A DNA stretch of 64,000 nt, taken from the NCBI RefSeq assembly GCF_038006205.1, contig NZ_JBBOUU010000001.1:2110001-2174000 (forward strand), written 5' to 3'. The stretch is from Solibacillus sp. FSL R7-0668. GTDB lineage: Bacteria > Bacillota > Bacilli > Bacillales_A > Planococcaceae. Under the pieces are notes generated by a model, which was given only the letters and a program-made list of their open reading frames with translations, was not told the origin of the DNA and made no database searches. The position numbers were made by a program, and so were the translations under genes. Below are positions 1-64,000 of this stretch, piece by piece (the stretch's first letter is position 1; each line of letters starts with the position of its first letter).

Positions 1-1
1 T

Positions 2-1762
2 TTTGTGTATTGCCACATTGCACTAGACTTGCGCGGCTTTGATGTTGAAACCGTGCAACTTCAAGCCGAAAAAATCTTTTTCCAACAGCTATACACAAAG
101 CAACAAGAACAGCAATTGGCGATTTCAGAAATTATGATTGCACTCAATTCCGACTTAAAAATCAAGCCGCTGCTACAAAAAATTATGGAATACTCACTAG
201 AAGCCATCCCGTCAATTGACCGAGGATTTGTTATGCTATTTGACGAGAAGGAAAATCGTTTATTTACCGTTGCTAAAAAAGGTACGACTGATTCAATTTT
301 TAACTACTCGCCTTCAAGTGGTGAAGGGATTGCGGGTTACACATTTCAAACTGGGGAATCAGGCATTTATGATATAAACGCAGCACAAAAAATTATGTGG
401 AATATTTCACATCAAAATGCCCTTGCCCTTGAACATGCGTTAAGTGATAATGCATCAAAAAACCTCATCACGATGGCGGTACCCATTTTTTCAGACACTC
501 GTAAATTCGGTATTATGATTGTTCATCAGTATTCAAATAAAATGCCTTTTCAGTTTCGCGATTTACAGCTTTTAAAAAGTTTCGCATCACAAGCGGCCGT
601 AGCATTAAAAAATGCGGAAGCCTATGAGCAAATCGAACAGTTGAATCGTGATTATGAGCACAATAACACGATTCATCAGCTGTTTTTAGATCTCACATTG
701 CATAATGCCAATGAATCGCTCATTTTAGAACAAACAATCGCTCTCTTACAGCGTGATATTCACTATGTAAACTTACTTAATCGCGATACGTTTCCATCTG
801 ATTATACAGTCAATCAATTAAAGTCGATTACTGAACCAAGCATCCATTTACTTCCGCAAAAGACATATGTTTATCCAGTTAAAAATGAACATCAAATTTT
901 TGGTTTTCTATTATTTGAGACGGAGCACCCAATTGAAGCAGATGATAAACGAATTCTCGAAAACGCGAGTATTAGTTTGGCGTTAATGGCCATACAATTT
1001 CAAGTGAAAAGCCAAACGAGCTTCAAGGAACGTTTCGAATTATTTCAACACATTTTAGCAGGACAAGCACCCTTACTAGATCCTCGCTATGAGGATTTGC
1101 ATTTAACTATCTATGTACCAACATTTTGCATCGTTATAAAAATTAGCAATTTTACGAACTGGCATGTTGTGCAATTTATTGAACACTTGACTCATTACTA
1201 CCCGTCTCATCCTTTTATTTTTACACAGGCGGATCAAGTCGTTTGGGTTATTCAGGCTAACGAGGCTTTTCGAGAAAAATTACTTCAACAATTACCTACC
1301 CATTTAGAAGGCTGGGTACAATTCCATCAGCAGCCGATTATGATTGGTGTCGGTACAATTCAAGAAAACTTATTAAAAATCAGTACAAGCTTCAATGAAA
1401 GTGAACATGCTATTCGCCATCATCAAAAAACGGGTATAGGTATCTCGATTGTGCGTTACGAGGAAATCGGCATAAATCGCCTGTTTGGTAATCATGCGAG
1501 TGAAGATATTCAAAACTTTATAACCCAGGTGCTGGAGCCATTAATAAAGAAAAAAGATTCTGTCCTGCTTGATACACTGATTTGTTATGTAGAACATAAT
1601 CGATCCATCTTAAAAACATCTGAAGCGCTGCATATTCACCAAAATACGCTCTATCATCGTTTGCAGCGTATCGAACAATTAACAAAACGTTCTTTAAATG
1701 AGCCCGATCAATTATTGGAGCTTACATTAGCACTGCATTTATTTCGGACATATGCACAATAA
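2..1762 (+). CDS. GAF-domain PucR-family transcriptional regulator (5' end outside window)
   Basis: The reading frame is open to the left edge, so this is probably the C-terminal part of a longer gene; the GTG at position 5 has no visible ribosome site and should not be taken as the start. A GAF-type sensor domain lies at about residues 40-205. A PucR/CdaR-type helix-turn-helix lies near the C-terminus (about residues 525-580), with the typical NTLYHRLQRIEQL core. Members of this family regulate catabolic operons such as purine or sugar-diacid use, usually activating them in response to a small ligand. The inducer cannot be told from this sequence. It converges on leuD and shares a terminator with it. 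Confidence 0.85.
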   Translation, partial: FVYCHIALDLRGFDVETVQLQAEKIFFQQLYTKQQEQQLAISEIMIALNSDLKIKPLLQKIMEYSLEAIPSIDRGFVMLFDEKENRLFTVAKKGTTDSIFNYSPSSGEGIAGYTFQTGESGIYDINAAQKIMWNISHQNALALEHALSDNASKNLITMAVPIFSDTRKFGIMIVHQYSNKMPFQFRDLQLLKSFASQAAVALKNAEAYEQIEQLNRDYEHNNTIHQLFLDLTLHNANESLILEQTIALLQRDIHYVNLLNRDTFPSDYTVNQLKSITEPSIHLLPQKTYVYPVKNEHQIFGFLLFETEHPIEADDKRILENASISLALMAIQFQVKSQTSFKERFELFQHILAGQAPLLDPRYEDLHLTIYVPTFCIVIKISNFTNWHVVQFIEHLTHYYPSHPFIFTQADQVVWVIQANEAFREKLLQQLPTHLEGWVQFHQQPIMIGVGTIQENLLKISTSFNESEHAIRHHQKTGIGISIVRYEEIGINRLFGNHASEDIQNFITQVLEPLIKKKDSVLLDTLICYVEHNRSILKTSEALHIHQNTLYHRLQRIEQLTKRSLNEPDQLLELTLALHLFRTYAQ

Positions 1763-1763
1763 A

Positions 1764-1803
1764 AACACCACAAACGCTTATTATGGTGCGTTTGTGGTGT
1801 TTT
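1764..1803. terminator. Bidirectional terminator between the PucR-type gene and leuD
   Basis: A perfect 14-base-pair stem (arms at 1764-1777 and 1788-1801, loop of 10) has an A-run on the left and a T-run on the right, so it can end transcription from both converging genes. Confidence 0.85.
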
Positions 1804-1807
1804 ATCG

Positions 1808-2398
1808 TTAATAAGCTACTCGATTTTTCTCATAAGCTGCGATTTGGTCTTCGTATTGGAAGGTTAACGAAATTTCATCCCAGCCGTTCAGTAGCATTTC
1901 TTTATAGTATGGATCAATTGTAAATGAATATGTTTTACCATAGTCCGTTGTAACGGTTTGTGCTTCTAAATTGACTTCGATTGCTTGTGCCTCGGCGATT
2001 CCTTTTTCAAGGAGCTCATCGCATTCTGCTTCGGTTAGCTTAATTGGTAAAATGCCGTTTTTGAAGCAGTTGTTATGGAAGATATCGGCAAAGCTTGGCG
2101 CGATGACAACACGGAAGCCATAATCTAAAATAGCCCATGGTGCATGTTCACGTGATGATCCACAGCCGAAATTATCTTGCGCAACTAAAATTTCTGCACC
2201 TTTATACGCGGGTTTATTTAATACGAAATCCTCAATTGGATTGCCGTTTGCATCAAAGCGCCAGTGATAAAATACGAATTGACCGAAGCCTGTACGCTCA
2301 ATACGCTTTAAAAATTCTTTTGAAATAATTTGGTCTGTATCAACATTTTTGCGGTCTAGTGGCGCGTAAATGCTGTTGACAATATTAATTGGTTGCAT
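1808..2398 (-). CDS. leuD: 3-isopropylmalate dehydratase small subunit
   Basis: LeuD pairs with LeuC to isomerise 2-isopropylmalate to 3-isopropylmalate in leucine synthesis. The 196-residue length is normal for the family. The swivel-domain motif FGCGSSREHAPWA is present at about residues 77-89. It is the last gene of the ilv-leu operon, 11 bases after leuC, and is followed directly by a strong terminator. Confidence 0.97.
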   Translation of the reverse strand: MQPINIVNSIYAPLDRKNVDTDQIISKEFLKRIERTGFGQFVFYHWRFDANGNPIEDFVLNKPAYKGAEILVAQDNFGCGSSREHAPWAILDYGFRVVIAPSFADIFHNNCFKNGILPIKLTEAECDELLEKGIAEAQAIEVNLEAQTVTTDYGKTYSFTIDPYYKEMLLNGWDEISLTFQYEDQIAAYEKNRVAY

Positions 2399-2409
2399 AC
2401 AATCTCTCC

Positions 2410-3819
2410 TTACGCCTCTTGCTTTTGTAGTTGACGAACGTCTACGAAACGACCATGAATTGCCGCGGCTGCAGCCATTGCTGGTGACACGAGATGCGTA
2501 CGAGCACCTGCACCTTGACGTCCTTCAAAGTTACGGTTTGATGTTGATGCACAGCGCTCACCCGAAGGAATCACGTCTTCATTCATTCCTAAGCATGCCG
2601 AGCAACCTGATTCACGCCATTCAAAGCCTGCATCTAAGAAAATCTTATCTAAGCCTTCTTGTTCTGCTTGTTGTTTCGTTGACCAAGAGCCTGGTACAAC
2701 AATCCCCTTTACGCCTGGTGCTAGCTTTTCACCTTTTACGATGTCTGCTGCCGCGCGTAAATCATTAATTCGTGAGTTTGTACAAGAACCGATAAAGACA
2801 TGCTGAATTTCAATATCGGTAATTTTTTGACCTGGTTGTAAATCCATATAAGCCAGTGCTTTGTCTAATGCAGCACGGTCTGTTTCGTTATCATAATCAG
2901 CTGCTGTTGGCACAGATTTCGATACGCCAACGCCCATCGCTGGGTTTGTTCCCCAAGTAACGATTGGCTCGATTTCATCCGCTTCGATTTCAAGCACAAC
3001 ATCATAGGTTGCATCTGCATCTGAAGCGAGGCTTAGCCAGTATTTTGCTGCTTCCTCAAATTTTTCTCCTTGTGGTGCATGACGACGACCACGTAGGAAT
3101 TCTACCGTTGTTTCGTCTGGTGAAATTAAACCAGCCTTTGCACCAGCCTCAATCGACATATTACAAATCGTCATACGCTCTTCCATTGAAAGCTTTTTAA
3201 TTGCTTCTCCAGTGTACTCGACAATATGCCCTGTACCAACGCCGATGCCCCATTTCGCGATAATCGCTAAAATGATATCCTTTGCAGTTACGCCCACACC
3301 TAGCTCCCCATTGACACGGATTTCCATTGTTGGTGGCTTTAATTGCCAAAGCGTTTGTGTTGAAAGTACGTGCTCCACCTCTGATGTACCGATACCGAAT
3401 GCGATTGCACCGAATGCACCATGTGTCGCTGTATGGGAGTCACCACACACGATTGTTTTACCAGGTTGTGTTAAACCAAGCTCTGGGCCAATGACGTGCA
3501 CAATCCCTTGATCGGGGTGACCGATATCAGCAAGTTCAATCCCGAACTCTTTTGCGTTTTCAGCAAGTGTCATAATTTGCTTTTTCGCGATTGGGTCGTT
3601 AATTGTTGGTAAGTTTTTTGTTGGTACGTTGTGGTCCATTGTCGCAAAGCACAGGTCTGTACGACGCACTTTGCGGCCTGCTAAGCGTAGTCCCTCGAAC
3701 GCTTGCGGGCTTGTTACTTCATGGATTAAGTGTAAATCGATGTACAGTAAATCTGGCTTGCCAGCTTCACGATGTACGACATGTTGTTCCCACACTTTTT
3801 CAATGATATTTTTCCCCAT
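2410..3819 (-). CDS. leuC: 3-isopropylmalate dehydratase large subunit
   Basis: LeuC is the aconitase-family large subunit that carries the 4Fe-4S cluster of isopropylmalate isomerase. The three cluster cysteines are visible: one in GSCTNSR (about residue 346) and two in CSACLGMN (about 406 and 409). I place the start at the ATG at 3819. An in-frame GTG at 3828 lies only three bases after the AAGGA ribosome site and is less likely. It follows leuB by 15 bases and belongs to the same transcript. Confidence 0.96.
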
Positions 3820-3834
3820 AGTATTCACCGTTCC

Positions 3835-4935
3835 TTAGTTATATGAAATCATTATGCTATCCGAAACGAAGCTTGCGTCAATTTCGTTTAGTACTTTTTC
3901 TGTCCATTCATTTGTTGAAAGTGCACGTGTATGTTCTTGTGCTAGGTCACCTGTGAAGTAGCCATCGTCGAATACTGCGGCAACTGCGCGTTCGATTTCT
4001 GCTGCTTCTTCTTTTAAGCCGAATGAGTATTGTAATAACATCGCCACTGAAAGAATTGTAGCGGCTGGGTTTGCAACACCTTGACCCGCAATTTCTGGTG
4101 CTGAACCGTGTACTGGTTCGTAAAGGCCGAAGTTATCGCCGCGAATAGACGCAGAAGGTAATACCCCTAAAGAGCCCGTAATAACAGAAGCTTCATCACT
4201 TAAAATGTCGCCAAATAAGTTTTCTGTCACGACGACATCATAGTGACCTGGATTTGTAATCAGCTTCATTGCCACTGAATCCACTAAGTTATGTTCTGTT
4301 TCTACATCTGGGTACTGCTTTTTCTTTTCTTCTACAATCTCACGCCATAAACGGGATGTATCGAGTACGTTTGCTTTGTCTACTGAGCAAAGTTTGCCAC
4401 GACGTAAGCGAGCTAATTCGAAAGCATTGTCTACGATTCGCTCAATTTCCTCACGTGAATACACACATGTATCAATAGCACCTGCATCTGTTTTTTTACG
4501 TGGCTCCCCGAAGTAAAGCCCTCCTGTTAATTCGCGGACAATCATTAAGTCAACATTTTCCGCAACTTCACGTTTTAATGGAGAAGACGCAAGTAAACTT
4601 GGGAATGCTTTTACAGGACGTAAATTGGCAAATAAATCGAAGTGCTTACGAATTTTTAACAAACCTTTTTCTGGACGCAATTCAGGTGGATTATTATCCC
4701 ATTTCGGACCGCCAACTGCACCTAATAAAATGGCATCGCTCGCCTCACATTTTGCAATGGTTTCATCTGGTAGTGGGTTGTTATATTGATCGATTGCTGC
4801 CCCGCCAATTGCCGCATAGTCTAATTGAAACGTATGATTGAAACGCTTCCCGATTACTTGTAATACTTTTACCGCACTTGCAACAACTTCTGGACCAATG
4901 CCATCACCTGGTAGTACTGTAATTTTCTTTTCCAT
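3835..4935 (-). CDS. leuB: 3-isopropylmalate dehydrogenase
   Basis: LeuB oxidises and decarboxylates 3-isopropylmalate with NAD, the third step of leucine synthesis. The protein is 366 residues from the ATG at 4935, which has an AAAGGTG ribosome site; the frame is open further upstream but without support. Family landmarks include VLPGDGIGPEV at the N-terminus, ENLFGDILSDEAS and the EPVHGSAPEIAG region near the C-terminus. A second, diverged member of the same family lies at 52794-53888 in a catabolic operon. Confidence 0.97.
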   Translation of the reverse strand: MEKKITVLPGDGIGPEVVASAVKVLQVIGKRFNHTFQLDYAAIGGAAIDQYNNPLPDETIAKCEASDAILLGAVGGPKWDNNPPELRPEKGLLKIRKHFDLFANLRPVKAFPSLLASSPLKREVAENVDLMIVRELTGGLYFGEPRKKTDAGAIDTCVYSREEIERIVDNAFELARLRRGKLCSVDKANVLDTSRLWREIVEEKKKQYPDVETEHNLVDSVAMKLITNPGHYDVVVTENLFGDILSDEASVITGSLGVLPSASIRGDNFGLYEPVHGSAPEIAGQGVANPAATILSVAMLLQYSFGLKEEAAEIERAVAAVFDDGYFTGDLAQEHTRALSTNEWTEKVLNEIDASFVSDSIMISYN

Positions 4936-4977
4936 TTGAAAAACACCTTTCTTTCGACGTGAAATTACTTGTAGTTG

Positions 4978-5003
4978 AAGCACCACCAAAATTGATGGTG
5001 CTT
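4978..5003 (-). other. Intercistronic hairpin between leuA and leuB
   Basis: Perfect eight-base arms (4978-4985 and 4996-5003) can form a hairpin in the leuA-leuB spacer. There is no T-run after it on the minus strand, so it does not look like a terminator. A role in RNA processing or stability is a guess. Confidence 0.45.
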
Positions 5004-5009
5004 ATTTAT

Positions 5010-6554
5010 TTATTGCATTACAGCTTGCTCTTCCCGAACATACTGTTGGATTAAATGGCGATTGATCGCGTTTAGGTAGGCTTTTGCTGACGCTTCTAAT
5101 ACGTCTTGTGCGGAGTCGCGACCTGTTGATGTGTAGCCATTATATTTTAAGTTAATAACAGCTTCACCTAATGCGTCGCGTCCCTTGCCTACTGATTTTA
5201 CGCGGTAATCTAAAATATTTACTGTACCATTGACAAGCTGCTCTAATGTGTTGAAGATCGCTTCTACTGAACCAGAGCCTGTAGCGGCAAGTGTTTTAAC
5301 ATCTCCTTCTGGCGTAACAACAGATGCTGTCGCTGTAGGGATATTTTCTGTACCGTATTGTACTTGCACCGATTTTAATTCGAATAGTGGCACATTTTCA
5401 AATGACACTTGTTGCTCGGTTAAAATCGTTGTTAAGTCTTCTTCGGTAACTTCTTTTTTGCGATCCGCTAGTTTTTTGAACTCGGCGAATGCTTTATTTA
5501 GTTTTTCGTCTGATAGCTGGAAGCCCATTGTTTCCGCACGATCACGGAATGCTGCACGACCAGAGTGTTTGCCTAAAACTAATGGTACTTCATCTTCCCC
5601 AACAAGTGCTGGTGAAATAATTTCGTACGTTTCAGGATTTTTTAGAACGCCATCTTGGTGAATGCCTGATTCATGCGCGAATGCATTTTTCCCAACAACC
5701 GCTTTGTTTGGTTGAATCACTACATTCGTCAAACGGCTTACCATTTGTGAAGTACGTTTAATTTCTTTTAAATTCAGACCCGTTTCGACACCGTAGAAGT
5801 CTTTACGAATATGAAGTGCGACACCGATTTCTTCTAATGCGGCATTACCAGCACGTTCACCAATACCGTTAATGGTACACTCTACTTGGTCTGCACCGTT
5901 TTGCACGGCTGCAATTGAATTCGCTACCGCCATTCCTAAATCGTCATGACAGTGAGCGGAGAATTTAATGTTTTCTGAACCGATGACATTTTCACGTAAA
6001 TAACGGAATAATGCCCCATATTCTTCTGGTGACGCATAACCAACTGTATCTGGAATGTTGATCGTTGTTGCTCCTGCTTTAATCACTTCTTGGCAAATAC
6101 GTACTAAAAATTCCTTGTCAGAACGGAACGCATCCTCCGCAGAAAATTCCACTAATGAGAATTTCTCTTTTGCGTATTTTACTGCTGTGACAGCTTGTTC
6201 TACGACTTCATCTGGATTTTTCTTTAGCTTGTATTCCATGTGGATTGGGCTTGTAGCGATGAATGTATGTACATGAGGTTGCTCCGCATGCTTAATCGCT
6301 TCCCAAACCGCATCGATATCACTTTTAACTGCGCGAGCTAAGCCTGTTACGATCGAATTCTTCACCGTTTTGGCAATTAATGATACCGCCTCTAAGTCAC
6401 CAGGAGATGAGGCAGGGAATCCCGCCTCAATAATTGTGACACCTAAACGCTCTAGCTGCTTTGCGATTTCTAGCTTTTCAGCTGTATTTAAGTTAATGCC
6501 AGCCGATTGCTCCCCATCGCGCAATGTTGTATCAAAAATGTCAATTTTTCGCAT
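5010..6554 (-). CDS. leuA: 2-isopropylmalate synthase
   Basis: LeuA condenses acetyl-CoA with 2-oxoisovalerate, the committed step of leucine synthesis. The 514-residue protein has the DRE-TIM signature [10 protein letters not shown] at residues 7-16, the metal-binding HCHDDLGMA at about residues 201-209, and a C-terminal allosteric domain from about residue 390 that in the family binds leucine. The start ATG follows the ilvC stop by one base, which suggests translational coupling. Confidence 0.97.
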
Positions 6555-6555
6555 A

Positions 6556-7650
<1,095 letters not shown>

Positions 7651-8166
7651 TTATTTTAAAATGGATAACTGTGGACCCTCTACCTTTTGAGCTTCACGGA
7701 TGGCAGCTGTAGCACCTGTACGTGTTAATTCTTTAATGCCATATGGGCGAATTAACTCAATGAATGCGTCGATTTTTTCGGGATGCCCTACTACTTCATA
7801 CGTGACAACATTTTTCGAAGTGTCGACTACTTGTGGTCTGAATGGCTCCACGATGGCATTCATTTCTAAGCGTAAATTGGGTGGTGATACAACTTTGATT
7901 AAAGCGAGTTCACGTAAAACAATCGCTTTTTCCGTAATATCATTGACCTTTAATACATCAATTTGTTTGGACAACTGTTTAATCAGCTGTTCAATTTTTG
8001 TTTCATCCTCTACATTTACGATGAAAGTCATTTTGGAAGAGTTCATTTGCTCTGTATGACCTACTGTAATTGATTCGATATTGAATTGACGCTTCATTAA
8101 TAAACCAGTCACACGGTTTAAAACACCACTTTGATTAATTACGGTTACAGTGATAACACGTTTCAT
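7651..8166 (-). CDS. ilvH: Acetolactate synthase small (regulatory) subunit
   Basis: This is the ACT-domain regulatory subunit that, in the family, confers valine feedback on the acetolactate synthase catalytic subunit. An ACT domain occupies about residues 4-75, starting [18 protein letters not shown], and a C-terminal domain follows. The start codon overlaps the ilvB stop (ATGA arrangement), pointing to coupled translation and matched subunit amounts. Confidence 0.96.
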
Positions 8167-9905
8167 GGTTTTTTCACTCCAATCATTTCATGTAATCCTT
8201 TACCAGGCGCTACCATTGGGTATACACTCACTAACTGCTTCACGCGGCAGTCAATGACAACTGGCTCATCTGAATTGATGGCTTCTGCAAACATCGCTTC
8301 TGCTTCAGATAACTTTTCGATGCGAATACCTTTAATACCGTACGCATCTGCTAATTTTACAAAGTCAGGCTGAATCGGCATTAAGCTTTGAGAATAGCGC
8401 TCGTCGTAGAATGTTTCCTGCCATTGACGTACCATGCCTAGACAGCTGTTATTTAAAATAACGACCTTAACTGGTAAGTTGAATTCTTTTAATAACGCAA
8501 GCTCTTGGTTCGTCATTTGGAAACCAGCATCCCCTACGATTGAAATTACTTTCTTATCTGGTTTCGCGAATTGTGCGCCAATCGCTGCTGGGAAGCCGAA
8601 GCCCATTGTTCCAAGACCACCTGATGTTACCCAGCCATGTGGATTGTTTAGACGGTAGTATTGCGCTGCCCACATTTGATGTTGCCCTACGTCTGTTGTC
8701 ACGACTGCTTCTCCATCTGTTATACGGTGAATAATTTCCATCGCCTGCTGTGGTAAAATTTCTTCCCCAGCATCCTCATACCATAATGGATATTTTTCAC
8801 GACTTTCGTTTAAATATTGAATCCAAGCCGATGTGTCAGCTACTTGGAAATCCTTCTTTAGTAAGGCAAATAGGGCTTCTTTTGCGTCCGCTACGATTGG
8901 AATATCCGTTGGAACGTTTTTGCCGATTTCAGCTGGATCGATATCGATATGAACGATTGTCGCGTTTGGTGCAAATGTTGCTAAATTCCCTGTTAAGCGG
9001 TCATCAAAGCGAGCGCCAATATTAATAAGTAAGTCACATTTTGTAATGGCATCGTTTGCTGTTGCATAGCCATGCATCCCCGCCATTCCGTAGAACTGTT
9101 TATGATCTCCGTGGATGCTACCAAGTCCTAGTAATGTGTTAACTACCGGTAAATTGTATTTTTCGATAAATTCAGTCAATTGTTCACGTGCATCGGCAAA
9201 TAAAACACCCGCACCAGCAAGTACTAATGGTTTTTTCGCTAAAGTTAACGCTTGGATGGCCTTTTGAATTTGTAAATAGTTTGGCTTTGTTGTTGGCTGA
9301 TAACCTGGTAAATAAATCTCTTCAGGTGCTTGAATTTCATCTTGGAACACCGTTTGTGAAATATTTTTGGGGAAGTCAATGACAACTGGCCCTTTACGAC
9401 CTGTATTAGCAATATGGAACGCTTCTTTTACGATGCGCGGAATATCGCGTACATCTTGCACTTGGTAGTTATGCTTTGTAATTGGCGTTGTAATCCCCAT
9501 AATATCGGCTTCTTGGAAAGCATCTGTACCGATAACAGAAGTCGCTACCTGACCCGTAAACACGACAAGTGGAATCGAATCAATCATCGCATCAGCAATC
9601 CCTGTTACTAAGTTTGTCGCACCAGGACCTGATGTCGCGATAACAACGCCCGGTTTATTCATCACTCGCGCATAGCCTTCTGCTGCGTGAATCGCGCCTT
9701 GCTCATGTCGCGTTAAAATATGGCGAATTGGATTGCGGTAAATCGCATCATAAATTTGTAACACAGCTCCACCTGGATAACCGAAAATGATATCTACATC
9801 TTGATCGTGTAGCGCCTGCACTAAAATATCAGCACCATCACGCGGTTTTTTGATTTCTTCTGCTTGTGGCTGGGTTTCTTGATTTTCTGAAACATTTGCA
9901 CTCAT
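8163..9905 (-). CDS. ilvB: Acetolactate synthase large (catalytic) subunit
   Basis: IlvB is the thiamine-diphosphate enzyme that condenses two pyruvates, or pyruvate and 2-oxobutyrate. The 580-residue protein shows [13 protein letters not shown] with the following RHEQGA glutamate region near the N-terminus and the thiamine-binding [15 protein letters not shown] motif near residue 445. The ATG at 9905 has a GGAAGGAG site; the upstream in-frame extension runs into the T-box terminator and is not coding. It is the first gene after the T-box leader. Confidence 0.97.
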
Positions 9906-9954
9906 GTAAAATTCTCCTTCCTTCATTAAAAAATGTATTATCATTGGAATTTTA

Positions 9955-10345
9955 GATAAAAAGAAAAAGCCTTTTCTCCGCACGCAAAAGAACACCTCTT
10001 ACGTAGGGATGAAAAAGACTTTCCATGGTACCACCCTTGTTTATAGCTTTGAGAAAATAGGTACTTTTAATAAAAGCAACCAATTCCACTTTGCTACCTC
10101 GCGAATCATGTGGATCGCAGAGTTCCAGCTTTCATATGAGAAAACTGTGCAACTAAACTCCTGCGCACGATTCATTAATAACGAGCACTTCGATTATGCC
10201 CGGAGCTATCTAATGGCGAATTGCGTTTAATAGCTCACTCCGAGGGGATGTCGGATACAGTTGTATCGCCGGCTTCCACCACTACCGGCTCTCTGGTAAA
10301 TACAAAGCTCTGTAACCTTTAACCTCATCAACGTTTTGACGATTA
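9955..10345 (-). ncRNA. T-box leader of ilvB, probably isoleucine-responsive
   Basis: Minus-strand RNA between ilvD and ilvB has the canonical T-box core GGGTGGTACC (10027-10036), which pairs with an uncharged tRNA acceptor end. It is followed by a terminator stem (arms 10011-10022 and 9966-9976) with a T-rich tail. Upstream, a stem I apical part containing AGAGAGCCGG and GGTGGAAGCCGG is visible at about 10270-10295. The best specifier codon is ATC (isoleucine) at 10247-10249, placed just before CCCCTCGGAG; a CTC (leucine) triplet overlaps at 10242-10244 and is less likely by position. The RNA should read through when the matching tRNA is uncharged. Confidence 0.9.
9966..10022 (-). terminator. 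T-box-controlled terminator
   Basis: Arms at 10011-10022 and 9966-9976 pair with one G-T wobble and are followed on the minus strand by a T-rich stretch. The competing antiterminator uses the T-box sequence just upstream. Confidence 0.75.
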
Positions 10346-10354
10346 AATTTTTCG

Positions 10355-12025
10355 TTAGATTTTCATGACGCCGCCTTTTGAAGCATTCGTTACTAACGCT
10401 GAATAACGAGCTAACCAGCCGCGTTTAATTTTTGGTTCAAACGGTTGTAAACTTTCACGACGTTTTGCTAATTCTTCATCGGAAACATTTAAATTAATTG
10501 TACGACTTGGTAGATCAATTTCGATTGTATCTCCATTATTCACTAAAGCGATTGGACCGCCTTCAGCTGCTTCTGGAGAAATATGACCGATTGAAATACC
10601 ACGTGATGCACCGGAGAAACGTCCATCTGTAATTAATGCAACTTTTGTACCGAGCCCGCGACCTTGAATCGCTGACGTTGGTGCAAGCATTTCAGGCATT
10701 CCAGGACCACCTTTTGGCCCTTCATAGCGGATGACAACAACATGCCCTTCACGAACAATACCTTCATCAATTGCCTGTTGTGCTTCCTCTTGTGAGTTGA
10801 AGACGATTGCTTCACCTACGAACTTCTTAATCGAAGGATCCACTGCACCGACTTTAATAACGGAGCCTTCTGGTGCGATGTTACCGAATAATACCGATAA
10901 ACCACCAACCGGGCTATATGGGTTATCCTTTGTGCGAATGACTTTGTCGTTTGAAATTTCATAATCTTTGACAAGTTCACGCATTGTCACACCTGCAACG
11001 GTAGGACGGTCTGGATGAATCGCCCCCGGTATTTTTGTTAATTCATTAATAATCGCTTGCACACCACCTGCTTTTGCAATGTCATCCATCGAAATATCCG
11101 ATGCTGGCATAATTTTCGCTAAATACGGTACGCGCTCTGCTACTTTATTAATATCTTCAATGTTATAATCGATTTCCGCTTCATTTGCGATGGCTAATGT
11201 ATGAAGTACAGTGTTTGTAGAGCCACCCATTGCCATATCAAGCGCAAAAGCATCATCAATTGCTTCTTTTGTTACGATGTCGCGTGGTTTTACGTCTTCT
11301 TTAATCATGCGCACCAAATGTTTTGCTGCTTCGTAGATTAATTCTTTACGTTTTTCACTCGTTGCGACGATTGTGCCGTTACCTGGTAATGCTAAGCCTA
11401 ACATTTCCATTAAACAGTTCATCGAGTTCGCTGTGAACATCCCTGAGCATGAACCACATGTTGGGCATGCGTTGTTTTCGATATCTAGCAATTCCTCTGC
11501 CGTCATCGTGCCAGCTTTATGTGCGCCGACGCCTTCAAAAACACTTGTTAATGAAAGTGTTTTACCTGATGCCGATGTACCTGCCTCCATAGGGCCACCA
11601 GATACAAAGACAGATGGAACGTTTGTGCGAACCGCTGCCATTAACATCCCTGGTGTGATTTTGTCACAGTTTGGAATGTAGAACACCCCATCGAACCAGT
11701 GTGCGTTAATAACGGTTTCAGCTGAATCAGCGATAATTTCTCGTGATGGTAATGAATAGCGCATCCCAATGTGACCCATTGCAATGCCATCATCTACACC
11801 GATTGTATTGAATTCGAATGGAATCCCACCCGCTTCTATAATGGCTTCCTTGACAACGTCCGCAAACTCGCGTAAGTGAACATGTCCCGGAATAATATCA
11901 ATGTAAGAGTTACAAACACCGATAAAAGGCTTCTCCAAATCTCTCGCCTTTACTTTTCCAGTAGCATATAAAAGACTACGGTGTGGAGCTCGGTCAACTC
12001 CAAGTTTAATCATGTCACTTCTCAT
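10355..12025 (-). CDS. ilvD: Dihydroxy-acid dehydratase
   Basis: IlvD dehydrates dihydroxy-isovalerate and dihydroxy-methylvalerate, the third common step of branched-chain amino-acid synthesis. The 556-residue protein has the cluster cysteines in NCDKITPGM (about residues 118-126) and [18 protein letters not shown] (about 190-207). The ATG at 12025 follows a GAGGGGCG ribosome site. It lies upstream of the T-box, so its own expression would not be controlled by that T-box, while readthrough from ilvD would be. Confidence 0.97.
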
Positions 12026-12080
12026 TTTAAACGCCCCTCAACGTATTGCATTTACTCTCGATGTATGATCTATCTTATAC

Positions 12081-12104
12081 ATATTTCGACGATTCTCGAA
12101 ATAT
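12081..12104 (-). other. Perfect inverted repeat in the ilvD leader
   Basis: Nine-base arms ATATTTCGA and TCGAAATAT flank a six-base spacer, about 55 bases upstream of the ilvD start and inside the predicted 5' untranslated region. It could be an RNA hairpin or a protein-binding site. No T-run follows. Confidence 0.45.
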
Positions 12105-12196
12105 TCAAACTTCTTATTTCGTAAGCGTCGAATCCTACCTCGCTATAAACTGACATCACTGTGAAGTTTTACGAAGCGGTGTACTAAATTGTTGTT

Positions 12197-12226
12197 ATCA
12201 TAGTACGAATTTGCCTATGGCGTCAA
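12197..12226 (-). promoter_or_regulatory. Sigma-A promoter of ilvD (ilv-leu operon)
   Basis: TTGACG (12221-12226) and TATGAT (12197-12202) are separated by 18 bases on the minus strand. Transcription would start near 12190, giving a leader of about 165 bases before ilvD. No T-box or other known riboswitch is visible in that leader. Confidence 0.75.
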
Positions 12227-12272
12227 TACTATTTTTTGAATTTTTTATACAATTCAAAAAGTTCACAAACAT

Positions 12273-12286
12273 TGGAATCGCTTTCA
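12273..12286. promoter_or_regulatory. cre box (CcpA site) upstream of the ilvD promoter
   Basis: TGGAATCGCTTTCA fits the CcpA consensus TGNAANCGNWNNCA at every fixed position. Its centre is about 90 bases upstream of the predicted ilvD transcription start. In Bacillus subtilis CcpA activates the ilv-leu operon from an upstream cre, so activation is the likely effect here; that is inference. Confidence 0.6.
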
Positions 12287-12351
12287 TCCTCATTGTTGCA
12301 TGCTTTTTCTCTCCTGGTACTATTTTTTGATAATTTGAATTTTTAAATAAT

Positions 12352-13689
12352 TTATTTATTAATTTGATATTCTCCAAAGATATTGCGGAAATAATGCGTT
12401 AAAAAAACATCATTCGGATCTTGCTGTTTCCGAATTTCATTAAATGTTTGTGCATTACTATAGTAAAAATCAATATTATCTTTATGATAACGATTTTGTT
12501 TACCCCAATGTGGACGTCCGTTATATTTTTGCATCGTCTCATGAACCCAATCAAAATACGGCCCCTCATTCATGCCTTTATACATATGGAATGCGATAAA
12601 CGCGCTTTCCTGTCCCTGAGTCGGACTTAAGTAGCCGGCTTCTCCTGCTGTTGTACGGATTTCGATAGGGAAATGAACATCAAACTGCTGCTTGTTAAAC
12701 ATAGCATGCACTTCCTCCAAGCAGGCTTCTACCTGTGACAAGGGGATGGCATATTCGGTTTCAACAAACTTCACACTACGCGGAGATGGATAAATTTCAT
12801 GGCTTTTCCCCGTGCGTTCTTCTCCACCGACTACCTTTGACGCCAGTTTACTCACCGTTAAGCTTGCTTTTGGCATATACTTACAAAGCTCCGAGGCGAT
12901 ATAAAACACACCATTTTCCAATGCTTGCACCTTAATTTGATCCACAAATTTTTCGAACTTTGGTTGATCTACCGGTGCAACGGCCTGCATCTTTTTTACT
13001 TGAATGTGTTCACTTCCAGGGAAATAAAACCACTCGACATTCCGGTAATCTCGAATCGTTTGCTGTAGCAGAGAAACTTCGCTATAAAAATTGCTGCGCT
13101 CAGACGTATAAGCCAAACTATAGAGCGGCACAACCTATAATGTTACTTTTACTAGAATACCGAGCATCCCAACCGAAACATGTAAGCTTTCCGATAATGC
13201 ATCCTCGCCTCGCTCATGCTCGATATAATCGCCTTCCCCATTGACAAAGCCCCAGCTTGTCACCATAGAAGAAAAGGACCCAAATTCAATGCCTGTCCCA
13301 TGTGTACCTGTTGAGATCGCGCCGGCAAGTGTCTGCTGCTGAATATCGCCCATGTTGCTAAGTGCAAAGCCGTGCTGCGCTAACATCGAGCCCACTTCAT
13401 ATAAATAGGTCCCCGCCCAAAATGTAGCGGTTTGCTGTTCTTGATCCACTGATATTAAGCCGCGCATATGATGTAGTGATAGCGCTGATTGCTCCGGTAA
13501 AGCAACGGGACTAAATGAATGTGCAGCACCTGTCACACGAATCGTTCGTTTTAGTAACGCGTGCTCCTTAACAATTTGGGCTACTTCCTCGATTGTATGT
13601 GGTGCATAATACATGCTTGGATACGATACATAGCTCTCAGACCAGTTCGTCCACTTTTGACCATTCTTCCATTTATTTAAAGAAAACAT
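12352..13689 (-). pseudogene. FAD-linked lactone oxidase (gulono/arabinono-lactone oxidase family) broken by an in-frame TAG
   Basis: Two frames, 13135-13689 (184 residues) and 12352-13131 (about 260 residues), lie in the same reading frame and are parted by one TAG at 13135-13137. The first half carries the FAD-binding domain with VTGAAHSFSPVA and the GDIQQQTLAGAISTGTHGTG region; the second carries the catalytic domain ending in the usual HWGKQNRY and DPNDVFL-type motifs. The joined length, about 445 residues, is normal for D-arabinono-1,4-lactone oxidase relatives. A CAG to TAG change would explain the stop (context VTL-stop-VVPLYS). It overlaps the racemase-fold gene by 13 bases, so the two likely form an operon. 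Restoration by suppression or a sequencing error are alternatives. Confidence 0.8.
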
Positions 13690-14852
13690 TGTCCTTCCCC
13701 CCGATATGTTTTGAGTGGTCCTTTGTACTTACCACCTTCAATTGTATGTAGCACATGGAATCGCTCACCTAGTTCTCCAGCTTTTGCATGACGCATATAA
13801 ATCGTATCCCCAATTGATACCGTACCCTGCTTGACCAAGATAGGTGTTTGTACTTCCCCTGCGCCTTCTAATGGAAGAAGTGCAAATCGATTCGGCTCTA
13901 AAAAGGTCGGTAAGCGGTCTACTCCCGCCGCCCCGGACGCACTATAGCCTCCACCATGACAGACAACGATGTCATCCGAAAATTGGCGTGTCACACGTAG
14001 CGCAAAGCCGACAGCAGGTGTTAAATGTAGACTTTCGTAATGGTCGAATAATGCCGGGGCAAAAAATGCGGAGCCAACTGTAATTTCTGTTACATCCGGT
14101 TGTTGCGCACACCAACTCATGCTGCCAGAGCCCCCCGCATTCACAAACGCCAAGTCATACATGCTTTTGACATGTGCAACAGAAAACTGACGTAGCGCTG
14201 TAATCTTCTGTAAAGACTGCTTTTTCAATGTGCGAATAAGTGCGCCCTTTGCTCCAAAATAATTTTTAGTCTGATCGGCAACCCCAGCAATTTGGGCATC
14301 ATACGCCATGACCGCCGTGATTTGTATGTAGGGAAATGTTTTGAGCTGCTGTAATAACGCATCTAATTTTGCATAACTGGTAATCGGAGAACGTTTGGAG
14401 CCAAAATATAATACTTTAAAATCCGTCGAAACATTAATATCGATACAAACTTGCAGTGTAATATTTAAATTACGGGCAATGGCATTTAATAACGCCGCCT
14501 GGTCTACATGGTCAACCATAAATGTAAGCGACTTTCCTTTTTTCACCCATTGTGCCAACTGGCTTATCGCATGCTGTTCATAAACGGGATAGCCAATCAA
14601 TAAATTGTCGAGCCCATTATCAAATAAAAACAATGATTCACTCGCAGTAAATGTCATAAAGCCTGCAAAATGATTGAGGCGCTTTGCAATATACTCAAGC
14701 GCGGGCACGGAACGAATCGATTTGGTTGCAATGCGTACTTGCTTGTCCCCACAGCTTTTATTGACGTACGCAATATTGCGATTGAGCGCATCTAAATCAA
14801 GCCACGCAAACGGGTGCTCTATATTTTGAAATGCATCATGATATCGCTGCAT
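13677..14852 (-). CDS. Alanine-racemase-fold amino acid deaminase/aldolase-like protein
   Basis: The 391-residue protein has the N-terminal PLP-barrel arrangement of alanine racemase and D-threonine aldolase relatives. The PLP lysine is probably in RIATKSIRSVPALEYIA near residue 43. Relatives are usually annotated as amino acid deaminase/aldolase and, in other bacteria, are found next to an FAD-linked lactone oxidase, as here. The true substrate is unknown. The ATG at 14852 has an AAAGGAGGG site. The downstream partner gene begins inside its last 13 bases. Confidence 0.8.
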   Translation of the reverse strand: MQRYHDAFQNIEHPFAWLDLDALNRNIAYVNKSCGDKQVRIATKSIRSVPALEYIAKRLNHFAGFMTFTASESLFLFDNGLDNLLIGYPVYEQHAISQLAQWVKKGKSLTFMVDHVDQAALLNAIARNLNITLQVCIDINVSTDFKVLYFGSKRSPITSYAKLDALLQQLKTFPYIQITAVMAYDAQIAGVADQTKNYFGAKGALIRTLKKQSLQKITALRQFSVAHVKSMYDLAFVNAGGSGSMSWCAQQPDVTEITVGSAFFAPALFDHYESLHLTPAVGFALRVTRQFSDDIVVCHGGGYSASGAAGVDRLPTFLEPNRFALLPLEGAGEVQTPILVKQGTVSIGDTIYMRHAKAGELGERFHVLHTIEGGKYKGPLKTYRGEGQCFL

Positions 14853-15001
14853 TCAGTTCCCTCCTTTAATCGTTTAATATAGGAAATTTCGCTATGAATC
14901 TCAAATTTCCTTTATGTATGGGAAATGTTTTATGCTTTCAACGTTATTCTTTGTGAAAATACCTCTATAAAATAGGATCGATAAGATTGTTCACTCCCTC
15001 A

Positions 15002-15577
15002 TTAATCGGCATCGTTAACGCGATATTTATTGCTGCCAGGACGTTTCTTGATGTCATTCCAAGCAGCTATTGCTTCCTCACGACTTTTTCCTTGATTATT
15101 TGAATCGGCATAAAAGTCACGAATAAATTGATTGTATTCAAATTGTGGGGCAATACTATATTTATACGAGGGATCTTTTTTTCTTGTCTCTTCTTCGTGC
15201 CATGCCATCACAGCATCTTGGTAGGTCTTTCCAATATTAGCTTTAAAGTAGTTTTGAATGTAAGTAGAAAAGTGGAATTTCGGAATTACGCTCTTAAAAA
15301 ACGCTCTTACCTGCTGGCTACAGCGATGGTTTTCCGTTATGACGGTTTCAAGACTTAAAGCTACTTGTGGCTCTTCCTTTTTCTTTAATTTAGATTTTCT
15401 AATCGGAACTTTGATTTCTCCTGTTAGAAGAAATGTTACAACTCTATTGGAAATTTCTATTTTGGAACCAGAAGCACTTATGCCATTTTCTCTACAAAAA
15501 GATTGCAATTCTTCTTTTAACCAATAATATTCTCTAAAGCTTTCTGCACTGATTTGTTTTGTTAGATTGGGTCTCAT
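15002..15577 (-). CDS. SAP-domain protein of unknown function
   Basis: The N-terminal part (about residues 1-55) resembles a SAP-like helix-extension-helix unit, with LKEELQSFCRENGISASGSK. The rest is basic and contains two similar segments ending in QDAVMAWHEEE and REEAIAAWNDIK, as in the DUF6434-type proteins of Bacillales. A nucleic-acid-binding role is possible. The ATG at 15577 is chosen because GGAGG lies eight bases upstream. It stands alone. Confidence 0.7.
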   Translation of the reverse strand: MRPNLTKQISAESFREYYWLKEELQSFCRENGISASGSKIEISNRVVTFLLTGEIKVPIRKSKLKKKEEPQVALSLETVITENHRCSQQVRAFFKSVIPKFHFSTYIQNYFKANIGKTYQDAVMAWHEEETRKKDPSYKYSIAPQFEYNQFIRDFYADSNNQGKSREEAIAAWNDIKKRPGSNKYRVNDAD

Positions 15578-15681
15578 CCGCATTACCTCCAAATATAGTT
15601 TTCCACATTATAGAACAAACGTTCTCAATTGGCAAATAAATCCTGCACACAATGTTTCTCCACAACGTGTTTCCTACCAAA

Positions 15682-15710
15682 ATAAAAACCTAGCAACAAT
15701 CTGCTAGGTT
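15682..15710 (-). terminator. Terminator after the 35-residue membrane peptide gene
   Basis: On the minus strand CCTAGCA pairs with TGCTAGG across a short loop and is followed by TTTTTATTTT. It begins 16 bases after the small gene's stop. Confidence 0.8.
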
Positions 15711-15725
15711 CATTAGTTAACAAAT

Positions 15726-15833
15726 TTAGTGTACAAATAAAAACTCCAATGCAAAATTTAACACGATTAAAGTGTGAATTCCTACAAACAATAGACCTTG
15801 ACGATTTAGTTTTTTCATTAATGCCATATCCAT
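15726..15833 (-). CDS. Small single-pass membrane peptide, 35 residues
   Basis: This frame is too short for usual gene calling. It has a GAGGTGA ribosome site five bases before the ATG at 15833, a basic N-terminus (MKKLNRQ after a short lead), one hydrophobic helix (GLLFVGIHTLIVLNFALEFL) and its own terminator just downstream. I do not recognise a named family. A longer frame in another register (15625-15837) lacks these features and runs through the terminator. Confidence 0.65.
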   Translation of the reverse strand: MDMALMKKLNRQGLLFVGIHTLIVLNFALEFLFVH

Positions 15834-15986
15834 TCACATCACCTCATTTAGTTGTGTTACGAATTACTATACACTAGCCGCGCCCAAAAATCAAAACTTT
15901 CTGAATATTTTGCTAACTTTTTTTACTAAACATAATTTATACTAACATGGCATAATAGAAGGACAAACTTATGGGAGGTTTTTAAA

Positions 15987-16532
15987 ATGAGTAACAAAGC
16001 GCTAATAGTCGTTGATTATACGTATGATTTCGTCGCATCAGATGGAAAATTAACTTGTGGTGCACCTGGGCAAGCAATCGAAAAAAAAATCGCTTCATTA
16101 ATTGAACAATTCGTTCAAGAAAAACACTATGTCTTTTTCGCTAACGATTTGCATCAAGAAAATGATCCGTTTCATCCCGAGACGAAGCTTTTTCCACCCC
16201 ACAATATTGAAGGAACGCACGGACGTGAGCTATTTGGTGCCGTAAAAGACATGTATGAAAAATACCAAAACGACGTCATTTCATTCGATAAAACTCGTTA
16301 CAGTGCATTTGCAGGTACAAATTTAGATATTTTACTACGTGCGCGACAAGTCAATGAAGTCGTAATCGTCGGCGTTTGTACCGATATTTGTGTACTCCAT
16401 ACAGCAGTGGACAGCTATAACTTAGGCTACAACATTACTGTTTATAAAGATGCTGTCGCTAGCTTCAATGATATTGGACATAAATGGGCACTTAGTCATT
16501 TTGAATCATCTTTAGGCGCAACTATCATATAA
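15987..16532 (+). CDS. Isochorismatase-family cysteine hydrolase, probably nicotinamidase
   Basis: The 181-residue protein has the family's catalytic triad: Asp9 in VVDYTYDF, Lys in FDKTRYSAFAGTNLD (about residue 102) and Cys in VGVCTDICVLHTA (about residue 138). Nicotinamidase (PncA-type, nicotinamide to nicotinate for NAD salvage) is the nearest likely role, but other amides are handled by this family. GGGAGG lies before the ATG. It is monocistronic. Confidence 0.85.
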   Translation: MSNKALIVVDYTYDFVASDGKLTCGAPGQAIEKKIASLIEQFVQEKHYVFFANDLHQENDPFHPETKLFPPHNIEGTHGRELFGAVKDMYEKYQNDVISFDKTRYSAFAGTNLDILLRARQVNEVVIVGVCTDICVLHTAVDSYNLGYNITVYKDAVASFNDIGHKWALSHFESSLGATII

Positions 16533-16645
16533 AACATGAACTAACAATATTATTTTAATAAAAACAGGTTTAATCCTTTGGCATATTGGAAATAATTAAT
16601 TAGATGCAATTATCTTTTATATTATTTCAAAGGAGTGAAGTAAAA

Positions 16646-16903
16646 ATGATCAGTTTCATTTGGTTCTTAATCATCGGAGGAATTCTTGGGTGGTTAGCAG
16701 GTGTTATTTTAGGTAAAGACGTTCCGGGCGGGATTATCGGAAATATCGTTGCAGGTATTATTGGTTCTTGGATTGGTAGTATGGTTTTAGGTAACTGGGG
16801 TTGGAAAGTATCGGACTTCTATGTTTTCCCAGCATTAATCGGAGCCATCGTATTAATTTTCATCGTAAGCTTTATTATGAAATCGATGCGTAAAGCAACA
16901 TAA
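16646..16903 (+). CDS. GlsB/YeaQ/YmgE-family stress membrane protein
   Basis: An 85-residue, glycine-rich protein with three hydrophobic helices and the family pattern IIGGILGWLAGVILG followed by GGIIGNIVAGIIGSWIG. Members are small transglycosylase-associated or stress-induced membrane proteins whose biochemical role is unsettled. The ATG at 16646 follows AAAGGAGTG; an earlier frame extension has no ribosome site. Confidence 0.88.
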   Translation: MISFIWFLIIGGILGWLAGVILGKDVPGGIIGNIVAGIIGSWIGSMVLGNWGWKVSDFYVFPALIGAIVLIFIVSFIMKSMRKAT

Positions 16904-16923
16904 TCTTAATCTTGATGAAGAAT

Positions 16924-16962
16924 GGGAATGTCTCGGATGTACTTCCGAGACATTCCCTTTTT
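16924..16962. terminator. Terminator after the GlsB-type gene
   Basis: A perfect 13-base-pair stem (16924-16936 with 16945-16957) with an 8-base loop is followed by TTTTT on the plus strand. The transglycosylase exon 2 ends 17 bases further on from the other side. Confidence 0.9.
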
Positions 16963-16978
16963 GGGTAGCATTGCGAAA

Positions 16979-17320
16979 TTAATCGTTTAGTGCAATTAAT
17001 TTTAATTGGTCACCGTAATCTTTATATTGGTTGTAAAAATGTAAAATATCCTGCACATATTCGTCGCTGTGGTTGTATTGGTATATTGCCTTTTTGAATT
17101 GACCATCCTTCACCCCAGCAATCGATAAAAATTTGGCTGCACTAAAAACGGCATCCTCAATATCGAACGGATCAGCTACTCCATCACCATTTGCATCTAC
17201 CCCGTAGCCTCCGTATTTTTTTATAATGGCGGGGTTTGTTTTATCCTTATCTGGAATATCACCCTGGCCTAGTCCCTTACATGACGGGTGCTGCCAGCCA
17301 ACAAATGTACAGGGCATGAA
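16979..17320 (-). CDS. Lytic transglycosylase, exon 2 (3' part, after the group II intron)
   Basis: This is the C-terminal 113 codons of a peptidoglycan lytic transglycosylase whose 5' part lies at 19844-20191. It begins TTC ATG CCC, so that splicing joins GHLQ to FMPCTFVGW, the usual motif of the family. Without splicing only an unlikely fragment from the ATG at 17317 could be made. The domain includes VDANGDGVADPFDIEDAVFS and a C-terminal QYNHSDEYVQ stretch, as in soluble lytic transglycosylases. Confidence 0.85.
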   Translation of the reverse strand, partial: FMPCTFVGWQHPSCKGLGQGDIPDKDKTNPAIIKKYGGYGVDANGDGVADPFDIEDAVFSAAKFLSIAGVKDGQFKKAIYQYNHSDEYVQDILHFYNQYKDYGDQLKLIALND

Positions 17321-17381
17321 GTAGAGTAAGAACCCAGCGCCTTGGCATATTTCTATGCTAGGTTTCCAAGAACTCCTCCCC

Positions 17382-17415
17382 GAACCGTACGTACACCTCT
17401 CAGCGTATACGGCTC
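17382..17415 (-). ncRNA. Group II intron domain V
   Basis: A 34-base hairpin with the catalytic domain V layout, GAGCCGTATAC paired to GTACGGTTC-type 3' strand with a GAGA-type tip. It is followed by a domain VI-like stem before the 3' splice site. Confidence 0.85.
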
Positions 17416-17423
17416 TCCACCTA

Positions 17424-19247
17424 TCAGTCTAATTTACCGTTGTGTAAGTCAACGTGGCATTTCTTGCATAGTGCCATCGTCTTACGGTTTCTTTCAATCA
17501 TACGCTTTTCCCATCGTTTTTTGCCCTCGAGGTCTTTTAACTTCTTAATATGATGAATTTCTAAATCCACATTTGTGGCATGGCACCATTCACATTCCTT
17601 TGCTACAAGTCTTTCAATAAGCCCTGTTCGGTTGTAAATAATGTTTCTTGTCTTAGAAATAACATCAACATCGGCATATGAAGATGGTAATAGTTTCTTT
17701 TTGAATCCATCTTTGTAGAAGAAAGCGATTTTACTGCCGTTGGCAGTTTCATATCTAACCGCAAAATCTCCGTTAATACTGTATTTTCTATGGATTTTTC
17801 TAACGCTTGATTTATATTTGTTTGCGAATGTTTTATACATGCTATATTCCATAATGAATTTAAAGCCATCTAGTTTATAGACATTGTTCGCTAACTTGTA
17901 ATAATTATATAAACCTCTAATTTCCGCATTGTAAATCATCAATATTTCAAGGTCATCGTTTTGCAGAAGATGCGCTCGATGCGTGGACTTCCATTTTTGT
18001 GTCTTTTGATCTATTTCTAACGCTTTATATTCGATTAATTTATTTCGCCATACTTCATGTGGCAAAAGAAGTTCACAGCTCATTGTACGTGTTCTTTGTT
18101 TATGTCCACTTGCTGTATACTTTGTCGTTTTATTATCATGACTGATTTTAATATCATATCCAAGAAATCTTGCTCTTTTACTTGAATGCGTAATGAGCGT
18201 CTTTTCTTGTGATAATTCAATTTTCAGTTCTTCACTTAGGAAAGTGCTGATGTCATGTTTTATTTGCTGACAATCTTCTTTACTACCGATTACACCGATT
18301 ATGAAATCATCGGCATATCGCACATATTGTATTCGTTTGTAGTTTTCATCCATTGGGTCTTTATAGGGCAATTCCATCATGTGATTTTTCAACTCGTCCA
18401 AGTGTTGAAGTGCTTGTTCCTTTTCTTCCTCGTTCATTTCTTCCCATTTTTCCTTATATCTAGCATTAGCTCTGTATAATCTGGCTTCTCTTGTGCGGTA
18501 TTCCGTTAAGCGTTTTCTCCCTTTACCTCTATCAAACTTTTCTTTATAAGCTAGTACAAAGTTATCTAATTCATTTAGATATATATTTGAGAGAATCGGG
18601 CTAATGATGCCGCCTTGTGGTGTACCACTGTACGTTTTGTGATATTGCCAGTCCTCTAGAAAACCCGCTTTCAGGAATTTCCAAATTAAATCGATGAATT
18701 TTTCATCGTTAATTCTTCTTTTAAGGATTTCTATTAGTTTGTGATGATTAATGTTATCAAAGAAACCTTTAATATCACCTTCCACAAACCATTTAGCGCC
18801 AGTAAATCTGTCTTTTACTTGCATGAGTGCAGTATGACAGCTTTTTTCCGGTCTGAAACCATGGGAATGGTTCGAGAAAGTTTTTTCATACATTGCTTCC
18901 AGTAGTGTTCTTACAACTTCTTGAACTAATTTATCTTCGAAAGATGGTATACCTAATGGTCTTTTACCACCGTTCTTTTTTGGAATGTAAACCCTTTTGG
19001 ACGGTTTTGGTTGATAACTACAATCTTTTAGACTTTCAATTAATCTTTCAATGCGTTCTAGACTCATACCATCAATAGTTTGTCCGTCGACACCTTGTGT
19101 CATATTGCCTTCTTTCGCGTAAATCTTTGCGTAAGCCATTAAATAGAATTCCACGTTATACAGATTTCGATAGATTCGTTCGAATTTGTAATCTTCGCGC
19201 GTTGATTGTTTTGTTAGAATGTCTAACACAGTGTTTGGACTTCTCAT
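17424..19247 (-). CDS. ltrA: Group II intron reverse transcriptase/maturase with HNH endonuclease
   Basis: The 607-residue protein is full length. It has reverse transcriptase blocks with SGTPQGGIISPILSNIYLN and the catalytic YVRYADDFIIG (YADD), a maturase domain X in about residues 420-530, and a C-terminal HNH module with CEWC, EIHHIKKLKDL and CKKCHVDLH. It assists splicing and, in the family, drives retrohoming. No stop or frameshift is seen, so the intron may still be mobile. The start ATG at 19247 lies inside the intron RNA. Confidence 0.95.
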   Translation of the reverse strand: MRSPNTVLDILTKQSTREDYKFERIYRNLYNVEFYLMAYAKIYAKEGNMTQGVDGQTIDGMSLERIERLIESLKDCSYQPKPSKRVYIPKKNGGKRPLGIPSFEDKLVQEVVRTLLEAMYEKTFSNHSHGFRPEKSCHTALMQVKDRFTGAKWFVEGDIKGFFDNINHHKLIEILKRRINDEKFIDLIWKFLKAGFLEDWQYHKTYSGTPQGGIISPILSNIYLNELDNFVLAYKEKFDRGKGRKRLTEYRTREARLYRANARYKEKWEEMNEEEKEQALQHLDELKNHMMELPYKDPMDENYKRIQYVRYADDFIIGVIGSKEDCQQIKHDISTFLSEELKIELSQEKTLITHSSKRARFLGYDIKISHDNKTTKYTASGHKQRTRTMSCELLLPHEVWRNKLIEYKALEIDQKTQKWKSTHRAHLLQNDDLEILMIYNAEIRGLYNYYKLANNVYKLDGFKFIMEYSMYKTFANKYKSSVRKIHRKYSINGDFAVRYETANGSKIAFFYKDGFKKKLLPSSYADVDVISKTRNIIYNRTGLIERLVAKECEWCHATNVDLEIHHIKKLKDLEGKKRWEKRMIERNRKTMALCKKCHVDLHNGKLD

Positions 19248-19843
19248 AGAGCCTCACGCTCCTTTCCAATTTTAGTTAGACGAGATAAGCTGTTCCCCTT
19301 CGCCATGTAGTGGGCTTTCCCCACCTCGGACTACTACGGGAACTCCGTTACCATATCAGATATTCAGATACATATTTATCATAGCTCTTATACATAAGCG
19401 TTCTGACGTAGGTAATCACCATTTAGCACATATAAGAACAAGCACGATGTAATGTCGGATATGACGTTCGCCCTTTACCATTTATTATAGTTGGTCAGCG
19501 ATAGACTACGCACTTTTGACATGCAGTTAATCAAAGTGTATCCAGAGATGGTCTCCAATTCCCCATTCTGTTTCGCTGTATGACGTAAATAATCATCTTC
19601 CGTCATAGGTGGGACAATAACCCCCTCGGACTGTCATTCAGGCAGTTTAGCTTTTATCCTCGTTTACATCTTTTCATTTTGCTATTCAGTCGTATCGTGA
19701 TGATTCGATAACTCATAGCTTTCCCAACATGCTACACTCCCCGATATTTGGTTTCCCTCACGGATAAGTTGGGTAATGATAGGCATTGTAGTCTCGCCTA
19801 CTCCTTGCTAATGGAGATTTCTTATATGACCTTATGGTCGCAC

Positions 19844-20191
19844 TTGAAGATGTCCTTCTGCCCCAACTGGTGAGACGAGTGTTTTCATGGTAGAAAAGCG
19901 GGTTTCTACACGGTGATGTGCAGCCAGCAATGTCCAAGGCACTCCATATTTTTCTTCCGCTGCTACATAGATCGGAATGTATTCAATCGGAATGGCTAAA
20001 TCGAACTGCTCTTGAATTTGCTGATACACCGATTTTTCAGCGAACTGCTCCATAAATGGCAGTTCTCGAATTTGCTGCCAACTAAAATAGGCAAATATGT
20101 AGACTGTTAAAGCAATGGGGATTAATAATACGATTAAAAAAAGCTTTACATTCGGTGATATTATTGGTTTTTTCTTTTTGTTTTTTGCCAT
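19844..20191 (-). CDS. Lytic transglycosylase, exon 1 (5' part, before the group II intron)
   Basis: The 116 codons encode a basic N-terminus (AKNKKKKP), one membrane anchor (about residues 16-38) and the start of the SLT domain with a likely catalytic glutamate in HHRVETRFS, then SPVGAEGHLQ, where the intron interrupts. ATG at 20191 with a GGTGG site is preferred to the TTG at 20203. Spliced to exon 2 the protein would be about 229 residues, a membrane-anchored cell-wall enzyme. Unspliced RNA would give a truncated product ending VRP plus stop. Confidence 0.85.
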
Positions 20192-20263
20192 ATACGCCAC
20201 CAATCTTAATTCTTGTTGAGATTCTCCTATCCATTATAATGGAAATGAATACTAGATTCCTAG

Positions 20264-20292
20264 TTGAAAATATTAATAACAATCGGTACAAT
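20264..20292 (+). promoter_or_regulatory. Sigma-A promoter of mscL
   Basis: TTGAAA (20264-20269), a 17-base spacer and TACAAT (20287-20292) lie about 40 bases before the mscL start codon. Confidence 0.75.
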
Positions 20293-20331
20293 AGGAAATC
20301 GCAATACTATCTATTCTAAGGAGCTGTTTTT

Positions 20332-20730
20332 ATGTGGAAAGACTTTAAAGCATTCGCAATGAAAGGGAACGTAATAGATTTAGCCGTAGCGGTCGTTATC
20401 GGTGCTGCATTTGGTAAAATCGTTACGTCATTAGTAGAAAATATCATTATGCCATTAGTTGGGATTCTAACAGGTGGGATTGACTTAACAGAGAAATGGA
20501 AATTTGGTTCAGCTGAGGGTGATGCACAGGTAGCGCTTGGTGTATTCGTCCAATCGATTATTGACTTCCTCATCATTGCCTTTGCGATCTTTATGGCATT
20601 ACGTTTAATTTCAAAATTAAATCGTAAAAAAGAAGAAGCTGTTGTTGAAGAACCAACACCAGAATTAGATGCCAAGGAAGAATTATTAAAAGAAATTCGC
20701 GATATACTCAAGAAAGAACAAGCTGAATAA
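20332..20730 (+). CDS. mscL: Large-conductance mechanosensitive channel
   Basis: MscL opens under membrane tension to release solutes after osmotic downshock. The 132-residue protein has the conserved N-terminus [24 protein letters not shown], here read as the pore helix region, a periplasmic-type loop and a second helix at about residues 75-95, then a charged C-terminal helix. AAGGAGC precedes the ATG. Its neighbour is the opuC osmolyte uptake operon, so two parts of osmotic adjustment sit side by side. Confidence 0.96.
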
Positions 20731-20740
20731 TCCTAAAAAA

Positions 20741-20773
20741 TGCTATTTTACACGGGGTAAAATAGCATTTTTT
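20741..20773 (+). terminator. Terminator after mscL
   Basis: TGCTATTTTA pairs with TAAAATAGCA (20758-20767) and is followed by TTTTTTA. Confidence 0.88.
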
Positions 20774-20960
20774 ATTTGTAATAATAAATTTATTGGAAAC
20801 TAATTTATCATTAAGATTATTGTAATTCAAGCAACCTAACGCTCTTAATTACTCCATTTTTTCACATATTCACAGTCTTTTTTAACCATCATTCGCGAAG
20901 CAAAAAAATAAAATATACACACGGAATTTGACTGATAAAAGTCAAAATAGGACTAAATAA

Positions 20961-20990
20961 TTGATAATTCCCTGAGATTTGGGGTATGAT
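20961..20990 (+). promoter_or_regulatory. Sigma-A promoter of the opuC operon
   Basis: TTGATA (20961-20966), an 18-base spacer and TATGAT (20985-20990) lie about 80 bases before opuCA. Confidence 0.72.
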
Positions 20991-21000
20991 TAAAAGGTGC

Positions 21001-21017
21001 TTTACTATTTTAGTAAA
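21001..21017. promoter_or_regulatory. Palindromic operator candidate downstream of the opuC promoter
   Basis: TTTACTA and TAGTAAA flank a 3-base centre, starting about 10 bases after the -10 box, where a bound repressor would block transcription. The same arms with a one-base centre occur at 25312-25326 before the XRE regulator gene. B. subtilis opuC is under a GbsR/OpcR-type repressor; a link to that protein is only inferred. Confidence 0.45.
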
Positions 21018-21068
21018 ATACGTATTCGATTTTTATGTAACGTAATTTGAAACAAGGAGATGAAAAAT

Positions 21069-22209
21069 ATGCTACATATCGAAAAATTAAGGAAAGTTTA
21101 TCGTGGCGGAAAAATTGCAGTTGATAATTTGACGCTGGATATTCAAAAAGGTGAATTTATTGCCTTTATTGGTACGAGTGGTAGTGGTAAGACAACTGCA
21201 CTTCGCATGCTGAATCGTATGGTCGAGCCTACAAGTGGCACCGTGACCATCAACGGAAAAGATATAATGAAAATGAATCCAGTCACACTTAGGCGTAGTA
21301 TTGGCTATGTCATTCAACAAATCGGTTTAATGCCGCATATGACCATACGAGACAATATCACGCTCGTTCCTCGTTTACTTCAATGGCCAAAGGAAAAATC
21401 CGAAGCCACTGCAAAACACTTAATCTCATTAGTCAACTTGCCAGAATCCTATTTAGATTACTATCCTACTCAATTATCTGGTGGTCAACAGCAACGGATC
21501 GGTGTCATCCGAGCATTAGCTGCTGAACAGGATATCATCTTGATGGACGAGCCTTTTGGTGCGCTCGATCCCATTACACGCGATACTTTACAAGATCTCA
21601 TAAAAGAGTTGCAAAAGGACTTAAACAAAACCATCATTTTTGTAACACATGATATGGACGAGGCAATCAAATTAGCCGATAAAATTGCGATTATGCATGA
21701 TGGCAAGCTTATTCAATTTGATACGCCAGACAATATTTTGTCTAACCCTGTCAATGATTTCGTAAAAGAATTTATCGGCTCACATCGACTAATCCAACAA
21801 AAACCCAATTTTAAAACCGTTGATGAAGTAATGATTAAACCCATTTCAATTACGCTTGAACGCAGTTTAGATGAGGCCATTCGATTAATGGTGAAATCAC
21901 GCGTCGATACATTATTTGTAACAGATGGCGACAATCGTTTACTCGGTTATTTAAATGTTGAAAGCTTAACAGGTGAAGCACGCTCGAAAAAAAAGCGTAG
22001 CAGAAGTGTATATTAAAGACATTGTTTACATGAAAACGGGCTCAAAATTACAAGATTCCGTCCGCCGTATTTTAAACCGTAATTTAAATAATATTCCCGT
22101 AGTCGACCATCAAAATCATTTAATTGGGCTCATTACGCGCGCAAACATCGTAGATATCGTCTATGAAACAATTTGGGGCGATGATGAACAGGAGTTGACA
22201 AACTCATGA
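21069..22209 (+). pseudogene. opuCA: Osmolyte ABC transporter ATPase (OpuCA-type) with a frameshift in its CBS region
   Basis: The ATPase part is intact: Walker A GTSGSGKT, signature LSGGQQQR and Walker B IILMDEPFGALD. A first CBS domain follows at about residues 255-310. The frame then ends at 22016 after an A8 run (21987-21994), while the second CBS domain (YIKDIVYMKTGSK through IGLITRANIVDIV) continues in another frame to 22209. Removing one A (A7) joins them as SKKSVAEVYIKD, giving about 380 residues as in OpuCA. The protein energises uptake of glycine betaine, carnitine or related compounds; CBS domains sense ionic strength. The ATG at 21069 has AAGGAG nine bases upstream. Real mutation, slippage or sequencing error remain possible. 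Confidence 0.85.
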
Positions 22210-22853
22210 TCAGCTTTTTCACAGATAACATGGCGGATATTTTATTAAAAACATGGGAACATCTTTATATTTCTTTCATTGCCTTATTGTTAGGAACACT
22301 TATTGCCGTCCCTATAGGTATCTTTTTATCGAAAACAAAAAAGATTGCTAAAATTGTGCTCACGATTACGAGCACGCTACAAACTGTCCCTTCCCTCGCC
22401 TTGCTTGCAATAATGATTCCGTTTTTAGGCGTAGGGAAAATACCTGCAATAATTGCCCTTTGTATTTATTCCCTTCTTCCCATTTTAAATAATACCTATA
22501 CGGGCATGCAGTCAGTGAATGAAAACGTCAAAGCTGCTGGTCGTGCAATGGGCATGACACCGTTCCAGTCACTTCGTATGATTGAGCTACCACTTGCAAT
22601 GCCAATCATTATGTCAGGGATTCGACTATCTGCGGTGTATGTCATTTCATGGGCAACACTCGCTTCCTATATTGGCGCTGGTGGTTTAGGTGACTTTATC
22701 TTTAATGGTTTAAATTTATTCAAACTTGAACTTATTGTAGGTGGTGCGATTGTCGTTACGATATTAGCGCTCTTTACAGACTTCTTGCTAAGCCGCATTG
22801 AGCGTGTGATGATACCAAAAGGGCTTCGCATCCAAGGAGGTCGTACATCATGA
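22206..22853 (+). CDS. opuCB: Glycine betaine/carnitine/choline ABC transporter permease
   Basis: A 215-residue inner-membrane permease with about six helices and the EAA-type loop AAGRAMGMTPFQSLRMIELPLAMP. It overlaps the opuCA second frame by four bases and opuCC by four, so the four genes are coupled. OpuCB and OpuCD form the channel for osmoprotectant import. Confidence 0.94.
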   Translation: MISFFTDNMADILLKTWEHLYISFIALLLGTLIAVPIGIFLSKTKKIAKIVLTITSTLQTVPSLALLAIMIPFLGVGKIPAIIALCIYSLLPILNNTYTGMQSVNENVKAAGRAMGMTPFQSLRMIELPLAMPIIMSGIRLSAVYVISWATLASYIGAGGLGDFIFNGLNLFKLELIVGGAIVVTILALFTDFLLSRIERVMIPKGLRIQGGRTS

Positions 22854-23749
22854 AAAAACTCTTCCTTCTTTTAATCATGTCGGTAATGCTAAGCGCATGT
22901 AATGAGCAGGATAATAGTACGATTCGTGTCGGTTCTATGGTGACAACAGAAAGCCAAATATTAGCTCATATGATCAAAGATATGATTGAATATTACACCG
23001 ATGAAGAGGTTGAACTTATTAATAATCTTGGATCGTCCATTGTTCTCCATCAAGCGATGCTAAGTGGCGACGCGAATATATCAGCAGTTCGCTATACTGG
23101 AACCGATTTAATGGGTGCCCTTAAGCAGGAGCCTACGAGCGATCCAGAAGAAGCGTTAGAAATTGTGCAAAGACTTTTCCAAGAACAATACAATATGACC
23201 TTTATGGATTCTTATGGTTTCAATAATACGTATGCCTTTATGGTGACACGCGAAACGGCTGAAAAATATCAGCTGAAAACAGTGAGTGATTTTAAAGCAG
23301 TCGCACAGGATTTAGCTGTCGGTGTTGATACGTCTTGGATGAATCGTGAAGGCGATGGCTATAAAGCATTTAGTGAGACGTATGACTTGGAATTTGGACG
23401 TGTTTTCCCTATGCAAATCGGCCTTGTTTATGATGCCGTTGAGCAAGGTGAGCTTGATGCTGTTCTAGGTTACACAACGGATGGACGAATCGCCTCTTAT
23501 GATTTAGTCATTTTAGAGGACGATCTTCAATTTTTCCCACCCTATGATGCATCACCCTTTGCAAACACCGATTTATTAGAGAAAAAGCCCGAAGTGAAAA
23601 AAGTATTAGAGCTTCTAGTTGGGAAAATTTCCACAGCAGAAATGCAGCGATTAAATTTCTTGGCGGATAATAACTTAATCGAACCCGCAATCGTCGCTGA
23701 AAAGTTTTTAATTGAGCATAATTACTTCTCTGGAGGTGACACGCCATGA
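22850..23749 (+). CDS. opuCC: Osmoprotectant-binding lipoprotein
   Basis: The 299-residue protein has a lipoprotein signal MKKLFLLLIMSVMLSAC with Cys17 as the lipid site. The mature part is the OpuAC/ProX-type binding domain that presents quaternary ammonium compounds to the permeases. The start overlaps the opuCB stop and follows AAGGAGG. Which osmolyte is preferred cannot be told by eye. Confidence 0.93.
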   Translation: MKKLFLLLIMSVMLSACNEQDNSTIRVGSMVTTESQILAHMIKDMIEYYTDEEVELINNLGSSIVLHQAMLSGDANISAVRYTGTDLMGALKQEPTSDPEEALEIVQRLFQEQYNMTFMDSYGFNNTYAFMVTRETAEKYQLKTVSDFKAVAQDLAVGVDTSWMNREGDGYKAFSETYDLEFGRVFPMQIGLVYDAVEQGELDAVLGYTTDGRIASYDLVILEDDLQFFPPYDASPFANTDLLEKKPEVKKVLELLVGKISTAEMQRLNFLADNNLIEPAIVAEKFLIEHNYFSGGDTP

Positions 23750-24426
23750 CGGATATGACCAAGCTTTCGGTTGTCGAGCAATTTTTCTTTTATATAGGTG
23801 AAAATGGGTCGTACATCTTTTCACAATTTTTAAGCCACTTTTTAATTTCGATTTATGGCGTTTTACTCGCCTCGATTGTTGGGATTCCGATTGGGATTCT
23901 CATTTCTAAAATGCCCCGCTTCTCTGGGCCAATCATTACGCTGGCGAATATTATTCAAACAATACCCGCCCTTGCATTAATGGCGATGATTATGCTTGTT
24001 TTAGGACTCGGAAAAACGACCGTCATCGTGACCGTTTTCTTTTATTCGTTATTACCGATTATTAAAAATACACATGTTGGTATTACAACGATTAATCGTA
24101 GTTTAACGGATGCAGGACGTGGGATGGGCATGACGAAACTTCAAGTACTGTATATGGTGGAAATTCCACTAAGCCTATCTGTCGTCATTACCGGTATACG
24201 TATCGCGTTAGTTGTAGCGATTGGGATCGTCGCAATTGGTGCCTTTATCGGTGCTGGTGGTTTGGGCGATATTATCATTCGTGGGACAAATGCCACAAAC
24301 GGAACAGCCATCATTTTAGCAGGCGCGATTCCAACTGCCCTTATGGCGATTTTGGCAGATGTCTTGCTCTTATGGTTGGAGCGACGTCTTGATCCAACGA
24401 AACGAAATAAAATAAAAACGATTTAA
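23746..24426 (+). CDS. opuCD: Glycine betaine/carnitine/choline ABC transporter permease
   Basis: A 226-residue permease homologous to OpuCB with the loop DAGRGMGMTKLQVLYMVEIPLSL. It overlaps opuCC by four bases, and the operon ends with a terminator immediately after it. Confidence 0.94.
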   Translation: MTDMTKLSVVEQFFFYIGENGSYIFSQFLSHFLISIYGVLLASIVGIPIGILISKMPRFSGPIITLANIIQTIPALALMAMIMLVLGLGKTTVIVTVFFYSLLPIIKNTHVGITTINRSLTDAGRGMGMTKLQVLYMVEIPLSLSVVITGIRIALVVAIGIVAIGAFIGAGGLGDIIIRGTNATNGTAIILAGAIPTALMAILADVLLLWLERRLDPTKRNKIKTI

Positions 24427-24439
24427 GCCCTATCGTTTA

Positions 24440-24474
24440 GGCATCTTCTATTTTATATGGAAGATGCCTTTTTT
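24440..24474 (+). terminator. Terminator of the opuC operon
   Basis: GGCATCTTC and GAAGATGCC arms (24440-24448 and 24460-24468) are followed by TTTTTT. Confidence 0.88.
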
Positions 24475-24560
24475 GTTTCATTCGTGTCTATTATCTAGCC
24501 TCCATCGCTATGTTGGCGATGTGTAGCTGCTTGTAGAATCTACACCGTTTTTTGCCGTTT

Positions 24561-25169
24561 TTATAATGAATCTGGCAAATCGTTCATATACATATCTATA
24601 GCATTCGAAGCTTCCTTTAAAACGGCGATTGTTTTTTCATTTGGCACCATAAAAATCGTCGGATAATCTAGTTCCTCTAGCCTTTCATTGACGGAAAATG
24701 CGAGTTGTTCTTTCTCTATCGAAAACTGTGCATCTACGCCTTTCTTGTTCCCTCTTGCATCCATTCGAATCCATTTATTGAGCGATGCAATAAAAACAGC
24801 ATTGAGCGCATGAATACAATAGCCCTTTTCTGGCGTATCAAATAGCATTAAACGCTGATAACAAAATCCGGTCGGAATAGCTTGGGAACGCAGTAACGCC
24901 GCCAATAAATTTGATTTCGCATAGCATATTCCCTGCTTGTGCTGTAAAACTTCAGAAGCTGAACACGTTACTTTTTCACTTTGAATATCCCAGGAATGCG
25001 CAATCACATCACGCACATAGTGGAATGCGGTCTGTATTTTTTCGATATCGGATTGCTGCGAGTGGAAGAGCTCAACGATTAATGCTTGAATCGAGGTATT
25101 TGAATAATTAATCTCTTCTGACTCCTGTAAATAATCAACCATATTTTCTGATTGTAGTTTTAATTTCAT
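24561..25169 (-). CDS. Transglutaminase-like cysteine protease-fold protein
   Basis: The 202-residue protein carries the transglutaminase core with a likely Cys-His-Asp triad: Cys in KQGICYAKSNLLAALLRS (about residue 93), His in CIHALNAVF (about 128) and Asp in RMDARGN (about 145). In bacteria this fold is used for peptidase or amidase activities as well as cross-linking; the substrate is unknown. No signal peptide is seen, so it is probably cytoplasmic. The start at 25169 is set by AGAGGTG. Confidence 0.82.
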   Translation of the reverse strand: MKLKLQSENMVDYLQESEEINYSNTSIQALIVELFHSQQSDIEKIQTAFHYVRDVIAHSWDIQSEKVTCSASEVLQHKQGICYAKSNLLAALLRSQAIPTGFCYQRLMLFDTPEKGYCIHALNAVFIASLNKWIRMDARGNKKGVDAQFSIEKEQLAFSVNERLEELDYPTIFMVPNEKTIAVLKEASNAIDMYMNDLPDSL

Positions 25170-25311
25170 AAATTCACCTCTAATTGAATTTTTATTCATT
25201 TATTTGTATTTTTATTATACAAGAATCTCCTTTTATTACAAGATTAATTTTTAATATGCGATCCTCATCAGCCAACTAAGTAAGATTTCTTTCACTAAAT
25301 GTAAAAAATAC

Positions 25312-25326
25312 TTTACTATTAGTAAA
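25312..25326. promoter_or_regulatory. Palindrome before the XRE regulator gene
   Basis: TTTACTA-T-TAGTAAA is perfect and lies about 37 bases before the XRE start. It shares arms with the palindrome at 21001-21017 before opuC. An autoregulatory operator is the simplest reading, but A+T-rich DNA makes chance plausible. Confidence 0.4.
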
Positions 25327-25362
25327 AAATATATTACATTATACATTAAGAGGTGACAATAT

Positions 25363-25593
25363 ATGGCATTCAATAATGGAAGAGTGATTCATAATCGAAT
25401 CGTTGTTCTAAGAGCCGAACATGGATTATCACAAAAGGATTTAGCCGATCAACTAGGCGTTAGTAGGCAAACGATTATTTCGCTTGAAAAAAATCGTTAT
25501 AACCCTTCATTAAAATTAGCCTTCGAAATAGCCTTATTGTTTGGCGTAGAGCTACAAGAAGTTTTTCAATATGATTTCGAAAAGGAGCTATAA
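25363..25593 (+). CDS. XRE/Cro-CI-family small transcriptional regulator (YozG-like)
   Basis: The 76-residue protein is almost only a helix-turn-helix domain: NRIVVLRAEHGLSQKDLADQ then LGVSRQTIISLEKNRYNPS. This compact type is common in Firmicutes next to small membrane proteins, as here. It is followed two bases later by a membrane protein gene, so the three genes to 26071 look like one operon. The regulated target is probably its own promoter. Confidence 0.88.
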   Translation: MAFNNGRVIHNRIVVLRAEHGLSQKDLADQLGVSRQTIISLEKNRYNPSLKLAFEIALLFGVELQEVFQYDFEKEL

Positions 25594-25595
25594 CT

Positions 25596-25898
25596 ATGGA
25601 CATTTTCATCGTGATGTTGCGTATTGTTTATGTACTTATTTTCTTTCTCGCCATCTTTATTGTGTTGAAATTTGAATGGGGCGAAGAAAGTAAAGATGAG
25701 CGTGGAAAAAGCATTTCCAATAAATCCTATGGGGTGGTCTTCCCCCTCATCCCATTAGGCTGGTTGTGTATTGAATTATATGACCGCTTCATTCAACACC
25801 TCAATTATGATACATACAAATTAGTGATTTGGTTTTTAATTACCGGATTGATGATTTTACATGCAGCAAATATTACTATTTTGAAACGAAAATATTAA
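25596..25898 (+). CDS. Membrane protein encoded with an XRE regulator
   Basis: A 100-residue protein with three hydrophobic helices (about residues 5-22, 46-62, 76-95) and a charged first loop with ESKDERGKSI. The DERG-type loop is typical of DUF2178-like proteins found beside YozG-type regulators. Function unknown. AAAGGAG precedes the ATG. Confidence 0.75.
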   Translation: MDIFIVMLRIVYVLIFFLAIFIVLKFEWGEESKDERGKSISNKSYGVVFPLIPLGWLCIELYDRFIQHLNYDTYKLVIWFLITGLMILHAANITILKRKY

Positions 25899-25921
25899 CC
25901 AAGCAGGAAAAGGAGACGACC

Positions 25922-26071
25922 ATGAGCAGCCTATTTGGGTCATTGGCAGGACTTGTAATTATTCTCACATGCGCCTCGTTTATTGCACGTAAAGAACGAA
26001 TTGCTCTATTTAGCATTTTATCTATTTACTTCTTGTTGTATTTTGGCTCGAATATTGCGAAGTTAATGTAA
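25922..26071 (+). CDS. Small membrane protein, 49 residues
   Basis: From the ATG at 25922 with an AAGGAG site, the product has two hydrophobic stretches (LVIILTCASFIA and ALFSILSIYFLLYF). It is the third gene of the XRE operon. No family recognised. A longer upstream frame merely overlaps the preceding gene and has no ribosome site. Confidence 0.68.
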   Translation: MSSLFGSLAGLVIILTCASFIARKERIALFSILSIYFLLYFGSNIAKLM

Positions 26072-26193
26072 TCCTTTTTACAACTATTTTCAAATTCCTC
26101 TAATAACCTATTGTTTCAGTCGGTTTTTTTTGTTAAATTGGTGTAATAATCGATTCATTCGAAATATTGAGTATATTTTAAGGAAGTGTTTGC

Positions 26194-27309
26194 ATGTCTC
26201 AACGTTCAATCGAAACAAAATTAGTACAATTAGGAAATCTTTCTGACGCGAAAACGGGTGCAGTCAATCCTCCGATTTATCTTTCAACTGCCTATAAGCA
26301 TACGGGCATTGGTGAATCGACTGGCTATGACTACACACGTACGAAAAACCCAACGCGTACGATTTTAGAGCAAGGCATCGCAGATTTAGAGGGTGGCGAT
26401 CAAGGTTTTGCCTGTAGTTCGGGAATGGCGGCGGTGCAGCTGGTTATGTCTCTATTCAAACCAAATGATGAGTTGATTGTGCCTGAGGATTTATACGGTG
26501 GGACATATCGTTTGTTTAAAACATTTGCAGAAAACTATAATATCAAGCCGGTTTATAATGCCTTTACGAATGTGGCAGAAGTCGAAGCGCTAATTAATGA
26601 AAACACAAAGGCACTCTTCATCGAAACACCGACCAATCCTTTAATGCAGGAAATTGATTTAGTGGCGTATGCAGCACTTGCCAAAAAGCACAGCTTGTTA
26701 CTAATCGTGGATAATACCTTCTACACACCGTATTTCCAACGTCCGATTGAGCTTGGCGCGGACATCGTGCTCCATAGTGCAACGAAATACATAGGTGGTC
26801 ATAATGATGTGTTAGCCGGCTTAGTCGTTGCTAAAGGTGAGACATTATGCGAAAAACTAGCCTTCTATCATAATGGAATTGGCATGGTATTAGCGCCGAT
26901 GGATTCTTGGCTGTTAATTCGTGGATTAAAAACATTGCACTTACGCTTAAAACAACATGATGCCAATGCGAAGAAAATTGCCGACTATTTAGCAAAGGAG
27001 CCACTTGTTACAGATGTGCTCTATACAGGGAAAGGTGGCATGCTGTCATTCCGCGTAAAGGATGCAGCGATGATTAATCCATTTTTAAAGGCGATGCAAT
27101 TAATTACTTTTGCCGAAAGCTTGGGCGGTGTGGAAAGCTTTATTACATACCCAGCGACGCAAACGCATGCGGATATGCCGTATGAAGAACGCCTAGAACG
27201 TGGGGTTTGCGATCGATTACTACGCTTCTCTGTTGGAATTGAGGAAGCCGAAGATTTAATCGCTGATTTACAGCAAGTATTCGACATATTACGAGGTGAA
27301 TTCGCATGA
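26194..27309 (+). CDS. metI: Cystathionine gamma-synthase/O-acetylhomoserine thiolyase
   Basis: The 371-residue PLP enzyme has the Cys/Met-metabolism fold with the PLP lysine in HSATKYIGGHNDV near residue 193. In B. subtilis MetI makes cystathionine from O-acetylhomoserine and cysteine. It overlaps metC by four bases, the same gene pair as in B. subtilis. The 120-base upstream gap has no SAM riboswitch, which usually controls this pair. Confidence 0.88.
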   Translation: MSQRSIETKLVQLGNLSDAKTGAVNPPIYLSTAYKHTGIGESTGYDYTRTKNPTRTILEQGIADLEGGDQGFACSSGMAAVQLVMSLFKPNDELIVPEDLYGGTYRLFKTFAENYNIKPVYNAFTNVAEVEALINENTKALFIETPTNPLMQEIDLVAYAALAKKHSLLLIVDNTFYTPYFQRPIELGADIVLHSATKYIGGHNDVLAGLVVAKGETLCEKLAFYHNGIGMVLAPMDSWLLIRGLKTLHLRLKQHDANAKKIADYLAKEPLVTDVLYTGKGGMLSFRVKDAAMINPFLKAMQLITFAESLGGVESFITYPATQTHADMPYEERLERGVCDRLLRFSVGIEEAEDLIADLQQVFDILRGEFA

Positions 27310-28469
27310 GTAAACGACTAGAAACGGCGCTCGTTCACGGAGCCATTCGTGAAGGCTATACCGACAAAAAAGGTGCGGTCAATGTACCAATTTATTTAAG
27401 CTCGACCTTCCATCAAGAATCCATGGATGAATTTGGTGAATATGATTATGCACGTTCAGGCAACCCAACGCGCGCGGCACTTGAAAAAGCAATCGCAGAA
27501 TTAGAGGGTGGCCATCGTGGCTTCGCGTTTGCAACGGGGATGGCTGCTGTCTCGGCATGCTTTATGCTGCTATCTGCTGGCGACCATATCGTTATAACAG
27601 AGGATGTTTACGGCGGAACGTATCGCTTTGTCACAAAAGTATTACCACGCTTTGGCATTACGCATACCTTTGTTGATTTCACCGATGTCGAGGCGGTTAA
27701 AGCTGCCGTCAAGCCGGAAACGAAGCTCATTTATATCGAAACACCTTCTAACCCAACACTCGGTATTACCGATATTCGCGCAGTTGTAGAAATTTCCAAG
27801 GAGCACGGTGCGATGACGTTTTTAGATAATACATTTATGACGCCACTTCACCAGCGTCCGCTTGATTTAGGGGTGGATGTGGTCATTCACTCGGCGACGA
27901 AGTTTTTATCGGGGCATTCGGATATTGTGGCGGGCTTAGTTGTCACAAAGGATGAAGAATTAGGCAATCAAATTTATTTCATTCAAAATTCATTTGGTTC
28001 TGTCTTAGGGGTACAGGATTGCTTTACATTAATTCAAAATATGAAAACAACGGCCGTGCGCTTTAATGAGCAAACACGTGTTGCTGGACGTATTGCGGAC
28101 TATTTAGCGCAGCATCCCCTTGTGGAAAACGTTTATTATCCAGGGCTCGCGACACACCCAGGCGCTGCCATCCATGCAGGTCAAGCTACTTCAGCGGGTG
28201 CAGTATTATCGTTTAGCTTACCGAGCTATGCGGTCGCGAAAGCATTCGTTGAGGCGATGCAAATTCCAGTATTCGCCGTAAGTCTAGGTGGTGTGGAATC
28301 GATTCTTTCCTACCCTGCCAAAATGAGTCATGCCGCAATGGAGCCTGAAGAACGCGCAAAACGTGGCATTACAGACGGATTATTACGCTTTTCAGTAGGC
28401 TTAGAAAACGAAGATGATTTATTAGAAGATTTTGCACAAGCGTTAGCCGTTGCGCAGCAGGTGAAATAA
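27306..28469 (+). CDS. metC: Cystathionine beta-lyase
   Basis: The 387-residue paralogue of the preceding enzyme has the PLP lysine in HSATKFLSGHSDIV near residue 198 and closing motifs SLGGVESILSYPAKMSH. Paired with MetI it would release homocysteine from cystathionine for methionine synthesis. The pairing is by family and gene order; assignment of the two activities between the paralogues is less certain. Confidence 0.87.
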   Translation: MSKRLETALVHGAIREGYTDKKGAVNVPIYLSSTFHQESMDEFGEYDYARSGNPTRAALEKAIAELEGGHRGFAFATGMAAVSACFMLLSAGDHIVITEDVYGGTYRFVTKVLPRFGITHTFVDFTDVEAVKAAVKPETKLIYIETPSNPTLGITDIRAVVEISKEHGAMTFLDNTFMTPLHQRPLDLGVDVVIHSATKFLSGHSDIVAGLVVTKDEELGNQIYFIQNSFGSVLGVQDCFTLIQNMKTTAVRFNEQTRVAGRIADYLAQHPLVENVYYPGLATHPGAAIHAGQATSAGAVLSFSLPSYAVAKAFVEAMQIPVFAVSLGGVESILSYPAKMSHAAMEPEERAKRGITDGLLRFSVGLENEDDLLEDFAQALAVAQQVK

Positions 28470-28492
28470 TAACCTATTTTAAATAAATTAGT

Positions 28493-28545
28493 ACCCTATT
28501 TGGTTGGCGCTTTGAAAGAAGTCGAGCAAATAGGGTGCTTTTCTT
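28493..28545 (+). terminator. Terminator of metI-metC
   Basis: ACCCTATTTG (28493-28502) and CAAATAGGGT (28527-28536) form a ten-base-pair stem, followed by a T-rich stretch. Confidence 0.8.
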
Positions 28546-28562
28546 TTGAGCGCATCTAGCCC

Positions 28563-28907
28563 TTAATCCTTCAAAACAAGTCTTCTTGCAACACGGTATT
28601 CCCCTTCTATTTCTACAGCCAGCGAGCTTTCAATAGCAGAAGTAATGTCAATATCCTTTATTTTGTAAAGCTTTATACCGTTTGTCAGCTTGAATCCTTC
28701 TCCATGTTCAGTTGGTAATTCACTTGTTTCGGATGTAATTTCCCCTATTTGCTCCTCTAATTGGTCTTTCATGATTGGCTCATGCGTAACCACATAATGG
28801 ACACCCTCCCAGTAGACGATTGGGTAATCCGATTGAAATTCTTTGTTCGTACAGCCGATTAAAAAAGCAAGTGCGCTTATAGACAGTAATACTAGTAGCT
28901 TTCTCAA
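28563..28907 (-). CDS. Small lipoprotein of unknown function
   Basis: The 114-residue protein begins with a signal peptide ending at a lipobox LIGC (Cys19). The mature part has no motif I recognise; it contains YPIVYWEGVHYVVTHEPI and ends in a basic RVARRLVLKD. A Bacillales-type hypothetical lipoprotein. A start codon TTG/ATG near a GGGGGG-rich site is used; the ribosome site is weakly defined. Confidence 0.7.
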   Translation of the reverse strand: MRKLLVLLSISALAFLIGCTNKEFQSDYPIVYWEGVHYVVTHEPIMKDQLEEQIGEITSETSELPTEHGEGFKLTNGIKLYKIKDIDITSAIESSLAVEIEGEYRVARRLVLKD

Positions 28908-29040
28908 GATTCTCCCCCCCTTTTGTCGCTATTGTAGTAGTATTCAATTCCTAATAAAGCATTTCCTTTTAATCGCTCCTTTTCAGTAATGATTACATAG
29001 ACAGACGAACTAATTTTAGGCGGCATTTTTTCGTTTCATA

Positions 29041-29080
29041 AAAAGGGTGTCCTCGAAATATTTTCAAGGACACCCTTTTT
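29041..29080. terminator. Terminator directly after the 372-residue lipoprotein gene
   Basis: GGGTGTCC and GGACACCC arms with A- and T-runs on the two sides make a symmetrical, bidirectional-looking stem that touches the stop codon of the minus-strand gene. Confidence 0.88.
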
Positions 29081-30199
29081 CTATTCAAATTGCATCGTTG
29101 CTACATAGGTCGCATAGTTTTCGCCCCAATAGGCAATAACCTCTAAAATAAACGGCTCGGATGTTTCAATCTCTCCAATTGATTGATAGGTCGCAAGCAT
29201 TTTTTCCTGATTCCACACACGATATTCCACACGGCTTGGCTCTACTTCAAATTGAATGTTTCGTGAAGCAGATTGATCAACCTTCACCGCTTTAGCGACA
29301 TCAACCATTTGATTGGGTGCTGCATGGTCTGTTTCGATGGTCATCATTTCTGCCGGATTCTTCGTTGGCAATGTCCAAGCATACGTTCCTTTTTGAATAA
29401 CCAGTGCCGTTTCACCAATTGTCAGAGCCATTTCGGGAAGATGCTCCTTTGTAAACTGTTTCTTTTCGGTATCAAACGGCAATGCAAGAACATGGATCTT
29501 TGCGTCCGTCGTATCGCATTGTGTTAAGAAATATTCCAGCTTCTCTCCGTTATGTACAGAGTCCAATGCTTTACATGCGTAATTTTCAAACCCACCACTT
29601 CCGAACCGGTCGTTACGCTTATCAATTTCTAACTGATATTTTGTGCCATCATAATCGGCACGGTAGTAAATTGGGTCGCCTTCAATTGTGTAATGGGTAA
29701 TGGCTATGGTTGCTGGCTTATTTTCGCTTACTTGCTGAACAAATCGCTCAAACACTTCACCGTTTTCAATCTGCCCATGCACATCAATAACCGACTTTAA
29801 GGAATTTATTTTCTCATATAAAAATGTCACAAAGGGCTCGGCTTTTTCCGCCTTCAACCGTCCGTAGCCTTCTTTTTCATCTGAACTGATGATTGTCAGT
29901 GACTGATCATTTTCTATCCAAATGCGATAGGTAATAATTGATTCTGGCATGTTTGGATTTTTTTCAATAAATAATTGCAATTGAACATCCTCAATTCTCG
30001 CCATCTCTGCTTTCACATTGGGCTCCCATTTCACCTGATTCAATTGCTCTTGAATCCATTTCATCTCTGACTGCTCAAGAATCATGATTTCTTCGGTATC
30101 TTTACTCTTTTCGAGAACCACTCGTTCTACTTCACCCGTTTCATCTGTTGAACAGGCCGTTAATACAAGAAAGCTCAATAACATCCAAAGTTTTTTCAT
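29081..30199 (-). CDS. Lipoprotein of unknown function, 372 residues
   Basis: A lipoprotein signal with lipobox LTAC (Cys16) leads a soluble extracytoplasmic domain. No known domain is evident by eye. The C-terminal part, from about residue 300, has a beta-rich pattern ending [14 protein letters not shown] and an [13 protein letters not shown] tail, as in some Bacillales surface lipoproteins. It stands alone and faces the MarR operon on the other strand. Confidence 0.72.
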
Positions 30200-30282
30200 T
30201 TTTATCCACCTCTTGGAAAATCAGTCGTTTTACATCCCAAAAAGTTACAAGCGCAAATTATTTTGGATTCGAGATATTTTCA

Positions 30283-30311
30283 TTGACTTACCATCACTTG
30301 AGTAGTAAAGT
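30283..30311 (+). promoter_or_regulatory. Sigma-A promoter of the MarR-dioxygenase operon
   Basis: TTGACT (30283-30288), a 17-base spacer and TAAAGT (30306-30311) lie just upstream of the MarR-type gene. Confidence 0.65.
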
Positions 30312-30314
30312 GAT
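30293..30314. promoter_or_regulatory. Inverted repeat overlapping the MarR promoter
   Basis: ATCACTT (30293-30299) and AAGTGAT (30308-30314) flank eight bases and overlap the spacer and -10 box, the usual place for MarR autorepression. A half site TTCGAGATA, similar to one arm of the B. subtilis MhqR operator, lies at 30268-30276. Confidence 0.5.
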
Positions 30315-30336
30315 AACTAAGAAAGGACGTGACGCA

Positions 30337-30765
30337 GTGAAAAACAATACACTCGGCTCACTCATTTGGTTGCGTATGATGCGCTTTACACATCAAAGTA
30401 ACCTATTATCGAACGAGTTTTTAAAGCAATACGATTTGACAACCGCGCAATTTGATGTGCTACTACAAATTTCAATAGCGCAGCCGATTACCCAAAGTGA
30501 GCTCGCAAAAAAGGTCACCGTTACAGAGGGTGGAATTTCACGCATGCTAACACGTCTTGAACAGGAGCAATTAATTACCCGGACACAGCAGTGGAAAACA
30601 AAATACATCGAGCTAACCGAAAAAGGTAATCAATTATTAACAAGCGCACTGGATGCACAAATTCAATTTCAATCATCGTTTTTTGATGATGTATTAACAA
30701 AAGAGGAACAAAAACAGTTATATGATTTAGTTTCTCGCGTCGAAAAAAACAGTCAAAGACATTAG
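30337..30765 (+). CDS. MarR-family transcriptional regulator
   Basis: From the GTG at 30337 with AAAGGACG upstream, the protein is 142 residues. It has a winged helix core with [35 protein letters not shown] and a C-terminal dimer helix. It leads an operon with a ring-cleaving dioxygenase and a flavin monooxygenase, the same logic as MhqR, which controls quinone-stress genes. The upstream in-frame extension overlaps the promoter and is not coding. Confidence 0.87.
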
Positions 30766-30777
30766 GAGGAACATTAT

Positions 30778-31716
30778 ATGTACACAATTCCAGGACATCA
30801 TCATATTTCGATGAATACAAAAAACGCAAAATCAAATAACCACTTCTACCGTGAAGTGTTAGGCTTACGTCGTGTTAAATTAACCGTCAATCAGGATGCG
30901 CCTTCGATGTATCATCTATTTTATGGCGATAAAACAGGAAGTCCAGGTACAGAGCTATCCTTTTTTGAAATCCCATTAGTTGGTCGCACCCATCGTGGAA
31001 CGAATGCGATAACGAAAATCGGCTTAATCGTACCGAGTGAAGAAAGCTTAGTTTATTGGCAGCAGCGTCTGACTTCTTATGGTGTTGAACAAAGTGAAAT
31101 GAGCACGTATGCCGGTCGCCCTGCCCTGCTTTTCGAGGGTTCAGAAGGGTTGCGCATGGCACTCATTGCGGCACCGAACACAAAGGTCGCACATTGGGAA
31201 ACGTATGAAGGCTCCCCTGTTCCAGCAACGCATCAAATTCAAGGGATGGGCACAGTCGAAATAACCGTGAAAAACAAGAAAAAGTTAATGGCGACGTTAA
31301 CTGAAATCTTCGGCTATCACGTAGCAGAGGAAACAGCAACAACCGCGCTCATGCAGTCTGTTGATAACGAGCTATTCGGCGAAATTTATATTATCGAGCA
31401 AGATGGCGAATCCGAAAAACCGGGACGTGGCAGCATTCATCATTTAGCAATTCGCGTGAAAAATGAGGACGAATTAATTTACTGGGATGAACAGGTAAAA
31501 AAACGTGGCTTTATGAGCTCAGGCATTGTGGATCGTTTCTACTTTAAGAGCTTATACTTCCGCGAATCAAACGGCATTTTATTTGAAATTGCGACAGACG
31601 GACCTGGATTTTTACTTGATGGAAACATCGAAACATTAGGTGAACAGCTTGATTTACCGGACTTTTTAGAGTCTAAGCGCGAGGAAATCATCGCGTCATT
31701 AAAACCGATTCAATAA
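30778..31716 (+). CDS. Ring-cleaving dioxygenase, VOC/glyoxalase fold (MhqO-like)
   Basis: The 312-residue protein has two vicinal-oxygen-chelate modules. Likely metal ligands are His in GHHHISM near residue 8, His in IHHLAIRV near 222 and Glu in LFEIATD near 275. Relatives (MhqO, MhqA, MhqE) act on hydroquinone or catechol-like compounds in Gram-positive bacteria. TAGGAGG precedes the ATG. Its place behind a MarR gene suggests induction by electrophilic aromatics. Confidence 0.88.
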   Translation: MYTIPGHHHISMNTKNAKSNNHFYREVLGLRRVKLTVNQDAPSMYHLFYGDKTGSPGTELSFFEIPLVGRTHRGTNAITKIGLIVPSEESLVYWQQRLTSYGVEQSEMSTYAGRPALLFEGSEGLRMALIAAPNTKVAHWETYEGSPVPATHQIQGMGTVEITVKNKKKLMATLTEIFGYHVAEETATTALMQSVDNELFGEIYIIEQDGESEKPGRGSIHHLAIRVKNEDELIYWDEQVKKRGFMSSGIVDRFYFKSLYFRESNGILFEIATDGPGFLLDGNIETLGEQLDLPDFLESKREEIIASLKPIQ

Positions 31717-31729
31717 GGAGCAAAAAAAC

Positions 31730-32785
31730 ATGGAAAACTATCGAATTAACGAAAAAAACGGCATGGAGTTTGGCATTTACACATTAGGTGACCATATCCC
31801 AAATCCATTAACAGGCTCACGTATCTCCGCACAGGCGCGGATTCAGGAGATTATCGAAACGAGTAAGTTCGCGGAACAAGCGGGCATTGACGTCTTTGCT
31901 GTCGGTGAAAGTCATCAGCAGTACTTCGCAACGCAAGCCCATTCCGTTGTGCTTGCGGCAATCGCTCAGGCAACTTCAAAAATCAAGCTGGCGAGCTCGG
32001 CAACGGTTTTGAGTGTCGCCGATCCGGTACGTGTGTATGAGGATTTTGCGACGCTAGATTTAATCTCTAGTGGACGGGCAGAAATCGTTGCAGGTCGCGG
32101 TTCTCGTGTCGGGGCGCATGAATTATTCGGTGTGAGCTTACGCGACTATGAAGAAATTTTTGAAGATAAGCTTGCATTATTAAAGCAATTAAATGACAAA
32201 CAAATCATCAATTATGAAGGCAAATTCCGCGCACCTTTAAACAATGCGCATATTTTACCTCAGCCACTCAATGGGTCTCTACCGATTTGGCGTGCAGTTG
32301 GTGGCCCTCCTGAAAGTGCCATTAAAGCGGGGAAAATGGGCATTCCGATGATGCTAACAACATTAGGCGGCCCTGCTATAGCATTCGCTCCCTCTGTCGA
32401 TGCCTACCGTGAAGCAGCAGACCGCAGTGGACATGATGCGTCGAAACTGCCGATTGCCACAGCGAGCTTATTTTATGTAGCGGAAACAGAGGCGGAAGCA
32501 TTAGAAGGCATGTACCCACACTTAAACGGTGGGATGCAGGCTATTCGCGGACAAGGCTACCCACGTGGACAATTCGAGGCAGCTACTTCTGTAACAGACG
32601 CACTCATGGTCGGCTCAACGAATCAAATTATTGAAAAGTTGCACTACCAATATGAGCTATATGGCATGCAACGCTTCATGGCACAAATTGACTTTGGCGG
32701 GATACCTATTGAAAAAGTAATGAAAAATATTGAGATTATCGGCAATGACATTATTCCAGCGGTGAAGAAGTTTACGGCGAAATAG
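31730..32785 (+). CDS. Luciferase-like (LLM class) flavin-dependent monooxygenase
   Basis: The 351-residue protein has the bacterial luciferase TIM-barrel layout, starting MEFGIYTLGDHIPNP and including GRAEIVAGRGSRVGAHELFG, typical of the family. It would use reduced FMN and oxygen on an unidentified substrate. It lies 13 bases after the dioxygenase and is the last gene of the operon; a terminator follows. Confidence 0.85.
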   Translation: MENYRINEKNGMEFGIYTLGDHIPNPLTGSRISAQARIQEIIETSKFAEQAGIDVFAVGESHQQYFATQAHSVVLAAIAQATSKIKLASSATVLSVADPVRVYEDFATLDLISSGRAEIVAGRGSRVGAHELFGVSLRDYEEIFEDKLALLKQLNDKQIINYEGKFRAPLNNAHILPQPLNGSLPIWRAVGGPPESAIKAGKMGIPMMLTTLGGPAIAFAPSVDAYREAADRSGHDASKLPIATASLFYVAETEAEALEGMYPHLNGGMQAIRGQGYPRGQFEAATSVTDALMVGSTNQIIEKLHYQYELYGMQRFMAQIDFGGIPIEKVMKNIEIIGNDIIPAVKKFTAK

Positions 32786-32817
32786 CATTTAATCAACAAT
32801 TTTTATGCAAAATATGT

Positions 32818-32860
32818 AGCAGTTAATAAATCGAATGGCGATTTATTAGCTGCTTTCTTG
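32818..32860 (+). terminator. Terminator of the MarR operon
   Basis: A 16-base-pair stem (32818-32833 with 32839-32854, one wobble) is followed by TTTCTT. Confidence 0.82.
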
Positions 32861-33126
32861 GATTAATAGTTACAATAACTAATAGGTTCTCCTTTAGCTC
32901 TAAAATAACGCAACGATCTTGTTCACCAATTGAAACTTAGGTCACTCTAGCATAACTCCCCATTCGAATGACATATTAGCGATTGTCTTTAAAGATAAAC
33001 GTATTTTATGAAACTATTTCACACCCAAACTCGTTATAATCATGATAAACTTTACTTAACGACAATACTATTTTATGACCATAGAAAGGAGGAAGATGTT
33101 GTAAGCTTTCAGCATCTGTAAATCGC
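32861..33126. other. Intergenic stretch before the glucosaminidase gene
   Basis: No reading frame or RNA is recognised. It holds a strong orphan ribosome site AAAGGAGG at 33086-33093 followed by a minimal ATG TTG TAA frame (33096-33104), 20-30 bases before the next gene's ATG. Confidence 0.5.
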
Positions 33127-33885
33127 ATGGCATTGATACGAAAAATTTTCCTCGCTACCCTTTTTCTTGGTGCCATTTTTGGGCTTATATTTTTCGGACT
33201 TATCCATTTTTTAACTCCATCAACGAACACAGCTACTCCGCAACCGCTTGAGGAAAGCCCTTCTGTTGAGGAATTTATAGGTAAAATTGCAGAAACCGCG
33301 CGCAAGCTTGGTGCAGACAACGATTTATATGCATCCGTTATGATTGCACAGGCTATTCTTGAGAGTAAAAGCGGACAAAGTGGACTCGCAGCATCGCCAA
33401 ACTATAATTTATTTGGCATCAAGGGACAATATCAAAACGATTCGGTCATCCTCGAAACGCAAGAAGATGATGGCACAGGCAATATGACAACGATTCAAGC
33501 TGAATTCCGCAAGTATGCTTCCTATGAAGAATCTTTAAAAGATTATGTCAACTTACTTCGAAACGGGGTCTCTTGGAATAAGCAATTTTATACGAGCGTA
33601 TTCAAAAGCAACACCGCTTCTTATAAGGATGCGACCCACTTCTTAACAGGCACCTACGCCACAGATTCCAAATACAATGAAAAGCTGAACGCGCTCATTG
33701 CCCAATATGACTTAGTGCAATATGACAAACCGATTCAAAGTAAAAAGACGGTACAAGTTGAAGATGGCGATTCCCTAACGCAAATTGCGGAAGCTCATCA
33801 AGTTAAAGTCACTTCCATTAAGCAATGGAATCAACTAAACTCCAATTATATTGAAGCTGGACAAACGTTAAATATTTATTATTAG
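33127..33885 (+). CDS. Membrane-anchored N-acetylglucosaminidase with LysM domain
   Basis: The 252-residue protein has an N-terminal membrane anchor (about residues 8-28), a FlgJ-type glucosaminidase domain (about 45-195) with AILESKSGQSGLA holding the probable catalytic Glu, and one C-terminal LysM (about 206-250) that binds peptidoglycan. It would cut cell-wall glycan. The ATG at 33127 has no good ribosome site at the right distance; the nearest strong site is about 33 bases upstream. Confidence 0.88.
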   Translation: MALIRKIFLATLFLGAIFGLIFFGLIHFLTPSTNTATPQPLEESPSVEEFIGKIAETARKLGADNDLYASVMIAQAILESKSGQSGLAASPNYNLFGIKGQYQNDSVILETQEDDGTGNMTTIQAEFRKYASYEESLKDYVNLLRNGVSWNKQFYTSVFKSNTASYKDATHFLTGTYATDSKYNEKLNALIAQYDLVQYDKPIQSKKTVQVEDGDSLTQIAEAHQVKVTSIKQWNQLNSNYIEAGQTLNIYY

Positions 33886-33888
33886 AAA

Positions 33889-33921
33889 AAGGAATTGAGT
33901 GTAAGTGCTCAAATCCTTTTT
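33889..33921 (+). terminator. Terminator after the glucosaminidase gene
   Basis: Complementary arms beginning AAAAAGGA and ending TCCTTTTT, with an inner TTGAG/CTCAA pair, directly follow the stop codon. Confidence 0.78.
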
Positions 33922-34049
33922 CTATTTTATTGAAAACATTGTATGAAAAAAGTTTCATGTAAGGATTCATTGAAATCTCTTCCTCATTCAGATATGCTGA
34001 TGATAAATCTAGCTATATCAGGAATAATTGTCAAAAAGGTTGTGAATGT

Positions 34050-34709
34050 ATGAACGGAATACAGCTTAGTTTAATTATCATCAGTTGGATCATTAGTTTT
34101 TTCTATTGTATACACCTTTCAAAGAAGCATGGCATTACTTGGTGGCGTGGTTTGATTGTATTTGTTATTGGGCTTTTCAGCTTTTCATTTTCGCTACCAT
34201 TTTTTCAGACAACGATTCAAATCGCCATTCTTCCTTTAGGGATTTTCTTCCTTTACTTAGCTTTGCGGAATAAAGACAGCTGGGAAAAATATCGTCATTT
34301 TGCGTGGAGTGGCTTTTTGCTAAATTATGTATTTTTATTCATTTTGATCGTCAGTTATTTTGTAAGTCCGCTTGTTTATCAACCAGAGCGACTGTCAACG
34401 TATATTCGCAGCACTGAGCAGTTACAGCTAATTTCAACAGCAACGGATCAAACGCAAATACTTGCCTTGACCAACGATATTATTGAACAGGCCAATTTGG
34501 AAATTCTCACGTTTGAGAAACCACCATATGAAGAAACACCCGAGCGCTTCCCCTATTTGTTAATGGGACAACAGGCGCAAAAAGGGAGTGCCATCACTTC
34601 GAAAATTTATATTGAAGAAAACGGCAAAGGCATTTTAGTCGATTCCAATCAAAAGCAATATTACTTTACCGTTCCATCATCACTTTTTGAAGGGAGGCAC
34701 TCTCAATAA
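34050..34709 (+). CDS. Membrane protein of unknown function, 219 residues
   Basis: Four hydrophobic segments in the first 115 residues are followed by a soluble C-terminal domain of about 100 residues. No family is recognised. It abuts the next gene with no gap and probably forms a two-gene unit with it. Confidence 0.7.
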   Translation: MNGIQLSLIIISWIISFFYCIHLSKKHGITWWRGLIVFVIGLFSFSFSLPFFQTTIQIAILPLGIFFLYLALRNKDSWEKYRHFAWSGFLLNYVFLFILIVSYFVSPLVYQPERLSTYIRSTEQLQLISTATDQTQILALTNDIIEQANLEILTFEKPPYEETPERFPYLLMGQQAQKGSAITSKIYIEENGKGILVDSNQKQYYFTVPSSLFEGRHSQ

Positions 34710-35399
34710 ATGAAAATGAAAAAATGGCTAATCGGTGGGCTTTTTATCCTTTTATTAGGTGGATTCGGCTTCTATTATTTCTCTCCACCTAAAGCTTTTT
34801 ATACGCAAGAGCAATTACTAACCGTGCTCAAAAACTATCCAGATAAGCAATACCGGGCAGAAAAAATCGATGACATTATTTTTCTGAATGACCGACATGT
34901 TTTCGTTCCCTATACCAATCATGAAAAGCTCCCTGGAATTTTGCTCTTTAAATGGGATAAACGTGATTGGCATGTCGTTGGTGGCAGCGTCAATATGCCA
35001 AAGCATTTATGGCAGCTGGATACAACCGATTCTTCAACGACATACGTGCTCTGGCATCATAACTTTAAGGAAGCGGTTGATTTTCAGGTGAAATTAGATC
35101 GAATAGGAGGTTGGAGCACTTCAGATGGCATGACCATTTATTCACCACGCATTCATATGACCCACGAAATAACAGATGCACCGAATTACGGTGTGCTTCA
35201 AATATCAGACGAATGGGCTGCGGTGACTACCCCATCCATCAAGCCTTCTTTTCTGCAATCATTTTTAGGCTATAACGAGGATTACTCATACCAATTTTCC
35301 GCCAAATTTTTAAATGACCGACAAGAAGAAGTATATTTAGAAGGCAATGGTGGCGGCTTCGGTAACGGCTATACCAATATGTTACATCAGATTTTATAA
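34710..35399 (+). CDS. Signal-anchored protein of unknown function, 229 residues
   Basis: A single N-terminal anchor (KWLIGGLFILLLGGFGFYYF) leads an extracytoplasmic domain with DIIFLNDRHVFVPYTNHEKL and a glycine-rich GNGGGFGNGY near the end. No known domain is recognised. Start overlaps the stop region of the preceding gene; the ribosome site GAAGGGAGG is inside that gene. Confidence 0.7.
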   Translation: MKMKKWLIGGLFILLLGGFGFYYFSPPKAFYTQEQLLTVLKNYPDKQYRAEKIDDIIFLNDRHVFVPYTNHEKLPGILLFKWDKRDWHVVGGSVNMPKHLWQLDTTDSSTTYVLWHHNFKEAVDFQVKLDRIGGWSTSDGMTIYSPRIHMTHEITDAPNYGVLQISDEWAAVTTPSIKPSFLQSFLGYNEDYSYQFSAKFLNDRQEEVYLEGNGGGFGNGYTNMLHQIL

Positions 35400-35423
35400 T
35401 ATTTTTATCTTCAAATTTTTAAT

Positions 35424-35484
35424 AGCTCTAGCTTTATGTGATTACACTCACCTATAAGTAATCGAAGAAGCTAGAGCTTTTTTT
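35424..35484 (+). terminator. Terminator of the 34-35.4 kb gene pair
   Basis: AGCTCTAGCTT (35424-35434) and AAGCTAGAGCT (35468-35478) form an 11-base-pair stem followed by a T-run. Confidence 0.82.
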
Positions 35485-35743
35485 ACAAAATCTATGTAAA
35501 AATACTAAAGTAAATCTTCAATCAGTGGGGTTTTTCCCACATCCCCCACTGATATTTAGATGAACCTATCTGCCATAAATCCTCCATTTTACTTCCCCAT
35601 TTTTACAACCCATTCAAAAATACTTCGAATTCCATGATATTTTTATATAACAGTTTTCACTACGTAATGTGTGTTTATCTATGTTTTATTTGATTATTCA
35701 CACTTTTAATATATCTTCATAGCTAAATTTTCAAAAAACTCTG
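35485..35743. other. A+T-rich intergenic stretch before cstA
   Basis: About 260 bases with no frame, repeat or RNA that I can support; it leads into the cstA promoter. Confidence 0.5.
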
Positions 35744-35772
35744 TTTACAACCCTATCTTCAGTTTATATAAT
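35744..35772 (+). promoter_or_regulatory. Sigma-A promoter of cstA
   Basis: TTTACA (35744-35749), exactly 17 bases, then the consensus TATAAT (35767-35772), about 30 bases before the start codon. Confidence 0.8.
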
Positions 35773-35803
35773 TTGAATTATCAGAAAAATTGGAGGACGA
35801 TTT

Positions 35804-37237
35804 ATGTATACACTTCTTGGTTCGATTGCTCTATTAATTGTAGGGTATATCGTTTATGGAAAGTTTATTGAAAAGGTGTTTATTGTTAATGATGCAACAC
35901 CGACACCAGCTTATACAAAAGCTGATAACTTAGATTATATGCCGATGCCTGCTTGGAAAGGCTGGACGATTCAATTATTAAATATCGCAGGGCTTGGTCC
36001 GATTTACGGGGCGATTGCAGGTGCACTATATGGACCTGTTGCAATGATTTGGATTGTATTTGGTTGTATTTTTGCCGGAGCCGTTCATGACTATTTTGCT
36101 GGGATGTTATCGCTGCGTCATGGAGGCGCACAATTCCCTGCACTTGTTCAACGTTATTTAGGTAAAGTAATGCGCGTATTCACGGATATCGTTTCAGTTG
36201 TATTAATGGTTTTAGTAGCAGCTGCCTTTACTGCAGGGCCTGCCGCTGTTCTTTCGTCAAAATTAGGAATTACATTTATGACAGCACTTATTGCGATTTT
36301 CATATACTTCTTATTAGCAGCCATTTTACCAATCAATCAAATTATTGGTCGTATTTATCCAATCTTTGGTGCCGTATTAATCGTTATGGCCGGTGCGGTA
36401 TTAGTAGCACTTGTCACTTCAGGTATTGCGATTCCTGAGGTTTCTTTAACAAATATGCATCCAAATGATTTACCAGTTTGGCCATTATTAATGGTAACCA
36501 TTTCTTGTGGTGCAATCTCTGGTTTCCACTCTACGCAAAGCCCGATTATTTCAAGAACCATCAAGAAAGAATCTGAGGGTCGCAAAGTCTTCTTCGGTGC
36601 CATGATTGGTGAAGGTGTGATCGCGTTAATCTGGTGTGCAGCTGGTATGAGTTTTTACGGCGGTACTGAAGGTTTATTACCAAAAATCGCCGAAATTGGT
36701 GCAGGTGGCGTAGTAGACGAAATTTCATATGCTTTACTTGGAACATTCGGTAGTATTTTAGCCATTTTAGGGATTGTCATCTTACCGATTACAACAGGTG
36801 ATACGTCATTACGTTCTGCACGTATGATCGTATTAGACTTTTTAGGCTCTCGTTTACCAAAAAGCAGTAGCGCAACAGCGATTTTAGCAACCGTTGCCGT
36901 AGCAGCACCTGCTTTCTTCTTATCAACAATTGATTATCAATTCTTATGGCGTTATGTAGGGATGACCAATCAAATGGTTGCGACCGTGATGCTTTGGGTG
37001 GCCGCCTCGTATTTATTAAAAACAGGCAAGTTCCACTGGATTGCAGGTTTACCCGCTCTATTCATGACTTCTGTCGTCTTTGTTTACTTAATGGTCGCAC
37101 CAGAAGGATTTGCCCTAGCTTATGATACAGGTGTCATCATTGGTTTAAGCTTCACTGTCCTAGTTGCGTTCATTTATATTTATCAAATCTTTAAACATAA
37201 AGCATTTACAAATCCAGTATTTTTAACAGAAAAATAA
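35804..37237 (+). CDS. cstA: Carbon starvation CstA-family transporter
   Basis: The 477-residue membrane protein is a short-form CstA/BtsT relative with about 13 hydrophobic helices. It has the early motif GPIYGAIAGALYGPVAMIWI followed by GAVHDYFAGMLSLRHGG, typical of the family. Characterised members import pyruvate or take part in peptide use under starvation. TTGGAGG precedes the ATG. It is a single gene with a clear promoter and terminator. Confidence 0.9.
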   Translation: MYTLLGSIALLIVGYIVYGKFIEKVFIVNDATPTPAYTKADNLDYMPMPAWKGWTIQLLNIAGLGPIYGAIAGALYGPVAMIWIVFGCIFAGAVHDYFAGMLSLRHGGAQFPALVQRYLGKVMRVFTDIVSVVLMVLVAAAFTAGPAAVLSSKLGITFMTALIAIFIYFLLAAILPINQIIGRIYPIFGAVLIVMAGAVLVALVTSGIAIPEVSLTNMHPNDLPVWPLLMVTISCGAISGFHSTQSPIISRTIKKESEGRKVFFGAMIGEGVIALIWCAAGMSFYGGTEGLLPKIAEIGAGGVVDEISYALLGTFGSILAILGIVILPITTGDTSLRSARMIVLDFLGSRLPKSSSATAILATVAVAAPAFFLSTIDYQFLWRYVGMTNQMVATVMLWVAASYLLKTGKFHWIAGLPALFMTSVVFVYLMVAPEGFALAYDTGVIIGLSFTVLVAFIYIYQIFKHKAFTNPVFLTEK

Positions 37238-37252
37238 GCTTTTCTTAATGAT

Positions 37253-37294
37253 AAAATCTCGCATTTTTATGAAAACTAAAAATGCGAGATTTTT
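37253..37294 (+). terminator. Terminator of cstA
   Basis: AAAATCTCGCATTTTTA pairs with TAAAAATGCGAGATTTTT across a short loop. Confidence 0.88.
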
Positions 37295-37387
37295 GTTTAG
37301 AAACTTGAATTGGTTATATGCCCCCTGAATTCAAAACCTAGATTATTTTACCATAATCATTTAAAATCATCACAAGAGGTGAATACA

Positions 37388-37762
37388 ATGAAACGTTTTT
37401 TAGCAGCGATCGTTCTTGTGATGCTCGCGCTTGTCGGCTGTTCAAGCGAAGAAAGCGAAAGTTACAAAACCATCGAATTAACTGAAATCGAAGCGTACAC
37501 AGCAAAAGGCTATGAGGTCATTGACGTACGTGAGCCCGATGAATTCGCAGCTGGGCATATTCCGGATGCACAAAATCTGCCTTTATCTACCCTTCAATCA
37601 GGAGCTGACCTTATTTCCTTAAATCAAGATGGCAAATACATTATTATTTGTCGTAGTGGCAACCGCTCTCAGCAAGCGAGTGAAATTTTACACGAGCAAG
37701 GCTATACCGTCGTCAATGTCAAAGAAGGCATGTCGAGTTGGACAGGGCCGGTGAGTAAATAA
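37388..37762 (+). CDS. Rhodanese-domain lipoprotein
   Basis: The 124-residue protein has a lipoprotein signal with lipobox LVGC (Cys18) and one rhodanese domain. The active-site loop is CRSGNRS, with the catalytic Cys at about residue 93, and the entry motif VIDVREPDEFAAGHIPDA is clear. It could transfer sulfur or sense thiols outside the membrane. The start at 37388 is set by AAGAGGTG; the longer frame has no ribosome site. Confidence 0.88.
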   Translation: MKRFLAAIVLVMLALVGCSSEESESYKTIELTEIEAYTAKGYEVIDVREPDEFAAGHIPDAQNLPLSTLQSGADLISLNQDGKYIIICRSGNRSQQASEILHEQGYTVVNVKEGMSSWTGPVSK

Positions 37763-37781
37763 AGTTGAAGAGAATTAGAAA

Positions 37782-37817
37782 AGCCAAAAACGTTTGACAA
37801 GGAACGTTTTTGGCTAT
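37782..37817. terminator. Terminator between rhodanese and GNAT genes
   Basis: AGCCAAAAACGTT and AACGTTTTTGGCT (37803-37815) form a perfect 13-base-pair stem between converging genes; T-rich ends on both sides are short. Confidence 0.78.
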
Positions 37818-37823
37818 TTAAAA

Positions 37824-38372
37824 TTATAAGCAAGCATCCATAAAATAGCCCATTTCGATACGAACTTCCTTGTTCTTCCTATCTTCATTCGAATACGAAG
37901 CTAAGTTCAAACCAACGAGCTGAAAACCATTCTTCAAATAGAACTGAATAGCAGGATAATTGCACGTTTGTGTTTCCAGCGTTATCATTCTGACACCCAT
38001 TTCGTGTGCCTGCTTTTTAGCGAACGCAAATAAAGCTGTCCCAATGCCCTGCCGTTTAAATTGTAACTCTACGTATAAATTATGTATAAGCAATGTATTA
38101 TTCCATTCCATCTTTTGAAGAGCAATAACGCCACATTCCTGACCATTGATTTCACATACAAAAACGCCTGCTTCTTTATTATGGGCGTCAAATAGCTCCT
38201 CTTCCAAATTTTTTTCAAATGGGCGATCAAAATCCTTTTCCGTTAATGAAAAGTTCCAGCCGTGTTGGTGCTTTTCTATCTCAATATCATAATATTTTTC
38301 GGATGTATACCGATAAAAGACCTGTTTTCCCGTTGGATAATGTTTTCTATCAATTTGGCGAATCGTTAACAT
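37824..38372 (-). CDS. GNAT-family N-acetyltransferase
   Basis: The 182-residue protein has the acetyl-CoA-binding motif A in LQFKRQGIGTALFAFAKKQA (about residues 106-125), followed by TLETQTCNYPAIQFYLKNGF. Substrate unknown. The start at 38372 follows AAGGAGG; upstream in-frame codons precede that site. Confidence 0.86.
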   Translation of the reverse strand: MLTIRQIDRKHYPTGKQVFYRYTSEKYYDIEIEKHQHGWNFSLTEKDFDRPFEKNLEEELFDAHNKEAGVFVCEINGQECGVIALQKMEWNNTLLIHNLYVELQFKRQGIGTALFAFAKKQAHEMGVRMITLETQTCNYPAIQFYLKNGFQLVGLNLASYSNEDRKNKEVRIEMGYFMDACL

Positions 38373-38428
38373 AATACCTCCTTTTTTCACAAATCAGACA
38401 TACGGTTTGATTATCGTAATGACTCATT

Positions 38429-39151
38429 TTACTGCTTCGCCTTCATCACCTCATCATACATAATTTCCTCATAGTATTGCTCATAGCCAACCATGCCAAG
38501 CTCACGTGCCGCTTGTAATTCAGCTGCTCGGTCATATGGAACGCGAACAAATTGAATCGCATTTGCACCAAAAGACCCTTCCAAAATAACATATGTTGCA
38601 TCGACGAGATCTAAGCCAACGCTGCCTACATTACACAAAATCTTCGTATCATAGCTTCTTAACAATGTCATATGAATGTCCCCGTAAAATACCATATCCG
38701 GCGTGCGGTCTTTATGCAGTGAATTAGTTTCTTCACTATTGTCAAATAATGATAAGCATGCCTCTTTTGAATGATGCTCCGGTGCAATCCGCTCAAATAC
38801 ACTGCGCGGTGATGCATGGAAACAACGAATGAGCTTGCCGTTTAACTCAAAGTCTATAAAAAAAGGTAATGCAGCTAAATACGCATAATCTTCATCTGTT
38901 AGTTGACTTTGCATCCACTTAATGACGTCATTATCAATTTCATCACGCATAAATACTTCCCAGTTGCCGTAAATCACCTTGTCACAATATTTTTTCACAA
39001 GCGCGATACATTCCGAACCACGTGGCCCCTTTCCAACTAAATCGCCTAAACAAAAAATTTGATCCACATCACGCTTCGCAATATCGTTTAATACTGCCTC
39101 AAGTGCCGTTAAATTGCCATGTATATCTGAAATGATTGCAAACTTCGACAA
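38429..39151 (-). CDS. Metallophosphoesterase (calcineurin-like, YfcE-type)
   Basis: The 240-residue protein has the metal-binding blocks SDIHGN, GDLVGKGPRG, YGNWE, FHASP and YGDIHMTLL. The usual GNHD/GNHE block reads GNWE, so one histidine is a tryptophan. It is probably a cytoplasmic phosphodiesterase or nucleotidase. The start is taken as TTG at 39151, eight bases after GGGAGG, giving MSKFAIISDIHGN; the frame upstream has no better start. Confidence 0.82.
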   Translation of the reverse strand: MSKFAIISDIHGNLTALEAVLNDIAKRDVDQIFCLGDLVGKGPRGSECIALVKKYCDKVIYGNWEVFMRDEIDNDVIKWMQSQLTDEDYAYLAALPFFIDFELNGKLIRCFHASPRSVFERIAPEHHSKEACLSLFDNSEETNSLHKDRTPDMVFYGDIHMTLLRSYDTKILCNVGSVGLDLVDATYVILEGSFGANAIQFVRVPYDRAAELQAARELGMVGYEQYYEEIMYDEVMKAKQ

Positions 39152-39334
39152 ATTAGGTCCCTCCCTACACAACTCTCACTAGATAAATTTTACAATAAAA
39201 AGGAAGTGAATGGGTGCTAATTTATATTTTGAGTGAAATAAAGGGACCTAACATTAATTTTGGCGGTGAACTGTTTGAAAAAGTGATAGTAATTTAATTC
39301 CAGGCTTACACCTTTATTAAAATCAAACCTAGCC

Positions 39335-40594
39335 CTATTCTTCTTCCGCCTGTTCGGCTAGATGATTGATTCTTTCCAACATTGGCGGATGCGTGTAGCG
39401 AAACCATTTGACTAGTGCTGGTGGGTTTACTTCGCCAAGGCCCACTTTAGTCAACTGTTGAAACGTCGAAATCGCGACCTCGGGATTGTCGATTAGTTCC
39501 ATTGCATAATCGTCGGCGCGAACCTCCTGATAGCGTGAAACCGCATTGGACAACGGGCTTGAGAAAAATAGTAGAAAAGATGAAATCAATAAAAACAATG
39601 GCAATGAATGAATATTGCTCATTTGCTTAATATTTAAAAGTGGTCCAAAACGATGAATCACTCGAGGCATAATTTTTGCAATGAGCCATAGCCCAATGAG
39701 CGTCATCAGCAAATAGACCGTGATATTTAAATACACGTCCTTAACGACGTAATGCCCCATCTCATGTGCCATAATAAACAGAATTTCTTCATCTGTTAAC
39801 CGATTCAATGTCGTGTCCCACAGCACAATCCTCGAGTTTTCCCCAATTCCTGTCACATACGCATTTAAAGCGTTGGTCTTCTCCGACATGTTCACTTCAT
39901 AGACATGCTCTGAAGGAATATTTGCTTGTGCTGCAAGTGAAAGAATTTTCTCCTCCAATGCTTTATCTTTAAGTGGCGTGAAATCATTGTATATCGGGTC
40001 AATAACGACGGGTTGGATGAACATAAGGAAAAGTGAAAATGGAACCGTAAGCGCCCATGCAGAGAGCCACCATCTTTTCGGACTTTTTTTAATGAGCCAA
40101 TAAAGAACCGTGAAGATGATTACCGACATTCCAAAACTCATCCAAAAATCAATCACATTATCCCGCATCCACGAGGAAAAAAGCTGCGTACTAATGCCAT
40201 AGCTTTTACTCAGCTTATAGCGGTAATAATCTAGTGGAAATTGGAGAACGAACAAGAGCAAGGATAGCAAAAATACATACGACGCATTTCTCCAAATCGC
40301 CCATTTCTTTTCGGTATCCCCTCCTGCGAACAAACGTGAGGTACCCGTAATCAAAATCACAAAGTAAAGCAACCACTCAAACGGCGTGGCAATAAAAAAT
40401 AAGAAATTTCTTATTTTGGATAAATCCTGACTTAATACCATTTCCTGCGCTGTTAGAAAAGTACTTGGATCTGCTACCGTTCCTTTTAGCTCGGCAGGTA
40501 TCCCACTGTTTGGACTATGAAAAAAGTAAACATACATCGCCACAACGTATAAACCAAATGCTAGGACAGCTAGTAAACCCCATTTTTTCTTAAT
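39335..40594 (-). CDS. M48-family (Ste24/HtpX-type) membrane metalloprotease, probable ATT start
   Basis: The protein has six or more hydrophobic helices and the zinc motif HEMGH (IMAHEMGHYVV), with the third ligand likely in YQEVRADDYAMEL. It resembles CAAX prenyl protease 1. The first normal start codon in frame is the GTG at 40543, but it has no ribosome site and cuts into a natural-looking signal anchor. Four bases after GGAGG, codons from 40594 read ATT AAG AAA AAA TGG, giving KKKWGLLAVLAFGLYVV, a typical N-terminus. I therefore propose ATT as initiator (419 residues), or a mutated ATG. Confidence 0.8.
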   Translation of the reverse strand: MKKKWGLLAVLAFGLYVVAMYVYFFHSPNSGIPAELKGTVADPSTFLTAQEMVLSQDLSKIRNFLFFIATPFEWLLYFVILITGTSRLFAGGDTEKKWAIWRNASYVFLLSLLLFVLQFPLDYYRYKLSKSYGISTQLFSSWMRDNVIDFWMSFGMSVIIFTVLYWLIKKSPKRWWLSAWALTVPFSLFLMFIQPVVIDPIYNDFTPLKDKALEEKILSLAAQANIPSEHVYEVNMSEKTNALNAYVTGIGENSRIVLWDTTLNRLTDEEILFIMAHEMGHYVVKDVYLNITVYLLMTLIGLWLIAKIMPRVIHRFGPLLNIKQMSNIHSLPLFLLISSFLLFFSSPLSNAVSRYQEVRADDYAMELIDNPEVAISTFQQLTKVGLGEVNPPALVKWFRYTHPPMLERINHLAEQAEEE

Positions 40595-40890
40595 TGCTCC
40601 TCCACCTCAATTCATTCGATTATCCTATCTTATTATTGAAAGGTGGAAACTATTTTCAATTTCAACGCATGTCTCAGATTTATTAAAGACCCTGTAAAGA
40701 GAAGGTAAGCCTCAATATGACAACGACTAACTGATTTACGCCCTGAAGCCTCCAAATAAAAAATTAAATACCGTCACAGCAAGGCTCAATTCATACTTTG
40801 TTTTTATCGGTTCTATACGCTTCGAAATCATCATAAATTGGAGAAAAATCCACTCAATCTTCTATTTGAGTTTACAAGGAGCGTATCATC
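40595..40890. other. Intergenic stretch between divergent M48 and 72-residue genes
   Basis: Apart from the ribosome sites at both ends I see no frame, repeat or RNA that can be supported. Confidence 0.45.
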
Positions 40891-41109
40891 ATGTTTGCGA
40901 TTCATTATTTTGAAAAAAACACAGCTGTCCTAAGTCAATTATTACAACGTATACCAGAAGTCGAAGAAAATATTAAAATTAAAGGCCGTAAAGGGAAGGT
41001 TGTAACGGTCAGCCAGATTGAAGAAAACAAATTTCACGTTCATGTGGTGTTAGAAAAAGTAGTTAAGAAGGATTTATTATTAAAAGATGATAAGAAGAAA
41101 AAACGTTAG
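40891..41109 (+). CDS. Small basic protein of unknown function, 72 residues
   Basis: AAGGAGC lies before the ATG. The product starts MFAIHYFEKNTAVLSQLLQR and ends in a lysine-rich tail (LKDDKKKKR). The middle, IKIKGRKGKVVTVSQIEENK, could be a small beta fold. I recognise no family. It sits between a protease gene and a tRNA gene. Confidence 0.62.
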   Translation: MFAIHYFEKNTAVLSQLLQRIPEVEENIKIKGRKGKVVTVSQIEENKFHVHVVLEKVVKKDLLLKDDKKKKR

Positions 41110-41243
41110 TGTGTAGGAGGAAAAGCGCGCGTATTTCGTTTTTAAAGTAACAAAAAAAGTAAAATCAGTAGTTTCCTATGTACCTTTTCCATCATAAATG
41201 TTATGATGATTGATAAGAACAAGTTATTTTGTATCTTATCAAG

Positions 41244-41316
41244 GTCTTGTAGCTCAGTTGGGAGAGCATCACCTCGACAAGGTGGGGGTCGCTGGTTCGA
41301 GACCAGTCGGGACCAT
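41244..41316 (+). tRNA. tRNA-Val (anticodon GAC)
   Basis: A complete cloverleaf can be drawn: acceptor GGTCTTG with CGGGACC, D arm GCTC/GAGC, anticodon arm TCACC/GGTGG with loop TCGACAA (GAC at 34-36), T arm GCTGG/CCAGT with TTCGAGA loop, discriminator A. The 3' CCA is not encoded (ATCA follows the stem). It is a lone tRNA gene with its own terminator. Confidence 0.93.
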
Positions 41317-41320
41317 CACG

Positions 41321-41358
41321 CTGAAAACCTTAATTAAAAAGGGATTCAGCTTTTTTTA
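41321..41358 (+). terminator. Terminator after tRNA-Val
   Basis: GCTGAA and TTCAGC arms flank an A-rich loop and are followed by a run of seven T. Confidence 0.8.
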
Positions 41359-41640
41359 TTCCATAATTTCCGCATGAAAATGAATAGTGTTTGCTGTTGC
41401 GTGTCGGATGTGTGACGAATTTTTAGAAACCCATAATTTCATTAAATAAGCGTCAAAAATTTGAAGTGCATTTTTACCTGTTCTATGACGGATGTTGATT
41501 ATTATTTTAAATAGGCGTTAACACGTTCAACTACGGTACATTCTTTATACAGCTTCTCCCATAATTCTGAGCCACGCACTGGATACCAATATTTCCGAAT
41601 ATCCGATTCACATCTGATTTTAAACACCTTCTGAACCTAC
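41356..41640 (-). pseudogene. Decayed transposase C-terminus (DDE type, IS1182/IS4-like)
   Basis: Two minus-strand fragments in different frames look like the end of a DDE transposase. The first (about 41640-41502) reads YWYPVRGSELWEKLYKEC then TVVERVNAYLK and stops. The second (about 41496-41356) reads NIRHRTGKNALQIFDAYL and on to a stop. The pattern of a KLYK...VERV..LK block followed by an IRHRTGK block is typical of such transposases. No terminal repeats were found. It adjoins the tRNA gene. Confidence 0.6.
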
Positions 41641-41698
41641 TCTAAAAAAATTCCGGTTTTCTCTAAATATTGTGTATTGTATTTCTCATCTACAAATA

Positions 41699-41738
41699 CA
41701 ATAATCCCCTTGCCATTTGCGTAGCATGGGGATTATTA
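41699..41738 (-). terminator. Terminator of the SLH protein gene
   Basis: AATAATCCCC and GGGGATTATT form a ten-base-pair stem 35 bases after the minus-strand gene; a short T-rich tail follows. Confidence 0.72.
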
Positions 41739-41772
41739 CATTTATGGGCCGCATTTCTCGCCCATATAGTTA

Positions 41773-44001
41773 TTAATAGTTTTCAATCTGATATTCGTTC
41801 ATCATATGGGCTAAACGAATGGTCACTTGTGCTAATTGTGCATACGTTACTTCACTTTTTGGCTTTAGCTGATTATTTTCCGCTTCAAGTAATCCCATTG
41901 CATACGCTAATGCGACATAGCCACGTAGTTCCTTATCTACTTGTGCTGCATCACTGTAATTTAACGCATATATATCGCTATATTGCGCTACTTTATCTAG
42001 CTTCAGTGAGCCAATTACCCATTTTGCTAGTTCCTGATTTGAAAGGGATGCAGCCGCATTGAACGTTTTAGTAGACGCATCAAGCATGCCTATTTTCAAT
42101 GCACGTGTTACAAATGGATATAAAGAATTATCTGGGGCAATGTCCGAAAACGATTTATTCGTCGTTTCATGCTCATTAAAACTAGAATCAAAATACATAT
42201 ATGTTACAGATTTCAGTAATATTTTTAGCGCTTCCTCTTTTGTCACGGGCGCATCTGGATTGAATGTTTTATCTATTTCTAAAATACCTGTATGAATTAA
42301 ATAATTTAATTCCTCCGCAGCTGTTGGATGCTCGATTGTCGGCTTATTTGAGCTTGCCATACCAAATGCATCTAACCATTCCCCTGTTTTGGCATCAATG
42401 ACCGCATACGCGCCTTCTTTGAAAATCGGTTGATATGCTAAGCTATAATGTTGCTCATTTCCTACTTTTGGATGGTTTACATATTGTAACTCCAGCTTTA
42501 ACTGTTCTTTCAATAACTTTGAAGCTTCTTGTTGTGTCAAAATATCTTTCGCTGCTGGCCACTCGATATCATCATACGCGTTCACAAACAAACTTAATAA
42601 ATCACCGGTTTCTGCATCGATACTTACTGAGATTTGGTCTCCTTCTACCGTTAAACCATTTACAATACGTGGGAACGTAAAGTAATAACTGTCATTGTAC
42701 TCCTGGTAAAATGACCCAGATACTGGTAATGCATATCGATGTGCATAAGAAGGTACCCATTCTTTTACATATGCAATCGCCTTTTCTACTGCCTGTTGTC
42801 GTGTTAATTCTACTTTTTTATTACTATCATTATCTAGTTCCTTGAGGCTACTTTTAATATCACTATAATTAATAATCTCCCCTGTTGCTTTATCAATTAT
42901 TAATTCTGTGCCTGTCCCACCATTTCTATAGCGATACATATATTGAATATTATATACGGCCTTACCCGTCTCCATTATTTTTTCTTCAATAGACTCAATC
43001 GTTAATTTTACACCAGGCTCATCTGTTGCAAGCAACTTTTCCGCCATCGCTTGTGCCTGCTCTAATGTTAAATTCGGCTGTTTTGCCGCTAATGGTTTCG
43101 TCACAATCGGTGTAATCTTTTGATTTGATATCGTAGAAGATAGTCCTTCTGGTGTGAGCCATTCCCCCGTAAGAGCATGTACACCTGATGTAACCTCGCT
43201 ATTCGGCTGATAAACAAGCTTTACTGTGTGATCCCCTGTTGTATTATCTGTGTTAATCTTGTATGACAACTGCGCATTTAATGCATCCTGTATACGTTTG
43301 GCACTGACTGTTTCACTTTGCTTCTTGGACGGATCATCATACGTTAAATTATCTGTTACATCTTGATTTTTATAATAAGATGTTACTGTGCCATCCCCTA
43401 ATACACTTATACTAATAGACTGATCTGAAATTGGTATACCAGACTTTTTCTTCGTAAACGTAAACGAATATTGAACGGGCTGCGTCAAAATAGATGATGA
43501 ATAATAATTGTATTCATTTGGTACAAGCTCGTACCCTCCACTTTTATCAAACTTTTCAATAAACTTAGTCGCTACTTTTTGCGCTTCTACTTTTGAATAT
43601 TTTGCTGGGAACAATACATCCTTTGAATTTATTGGTTGATAATGAAATTGTTCTAACTCTAACGATTCTCCAACGAATGTAAAGCTTCCATATATATATT
43701 GATTATCAATGTTCTTTGAGAAATTAAGTTCATAACGCACCGTAGAGTCTTTAGGATGCGAGAAGCCTGTCCCCATACGAAAATCTTTTTCAGTTACATT
43801 TGGAAACTCATTTGGAAATAGCGCTCGAAAACGCTTCATTAAATCACTTTTTGTTACCGTTGTATTCGTTTGCGCGACTTGTATTGGCAATGTCTCCATA
43901 CGCTCAATACCTAACATTGAGGCGCTTGCCATTGGTGCTAATAAGCCAACAGATAGCGCTGTTGCAGATAACAATACACCCGCCTTTTTAATAATTACCA
44001 T
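41773..44001 (-). CDS. Surface protein with YcdB/PepSY repeats and C-terminal SLH domains
   Basis: The 742-residue protein has a Sec signal peptide (about residues 1-28, ending ASA). A long extracellular part contains YcdB/YcdC and PepSY-like units, recognisable from repeated phrases such as LTLEQAQAMAEKLLA, LTRQQAVEKAIAYV and DAKTGEWLDAFG. The last 190 residues hold about three S-layer homology modules (LNYLIHTGILEIDKTFNPDAPVTK marks the first), which tether proteins to wall polysaccharide. GGAGG precedes the ATG. PepSY units often inhibit or sense proteases; the role here is unknown. Confidence 0.85.
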   Translation of the reverse strand: MVIIKKAGVLLSATALSVGLLAPMASASMLGIERMETLPIQVAQTNTTVTKSDLMKRFRALFPNEFPNVTEKDFRMGTGFSHPKDSTVRYELNFSKNIDNQYIYGSFTFVGESLELEQFHYQPINSKDVLFPAKYSKVEAQKVATKFIEKFDKSGGYELVPNEYNYYSSSILTQPVQYSFTFTKKKSGIPISDQSISISVLGDGTVTSYYKNQDVTDNLTYDDPSKKQSETVSAKRIQDALNAQLSYKINTDNTTGDHTVKLVYQPNSEVTSGVHALTGEWLTPEGLSSTISNQKITPIVTKPLAAKQPNLTLEQAQAMAEKLLATDEPGVKLTIESIEEKIMETGKAVYNIQYMYRYRNGGTGTELIIDKATGEIINYSDIKSSLKELDNDSNKKVELTRQQAVEKAIAYVKEWVPSYAHRYALPVSGSFYQEYNDSYYFTFPRIVNGLTVEGDQISVSIDAETGDLLSLFVNAYDDIEWPAAKDILTQQEASKLLKEQLKLELQYVNHPKVGNEQHYSLAYQPIFKEGAYAVIDAKTGEWLDAFGMASSNKPTIEHPTAAEELNYLIHTGILEIDKTFNPDAPVTKEEALKILLKSVTYMYFDSSFNEHETTNKSFSDIAPDNSLYPFVTRALKIGMLDASTKTFNAAASLSNQELAKWVIGSLKLDKVAQYSDIYALNYSDAAQVDKELRGYVALAYAMGLLEAENNQLKPKSEVTYAQLAQVTIRLAHMMNEYQIENY

Positions 44002-44157
44002 TCTTCATCCTCCTATCTCTTTTTCGTAAAACATATGTTTACACTACCATTATACATAATTTACAAATACAATATTCTATATTTGTAATAATAAACCAAA
44101 TATGTAAGTGATCATTACTTCTTATCAGGCAAAAGATGAGTTTGGTTTCACAATCTA

Positions 44158-44203
44158 AAAAAAGCAATTCCTTTAGCATGTGAGTGCTTGGAAATGCTTT
44201 TTC
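44158..44203 (-). terminator. Terminator of the ten-gene peptide/catabolic operon
   Basis: On the minus strand AAAGCATTTCC pairs with GGAATTGCTTT and a run of T follows. It lies just after the last permease gene. Confidence 0.75.
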
Positions 44204-44210
44204 TGATTTA

Positions 44211-45038
44211 CTAGGCTTTTGAACGTGGGTCCATAAAATCGCGAAATGCGTTGCTGAGCATGTACAGCCCAAGTACTAGTAATGTGATAGCTCCCCCCGG
44301 TGCATATATGTACCAAGGTGCACTCGTTAAATATGCCTGTGAATCTTTTAACATACGCCCCCAACTTGGGTTTGGAGGTTGTACACCAAGCCCTAAATAA
44401 CTAAGCGCCGCCTCCGCTAACATTGCCGTCGCAAATGTCACCGTCGCTGCTACAATAATTTGTGATGAAATATTAGGTAAAATATGACGGAACATGATTT
44501 TAAAAGGATTTACACCAATTAGTTTAGCAGCAAGTACATATTCTGCATCTCGGTGTTGCACAAAGCCACTACGGGCAATTCGTGCAATGCCTGGTATCGC
44601 TATAATACCTAACGCGATTGCGGTATTGACAACTCCTGGTCCAAAAATGGCCACTAACATTAACGCTAAAATAATGCCCGGAAATGCCATTAGAGCGTCC
44701 ATAAAACGCATGCAAATTTCGTCAATCCAACCACCGACATAGCCAGTGATAGCACCGATTAAAATACCAAATGTCACGCCGATTACTACCGTTAATATAC
44801 CCACTGCAAAAGCTGTTTGTGTGCCCTTCATAATACGGCTAAAAATATCACGACCAAATTCATCGGTCCCAAAGAAATACACACTACTTGGCCCTTTTAA
44901 TTTTTCTGAAATATTCATCGCGTTCACATCAAACGGGGTGTAAAAAAAACTAACAATAATCACCAGGAAAAATCCGACAACGATTAGTAGACCAATGATT
45001 AAGTTAATATTTTTAGTATACCTTTTTATATTTTTCAT
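44211..45038 (-). CDS. Oligopeptide-type ABC transporter permease (OppC/DppC family)
   Basis: The 275-residue permease has six helices and the family loop AAKLIGVNPFKIMFRHILPN, plus the N-terminal OppC-specific segment with SVYFFGTDEFGRDIFSR. Start at 45038 follows AGGTGG. It closes a ten-gene operon and pairs with the permease at 45054-45995. Confidence 0.92.
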   Translation of the reverse strand: MKNIKRYTKNINLIIGLLIVVGFFLVIIVSFFYTPFDVNAMNISEKLKGPSSVYFFGTDEFGRDIFSRIMKGTQTAFAVGILTVVIGVTFGILIGAITGYVGGWIDEICMRFMDALMAFPGIILALMLVAIFGPGVVNTAIALGIIAIPGIARIARSGFVQHRDAEYVLAAKLIGVNPFKIMFRHILPNISSQIIVAATVTFATAMLAEAALSYLGLGVQPPNPSWGRMLKDSQAYLTSAPWYIYAPGGAITLLVLGLYMLSNAFRDFMDPRSKA

Positions 45039-45053
45039 CGTATCCACCTACTC

Positions 45054-45995
45054 TCATCGTAATCGAATTCTCGGATCTAATACGGAATACAAAATATCCA
45101 CGATAAAATTAATCATGACAACCGCTACAGTAATATACATGACGATTCCTTGAACGAGAGGAAAGTCGCGATTACTAATGGCTGTAATGAGCAGCTGGCC
45201 AACACCTGGCAGTGAGAATACTTGCTCTACTATAATTGTCCCCGCTACCACCTCAGCCATTATAAGCCCAAACACTGTTAAAATAGGAATCATTGAGTTT
45301 TTTAACACATGCTTGTACATCACATTTTGCTCGGACATCCCCTTACTGCGAATCGTGCGTACATAATCGAGCTGCAATTGCTCTAAAACAGCAGTCCGTA
45401 CATAACGGAAATTGACAGCAATTTGCGGAATCGCGATTGTTAAGGCTGGTAGCACTAATGTACTTAGCGCACCTGACACACTTTCTGTCCATGGAATATA
45501 GCCACTAATTTTAAATACATCAAACCTCATCCCAACATATAAAATCAACATCATCCCTAACCAAAATGATGGAACAGCCATACCAATTTGTGTCACTGTT
45601 GATAACGACACATCACTCAACTTATTTTGTCTACGAGCAGCGAACATCCCTAGAGGTATAGAAACGATTAATACTATGCACAGGGTGAGCCCGGCAAGCG
45701 ATATCGTTACAGGAAGCCTATCAAATAATAAATCCTTTACTGGCATTGAAAAGCGAATTGAATTGCCTAATTCTCCTGTCAATAATCCCTTCATCCAATC
45801 AGAATATTGTTCATAAAGGGGGCGGTCCAAACCAAGTTCGGACCGCAAATTTTCAATTTGTGTGGCGTCTGCTTCCGTACCTAACATCGTACGAATGGGA
45901 TCACCAGGTAAAATTTGAAAAACACCAAATGTAATTATAGATACTAGAATGATGGTTGTTATTAACAAGATGAAGCGACGTATTAAATACATCAT
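45054..45995 (-). CDS. Oligopeptide-type ABC transporter permease (OppB/DppB family)
   Basis: The 313-residue permease shows the OppB N-terminus FGVFQILPGDPIRTMLG and the coupling loop DYVRTIRSKGMSEQNVMYKH. I prefer the ATG at 45995, nine bases after AGGAAAGG, to the ATG at 46004. It lies between the binding protein and OppC-type genes. Confidence 0.92.
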   Translation of the reverse strand: MMYLIRRFILLITTIILVSIITFGVFQILPGDPIRTMLGTEADATQIENLRSELGLDRPLYEQYSDWMKGLLTGELGNSIRFSMPVKDLLFDRLPVTISLAGLTLCIVLIVSIPLGMFAARRQNKLSDVSLSTVTQIGMAVPSFWLGMMLILYVGMRFDVFKISGYIPWTESVSGALSTLVLPALTIAIPQIAVNFRYVRTAVLEQLQLDYVRTIRSKGMSEQNVMYKHVLKNSMIPILTVFGLIMAEVVAGTIIVEQVFSLPGVGQLLITAISNRDFPLVQGIVMYITVAVVMINFIVDILYSVLDPRIRLR

Positions 45996-46010
45996 ACCGT
46001 TCATCCTTTC

Positions 46011-47579
46011 CTAGTTAGAGAACTTCACCTCAGACATATCATGGAACCAGAATGGATAGCTCTTCAGTCCACTTACCTGTTTATCTGAACCCCAAATAAT
46101 TTGATAATCCGCGATATAAACAGCAGGTGATTGCTCTGCTAAAATTTCTTGTGCACGATGATAGTACGCAATTTGATTGGCCTGGTCTGTTTCTTTCAGT
46201 ACATCTGTCATAATCTGGTCGTACTCAGCATCTTTAAATAAGAAAAAGTTTTCACCATCATTTGTTGAGATATAATCATTTAAGATTTCATAGGCAGAAG
46301 CCCGCCCTGTTAAGTCAATTGTCGTCATTTGATAATCACGACCGAAGTAAACGCGGTCTAGCCAAATACCCCACTCCACGACTTCAATTTCCACATCCAC
46401 ACCGATTTCTTTTAAATTGGCAACAACGATTTGTGCGATATTCGAATACATATCATTGTGTGATGATACTGTAATTTTTGTTTTAAAGCCGTCAGGATAG
46501 CCTGCCTCTGCTAGCAATGCTTTTGCCTTTTCCACATCATGTGTATACATTTTTTCCAATCCCGTTTTCTGGTAATCACCCATAGCTGGACTCATATTCG
46601 AGCCAAGCGGTACTGCATAACCTTCAAAAATAGAGTCAATGATATCGGGTTTACTAATTGCATAGTTAATCGCTTGTCGAACTTTTACATTATCAAATGG
46701 AGCTTTTGATTCGTTAAATGTCACGATTAACGATGAGTTATTATTTTGATGCGATAAATTATGACTACCTTCCACTTCACTTATACGTTGCCAAGGTACA
46801 CTCGTTAAGTCGACCTCATTGGCCATCAAACTCATGATTGCTGCTTGATCATCTGATTGGAATGTAAATGTGACTTTATCTAAATAAGGTAAGCCCTCTT
46901 TCCAGTAGTTTTCGTTCTTTTTTAACACCAGATTTGTACCTGGAGAATATTTCACATATGCAAATGGTCCTGTGCCGATTGGGCTTTCATTATGCTTACC
47001 ATCATTACTTTTTGGGATGATCGCAGATTGACGTGCTGTTAATGAATATAAGAAATTCGAGTTTGGTTCTTTTAACGTAATGACAAACGTGTTGGCATCG
47101 AGTGCTGCTGTTGAAGCGACATTATCGAAGTTATTCGACATTTTCTCACCACCACTTTTACCCATTAAACGGTCAAAAGAATATTGAATATCTTCTATTG
47201 TTATATCATCACCATTGTGGAATTTCACACCTGGGCGGATTTTAAATGTGTACGTCAAACCGTCCTCTGCGATTTCATAGCTCTCTGCAATACCTTCTTT
47301 TAATGAACCATCTGTTTCTGGTGCCATCAGTCCTTCAAAAATATTGAGAATCATTTGGTAAGAAATCGATGCTGTCGCTTTATGTGGATCTAAAAAGTCT
47401 GGGTCATCATTGACACGCACGACGATTTCTTGTGGTACTTCACCTACTGGCTCACTATCTCCCTCCTTGTTGCCCGGGCTCGCAGTATCTCCTCCATCAT
47501 CACTTGAAGAACAAGCACTGATTACAAGACCTATTACTACTGTTAGTAAAAGTAATAACCAACTTTTTTTCATTTTCAT
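46011..47579 (-). CDS. Extracellular solute-binding protein, family 5 (Opp/Dpp type)
   Basis: The 522-residue lipoprotein has a signal with lipobox VISACSS and an SBP_bac_5 domain that starts at about residue 55. The family signature region FTFKIRPGVKFHNGDDITIED is present near residue 110 (shown here only in part as RPGVKFHNGDDIT). Such proteins capture peptides, nickel chelates or other amphipathic compounds. With the nearby peptidases a peptide or amide ligand is likely. Confidence 0.92.
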   Translation of the reverse strand: MKMKKSWLLLLLTVVIGLVISACSSSDDGGDTASPGNKEGDSEPVGEVPQEIVVRVNDDPDFLDPHKATASISYQMILNIFEGLMAPETDGSLKEGIAESYEIAEDGLTYTFKIRPGVKFHNGDDITIEDIQYSFDRLMGKSGGEKMSNNFDNVASTAALDANTFVITLKEPNSNFLYSLTARQSAIIPKSNDGKHNESPIGTGPFAYVKYSPGTNLVLKKNENYWKEGLPYLDKVTFTFQSDDQAAIMSLMANEVDLTSVPWQRISEVEGSHNLSHQNNNSSLIVTFNESKAPFDNVKVRQAINYAISKPDIIDSIFEGYAVPLGSNMSPAMGDYQKTGLEKMYTHDVEKAKALLAEAGYPDGFKTKITVSSHNDMYSNIAQIVVANLKEIGVDVEIEVVEWGIWLDRVYFGRDYQMTTIDLTGRASAYEILNDYISTNDGENFFLFKDAEYDQIMTDVLKETDQANQIAYYHRAQEILAEQSPAVYIADYQIIWGSDKQVSGLKSYPFWFHDMSEVKFSN

Positions 47580-47598
47580 AAAATTTCTTCCCTTCGTA

Positions 47599-48564
47599 TT
47601 AGGCATTTTGAATACTTGAATAGCTTTCGGTATTGGCTAATTTGTCAGCTGATTTGACCCCTGCAAGGATCGCTTCTTCCATTACTTGCGTCGCTAACTG
47701 CCCAATATAGTCCACAGAATAGGATTTGTCTCCTGTACCTAACACAAAAATCGTATCGCCATCCAACATCGTATGGACAGGATAGATTGTACGTGCGAGT
47801 GCATTTTGTGTTAGTTGCGCAATTTTTTTCGCCTCCGCTTTCGTTATTTGTGCATTCACAGCAATGACCCCAATTGTAGTATTCGTTCCTGCAAGTGCTT
47901 GTGATTGAGCATGTTCTGCTAAATAAGCACAGCTATCGATCCAACTAGCAGTTTCCGAGTTGCGCGCACCTGCCAGTATCTCCCTTGTATCAGGGTCTTT
48001 CACATCTCCCACTGCGTTAACCGCAACAATCGCTCCGACAATAAGATTGTCTTTTCCTACGGTAGAGGCACTTCCCAATCCCCCTTTCATGCAAAATTGT
48101 GGACCTGCCATTTTACCTACAGTTGCGCCATATCCCGCACCAATATTACCGTTAGCAAATGCACCGACTTGCGCATTTGCCGCCGCTTCATAACCCATTT
48201 TCGCTGTAGGTCTTACGTGTGCATCCCCGATAAATAAATCAAACAGTACGGCACTTGGGACGATTGGAATTTTTGTAACGCCTGCGTCAATGCCGACCCC
48301 TTTTTCCTCTAAATAACGCATGACACCTGTCGCAGCCTCTAAACCAAATGCGCTACCACCAGCTAAGCAAATGCCATGCACACGATCAATGGCATTAATA
48401 GGATCAAGCGCATCTGTTTCACGTGTGCCAGGTGCAGAACCTCGCACATCAACACCACATACTGCACCGTTTTCGACAAGTAGGGCTGTGCATCCAGTAA
48501 TCGCATCCCTATTTTCTGCATGTCCCACCTTCACACCAGGGACATCGGTAATATTGCCAAACAT
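47599..48564 (-). CDS. P1/S58-family peptidase (DmpA/NylC-like N-terminal nucleophile hydrolase)
   Basis: The 321-residue protein begins ITDVPGVKVGHAENRDAITG and includes HGICLAGGSAFGLEAATGV, both typical of the family. A likely self-cleavage site is Asn-Thr in GTNTTIGVIAVNA near residue 228, which would free Thr as nucleophile, as in NylC; DmpA uses Ser. Known members cleave N-terminal D- or beta-amino acids from peptides or amide oligomers. It is embedded between ABC transporter genes, so it probably acts on the imported compound. ATG at 48564 follows AAAGGAG. Confidence 0.88.
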   Translation of the reverse strand: MFGNITDVPGVKVGHAENRDAITGCTALLVENGAVCGVDVRGSAPGTRETDALDPINAIDRVHGICLAGGSAFGLEAATGVMRYLEEKGVGIDAGVTKIPIVPSAVLFDLFIGDAHVRPTAKMGYEAAANAQVGAFANGNIGAGYGATVGKMAGPQFCMKGGLGSASTVGKDNLIVGAIVAVNAVGDVKDPDTREILAGARNSETASWIDSCAYLAEHAQSQALAGTNTTIGVIAVNAQITKAEAKKIAQLTQNALARTIYPVHTMLDGDTIFVLGTGDKSYSVDYIGQLATQVMEEAILAGVKSADKLANTESYSSIQNA

Positions 48565-48595
48565 CGATCTCACTCCTTTAGATTGAAGATTCGTA

Positions 48596-49573
48596 CTATT
48601 TATCATATAAAAAGCAGGAAACACGTTGATGTTCGTTTATTTCTTGCATGGTAGGTCGCACTTGAAGACACTTCTCCATCACAAACGGACAACGCGTATG
48701 AAACACACAACCTACAGGTGGGTTCATCGGACTCGGTAGCTCTCCCTGCAACGGAATGGTCGGTTTCGGTGCATCAAAGCTGACAACCGGAATCGCAGAT
48801 AATAATGCCTGTGTATATGGATGCAGTGGATTCGCATACAATTCATTTTTCGTACCTAATTCTACAATTCGACCGAGATAAAGCACGGCTACACGATCAC
48901 TAATATGTTTAACGACACTCAAATCATGCGAGATGAATAAATACGTCAATTGAAATTCATCTTGCAAATCCATCAGTAAATTCAGAACTTGCGATTGCAC
49001 CGATACATCAAGTGCTGACACTGGTTCATCTGCAATAATAAATTCTGGATTTATAGCAAGGGCTCGTGCTATGCCAATACGCTGTCGCTGACCACCAGAA
49101 AATTCATGCGGATATTTATGCACCGCATCTTCTGATAAGCCTACTTTTTGCAATAGCTCCTTGACCCGTTTTTTACGTTGCTCTTTTGTAAGCGTCAATT
49201 GTAATGCCATTGGTTCTTCAATAATGGCACCAATTCGCATACGAGGATTAAGGGACGCAAATGGATCTTGAAATATCATCTGCATTTGATTACGATAATT
49301 TTGCAATTTACTACCTTTCAAATGCTGGATTTGCTGCCCTTTATACAAAATTTCACCTGCTGTTGGTTCAACAAGCTTCAAAATTGTGCGTCCAAACGTT
49401 GACTTCCCGGACCCAGACTCACCTACAATTCCAAGTGTCTCACCGTGATAAATTTCTAAGGAAATATCATCGACTGCTTTGACGACTTTTTTTGCTTCTT
49501 TCATCGACTTCCGCTTCACTGGAAAATAGGCTTTTAAATGATTGATTTTAAGTAAGACATCCTTCTTTGGCAT
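48596..49573 (-). CDS. Oligopeptide-type ABC transporter ATPase (OppF/DppF family)
   Basis: The 325-residue ATPase has GESGSGKS (Walker A), FSGGQRQRIGIARAL (signature) and FIIADEPVSALD (Walker B), plus the C-terminal Cys-rich HTRCPFVMEKC stretch typical of OppF/DppF. Start at 49573 has GGGGGAG upstream and overlaps the preceding ATPase gene by 26 bases. Confidence 0.92.
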   Translation of the reverse strand: MPKKDVLLKINHLKAYFPVKRKSMKEAKKVVKAVDDISLEIYHGETLGIVGESGSGKSTFGRTILKLVEPTAGEILYKGQQIQHLKGSKLQNYRNQMQMIFQDPFASLNPRMRIGAIIEEPMALQLTLTKEQRKKRVKELLQKVGLSEDAVHKYPHEFSGGQRQRIGIARALAINPEFIIADEPVSALDVSVQSQVLNLLMDLQDEFQLTYLFISHDLSVVKHISDRVAVLYLGRIVELGTKNELYANPLHPYTQALLSAIPVVSFDAPKPTIPLQGELPSPMNPPVGCVFHTRCPFVMEKCLQVRPTMQEINEHQRVSCFLYDK

Positions 49574-50576
49574 AGGCACGCTCCCCCTTCTCTGAGAATA
49601 AGTGGCAACGTACTTTATGTGCTTTCGTAACATCCAGTACTTCTGGTTGAAGGGTGTGACACTGTTCCATCGCAAATTGACAACGTGGTGCAAAGCGACA
49701 TCCTTCAGGTAACGCGTACGCAGGTGGGACAATGCCCGGGATAGACGGCAATCTTTCTACATCCGTCTGCAGACTCGGCATCGTTTTTAACAAGGCTGTC
49801 GTATATGGATGTTGCGGATTTAAAAACAGCTCCCTCACTGGTGCTTCTTCAACAATTTGACCTGCATACATGACCATGACACGATCAGCCGTCTCCGCAA
49901 CGACACTCATATCATGCGTAATAAATAAAATGGCTGACCGATGCTCCTGCTTCATTTTCATCATTAAGTTCAATATTTGTGCTTGCACTGTTACATCTAG
50001 TGCAGTTGTTGGCTCATCTGCAATCAGAAGCTGCGGATTATTCGACATCGCAATAGCTATCATGACACGTTGACGCATCCCACCTGATAATTGATGTGGA
50101 TATTCAGCAATCACTTTGTCTGCATTGGCAATGCCTACCTCTTGTAAAAGATGAATAGCTTTTTCACGTGCTTGTTTTTTGGTCACTTTTTGATGTCTCC
50201 GAATCGATTCTATTAGTTGATTGCCAATCGTAAAAACCGGATCAAGTGAAGTCATCGGCTCTTGGAAAACCATACTAATGTCATTGCCGCGTATATGACT
50301 CATCTCTTTATTTTTGTAGTCTAATAGATTATTGCCGTTAAAGTGGATTGTGCCAGCTGTGATTTCCCCCGGTGGTATCGGAAGTAGGCGCATAATGGCA
50401 AGCGACGTAATACTTTTACCACTTCCTGATTCACCTACGAGTGCGACGGTTTCGCCTTTGTGAATGGTAAAACTCACATCATCCACTACTTTGGCTTGCT
50501 TGCCATTTTTCAGCTGGAATTGAATTTTCAAATTGCTTACCTCTAATAGCACCTGTTGCGTGTTTATTGGTTCCAT
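49548..50576 (-). CDS. Oligopeptide-type ABC transporter ATPase (OppD/DppD family)
   Basis: The 342-residue ATPase has GESGSGKS, LSGGMRQRVMIAIAM and LLIADEPTTALD, and the C-terminal RFAPRCQFAMEQC cysteine segment. It precedes the OppF-type gene with overlap and follows the aldehyde dehydrogenase gene by about 20 bases. Confidence 0.92.
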   Translation of the reverse strand: MEPINTQQVLLEVSNLKIQFQLKNGKQAKVVDDVSFTIHKGETVALVGESGSGKSITSLAIMRLLPIPPGEITAGTIHFNGNNLLDYKNKEMSHIRGNDISMVFQEPMTSLDPVFTIGNQLIESIRRHQKVTKKQAREKAIHLLQEVGIANADKVIAEYPHQLSGGMRQRVMIAIAMSNNPQLLIADEPTTALDVTVQAQILNLMMKMKQEHRSAILFITHDMSVVAETADRVMVMYAGQIVEEAPVRELFLNPQHPYTTALLKTMPSLQTDVERLPSIPGIVPPAYALPEGCRFAPRCQFAMEQCHTLQPEVLDVTKAHKVRCHLFSEKGERAYAKEGCLT

Positions 50577-50597
50577 ATGCTTCCCTCCTTCTCACGT

Positions 50598-52046
50598 TCA
50601 ATTGGGTAGAGCATAACGAATAGCAATATTTTTCATTTGTGTATAATTTCGAAGTGCAACAAAGCCTTTTTCACGCCCAATGCCGCTTTTCTTATATCCT
50701 CCAAATGGCATTTGAATACCACCTGCTGCTCCGTAATTATTGATAAACACTTGCCCTGCCTGCACACGACTTGCGACATAATGCGCTGTATCTAAATCCT
50801 TTGACCAAACACCTGCTACTAATCCGTATTGTGTACTATTGGCCAGTGCAATTGCTTTTTCGACTGTGTCAAATGAAAAGACAGTAAGGACTGGTCCGAA
50901 TATTTCTTCCTGCGCTAGAACGTGGGTATCTTCCATGCCATCAAGAATTGTCGGTTGAACGTAATACCCTTTCCCATAGCCCTCAATCGTCAATGTTTCG
51001 CCACCAACTACAACATAGCCGTCTTCCCTCGCTTGCTGTAATCGCCCTGAAATATTCATAAATTGACGTTTATTTAATAATGGCCCCATATCTAGATCTG
51101 CTTCTCCTGGACCCACTTTGAGCACTTTAAATCGCTCCACTAGTTGGGTTAAAAACACCTCTTTTGCACTTTCTTCAATCAGTAAACGTGCGCCTGCTGA
51201 GCAAGTTTGTCCTGCATTTTGAATGATGGCACGTAGTACACCGTCCAATGCCTGTTCCATCGGCGCATCTGCAAATACGATGTTCGGTGATTTCCCACCA
51301 AGCTCTAACGTCACTGGCACAATATTTTTAGCCGCTGCCTGCATCACGGCAATGCCTGTTGAGACAGAACCAGTAAAAGTAATGTGATTAATGTCTGGAT
51401 GCGACGTTAATAGTGGTCCAACATCACTCCCTAAGCCTGTAACATGCTGGAAAATTCCTGCCGGCACTTTATCCGCAAACCACTTCGTTATTGCATGCGT
51501 CGTTAGTGGCGTATCTTCCGCACTTTTCACAATCACCGCATTACCTGTGGCAATGGCAGCTGCGACACTTCTTGCTGTAATTTGAATCGGATAGTTCCAC
51601 GGTACGATATGTACGGTAATTCCAACTGGCTCCAGTACTACCGCATTTAAAATACCATCTTCAATCGGAATGGTATCCCCCATCACTTTATCCGCCGCTC
51701 CACCATAAAACTCAAAATAACGAGCTGCCGCTTCAATATCTGCACGCGCTTGTGATAACGGCTTCCCGACATCTCGGCACTCTAGTAAACTCCATTCTTC
51801 CGCATGCTCACGTATATATTGTGCTAACTCGATTAGTAGCTGACCCCGCTCAAATGCCTTCACCTTGCGCCATTCTTCACTGTCAAATGCCACACGTGCC
51901 GCGCGTATCGCTTCATTGACTTGCGCTTCATTTGCATTACTAATTTGCGCCAGCACTTCACCAGTAGACGGATTCATTACATCTAGGAATCGTTCTTCAT
52001 CCGCGTAAACCCAATTGCCATTTATCAACATTGGAATTTTTTGCAT
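50598..52046 (-). CDS. NAD(P)-dependent aldehyde dehydrogenase
   Basis: The 482-residue enzyme has the catalytic Glu in VTLELGGKSPN (about residue 250) and Cys in NAGQTCSAGARL (about residue 284). The exact aldehyde is unknown; betaine-aldehyde or semialdehyde oxidation are typical for relatives. Its start overlaps the SDR stop, showing coupling within the catabolic operon. Confidence 0.93.
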   Translation of the reverse strand: MQKIPMLINGNWVYADEERFLDVMNPSTGEVLAQISNANEAQVNEAIRAARVAFDSEEWRKVKAFERGQLLIELAQYIREHAEEWSLLECRDVGKPLSQARADIEAAARYFEFYGGAADKVMGDTIPIEDGILNAVVLEPVGITVHIVPWNYPIQITARSVAAAIATGNAVIVKSAEDTPLTTHAITKWFADKVPAGIFQHVTGLGSDVGPLLTSHPDINHITFTGSVSTGIAVMQAAAKNIVPVTLELGGKSPNIVFADAPMEQALDGVLRAIIQNAGQTCSAGARLLIEESAKEVFLTQLVERFKVLKVGPGEADLDMGPLLNKRQFMNISGRLQQAREDGYVVVGGETLTIEGYGKGYYVQPTILDGMEDTHVLAQEEIFGPVLTVFSFDTVEKAIALANSTQYGLVAGVWSKDLDTAHYVASRVQAGQVFINNYGAAGGIQMPFGGYKKSGIGREKGFVALRNYTQMKNIAIRYALPN

Positions 52047-52792
52047 TACAATCCACGGCCCCCATCAACATGTAACGTCGTACCCGTTACCATACTCGCT
52101 GCATCCGAAAGTAAATAACAAACGGCTCCTGCAATATCTGTAGGATCAACTAGGCGACCAAGTGGGACAGATTGGACAAATACTTCTTGCTTTGTTTGTT
52201 CAACGTCTTCATTTGATGCCGCAAATTGGGATAACATTTGTGTATCGGCTGGCCCTGGATGAATAGTATTCACTCGAATTTGATGCGGCGCAAGTTCAAT
52301 GGCCAACCCACGAGAAAAACTTTCCGCGGCTCCTTTTGATGCGATATAAGCTTGCAACCCTGGGCGCGGCCGTACAGCTGAAATTGAGGCAATCGTGACA
52401 ATCGCTCCTTTTTTACGTGCCTTCATATAGGGCACAGCCGCTTTTGTCGTAATAAATAAACTCTTCACATTCACGTCCATTAAACGATTCCACTCATTTA
52501 TCGATACATCTTCAATAGGTGTCGCCGCCTGTGCAATGCCAATCGCATTGACAAGCCCATCGATTCGGCCATATTTGTCATAAATATTTTGAAAAACTTC
52601 ATTTACTTTATCCTCATGAAGCACATTCACATCATGGAGTTGCAGCACATCACTTTCCCTATCAGCTAGTGATGCTACTGATAAATCAAGCCCAACAACA
52701 ATTTTCCCTTGCTCTAGCAAATGCTTTAAAATAGCTTGTCCCATACCACCACCCGCACCTGTCACAATCACTACTTGCTGCTCAACTGCCAT
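52046..52792 (-). CDS. Short-chain dehydrogenase/reductase
   Basis: The 248-residue SDR has the nucleotide motif TGAGGGMGQ, the Ser of ASISAVRPRPG and the Tyr-x3-Lys pair in AYIASKGAAES, plus a typical C-terminal HVDGGRGL. It oxidises or reduces a hydroxyl or carbonyl of an unknown compound. Start at 52792 is set by AGGGAGTG. It lies between the LeuB-like and aldehyde dehydrogenase genes. Confidence 0.92.
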   Translation of the reverse strand: MAVEQQVVIVTGAGGGMGQAILKHLLEQGKIVVGLDLSVASLADRESDVLQLHDVNVLHEDKVNEVFQNIYDKYGRIDGLVNAIGIAQAATPIEDVSINEWNRLMDVNVKSLFITTKAAVPYMKARKKGAIVTIASISAVRPRPGLQAYIASKGAAESFSRGLAIELAPHQIRVNTIHPGPADTQMLSQFAASNEDVEQTKQEVFVQSVPLGRLVDPTDIAGAVCYLLSDAASMVTGTTLHVDGGRGL

Positions 52793-52793
52793 A

Positions 52794-53888
52794 TTAATCA
52801 CTCCCTGTTGCTATTGATTTCATTGCTACTATGACTTCACAAATCGCGTTACCCATTTCTTGTGTAGTTGCCTGACCGCCAATATCTGCAGTTTTGACAC
52901 TACCTTCTCTTAGCACCTTTTCAATCGCTGTCACAATAAGCTCCTCTACATCTGGACGACCGATATGTCCAAACAGTAAAGCAAGTGACCAAATTTGGGC
53001 GATTGGATTTGCAATTCCCTTTCCTGCAATATTAGGTGCCGAACCGTGCACAGGCTCAAACATAGACGGAAACTCTTTTTCAGGATTGAGATTTGCAGAG
53101 GGTGAAAGACCAAGACCCCCAACAAGCGCAGATCCTAAATCCGATAAAATATCACCAAACAAATTCGAGGCCACAACGACTTCAAAATCTTGTGGTCGCT
53201 CCACAAAATACGCCACTAACGCATCAATATAAATAGATTCCAACTGAAGTGTTGGCGATGTATTCCCGAGCACCCTTTTCGTGTGCTCGTCCCAAAACTT
53301 CATCGAATGTATGATGGCATTTGACTTTGTGGCACTCGTAATTTTCGTTTTATGATGTTTATGCGCATAATTGCAAGCAGCACGCACAATATTTTCAATA
53401 CCTATACGTGTCATAATCGTATTTTGAATGGTCATTTCCTGCGGTTGATCGTTGTATATACGTCCCCCACTATTAGAATATTCCCCTTCAGCGTTTTCTC
53501 GGAAAATGACAAAATCAATATTCTTACCATTTGCTAACGGTGAGGCAATACCTGATAGTGATTTAATCGGTCGGAAGTTTACATACTGCTGAAATTGTTT
53601 GCGTATCGGCATGATTAACTCCCACACCGTGACATCATCAGGAACGCGGTCATCACCAATTGCGCCAAATAATATCGCATCATATTGCGCCAATGTTTCG
53701 AGCGCATTGTTTGGCATCATACGCCCATGTTCTAGATAATAATCTGAACTCCATGGAAATATTGTTGCTTCTATTTGTAGTGTATGATCCTGTTCCTGTA
53801 AAACCTCCAGCACTTTGATGGCTTCTTTCATTACTTCCTTGCCAATGCCATCTCCTGGGATAATCGCTATTCGAGTCGCTGTTATCAT
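52794..53888 (-). CDS. LeuB-family decarboxylating dehydrogenase (tartrate/D-malate dehydrogenase-like)
   Basis: The 364-residue enzyme belongs to the isocitrate/isopropylmalate dehydrogenase family, with IIPGDGIGKEVM, FRENAEGEYSNSGG and ASNLFGDILSDLGSAL. The ENAEGEYS-type motif and placement outside leucine synthesis suggest a tartrate or D-malate dehydrogenase-type role (oxidative decarboxylation of a 2- or 3-hydroxy acid). The true leuB is at 3835-4935. Its start overlaps the M20 gene stop. Confidence 0.87.
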   Translation of the reverse strand: MITATRIAIIPGDGIGKEVMKEAIKVLEVLQEQDHTLQIEATIFPWSSDYYLEHGRMMPNNALETLAQYDAILFGAIGDDRVPDDVTVWELIMPIRKQFQQYVNFRPIKSLSGIASPLANGKNIDFVIFRENAEGEYSNSGGRIYNDQPQEMTIQNTIMTRIGIENIVRAACNYAHKHHKTKITSATKSNAIIHSMKFWDEHTKRVLGNTSPTLQLESIYIDALVAYFVERPQDFEVVVASNLFGDILSDLGSALVGGLGLSPSANLNPEKEFPSMFEPVHGSAPNIAGKGIANPIAQIWSLALLFGHIGRPDVEELIVTAIEKVLREGSVKTADIGGQATTQEMGNAICEVIVAMKSIATGSD

Positions 53889-55117
53889 ATTTTATCGCCC
53901 GCAAGAAACTTTAGTGCTGCCAAACGATAAATCGCTGTCGTTTCGGCTAATTCTTCAATATCCACATACTCATTAATTTGATGCGGAATTTCGCGATCAC
54001 CAGCACCTACTGTCACAATTGGCACACCATGCACATGGAGGAATGTGCCATCTGTTGCACCGGGTACACCGTTATAAATCGGTTTTTGTTCTGTTACTTC
54101 TGCAACCGCTTCATAGATCGCTTGTACGACAGGATCTTCCTTCGGGGTTGCTGTCGCTGGTCGGTTATCTAATACCGTCAACTCCACCTTGAAGTCTGGA
54201 TCATCCGCTTGTAAGCGTTTAATAATGGCATCAATTTTGCCAAGGAGCTCATCATGATCTTGCGCTGGCACCGTCCGAATATCGAGCGTCGTCATACAGT
54301 GATCTGGAATCACATTAATTTGCGCATCCCCTTTTACTGGAGCACGTAAAATTGTTGGCGTAATCGAGGGCCAGTTCAACATAGGGTCTCTCCCTAAACG
54401 TGCCTGCTCTTCTTTTTCTAATTTTTCAAGCTCTACAATAAAGCGCGCCATACGCCAGTTCGGGTTAATGCCACTCCAAGATATCGCACCGTGTGCCATT
54501 TTACCGAAAATATCTACCTGTAAGCGAATCGCACCACGCTGTGCAATACACACATTATTTTCTTGTGGCTCACAAATAATTGCACCATCTACTCCGTCAG
54601 CCCAGCCGTTTTTAATGAAATGCTTAATACCAAGCATCAATCCCTCTTCATCACAAGGAATACATAAAATAATTTTGCCTGTAAACGCCTCCTGATCTAG
54701 CAGCAAGGACTGACAAGCTGTAATCATACAGGCAAGATTTCCTTTTGTATCATTTGTGCCGCGTCCATACATACGACCGTCCACAATTTCTGCGCCGAAT
54801 GGATCATACATCCATGCCTCACGATTTCCTTCTGTTACAACATCCGTATGACCTTCAAACAGCAGCGTTTTCCCTGGTTTGCCAGAATCAATAATGCCAA
54901 TAACGTTTGGTCTACCAGGCACCACTTCCTCTACATATGTTTCAATGCCAATATCTCGTAAATACTGCGCTATATAATTGGCTACTTCTTCTTCATTGCC
55001 ATTTGGATCATTTTCACGATACACACTTTCTATTCGTACTAATTTTTGTGTCAACTCAATAACTGTCTTTCGATCACGTACGTACGATGCCTTTTTTTTT
55101 AAGCTTGCAAATGCCAT
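53885..55117 (-). CDS. M20-family metallopeptidase/deacylase (ArgE/DapE type)
   Basis: The 410-residue enzyme has the two-zinc signatures FEGHTDVVTEG and GRGTNDTKGNLA, a catalytic CDEEG and a dimerisation domain from about residue 185. It would remove an acyl or aminoacyl group from a small amide. It is the first gene of the ten-gene operon, with GGGGGAG before the ATG. The length is normal for the family. Confidence 0.91.
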   Translation of the reverse strand: MAFASLKKKASYVRDRKTVIELTQKLVRIESVYRENDPNGNEEEVANYIAQYLRDIGIETYVEEVVPGRPNVIGIIDSGKPGKTLLFEGHTDVVTEGNREAWMYDPFGAEIVDGRMYGRGTNDTKGNLACMITACQSLLLDQEAFTGKIILCIPCDEEGLMLGIKHFIKNGWADGVDGAIICEPQENNVCIAQRGAIRLQVDIFGKMAHGAISWSGINPNWRMARFIVELEKLEKEEQARLGRDPMLNWPSITPTILRAPVKGDAQINVIPDHCMTTLDIRTVPAQDHDELLGKIDAIIKRLQADDPDFKVELTVLDNRPATATPKEDPVVQAIYEAVAEVTEQKPIYNGVPGATDGTFLHVHGVPIVTVGAGDREIPHQINEYVDIEELAETTAIYRLAALKFLAGDKI

Positions 55118-55147
55118 CTAACTCTCCCCCATATCAAAAATAGTATA

Positions 55148-55162
55148 AAATTTCAGACTAAT
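55148..55162. promoter_or_regulatory. Weak CodY-box-like sequence before the ten-gene operon
   Basis: AAATTTCAGACTAAT differs from the CodY consensus AATTTTCWGAAAATT at about four of fifteen positions and lies about 30 bases upstream of the M20 start. CodY often represses peptide uptake operons. The match is too weak to rely on. Confidence 0.2.
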
Positions 55163-55264
55163 ATCTATTACATATGAGAGAAGAAGCTAATAAAGTACCA
55201 GTTATTGTATACTTTTTGTTTAGCGCAAAGATATTTCAATTCTTTTGACTGTTAGTATTTTACA

Positions 55265-55455
55265 TATTAGAACAATCACTCAATCTATTAGATTTCCTTA
55301 AAAAAAGAGCTGCTAACGATATCATTAGCAGCTCTTTTGCTCCCTTATAGCACCATTAAAAGTAAATAAACAGTTGCGATATAGCAAGAATTAATAAAAC
55401 TAGCGTAATCCTCTGATTTTAGCCTTTTAGATACGCATTACATCCCCTACTTTTA
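55265..55455 (-). pseudogene. Decayed copy of the small membrane protein gene at 62429-62653
   Basis: The minus strand reads AAA GTA GGG GAT GTA ATG CGT ATC then TAA, matching KVGDETRIKKAK of the gene near 62.5 kb, and continues with clear base-level similarity through the region before its stop and the flanking terminator. Several stop codons and length changes show decay. The flanks, with TATTAGAACAATCAC and the AGCAGCTC terminator stem (55307-55334), also match those at 62348-62425. This is a dead segmental duplicate. Confidence 0.75.
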
Positions 55456-55464
55456 AATATTAAA

Positions 55465-55491
55465 AAAAAGGACACTTTTAATGTCCTTTTT
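55465..55491 (-). terminator. Terminator of the YusW-like lipoprotein gene
   Basis: AAGGACA and TGTCCTT arms lie 40 bases after the minus-strand stop, followed by a run of T on that strand. Confidence 0.8.
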
Positions 55492-55529
55492 ATTATGGAA
55501 AAGAGCCATTATTCAGCCCCTTTACATCA

Positions 55530-56060
55530 TTATTTATTTAAATGATAATGTTTTTCTTCACCATTATCGAATTTCACTTCAAGGTCAAAGTACTGATAGT
55601 TCTCATCTAAAGCAAATGCCTTCATCACTTCTTTACGAACATCCTCATCGCTAGTAGCTTTATCAAATTTAAGTTGTTCTAATGCTTTGACAATTTTTTC
55701 GTAAGCTTGATCACCTTTATGCTCAACACCTGTTATTTCATCATCTACTTCCGCATAAATATAATTTCCATCGTTTTCATATTCAACATCATAGGATTTA
55801 TTATCCGCATACTCTACCTCTAAATCAAAGTCCGTAAATGAATATTTTACATCTGTCGCTTTAATTGCCGTCTTTTCTTTTTCTTCCTCATTATGAATTG
55901 GTTCCGTTGTTCCTGTGTTATTATTATTCGTTGTTTCATTAACCGTACCATTATTTCCTGTAACTTCCTTATCCTTATCTACATCTGCATCGTTATTGTT
56001 ACAGGCGTACAATAATCCTACTAATAATGGCAGTGTAAGAATTCCTCTAAATAATTTCAT
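55530..56060 (-). CDS. YusW-like lipoprotein
   Basis: The 176-residue protein has a signal with lipobox LLYAC (Cys20), a low-complexity Asn/Thr/Glu-rich linker to about residue 65, and a YusW-type domain with SFTDFDLEVEYADNKSYDVE and DLEVKFDNGEEKHY. The function of YusW is not established. Start at 56060 is set by AGGAGAG. Confidence 0.85.
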   Translation of the reverse strand: MKLFRGILTLPLLVGLLYACNNNDADVDKDKEVTGNNGTVNETTNNNNTGTTEPIHNEEEKEKTAIKATDVKYSFTDFDLEVEYADNKSYDVEYENDGNYIYAEVDDEITGVEHKGDQAYEKIVKALEQLKFDKATSDEDVRKEVMKAFALDENYQYFDLEVKFDNGEEKHYHLNK

Positions 56061-56078
56061 ATGCTCTCTCCTCTTCAA

Positions 56079-56425
56079 GTCGCTCTGATAATGGCTTAAA
56101 TTTTATGACCTCAATCTAATTTAAGCCATTAAAATCGTTCCCAAATTTAAAGGAAACTATTCATTTTTACTGAAAATCAAATACGTCTCTGCTCAATTGC
56201 ATCCAGTTTTTTAGCATGGGACACGACCGAAATACAGTATTCGAAGTCTTTCAGCGAGCAAACTACCTAGGCATTACACAATCGAACTATAGATTGACAG
56301 GTATTTGATTTGAAATCTCGTCAGAATAGTGTGGATATACACTGTTAAGGAGAAAGGATAATATCCCTTTAAGTACATGAAGCATATGATGAGTTAATGA
56401 TCATTTGTTTTGGAGGTATTTTACA
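56079..56425. other. Intergenic stretch before the cupin gene
   Basis: No promoter stands out. On the plus strand, a short frame from the ATG at 56214 reads GHDRNTVFEVFQRANYLGIT and on to a stop at about 56306, with codon use that looks coding, but it has no ribosome site and no recognised relative. Confidence 0.35.
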
Positions 56426-57004
56426 ATGAATAATCCTTATTATATGAATGTCCACCCTAATCCTTATTTCAGTTATGTACCAATGTATAACTGGGGGAAT
56501 AATTGGGGTTCTGATTATTGGAATATGTCAAATGGAGCGAGTTATACAAACCCATTTTCGCCGTACCAAAATAGCCAAGATATGACTTATAGTCCTAGTT
56601 TAAAAGATCATGGAAGAGAACCGTTTGTTGTGAACCTCAATCAAGCAGCCAAGCACAATAACAACTTCCGCACTGCCATATGGACTGGAAAACATATGCA
56701 ATTGACTTTGATGAGTATTAACGTTGGAGAAGATATAGGCTTGGAGAATCATCCTAATGTTGATCAATTTATACGTATTGAGCGCGGTCATGGACTAGTT
56801 CAAATGGGGAAAAACAAAAATAATTTAAACTTTGTCCATATTGTAGGTGAGGATGATGCCATTATCGTACCTGCTGGAACATGGCATAATGTAATTAATA
56901 CTGGCCATACATCGTTAAAACTTTCGACAATTTATGCACCGCCAAATCACCCTTTCGGAACGGTTCATAGAACGAAAGCGGAGGCCGAAGCTGCTGAAGG
57001 TTAG
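56426..57004 (+). CDS. Cupin-domain protein with a Tyr/Asn-rich N-terminus
   Basis: The 192-residue protein has a Tyr, Asn and Pro-rich first 60 residues, as in spore-coat-like or surface proteins, then a cupin barrel from about 75 to 180. The first cupin block reads NVGEDIGLENHPNVDQFIRI and the second VPAGTWHNVINTG, so a metal site with His residues is likely. Substrate unknown. Start at 56426 follows TTGGAGG. Confidence 0.83.
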   Translation: MNNPYYMNVHPNPYFSYVPMYNWGNNWGSDYWNMSNGASYTNPFSPYQNSQDMTYSPSLKDHGREPFVVNLNQAAKHNNNFRTAIWTGKHMQLTLMSINVGEDIGLENHPNVDQFIRIERGHGLVQMGKNKNNLNFVHIVGEDDAIIVPAGTWHNVINTGHTSLKLSTIYAPPNHPFGTVHRTKAEAEAAEG

Positions 57005-57007
57005 CGT

Positions 57008-57319
57008 CTATAAATAGAATCGAAAAACAACTATAAAAAGTATATAAAATGATTTGCTAGATATAAATGACATCACAATAAATCCCGAAATTCCCATAAA
57101 AATAACAGTACTGATTAAGAGGAAAACTTTATTTTATTTTGTGATAGGTATTACAAAACTAATTAACATAGAAATAGTTGTGACAAATATTATTTTCGTC
57201 AAAAGTCCCCATGACACGATGATTAGATAATCAATGATTAGGTGAACGATGAATAAAAAGCTATAATAGAATACTACAGACCACCTGTTTACTCTTTTGT
57301 CCGCAAGATTTTGTTCGAA
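57008..57319 (-). pseudogene. Broken membrane-protein reading frame
   Basis: The minus strand holds one frame of about 103 codons, open apart from one TAA at 57134-57136, coding for three strongly hydrophobic segments: YYSFLFIVHLIIDYLIIVSW, then IIFVTTISMLISFVIPIT before the stop, and LLISTVIFMGISGFIVMSF after it. No start codon or ribosome site exists at its 5' end, which lies against the ligase-type gene. It looks like the remainder of an inactivated membrane-protein gene. No family recognised. Confidence 0.55.
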
Positions 57320-57343
57320 TTATGAACGACTACATGTTAACCA

Positions 57344-57913
57344 TTAGTTTAGTAAAGAAAAAGCTGCAATGGATTCATATTTTGGTGTACTTTCTAGATT
57401 CGATTTATATAAGACAATTTCACTTACTTGAAACGATAAAATTTTTTCTTTAAAAGGGTTATGCGTGACTAAATCGGCCATTTTGAAATCTTCATTTCCC
57501 CCCCATTTACGTGCTAATGTGATATGGGGATGATAAGGTCGTGTGTCTAAAGAAAAGCCCGCTGCAACACAAGTTTTATGGACAATTTCTTGAAGTTGAA
57601 ATAACTGCTTCTCTTCATTCACTGCTCCCCAAAATACGCGAGGAGATTTTGGAGGACCAAACACATTCAGTCCTTCAATCTCTAACATAAAAGCTTTTTG
57701 ACTCTTCATGGCGTCGCCAACTAATCTAATAACAGATGGACGTTTTTGTGGGGGTACTGAGCCAAGAAAAGCAAGGGTTATATGATAATCATTTAAATTC
57801 ACCCAACGTTTAAACGGGAATATTGATTTAATTTGTGTCAATTCATCGTGAATTGCTTGTTTAACATCATCCGGAATACGTACGGCCCAAAAATAGTGAG
57901 TCTCTCTCTCCAT
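57344..57913 (-). CDS. thpR: 2'-5' RNA ligase-family cyclic phosphodiesterase
   Basis: The 189-residue protein has the two HxT-type motifs of the 2H phosphoesterase family: HITLAFLG near residue 46 and HPHITLARKW near 131. Bacterial ThpR opens 2',3'-cyclic phosphates and can join tRNA halves in vitro. The ATG at 57913 has a GAGGGGGTG site. Confidence 0.9.
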   Translation of the reverse strand: MERETHYFWAVRIPDDVKQAIHDELTQIKSIFPFKRWVNLNDYHITLAFLGSVPPQKRPSVIRLVGDAMKSQKAFMLEIEGLNVFGPPKSPRVFWGAVNEEKQLFQLQEIVHKTCVAAGFSLDTRPYHPHITLARKWGGNEDFKMADLVTHNPFKEKILSFQVSEIVLYKSNLESTPKYESIAAFSLLN

Positions 57914-57979
57914 ATGCTTTCACCCCCTCTTATAACGAACTAGATCTACAAGGATCAAAATTTATTCTTTAGACGCATA

Positions 57980-58933
57980 TTATTTAAACCAACCTCTTCT
58001 CATAAACCAGATAAACATTGAAACGCCCATTATCCCCATAAATCCAAGTGTCAGAATATAACCATATTTCCATGTTAGTTCCGGCATATGTTCAAAGTTC
58101 ATCCCATAAATCCCGGCAATAAATGTTAAAGGAGCAAAAATGGAAGTGATAATTGTTAGAACTTTCATCACGTTATTCGTTTGATGTGAATTTAAGGAGA
58201 GATAGCTGTCTCTTATATCAGCAGTTAATTCTCTATCAGACATAATTGAGTCGGATAGTTTTAAAAGATGGTCATAAATATCAGAAAAATATTCTCTTCT
58301 TTCGGTTATTTTACTTAAACGATGAGAATTTAATATACGGTAGAGTACATCACGCATTGGGTTTACTGTATGCATTAGATTTAATAACATGTGTCTTATG
58401 TCGAATAGTTCATTCATTAGGAGGTTCATCGATTTATGATGCATGTTATCTTCAATTTTGTTTAAATCATCTTCAATTTTATAGATGATTGGAAAGTAAT
58501 TATCGACAATTTTGTCTAACGTTCGATAAAAAACATAATAGGGGTCCCATTTTTCAATGTTCTTTTGCAACACCCTTTCCCATACCTGGTAAACTTCCTG
58601 GGATGGCGTATGATGGAATGTAACGATAAAATCCTCTCCAACGAAAAAATTTAGTTCTTCTTTAATAATTTCTTTATTTTCTTCTCGAACTAAGTGTGTA
58701 ACAAAAAAAGTAAAGCCCTCGTAATAATCGAACTTGGGACGTTGAAGTCTATGTATACAGTCTTCAATAGCTAGTGGGTGAAAGTTAAAAGTATCTGCTA
58801 AATGTCTTATTTCTTCATCAGTTGGTTGATTAAAATCCACCCAAAACCATGTATAATTAGAAAAATTGATATTGTATATAGAAATTTCCGTTTCCAAATG
58901 ATTGGACTTCGTAATTCCAATGAAGTTGATCAT
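57980..58933 (-). CDS. corA: CorA-family magnesium/divalent cation transporter
   Basis: The 317-residue protein has a long cytoplasmic domain and two C-terminal helices with the signature YGMNFEHMPE between them, the CorA selectivity filter. It forms a pentameric Mg2+ channel. The start at 58933 follows AAGGTG. It stands alone. Confidence 0.93.
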   Translation of the reverse strand: MINFIGITKSNHLETEISIYNINFSNYTWFWVDFNQPTDEEIRHLADTFNFHPLAIEDCIHRLQRPKFDYYEGFTFFVTHLVREENKEIIKEELNFFVGEDFIVTFHHTPSQEVYQVWERVLQKNIEKWDPYYVFYRTLDKIVDNYFPIIYKIEDDLNKIEDNMHHKSMNLLMNELFDIRHMLLNLMHTVNPMRDVLYRILNSHRLSKITERREYFSDIYDHLLKLSDSIMSDRELTADIRDSYLSLNSHQTNNVMKVLTIITSIFAPLTFIAGIYGMNFEHMPELTWKYGYILTLGFMGIMGVSMFIWFMRRGWFK

Positions 58934-59108
58934 TATATTAACACCTTCTTAATGCTTTCAAGCTCCTAATAGTTAAGCTCTATTATGGTCAAGAAAACAC
59001 TCTTCCATGCGATGGAATTCAGAAATCCTAAAAAAACGTATTAACTAAAGTGTTTAATTATATTTGCTAAACTCCTATTTAGTTGAAGCAGAAAATGTTC
59101 TGACCTAA

Positions 59109-60014
59109 TCAAAATCGTTCCATCGATAGGTCAGTATTTACTGAAACTGCAGCTTTATTCCCTTTAGCAGCTGAGATCATTAAAGAGGATGGTTTAGATC
59201 TTTCTGTTTCCCCTGCAATATATACGTTTTTTTGCGTTGTTCTACCAACACCATCTGTTATAACTTTTCCGTTTTCATGAATTTCACAGCCAAGCTTTTC
59301 AGCAAATTGATTGGAGCGATAATAAGATGGGGCAACAAATCCACCCGTTCTTCTAATTGTTTCTCCTGTTTCAAACTCTATTTTTTGTAAGTATCCGTCA
59401 TTACCTATTAAGCCTTTTATCTTATCCGATATAATTTTGATGTTGTGTTTTTGTAACTCTATTTCACCTTCTTTAGATAATAGAGTTCCATTCGTTAAGA
59501 CAACCAAATCCTGCGACCAATTATAAATTAACTTAGTTAAATGCAATACATGCTCTTCTTTTTCAGCAATAACCACTAACGGTTTATCTTTTTGCTCCCA
59601 GCCATCACAATACGGACAACTAAATAAACTTTTCCCATAAAACTTTCTAATACTTGGTATAGTAAATATTTCTTGAATCCCAGTAGCGAGTATTATTTTT
59701 TCTGAAACATATTCCTGACTAGTAGATGTTTTGACCGTAAATCGATCATTATTTATATCTTTGATGATTTCCGTAACTGTTGCAGTAAAACATAATACGG
59801 ACGGGTAATTCTCCAACTCTTTTAGCGCTATTTCTTTGAATGCTTGTGGTTTTATCCCATCTCGAGTAATAAATCCATGTGACGCTTGTGTCACTCTATT
59901 CCTATTCGTTCCATCGTCAAATAGAGCAATTTTTCTCCTAGCTCTTCCTAAAGTTAAACAAGCACTTAACCCTGAAGGACCCCCACCTATTATGATACAA
60001 TCAAGGACATTCAT
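59109..60014 (-). CDS. Thioredoxin-reductase-like FAD/NAD(P) oxidoreductase
   Basis: The 301-residue flavoprotein has the FAD motif GGGPSGLSACLTLGRA at the N-terminus, a CPYC redox pair in FSCPYCDGWEQ (about residue 133), and a closing IAGETERSKPSS region. Such proteins act as thiol or disulfide reductases distinct from the housekeeping TrxB. GGAGG precedes the ATG. Partner unknown. Confidence 0.87.
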   Translation of the reverse strand: MNVLDCIIIGGGPSGLSACLTLGRARRKIALFDDGTNRNRVTQASHGFITRDGIKPQAFKEIALKELENYPSVLCFTATVTEIIKDINNDRFTVKTSTSQEYVSEKIILATGIQEIFTIPSIRKFYGKSLFSCPYCDGWEQKDKPLVVIAEKEEHVLHLTKLIYNWSQDLVVLTNGTLLSKEGEIELQKHNIKIISDKIKGLIGNDGYLQKIEFETGETIRRTGGFVAPSYYRSNQFAEKLGCEIHENGKVITDGVGRTTQKNVYIAGETERSKPSSLMISAAKGNKAAVSVNTDLSMERF

Positions 60015-60129
60015 GTTTTAACCTCCGTTTTGATTTTATTTTAGTTGGAATTGTTATTTGCCACAGAGAACTATATTATTTCCTGCATCATGAATTTTAA
60101 TTCTTTACACACTAATCTGAAATATAAAA

Positions 60130-60166
60130 AAGGCGAAAACCCACACAAACAGGGTTTTCGCCTCTT
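60130..60166 (-). terminator. Terminator of the Na/Pi symporter gene
   Basis: AGGCGAAAACCC and GGGTTTTCGCCT arms form a 12-base-pair stem directly after the minus-strand stop, with a T-run on that strand. Confidence 0.88.
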
Positions 60167-60167
60167 A

Positions 60168-61787
60168 TTATTTCACTGTATCTACAATATTTTTTGCGTG
60201 ATCGCCAATTCGTTCTAAATTGCTAATAATGTCTGCAAAAACAATGCCTGCTGAACCAGAGCAAATGCCTTCGTTTAAACGATAAATATGCATTTTTCGC
60301 AATTTACGTTCCATCACGTCAATTTCATTTTCTCTTGCATATACTTCTTGTGCAAGTGCTAAGTCATTTTTTTCAAGTGCTTCTAAAGCTTGACGCACAG
60401 TATCCATCGTATATTCATACATTTCCACTAACTCTGCTTGTGCTTCATCACTTAGTTTTACTTTATTGGCATCGCGGTATTGTAAAAGCTCCACGATATT
60501 TTCGACATGGTCACCAATTCGCTCAATATCACGAATATTATCAAATAAATTATGATGTAACGTGGATTCAGATCGAGATAAAGCTTGTTTCGATAGCTTC
60601 ACTAAATATTCCGTTGATTTACGATCTAAATTATTAATAGCTTCTTCTAATTGCTCGACATTACCAATGGCCTTTGTGTCACCTGTTTGTAAATAATGTA
60701 ACGTTTCTTTCATGCCTTGTACACCGTAAGCGCCCATATGCATGACTTCCATTTTTGCTTGACCTAAAGCCAGTGATGGCGATTGCGCAATTAAATTTTC
60801 ATCTAAATATTTCGGTTTATGCTCAATTAGAGAATCTTCTCCCGGTATTAGCTTCGTCACGATCCTAGCAAGAACACCGATAAATGGCAACTGAATTAAT
60901 GTGTTGGCAATATTAAATGTCCCGTGAGCAAAGGCAATTTGCATTTTGCTTTCTAAATTTAATACCCCTGTAATCCACTCCACATACGCTGTGAATGGAA
61001 CTAATAATAAAATAAAGATTATTGAACCAATTAAGTTAAAGATGACATGTGTTGCTGCGGCACGACGCGCGGCAACAGAAGCACCTAATGAAGCTAAAAC
61101 AGCTGTAATCGTCGTTCCGATATTATCACCAAATAATACGGGTAACGCTCCTGCTAATGGAATAAGCCCCTCTGCATAAAGCCCCTGTAAAATGCCGACT
61201 GTCGCAGATGAAGATTGAACAATCAGTGTGAACACGGTACCGACAAGAAGACCTAACACCGGAATGTCACTCATTTGAACTGTTAAATCTAAAAACGGCT
61301 GCCAATCACGTAAAGGCTTCATACCGCTACTCATCATTTCTAACCCAATGAATAAGCCCGCAAATCCAAATAATACTTGTCCAATATTTTGAATGGTACT
61401 TTTCTTAAAGAAGAATAAAAACACAGCCCCAAGCGCCATGATTGGGTAAGCATACGCGCCAACATCAATCCCGATAATAAATGCCGTTACTGTTGTACCA
61501 ATATTGGCACCCATAATAACACCTATCGCTTGTCTTAATGTCATAAAGCCCGCACTTACAAGCCCAACTGTAATTACCGTCGTCCCTGAGCTGGATTGAA
61601 TTAAAACTGTTACCACTATCCCGACAAGTACGCCCATAAATGGATTGGTCGTAAACTTATCTAATATATCACGTAGTCTATCACCCGCCGCTTTTTGTAA
61701 GCCATCTCCCATATACTTAATGGCGAACAAGAATAGCCCTAAACCACCTAAGAATTGAAATATCATCTCTTGAAAATTAACTTCCAT
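60168..61787 (-). CDS. Na+/phosphate symporter with C-terminal PhoU domain
   Basis: The 539-residue protein is a Na/Pi co-transporter of the NptA/PNaS family: two inverted repeats with QSSSGTTVITVG (about residue 65) and QSSSATVGILQG (about 190), then a PhoU-like helical domain from about 345. It imports phosphate using the sodium gradient. No phosphate-responsive box is clear upstream. The ATG at 61787 has GAAAGGTAG upstream. Confidence 0.92.
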   Translation of the reverse strand: MEVNFQEMIFQFLGGLGLFLFAIKYMGDGLQKAAGDRLRDILDKFTTNPFMGVLVGIVVTVLIQSSSGTTVITVGLVSAGFMTLRQAIGVIMGANIGTTVTAFIIGIDVGAYAYPIMALGAVFLFFFKKSTIQNIGQVLFGFAGLFIGLEMMSSGMKPLRDWQPFLDLTVQMSDIPVLGLLVGTVFTLIVQSSSATVGILQGLYAEGLIPLAGALPVLFGDNIGTTITAVLASLGASVAARRAAATHVIFNLIGSIIFILLLVPFTAYVEWITGVLNLESKMQIAFAHGTFNIANTLIQLPFIGVLARIVTKLIPGEDSLIEHKPKYLDENLIAQSPSLALGQAKMEVMHMGAYGVQGMKETLHYLQTGDTKAIGNVEQLEEAINNLDRKSTEYLVKLSKQALSRSESTLHHNLFDNIRDIERIGDHVENIVELLQYRDANKVKLSDEAQAELVEMYEYTMDTVRQALEALEKNDLALAQEVYARENEIDVMERKLRKMHIYRLNEGICSGSAGIVFADIISNLERIGDHAKNIVDTVK

Positions 61788-62133
61788 GTGTCAACTACCT
61801 TTCAACGTTATGTGACTTATTATGCAATTGCTTATAGGTAAATGTAAATTGCTTTTACAATCTCTTAACATTCAATTAATAATATTTTCAAATTCCGTGC
61901 ATAATTCGACATATTTTAAGTGAATGAAACGATTTGATTACTTGCATTAGCAGAAAGTGATGGGGCTTTTCTAGGATATTAGAGCTTTTCTTAGGTTAAT
62001 TTGAATTTTTAGGGTGTTTATTGGCTCATAGTTGAGGATGACATGTAGATTCACTCCTCAGTGCATTCAATTCGTTTCAAAAATGCTTTATTGTGTGCGT
62101 TTATACTGAATTTAATGGTAAAATACGGTTAAT
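61788..62133. other. Intergenic stretch upstream of the repeat array
   Basis: About 345 bases of A+T-rich DNA with no gene, terminator or RNA that I can support. Confidence 0.45.
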
Positions 62134-62243
62134 CGAGCATAAAGTTCTGAAAAACGAGCATAAAAATGAAAATTCGAGCATAAATCACGAAAAAACGAGC
62201 ATAAATCACGAAAAAACGAGCATAAAAATCAAATATCGAGCAT
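62134..62243. repeat. Array of six CGAGCATAAA-type repeats, period 20-21 bases
   Basis: CGAGCAT begins at 62134, 62155, 62175, 62196, 62217 and 62237, each followed by A-runs and a variable 10-11 base spacer. The central two units share the same spacer. The spacing is two helical turns, so the A-tracts face one side of the helix, which favours a bend. A 64-codon frame over it (62093-62287) is low complexity and has no ribosome site. Confidence 0.85.
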
Positions 62244-62325
62244 ATTTCCACGTAAAGTGGTCATTCATACCGCCTATCTATAAATAATTGTGAATAACAA
62301 CCCTAAAATTCGGTGATGAACCTGT

Positions 62326-62376
62326 TTATTAGAATCTTTACATAACTTATTAGAACAATCACACTATATATTAGAA
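62326..62376. repeat. Three TTATTAGAA repeats with an exact 21-base period
   Basis: TTATTAGAA occurs at 62326-62334 and 62347-62355, and ATATTAGAA at 62368-62376. Two related units, again 21 bases apart, precede the decayed copy at 55265 and 55286. They lie just before terminator-like sequence of the small membrane gene. Confidence 0.7.
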
Positions 62377-62428
62377 GAACCTAAAAAAGAGAGCTACCCA
62401 CAATAATATGAGCAGCTCCTTTGCTTGC

Positions 62429-62653
62429 TTATCGCATCATTAAAAAGAACATAATCATTTGCGCTATAGCCGGTATGAATAAGGCGAGTATTAACGAAAG
62501 GATTGCCCCCATTTTCGCCTTTTTGATGCGTGTTTCATCCCCTACTTTTAGCTGTTGGAAAAAGGTTAACGTAAAATAAAAGCAGCTAATAAAAAATAGT
62601 GGCGGAATGAATGATAACCAGTATACCAAGCCAGATTGACTCATTAGTTCCAT
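62429..62653 (-). CDS. Small membrane protein, 74 residues
   Basis: From the ATG at 62653 (GGGGGA site) the product has two hydrophobic helices: VYWLSFIPPLFFISCFYFTL and ILSLILALFIPAIAQMIMF, with a charged loop KVGDETRIKKAK between. No named family. A decayed copy with the same flanks lies at 55265-55455. Confidence 0.75.
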   Translation of the reverse strand: MELMSQSGLVYWLSFIPPLFFISCFYFTLTFFQQLKVGDETRIKKAKMGAILSLILALFIPAIAQMIMFFLMMR

Positions 62654-62797
62654 AAGTTTTCCCCCTGCAATCGACATTCTATTCATTGTACCATGAAATC
62701 AGCCTCTAAATTTACATTTCTTCTCCATATACAATGACTTCGGAACTTATTCCTCATCTAACTCAAACTTAAATATTTCATTAGAATGATGCACTAA

Positions 62798-62829
62798 AAA
62801 AACCGCTAACAAAAGCTTAGCGGTTTTTA
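62798..62829 (-). terminator. Terminator of the 3-hydroxyacyl-CoA dehydrogenase gene
   Basis: CCGCTAA and TTAGCGG arms with A- and T-runs lie 13 bases after the minus-strand stop. Confidence 0.85.
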
Positions 62830-62841
62830 AAAATGATTCAA

Positions 62842-63735
62842 TTAGTTTGATTTCGTAAAGTTCGGGTCTAAGTAGGCTGGGTTCGGATATTTATAGAAGC
62901 CTTCTCCTGTCGAAATCCCCATTTTTCCCTGGTCAATCATTTCACGTTTAATTTTTTCAGCAACGAATTTAGCTGCTGGGTCTTTTTCTGCGCGCATTAA
63001 GTTTAAGTTGTACGGCGTTTCCATACCAACAATGTCATAAATTGCGAAAGGTCCGCGTGGTGCGCCTGTTGAAATCATCCAGTTTTTGTCGATTGTTTGT
63101 GGATCGGCAATATCTTTTACCCATAATTCCATTGCGGCTGATAAGAATGGCACTAACAATGTGTTTAAAATATAGCCTGGTTGCTCCTTTTTCAGCACGA
63201 ATGGAATCATCTGAATGGCACGTGCGAAATCCGCTACTTGCTCCACATATTGTACATCTGTACCTGGATGTCCCATAACCTCTGCAGTGTTATTTTGCCA
63301 AATCGAATTAGCAAAGTGTAACGCCAAGAATTTTTCGGGACGCCCCGTAAATGCTGCAAACTGGCTTGGTAATAATGTCGATGAGTTTGATGCAAATACT
63401 GTTTTTTTCGGTGCAACCTTTGCTAAATTCTCATAGAAGCTTTGTTTGATTTCGATACGCTCAGGTACAGCCTCAATTACGAGGTCAGCATCCTTTGTCG
63501 CCGCTGCTAAATCTGTGAAATAAGAAAAACTAGCCAATGCTTTTTCCGCGCGCGCCTCATCTTTAAAATAAGCACCATATGTGTCTTTCAATGCGATCAT
63601 TCGTGTTTTGGCTGCTTCAATTGCGCCTTCATTAATATCATAAACACTTACGTTAAAGCCAAAGAAAGCCGATTGGAATGCGATTTGGCTACCTAAAACA
63701 CCACTACCTGCGATTGTTACATTTTTGAAATTCAT
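62842..63735 (-). CDS. 3-hydroxyacyl-CoA dehydrogenase
   Basis: The 297-residue enzyme has the NAD motif IAGSGVLGSQIAFQSA at residues 8-23 and family blocks FASNSSTLLPSQFA, ALHFANSIWQN and a GPFAIYDIVG stretch in the C-terminal domain. It oxidises 3-hydroxyacyl-CoA, in beta-oxidation or in short-chain acid metabolism; 3-hydroxybutyryl-CoA is a common substrate. GGAGAGG lies before the ATG. A cre box upstream suggests repression by good carbon sources. Confidence 0.92.
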   Translation of the reverse strand: MNFKNVTIAGSGVLGSQIAFQSAFFGFNVSVYDINEGAIEAAKTRMIALKDTYGAYFKDEARAEKALASFSYFTDLAAATKDADLVIEAVPERIEIKQSFYENLAKVAPKKTVFASNSSTLLPSQFAAFTGRPEKFLALHFANSIWQNNTAEVMGHPGTDVQYVEQVADFARAIQMIPFVLKKEQPGYILNTLLVPFLSAAMELWVKDIADPQTIDKNWMISTGAPRGPFAIYDIVGMETPYNLNLMRAEKDPAAKFVAEKIKREMIDQGKMGISTGEGFYKYPNPAYLDPNFTKSN

Positions 63736-63785
63736 AAGAACCTCTCCTTTGAAAGAATAGTAATAATATTGCTTATACCTTTATA

Positions 63786-63799
63786 TTAAAGCGCTTTCA
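63786..63799. promoter_or_regulatory. cre box upstream of the 3-hydroxyacyl-CoA dehydrogenase gene
   Basis: TTAAAGCGCTTTCA differs by one base from the ideal palindrome TGAAAGCGCTTTCA. It lies about 55 bases before the dehydrogenase start, and also before the divergent gene at 63866, so CcpA could act on either. Confidence 0.6.
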
Positions 63800-63865
63800 T
63801 GTGATATGATACGTATAAACAACGGTTATTTTATAAACAAATTACATATAAATGTAGGTGAAACC

Positions 63866-64000
63866 ATGACACACGAACAATTTCCATATTTGCTATTTTT
63901 AAAAATGTATCGAAGTGACCTGCAAAATGAAGCGACCGCGTACATCGAGAGTATTCCCGATTTAACCGCAATTGAAAAGCGCCAATTTCATCTTATTTCA
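63866..64000 (+). CDS. Unknown protein, N-terminal 45 codons (runs off the window)
   Basis: An ATG at 63866 with GTAGGTG upstream opens a frame that is still open at the last base. It reads MTHEQFPYLLFLKMYRSD then LQNEATAYIESIPDLTAIEK. No family can be named from this piece. It is divergent from the 3-hydroxyacyl-CoA dehydrogenase gene. Confidence 0.65.
   Translation, partial: MTHEQFPYLLFLKMYRSDLQNEATAYIESIPDLTAIEKRQFHLIS

Follow-up and report, generated by a model that had tools for sequence, protein, structure and literature searches.

A group II intron splits a chromosomal lytic transglycosylase gene of Solibacillus and has an identical copy in a conjugation-type relative of that gene

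Introduction

Bacterial introns are mostly found away from housekeeping genes, and the exceptions reported in the cited part of PMC4424553 include radC of Oceanobacillus iheyensis (intron O.i.I2) and recA of Geobacillus kaustophilus. A preliminary description of the locus studied here held that such introns usually sit in mobile elements or between genes; this is sound as a generalisation, but precedents exist. Both of these introns resemble ours in occupying chromosomal housekeeping genes of Bacillales (PMC4424553, in part). However, their host genes are different, and our intron keeps the YADD motif which O.i.I2 is said to lack.

A second group of related systems sits in conjugative elements. 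One of them, a Clostridioides difficile intron that interrupts orf14 of Tn5397, can splice and needs its own protein to do so (PMC4430133, in part). On plasmid pAW63 (Bacillus thuringiensis), B.th.I1 interrupts a conserved region of the Tn916 orf14-like gene, which is predicted to encode a conjugative cell-wall hydrolase and is described as resembling a lytic transglycosylase (the cited parts of PMC1196294 and PMC9673590). The host of the Tn5397 intron belongs to a conjugative element, whereas that of our intron in the DNA analysed here is a chromosomal lytic transglycosylase (LT) gene, with a conjugation-type gene carrying an identical copy. B.th.I1 shares a predicted cell-wall hydrolase host, but resides on a plasmid.

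Two further systems bear on behaviour rather than location. The Ll.LtrB and Ef.PcfG introns transfer between species, most probably via conjugation (PMC5072309, in part); our intron encodes an LtrA-like protein (541.7 bits), but the Ll.LtrB host is a relaxase gene. The surface-layer gene intron of Clostridium tetani is likewise in a cell-envelope gene, and according to the cited part of PMC3919590 growth conditions changed its splicing little. It differs from ours in having four alternative splicing reactions rather than one predicted phase-0 joint.

Group II introns in housekeeping genes and in conjugative cell-wall hydrolases are therefore already known. What is less usual here is that a chromosomal and a conjugation-type LT gene carry identical introns, and that a cluster of introns is bound to LT genes. 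No title or passage seen in our search of the open-access literature describes a chromosomal lytic transglycosylase gene interrupted by an intron.

The interrupted gene

The window, i.e., the whole 64,000-nucleotide stretch of Solibacillus sp. FSL R7-0668 DNA that was analysed, is chromosomal and comes from a 4.2-Mb genome. Its LT gene is on the minus strand and is interrupted in phase 0 at GHLQ/FMPC (here and below, a slash marks the junction). Exon 1 (19844-20191, 348 nt) encodes a membrane-anchor-like N-terminus and an ETRF motif and ends in GHLQ, while exon 2 (16979-17320, 342 nt including the stop) starts with FMPCTFVGW. Between them lies a group II intron of 2523 nt (17321-19843), also on the minus strand, which the preliminary description had reported as intact-looking and whose boundaries it had placed exactly.

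Omitting the intron in silico gives, as had been claimed, a single continuous frame of 229 aa (...GHLQ/FMPCTFVGW...) with a hydrophobic stretch near the N-terminus. Against the Pfam family SLT_2 (cut-off 24.3 bits), exon 2 alone scores 29.5 bits and the joined exons score 41.8 bits; exon 1 by itself has no Pfam match. The joined protein scores 23 bits against the NCBIfam MltB_2 subfamily, which is below the curated cut-off of 248.45. Unspliced RNA would read GHLQ-VRP-stop, closing the exon 1 frame three codons into the intron, so LT output must depend on splicing, and the earlier claim to this effect holds. Compared with the LT gene of genome G002, the exons have a dN/dS of 0.045 (dS 1.06), a low value which sums all divergence from G002 and so probably reflects mostly time before the insertion.

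Intron anatomy

Mobile group II introns start with GTGYG and end with AY, and the ends of this intron (GTGCG...CTAC) satisfy both patterns. The Rfam model Intron_gpII (RF00029, domains V-VI) matches 17321-17417 on the minus strand with 63.1 bits (E 4.9e-10, gathering score 40), and the match terminates precisely on the 3' splice site that had been proposed. In the predicted fold of domains V and VI, the A at position -7 is unpaired, making position 17327 (minus strand; base checked) the predicted branch point. At gathering scores, the only other RNA element that Rfam finds in the window is a tRNA.

The intron-encoded protein is a 607-aa RT-maturase-HNH protein (17424-19247, minus strand) with AGGAG upstream of its ATG. 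Its PF00078 (RVT_1), PF01348 (maturase) and PF21368 (HNH) domains all score above the Pfam cut-offs, and both YADD and the Cys/His residues of the HNH domain can be read; its score against NCBIfam TIGR04416 is 299 bits, slightly below the cut-off of 300. Every part listed in the preliminary description (GTGCG start, domain V, AY end and a full RT-HNH protein) is thus present. Among solved structures LtrA is the best match to the protein, and the intron is LtrA-like and probably belongs to the mitochondrial-like (ML)/IIA lineage, a placement suggested by the LtrA match. In IIA introns, the delta base beside EBS1 pairs with the first base of exon 2; here an A precedes EBS1 and exon 2 starts with a T.

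The empty site in relatives

If the boundaries are correct, a relative with an uninterrupted gene should join at the same bases, as the preliminary description had proposed checking. The closest named LT, that of Solibacillus palustris (91%), is uninterrupted, and its joint matches. The locus (L026) aligns to both flanks of the intron (890 bp at 84.9% and 1643 bp at 83.0%), reaching window position 19845 and restarting at 17320 with one subject base separating the two pieces. The break in the alignment therefore coincides with the intron boundaries, which rules out chance as their explanation.

The LT gene was found in all 16 genomes of the genus, and in the 15 others it is intron-free. More widely, the 80 LT loci kept from our search of genome contigs have match spans of at most 687 nt, leaving no space for an intron. 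At the codon level, 88 of 95 intact loci fit the junction pattern and read CAY-NNN-CAR/TTY, most commonly as CATATGCAA (40 of the 88) or CATATGCAG (22). The codon count omits the seven loci off the pattern (L034, L048, L052, L069, L073, L088 and L093), and the same species may occur twice among the 95. A tree of the host LTs, built from a short alignment and with no starred branch, places the window gene with Solibacillus and the genes of two other intron-bearing genomes (G042 and G063) with Lysinibacillus LTs (86/99).

An identical copy on a second contig

The same genome contains a second copy of the intron on C2, a 126-kb contig (G000:C2:48249-50771), and all 2523 of its 2523 bases are identical to those of the window intron. 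This copy is at the homologous codon boundary (GHTQ/FMDC) of another LT gene, whose second exon encodes SLT_2 and peptidase M23 domains. Around it are genes for TcpC, an AAA_10 ATPase and a VirD4-type coupling protein (type IV secretion), so the neighbourhood resembles a conjugation gene cluster. Upstream of these secretion genes there is also a gene for a NusG-like protein (L158:8478-9101). A search of the genome with PF13406 gives two SLT_2 genes only, both of them intron-bearing; a weaker LT relative is at C1:2714570.

Complete identity over 2523 bases is also what one would see if the C2 copy were an artefact of assembly or recombination rather than a second insertion. The window and C2 exons, however, diverge right up to both junctions, with identities of 58.3% (180 nt) and 68.2% (240 nt). 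A mis-join therefore fails to explain the C2 copy, as does an exchange with long flanks, and we consider an artefact next to impossible. Two insertions, with the intron copied recently in either direction between the secretion-bearing contig and the chromosomal LT gene, would account for the pair.

The intron lineage

Related introns occupy the same boundary in ten LT loci, all in phase 0 and all with both junctions read. Three of the ten are on chromosome-sized contigs (the window, G042 and G063). The other seven comprise the C2 copy, plasmids of Metabacillus, Priestia and Paenibacillus, a 690-kb Cytobacillus replicon and unassigned contigs of G417 and G392. In Priestia, exon 2 leaves the family sequence after FMVKTWV and runs into stops, which means that the host gene there is damaged. 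The plasmid search gave at least 5000 matching records, 30 of them listed; of the five that we read, four are LT loci and one is another site (L110).

The introns are more alike than the genes which carry them. Eight LT loci were compared in pairs: intron similarity exceeds that of either exon in 27 of the 28 comparisons, and the remaining pair (Metabacillus-Paenibacillus) is a tie on exon 1. For example, the window and G042 introns are 93.5% identical while their exons are 76.7% and 71.8% identical, and the corresponding values for the window and Metabacillus are 87.1% for the intron and 64.2% and 61.0% for the exons.

Other members of the family are in other genes. Searching 261 genomes at E <= 1e-180 gave 22 loci in 18 genomes: four LT, ten radC, seven addA and one whose site was unread (L125, in G081). 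Across the class (398 genomes), four genomes passed E <= 1e-240: our own, two with LT sites and one with an ssb site. In trees of the intron proteins, which took in six of the ten radC introns, those six form one branch (100/100), as do six addA introns (100/100 or 100/99) and eight LT introns (97/98 in the first tree, 100/100 in an enlarged one). The first tree did not contain the G417, G392 or ssb introns, whose proteins are 64%, 61% and 62% identical to that of the window intron, which puts the ssb intron no further away than these two LT introns. Adding them weakens the support for one LT clade, as the branch joining all ten LT introns has 76/67; G417 and G392 pair together (91/82) and the ssb intron joins radC (87/92). 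A seventh addA intron, at a different codon, also joins radC (94/94). Each cluster is thus confined to a single conserved stretch within a single gene.

Several individual sites are worth recording. The addA gene of our own genome is split in frame by a related intron (52% protein identity) at KQSI/YAFR (L014:1965-4494, G000:C1), and the same site is occupied in G009, G011, G035, G042 and G058. In two addA loci, L127 (G042) and L122 (G036), an apparent second intron end lies just upstream of the first, near DEYQD, the motif which is split by a pcrA intron in our own genome. The ten radC introns of the family search (L113-L121 and L126) are at HPRE[IV]/, and four of the ten intron-protein matches contain a stop codon. 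In G322, an ssb-like gene (L163) is split after QVRN and continues with YENKEG. Among the matches listed were also a 57%-identical intron protein in Bacillus phage BUCT083 (ON107264.1:85897-87705) and a 58%-identical one on a Klebsiella grimontii plasmid (CP079755.1:135298-137112), the latter being a possible jump to Gram-negatives.

Homing element or regulatory switch

In introns of the Ll.LtrB type, the encoded protein binds the intron RNA and aids its splicing, and the resulting RNP enters a DNA site lacking the intron by reverse splicing and copies the intron there. We consider it very probable that our intron is a retroelement of this kind, i.e., an LtrA-like intron which homes into the DNA for the GH-x-Q-F-M motif of LTs, spreads largely on conjugation-type plasmids and is spliced out in frame. 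This is because the same boundary is used in ten LT genes, the introns are more alike than their hosts and the radC and addA sites are fixed. Exact boundaries, an empty site, an identical second copy and one site per clade can all be read from the DNA itself. The weaker 76/67 branch does not affect this explanation, because a single origin of all ten LT introns is not its basis.

In the proposed mechanism, the lineage would target the DNA encoding the conserved catalytic GH-x-Q-F-M motif of SLT_2-type LTs. Conjugation-type plasmids, which encode the same motif in an LT gene of their own, would do most of the carrying between species, and movement between plasmid and chromosome would rely on reverse splicing and target-primed reverse transcription. 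Once transcribed, the intron RNA would splice out with the aid of the maturase, joining the exons in frame to allow production of the LT protein. Since the motif is common to chromosomal and conjugation-type LTs, the intron could spread from one replicon to another and, aboard plasmids, from one species to another.

The preliminary description had instead suggested a switch, with the host using the intron to regulate LT output in response to Mg2+ or temperature, to which growth state could be added. The dependence of LT output on splicing fits this, as does the presence of the intron in both SLT_2 genes that Pfam detects in the genome. It is nevertheless highly improbable: the other 15 of the 16 genus genomes have an intron-free LT, the lineage is scattered over LT genes and replicons in the fashion of a mobile element, Rfam gives no further RNA element in the window (the tRNA apart), and in the C. 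tetani analogue conditions altered splicing little (PMC3919590, in the part cited). The suggestion of a host switch thus gives way to a lineage which behaves as a homing retroelement at ten LT genes.

Exon pairing and splicing efficiency

How well the window copy splices may depend on its pairing with exon 1, for which the candidate elements are all on the minus strand. EBS2 (TGTCC, 19612-19616) pairs with IBS2 (GGACA, 19851-19855, within exon 1) at five of five positions, all Watson-Crick. EBS1 (CTGCAT, 19521-19526, in a hairpin loop) pairs with IBS1 (CTTCAA, 19844-19849, the end of exon 1) at only three of six. Over the ten LT loci, EBS1-IBS1 pairing is 6/6 in G063, Metabacillus, Cytobacillus, Priestia and Paenibacillus, 4/6 in C2 and G417, and 3/6 in the window, G042 and G392. 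The total of 47 is not above that of shuffled partners (mean 47.2), so the full pairing in five loci is consistent with the EBS1 assignment but does not prove it.

Two other approaches were tried and rejected. Automatic choice of a hairpin loop (17 introns, 16 usable) gave own pairings that beat the shuffles (0/20000), yet for most LT introns it picked loops other than the EBS1 hairpin, and we therefore set it aside. We also looked by eye for a displaced 5' splice site of the kind known from C. tetani; the one better match seen upstream would disrupt the frame.

The poor EBS1 match raises an alternative in which the window intron splices badly and thereby suppresses most of the chromosomal LT output, a loss that the host can bear. 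A score of 3/6 is nothing unusual for hexamers taken at random (of all 4096, 1088 score exactly 3 against EBS1 and 1648 score 3 or more), and the nearest intact LTs have CTGCAG (L026, L129) or TTGCAG (L128) at the IBS1 position, which would pair at five of six. Group II introns can also cut host expression by attacking spliced mRNA (PMC6003770, in part). However, EBS2-IBS2 pairing is complete, the window exons are open and conserved, and G042 retains an open split LT despite the same 3/6. There is also a loop adjoining EBS1 (TTGGAGA, 19552-19558, minus strand) which could pair at seven of seven positions with the seven bases that end exon 1, although this may be chance. On balance we regard a knock-down as unlikely while giving it some weight, and in-frame splicing by a homing intron remains our preferred reading.

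Because a group II intron can target mRNA (PMC6003770, in part), a quantitative effect on LT is possible without any switch. A more elaborate version would have one intron coupling two LTs that answer to different masters: RNP from either copy would reopen or retarget both the chromosomal and the conjugation-type LT mRNA, tying conjugation to wall turnover via shared EBS-IBS pairing, and the weak EBS1 match in the host would be an escape from mRNA targeting at the cost of slower splicing. We put this forward as a long shot.

Significance

The strain carries introns in other needed genes as well. Only one gene of its genome was found to encode a PcrA tudor domain; this gene is split in phase 1 at DEYQD-(T)NKTQ (L016:2462-5139, minus strand, in G000:C1:3495500-3503500) by another, different group II intron, which encodes a 625-aa RT protein. 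As pcrA is essential in B. subtilis, this intron probably must splice.

Finding one intron both in a conjugation-type gene and in that gene's chromosomal relative offers a snapshot of a homing intron crossing from a mobile element to a housekeeping gene. As addA and the one pcrA gene found are split too, the strain would be well suited to studying how bacteria cope with introns in genes on which they depend, a problem which has been addressed mostly in organelles.
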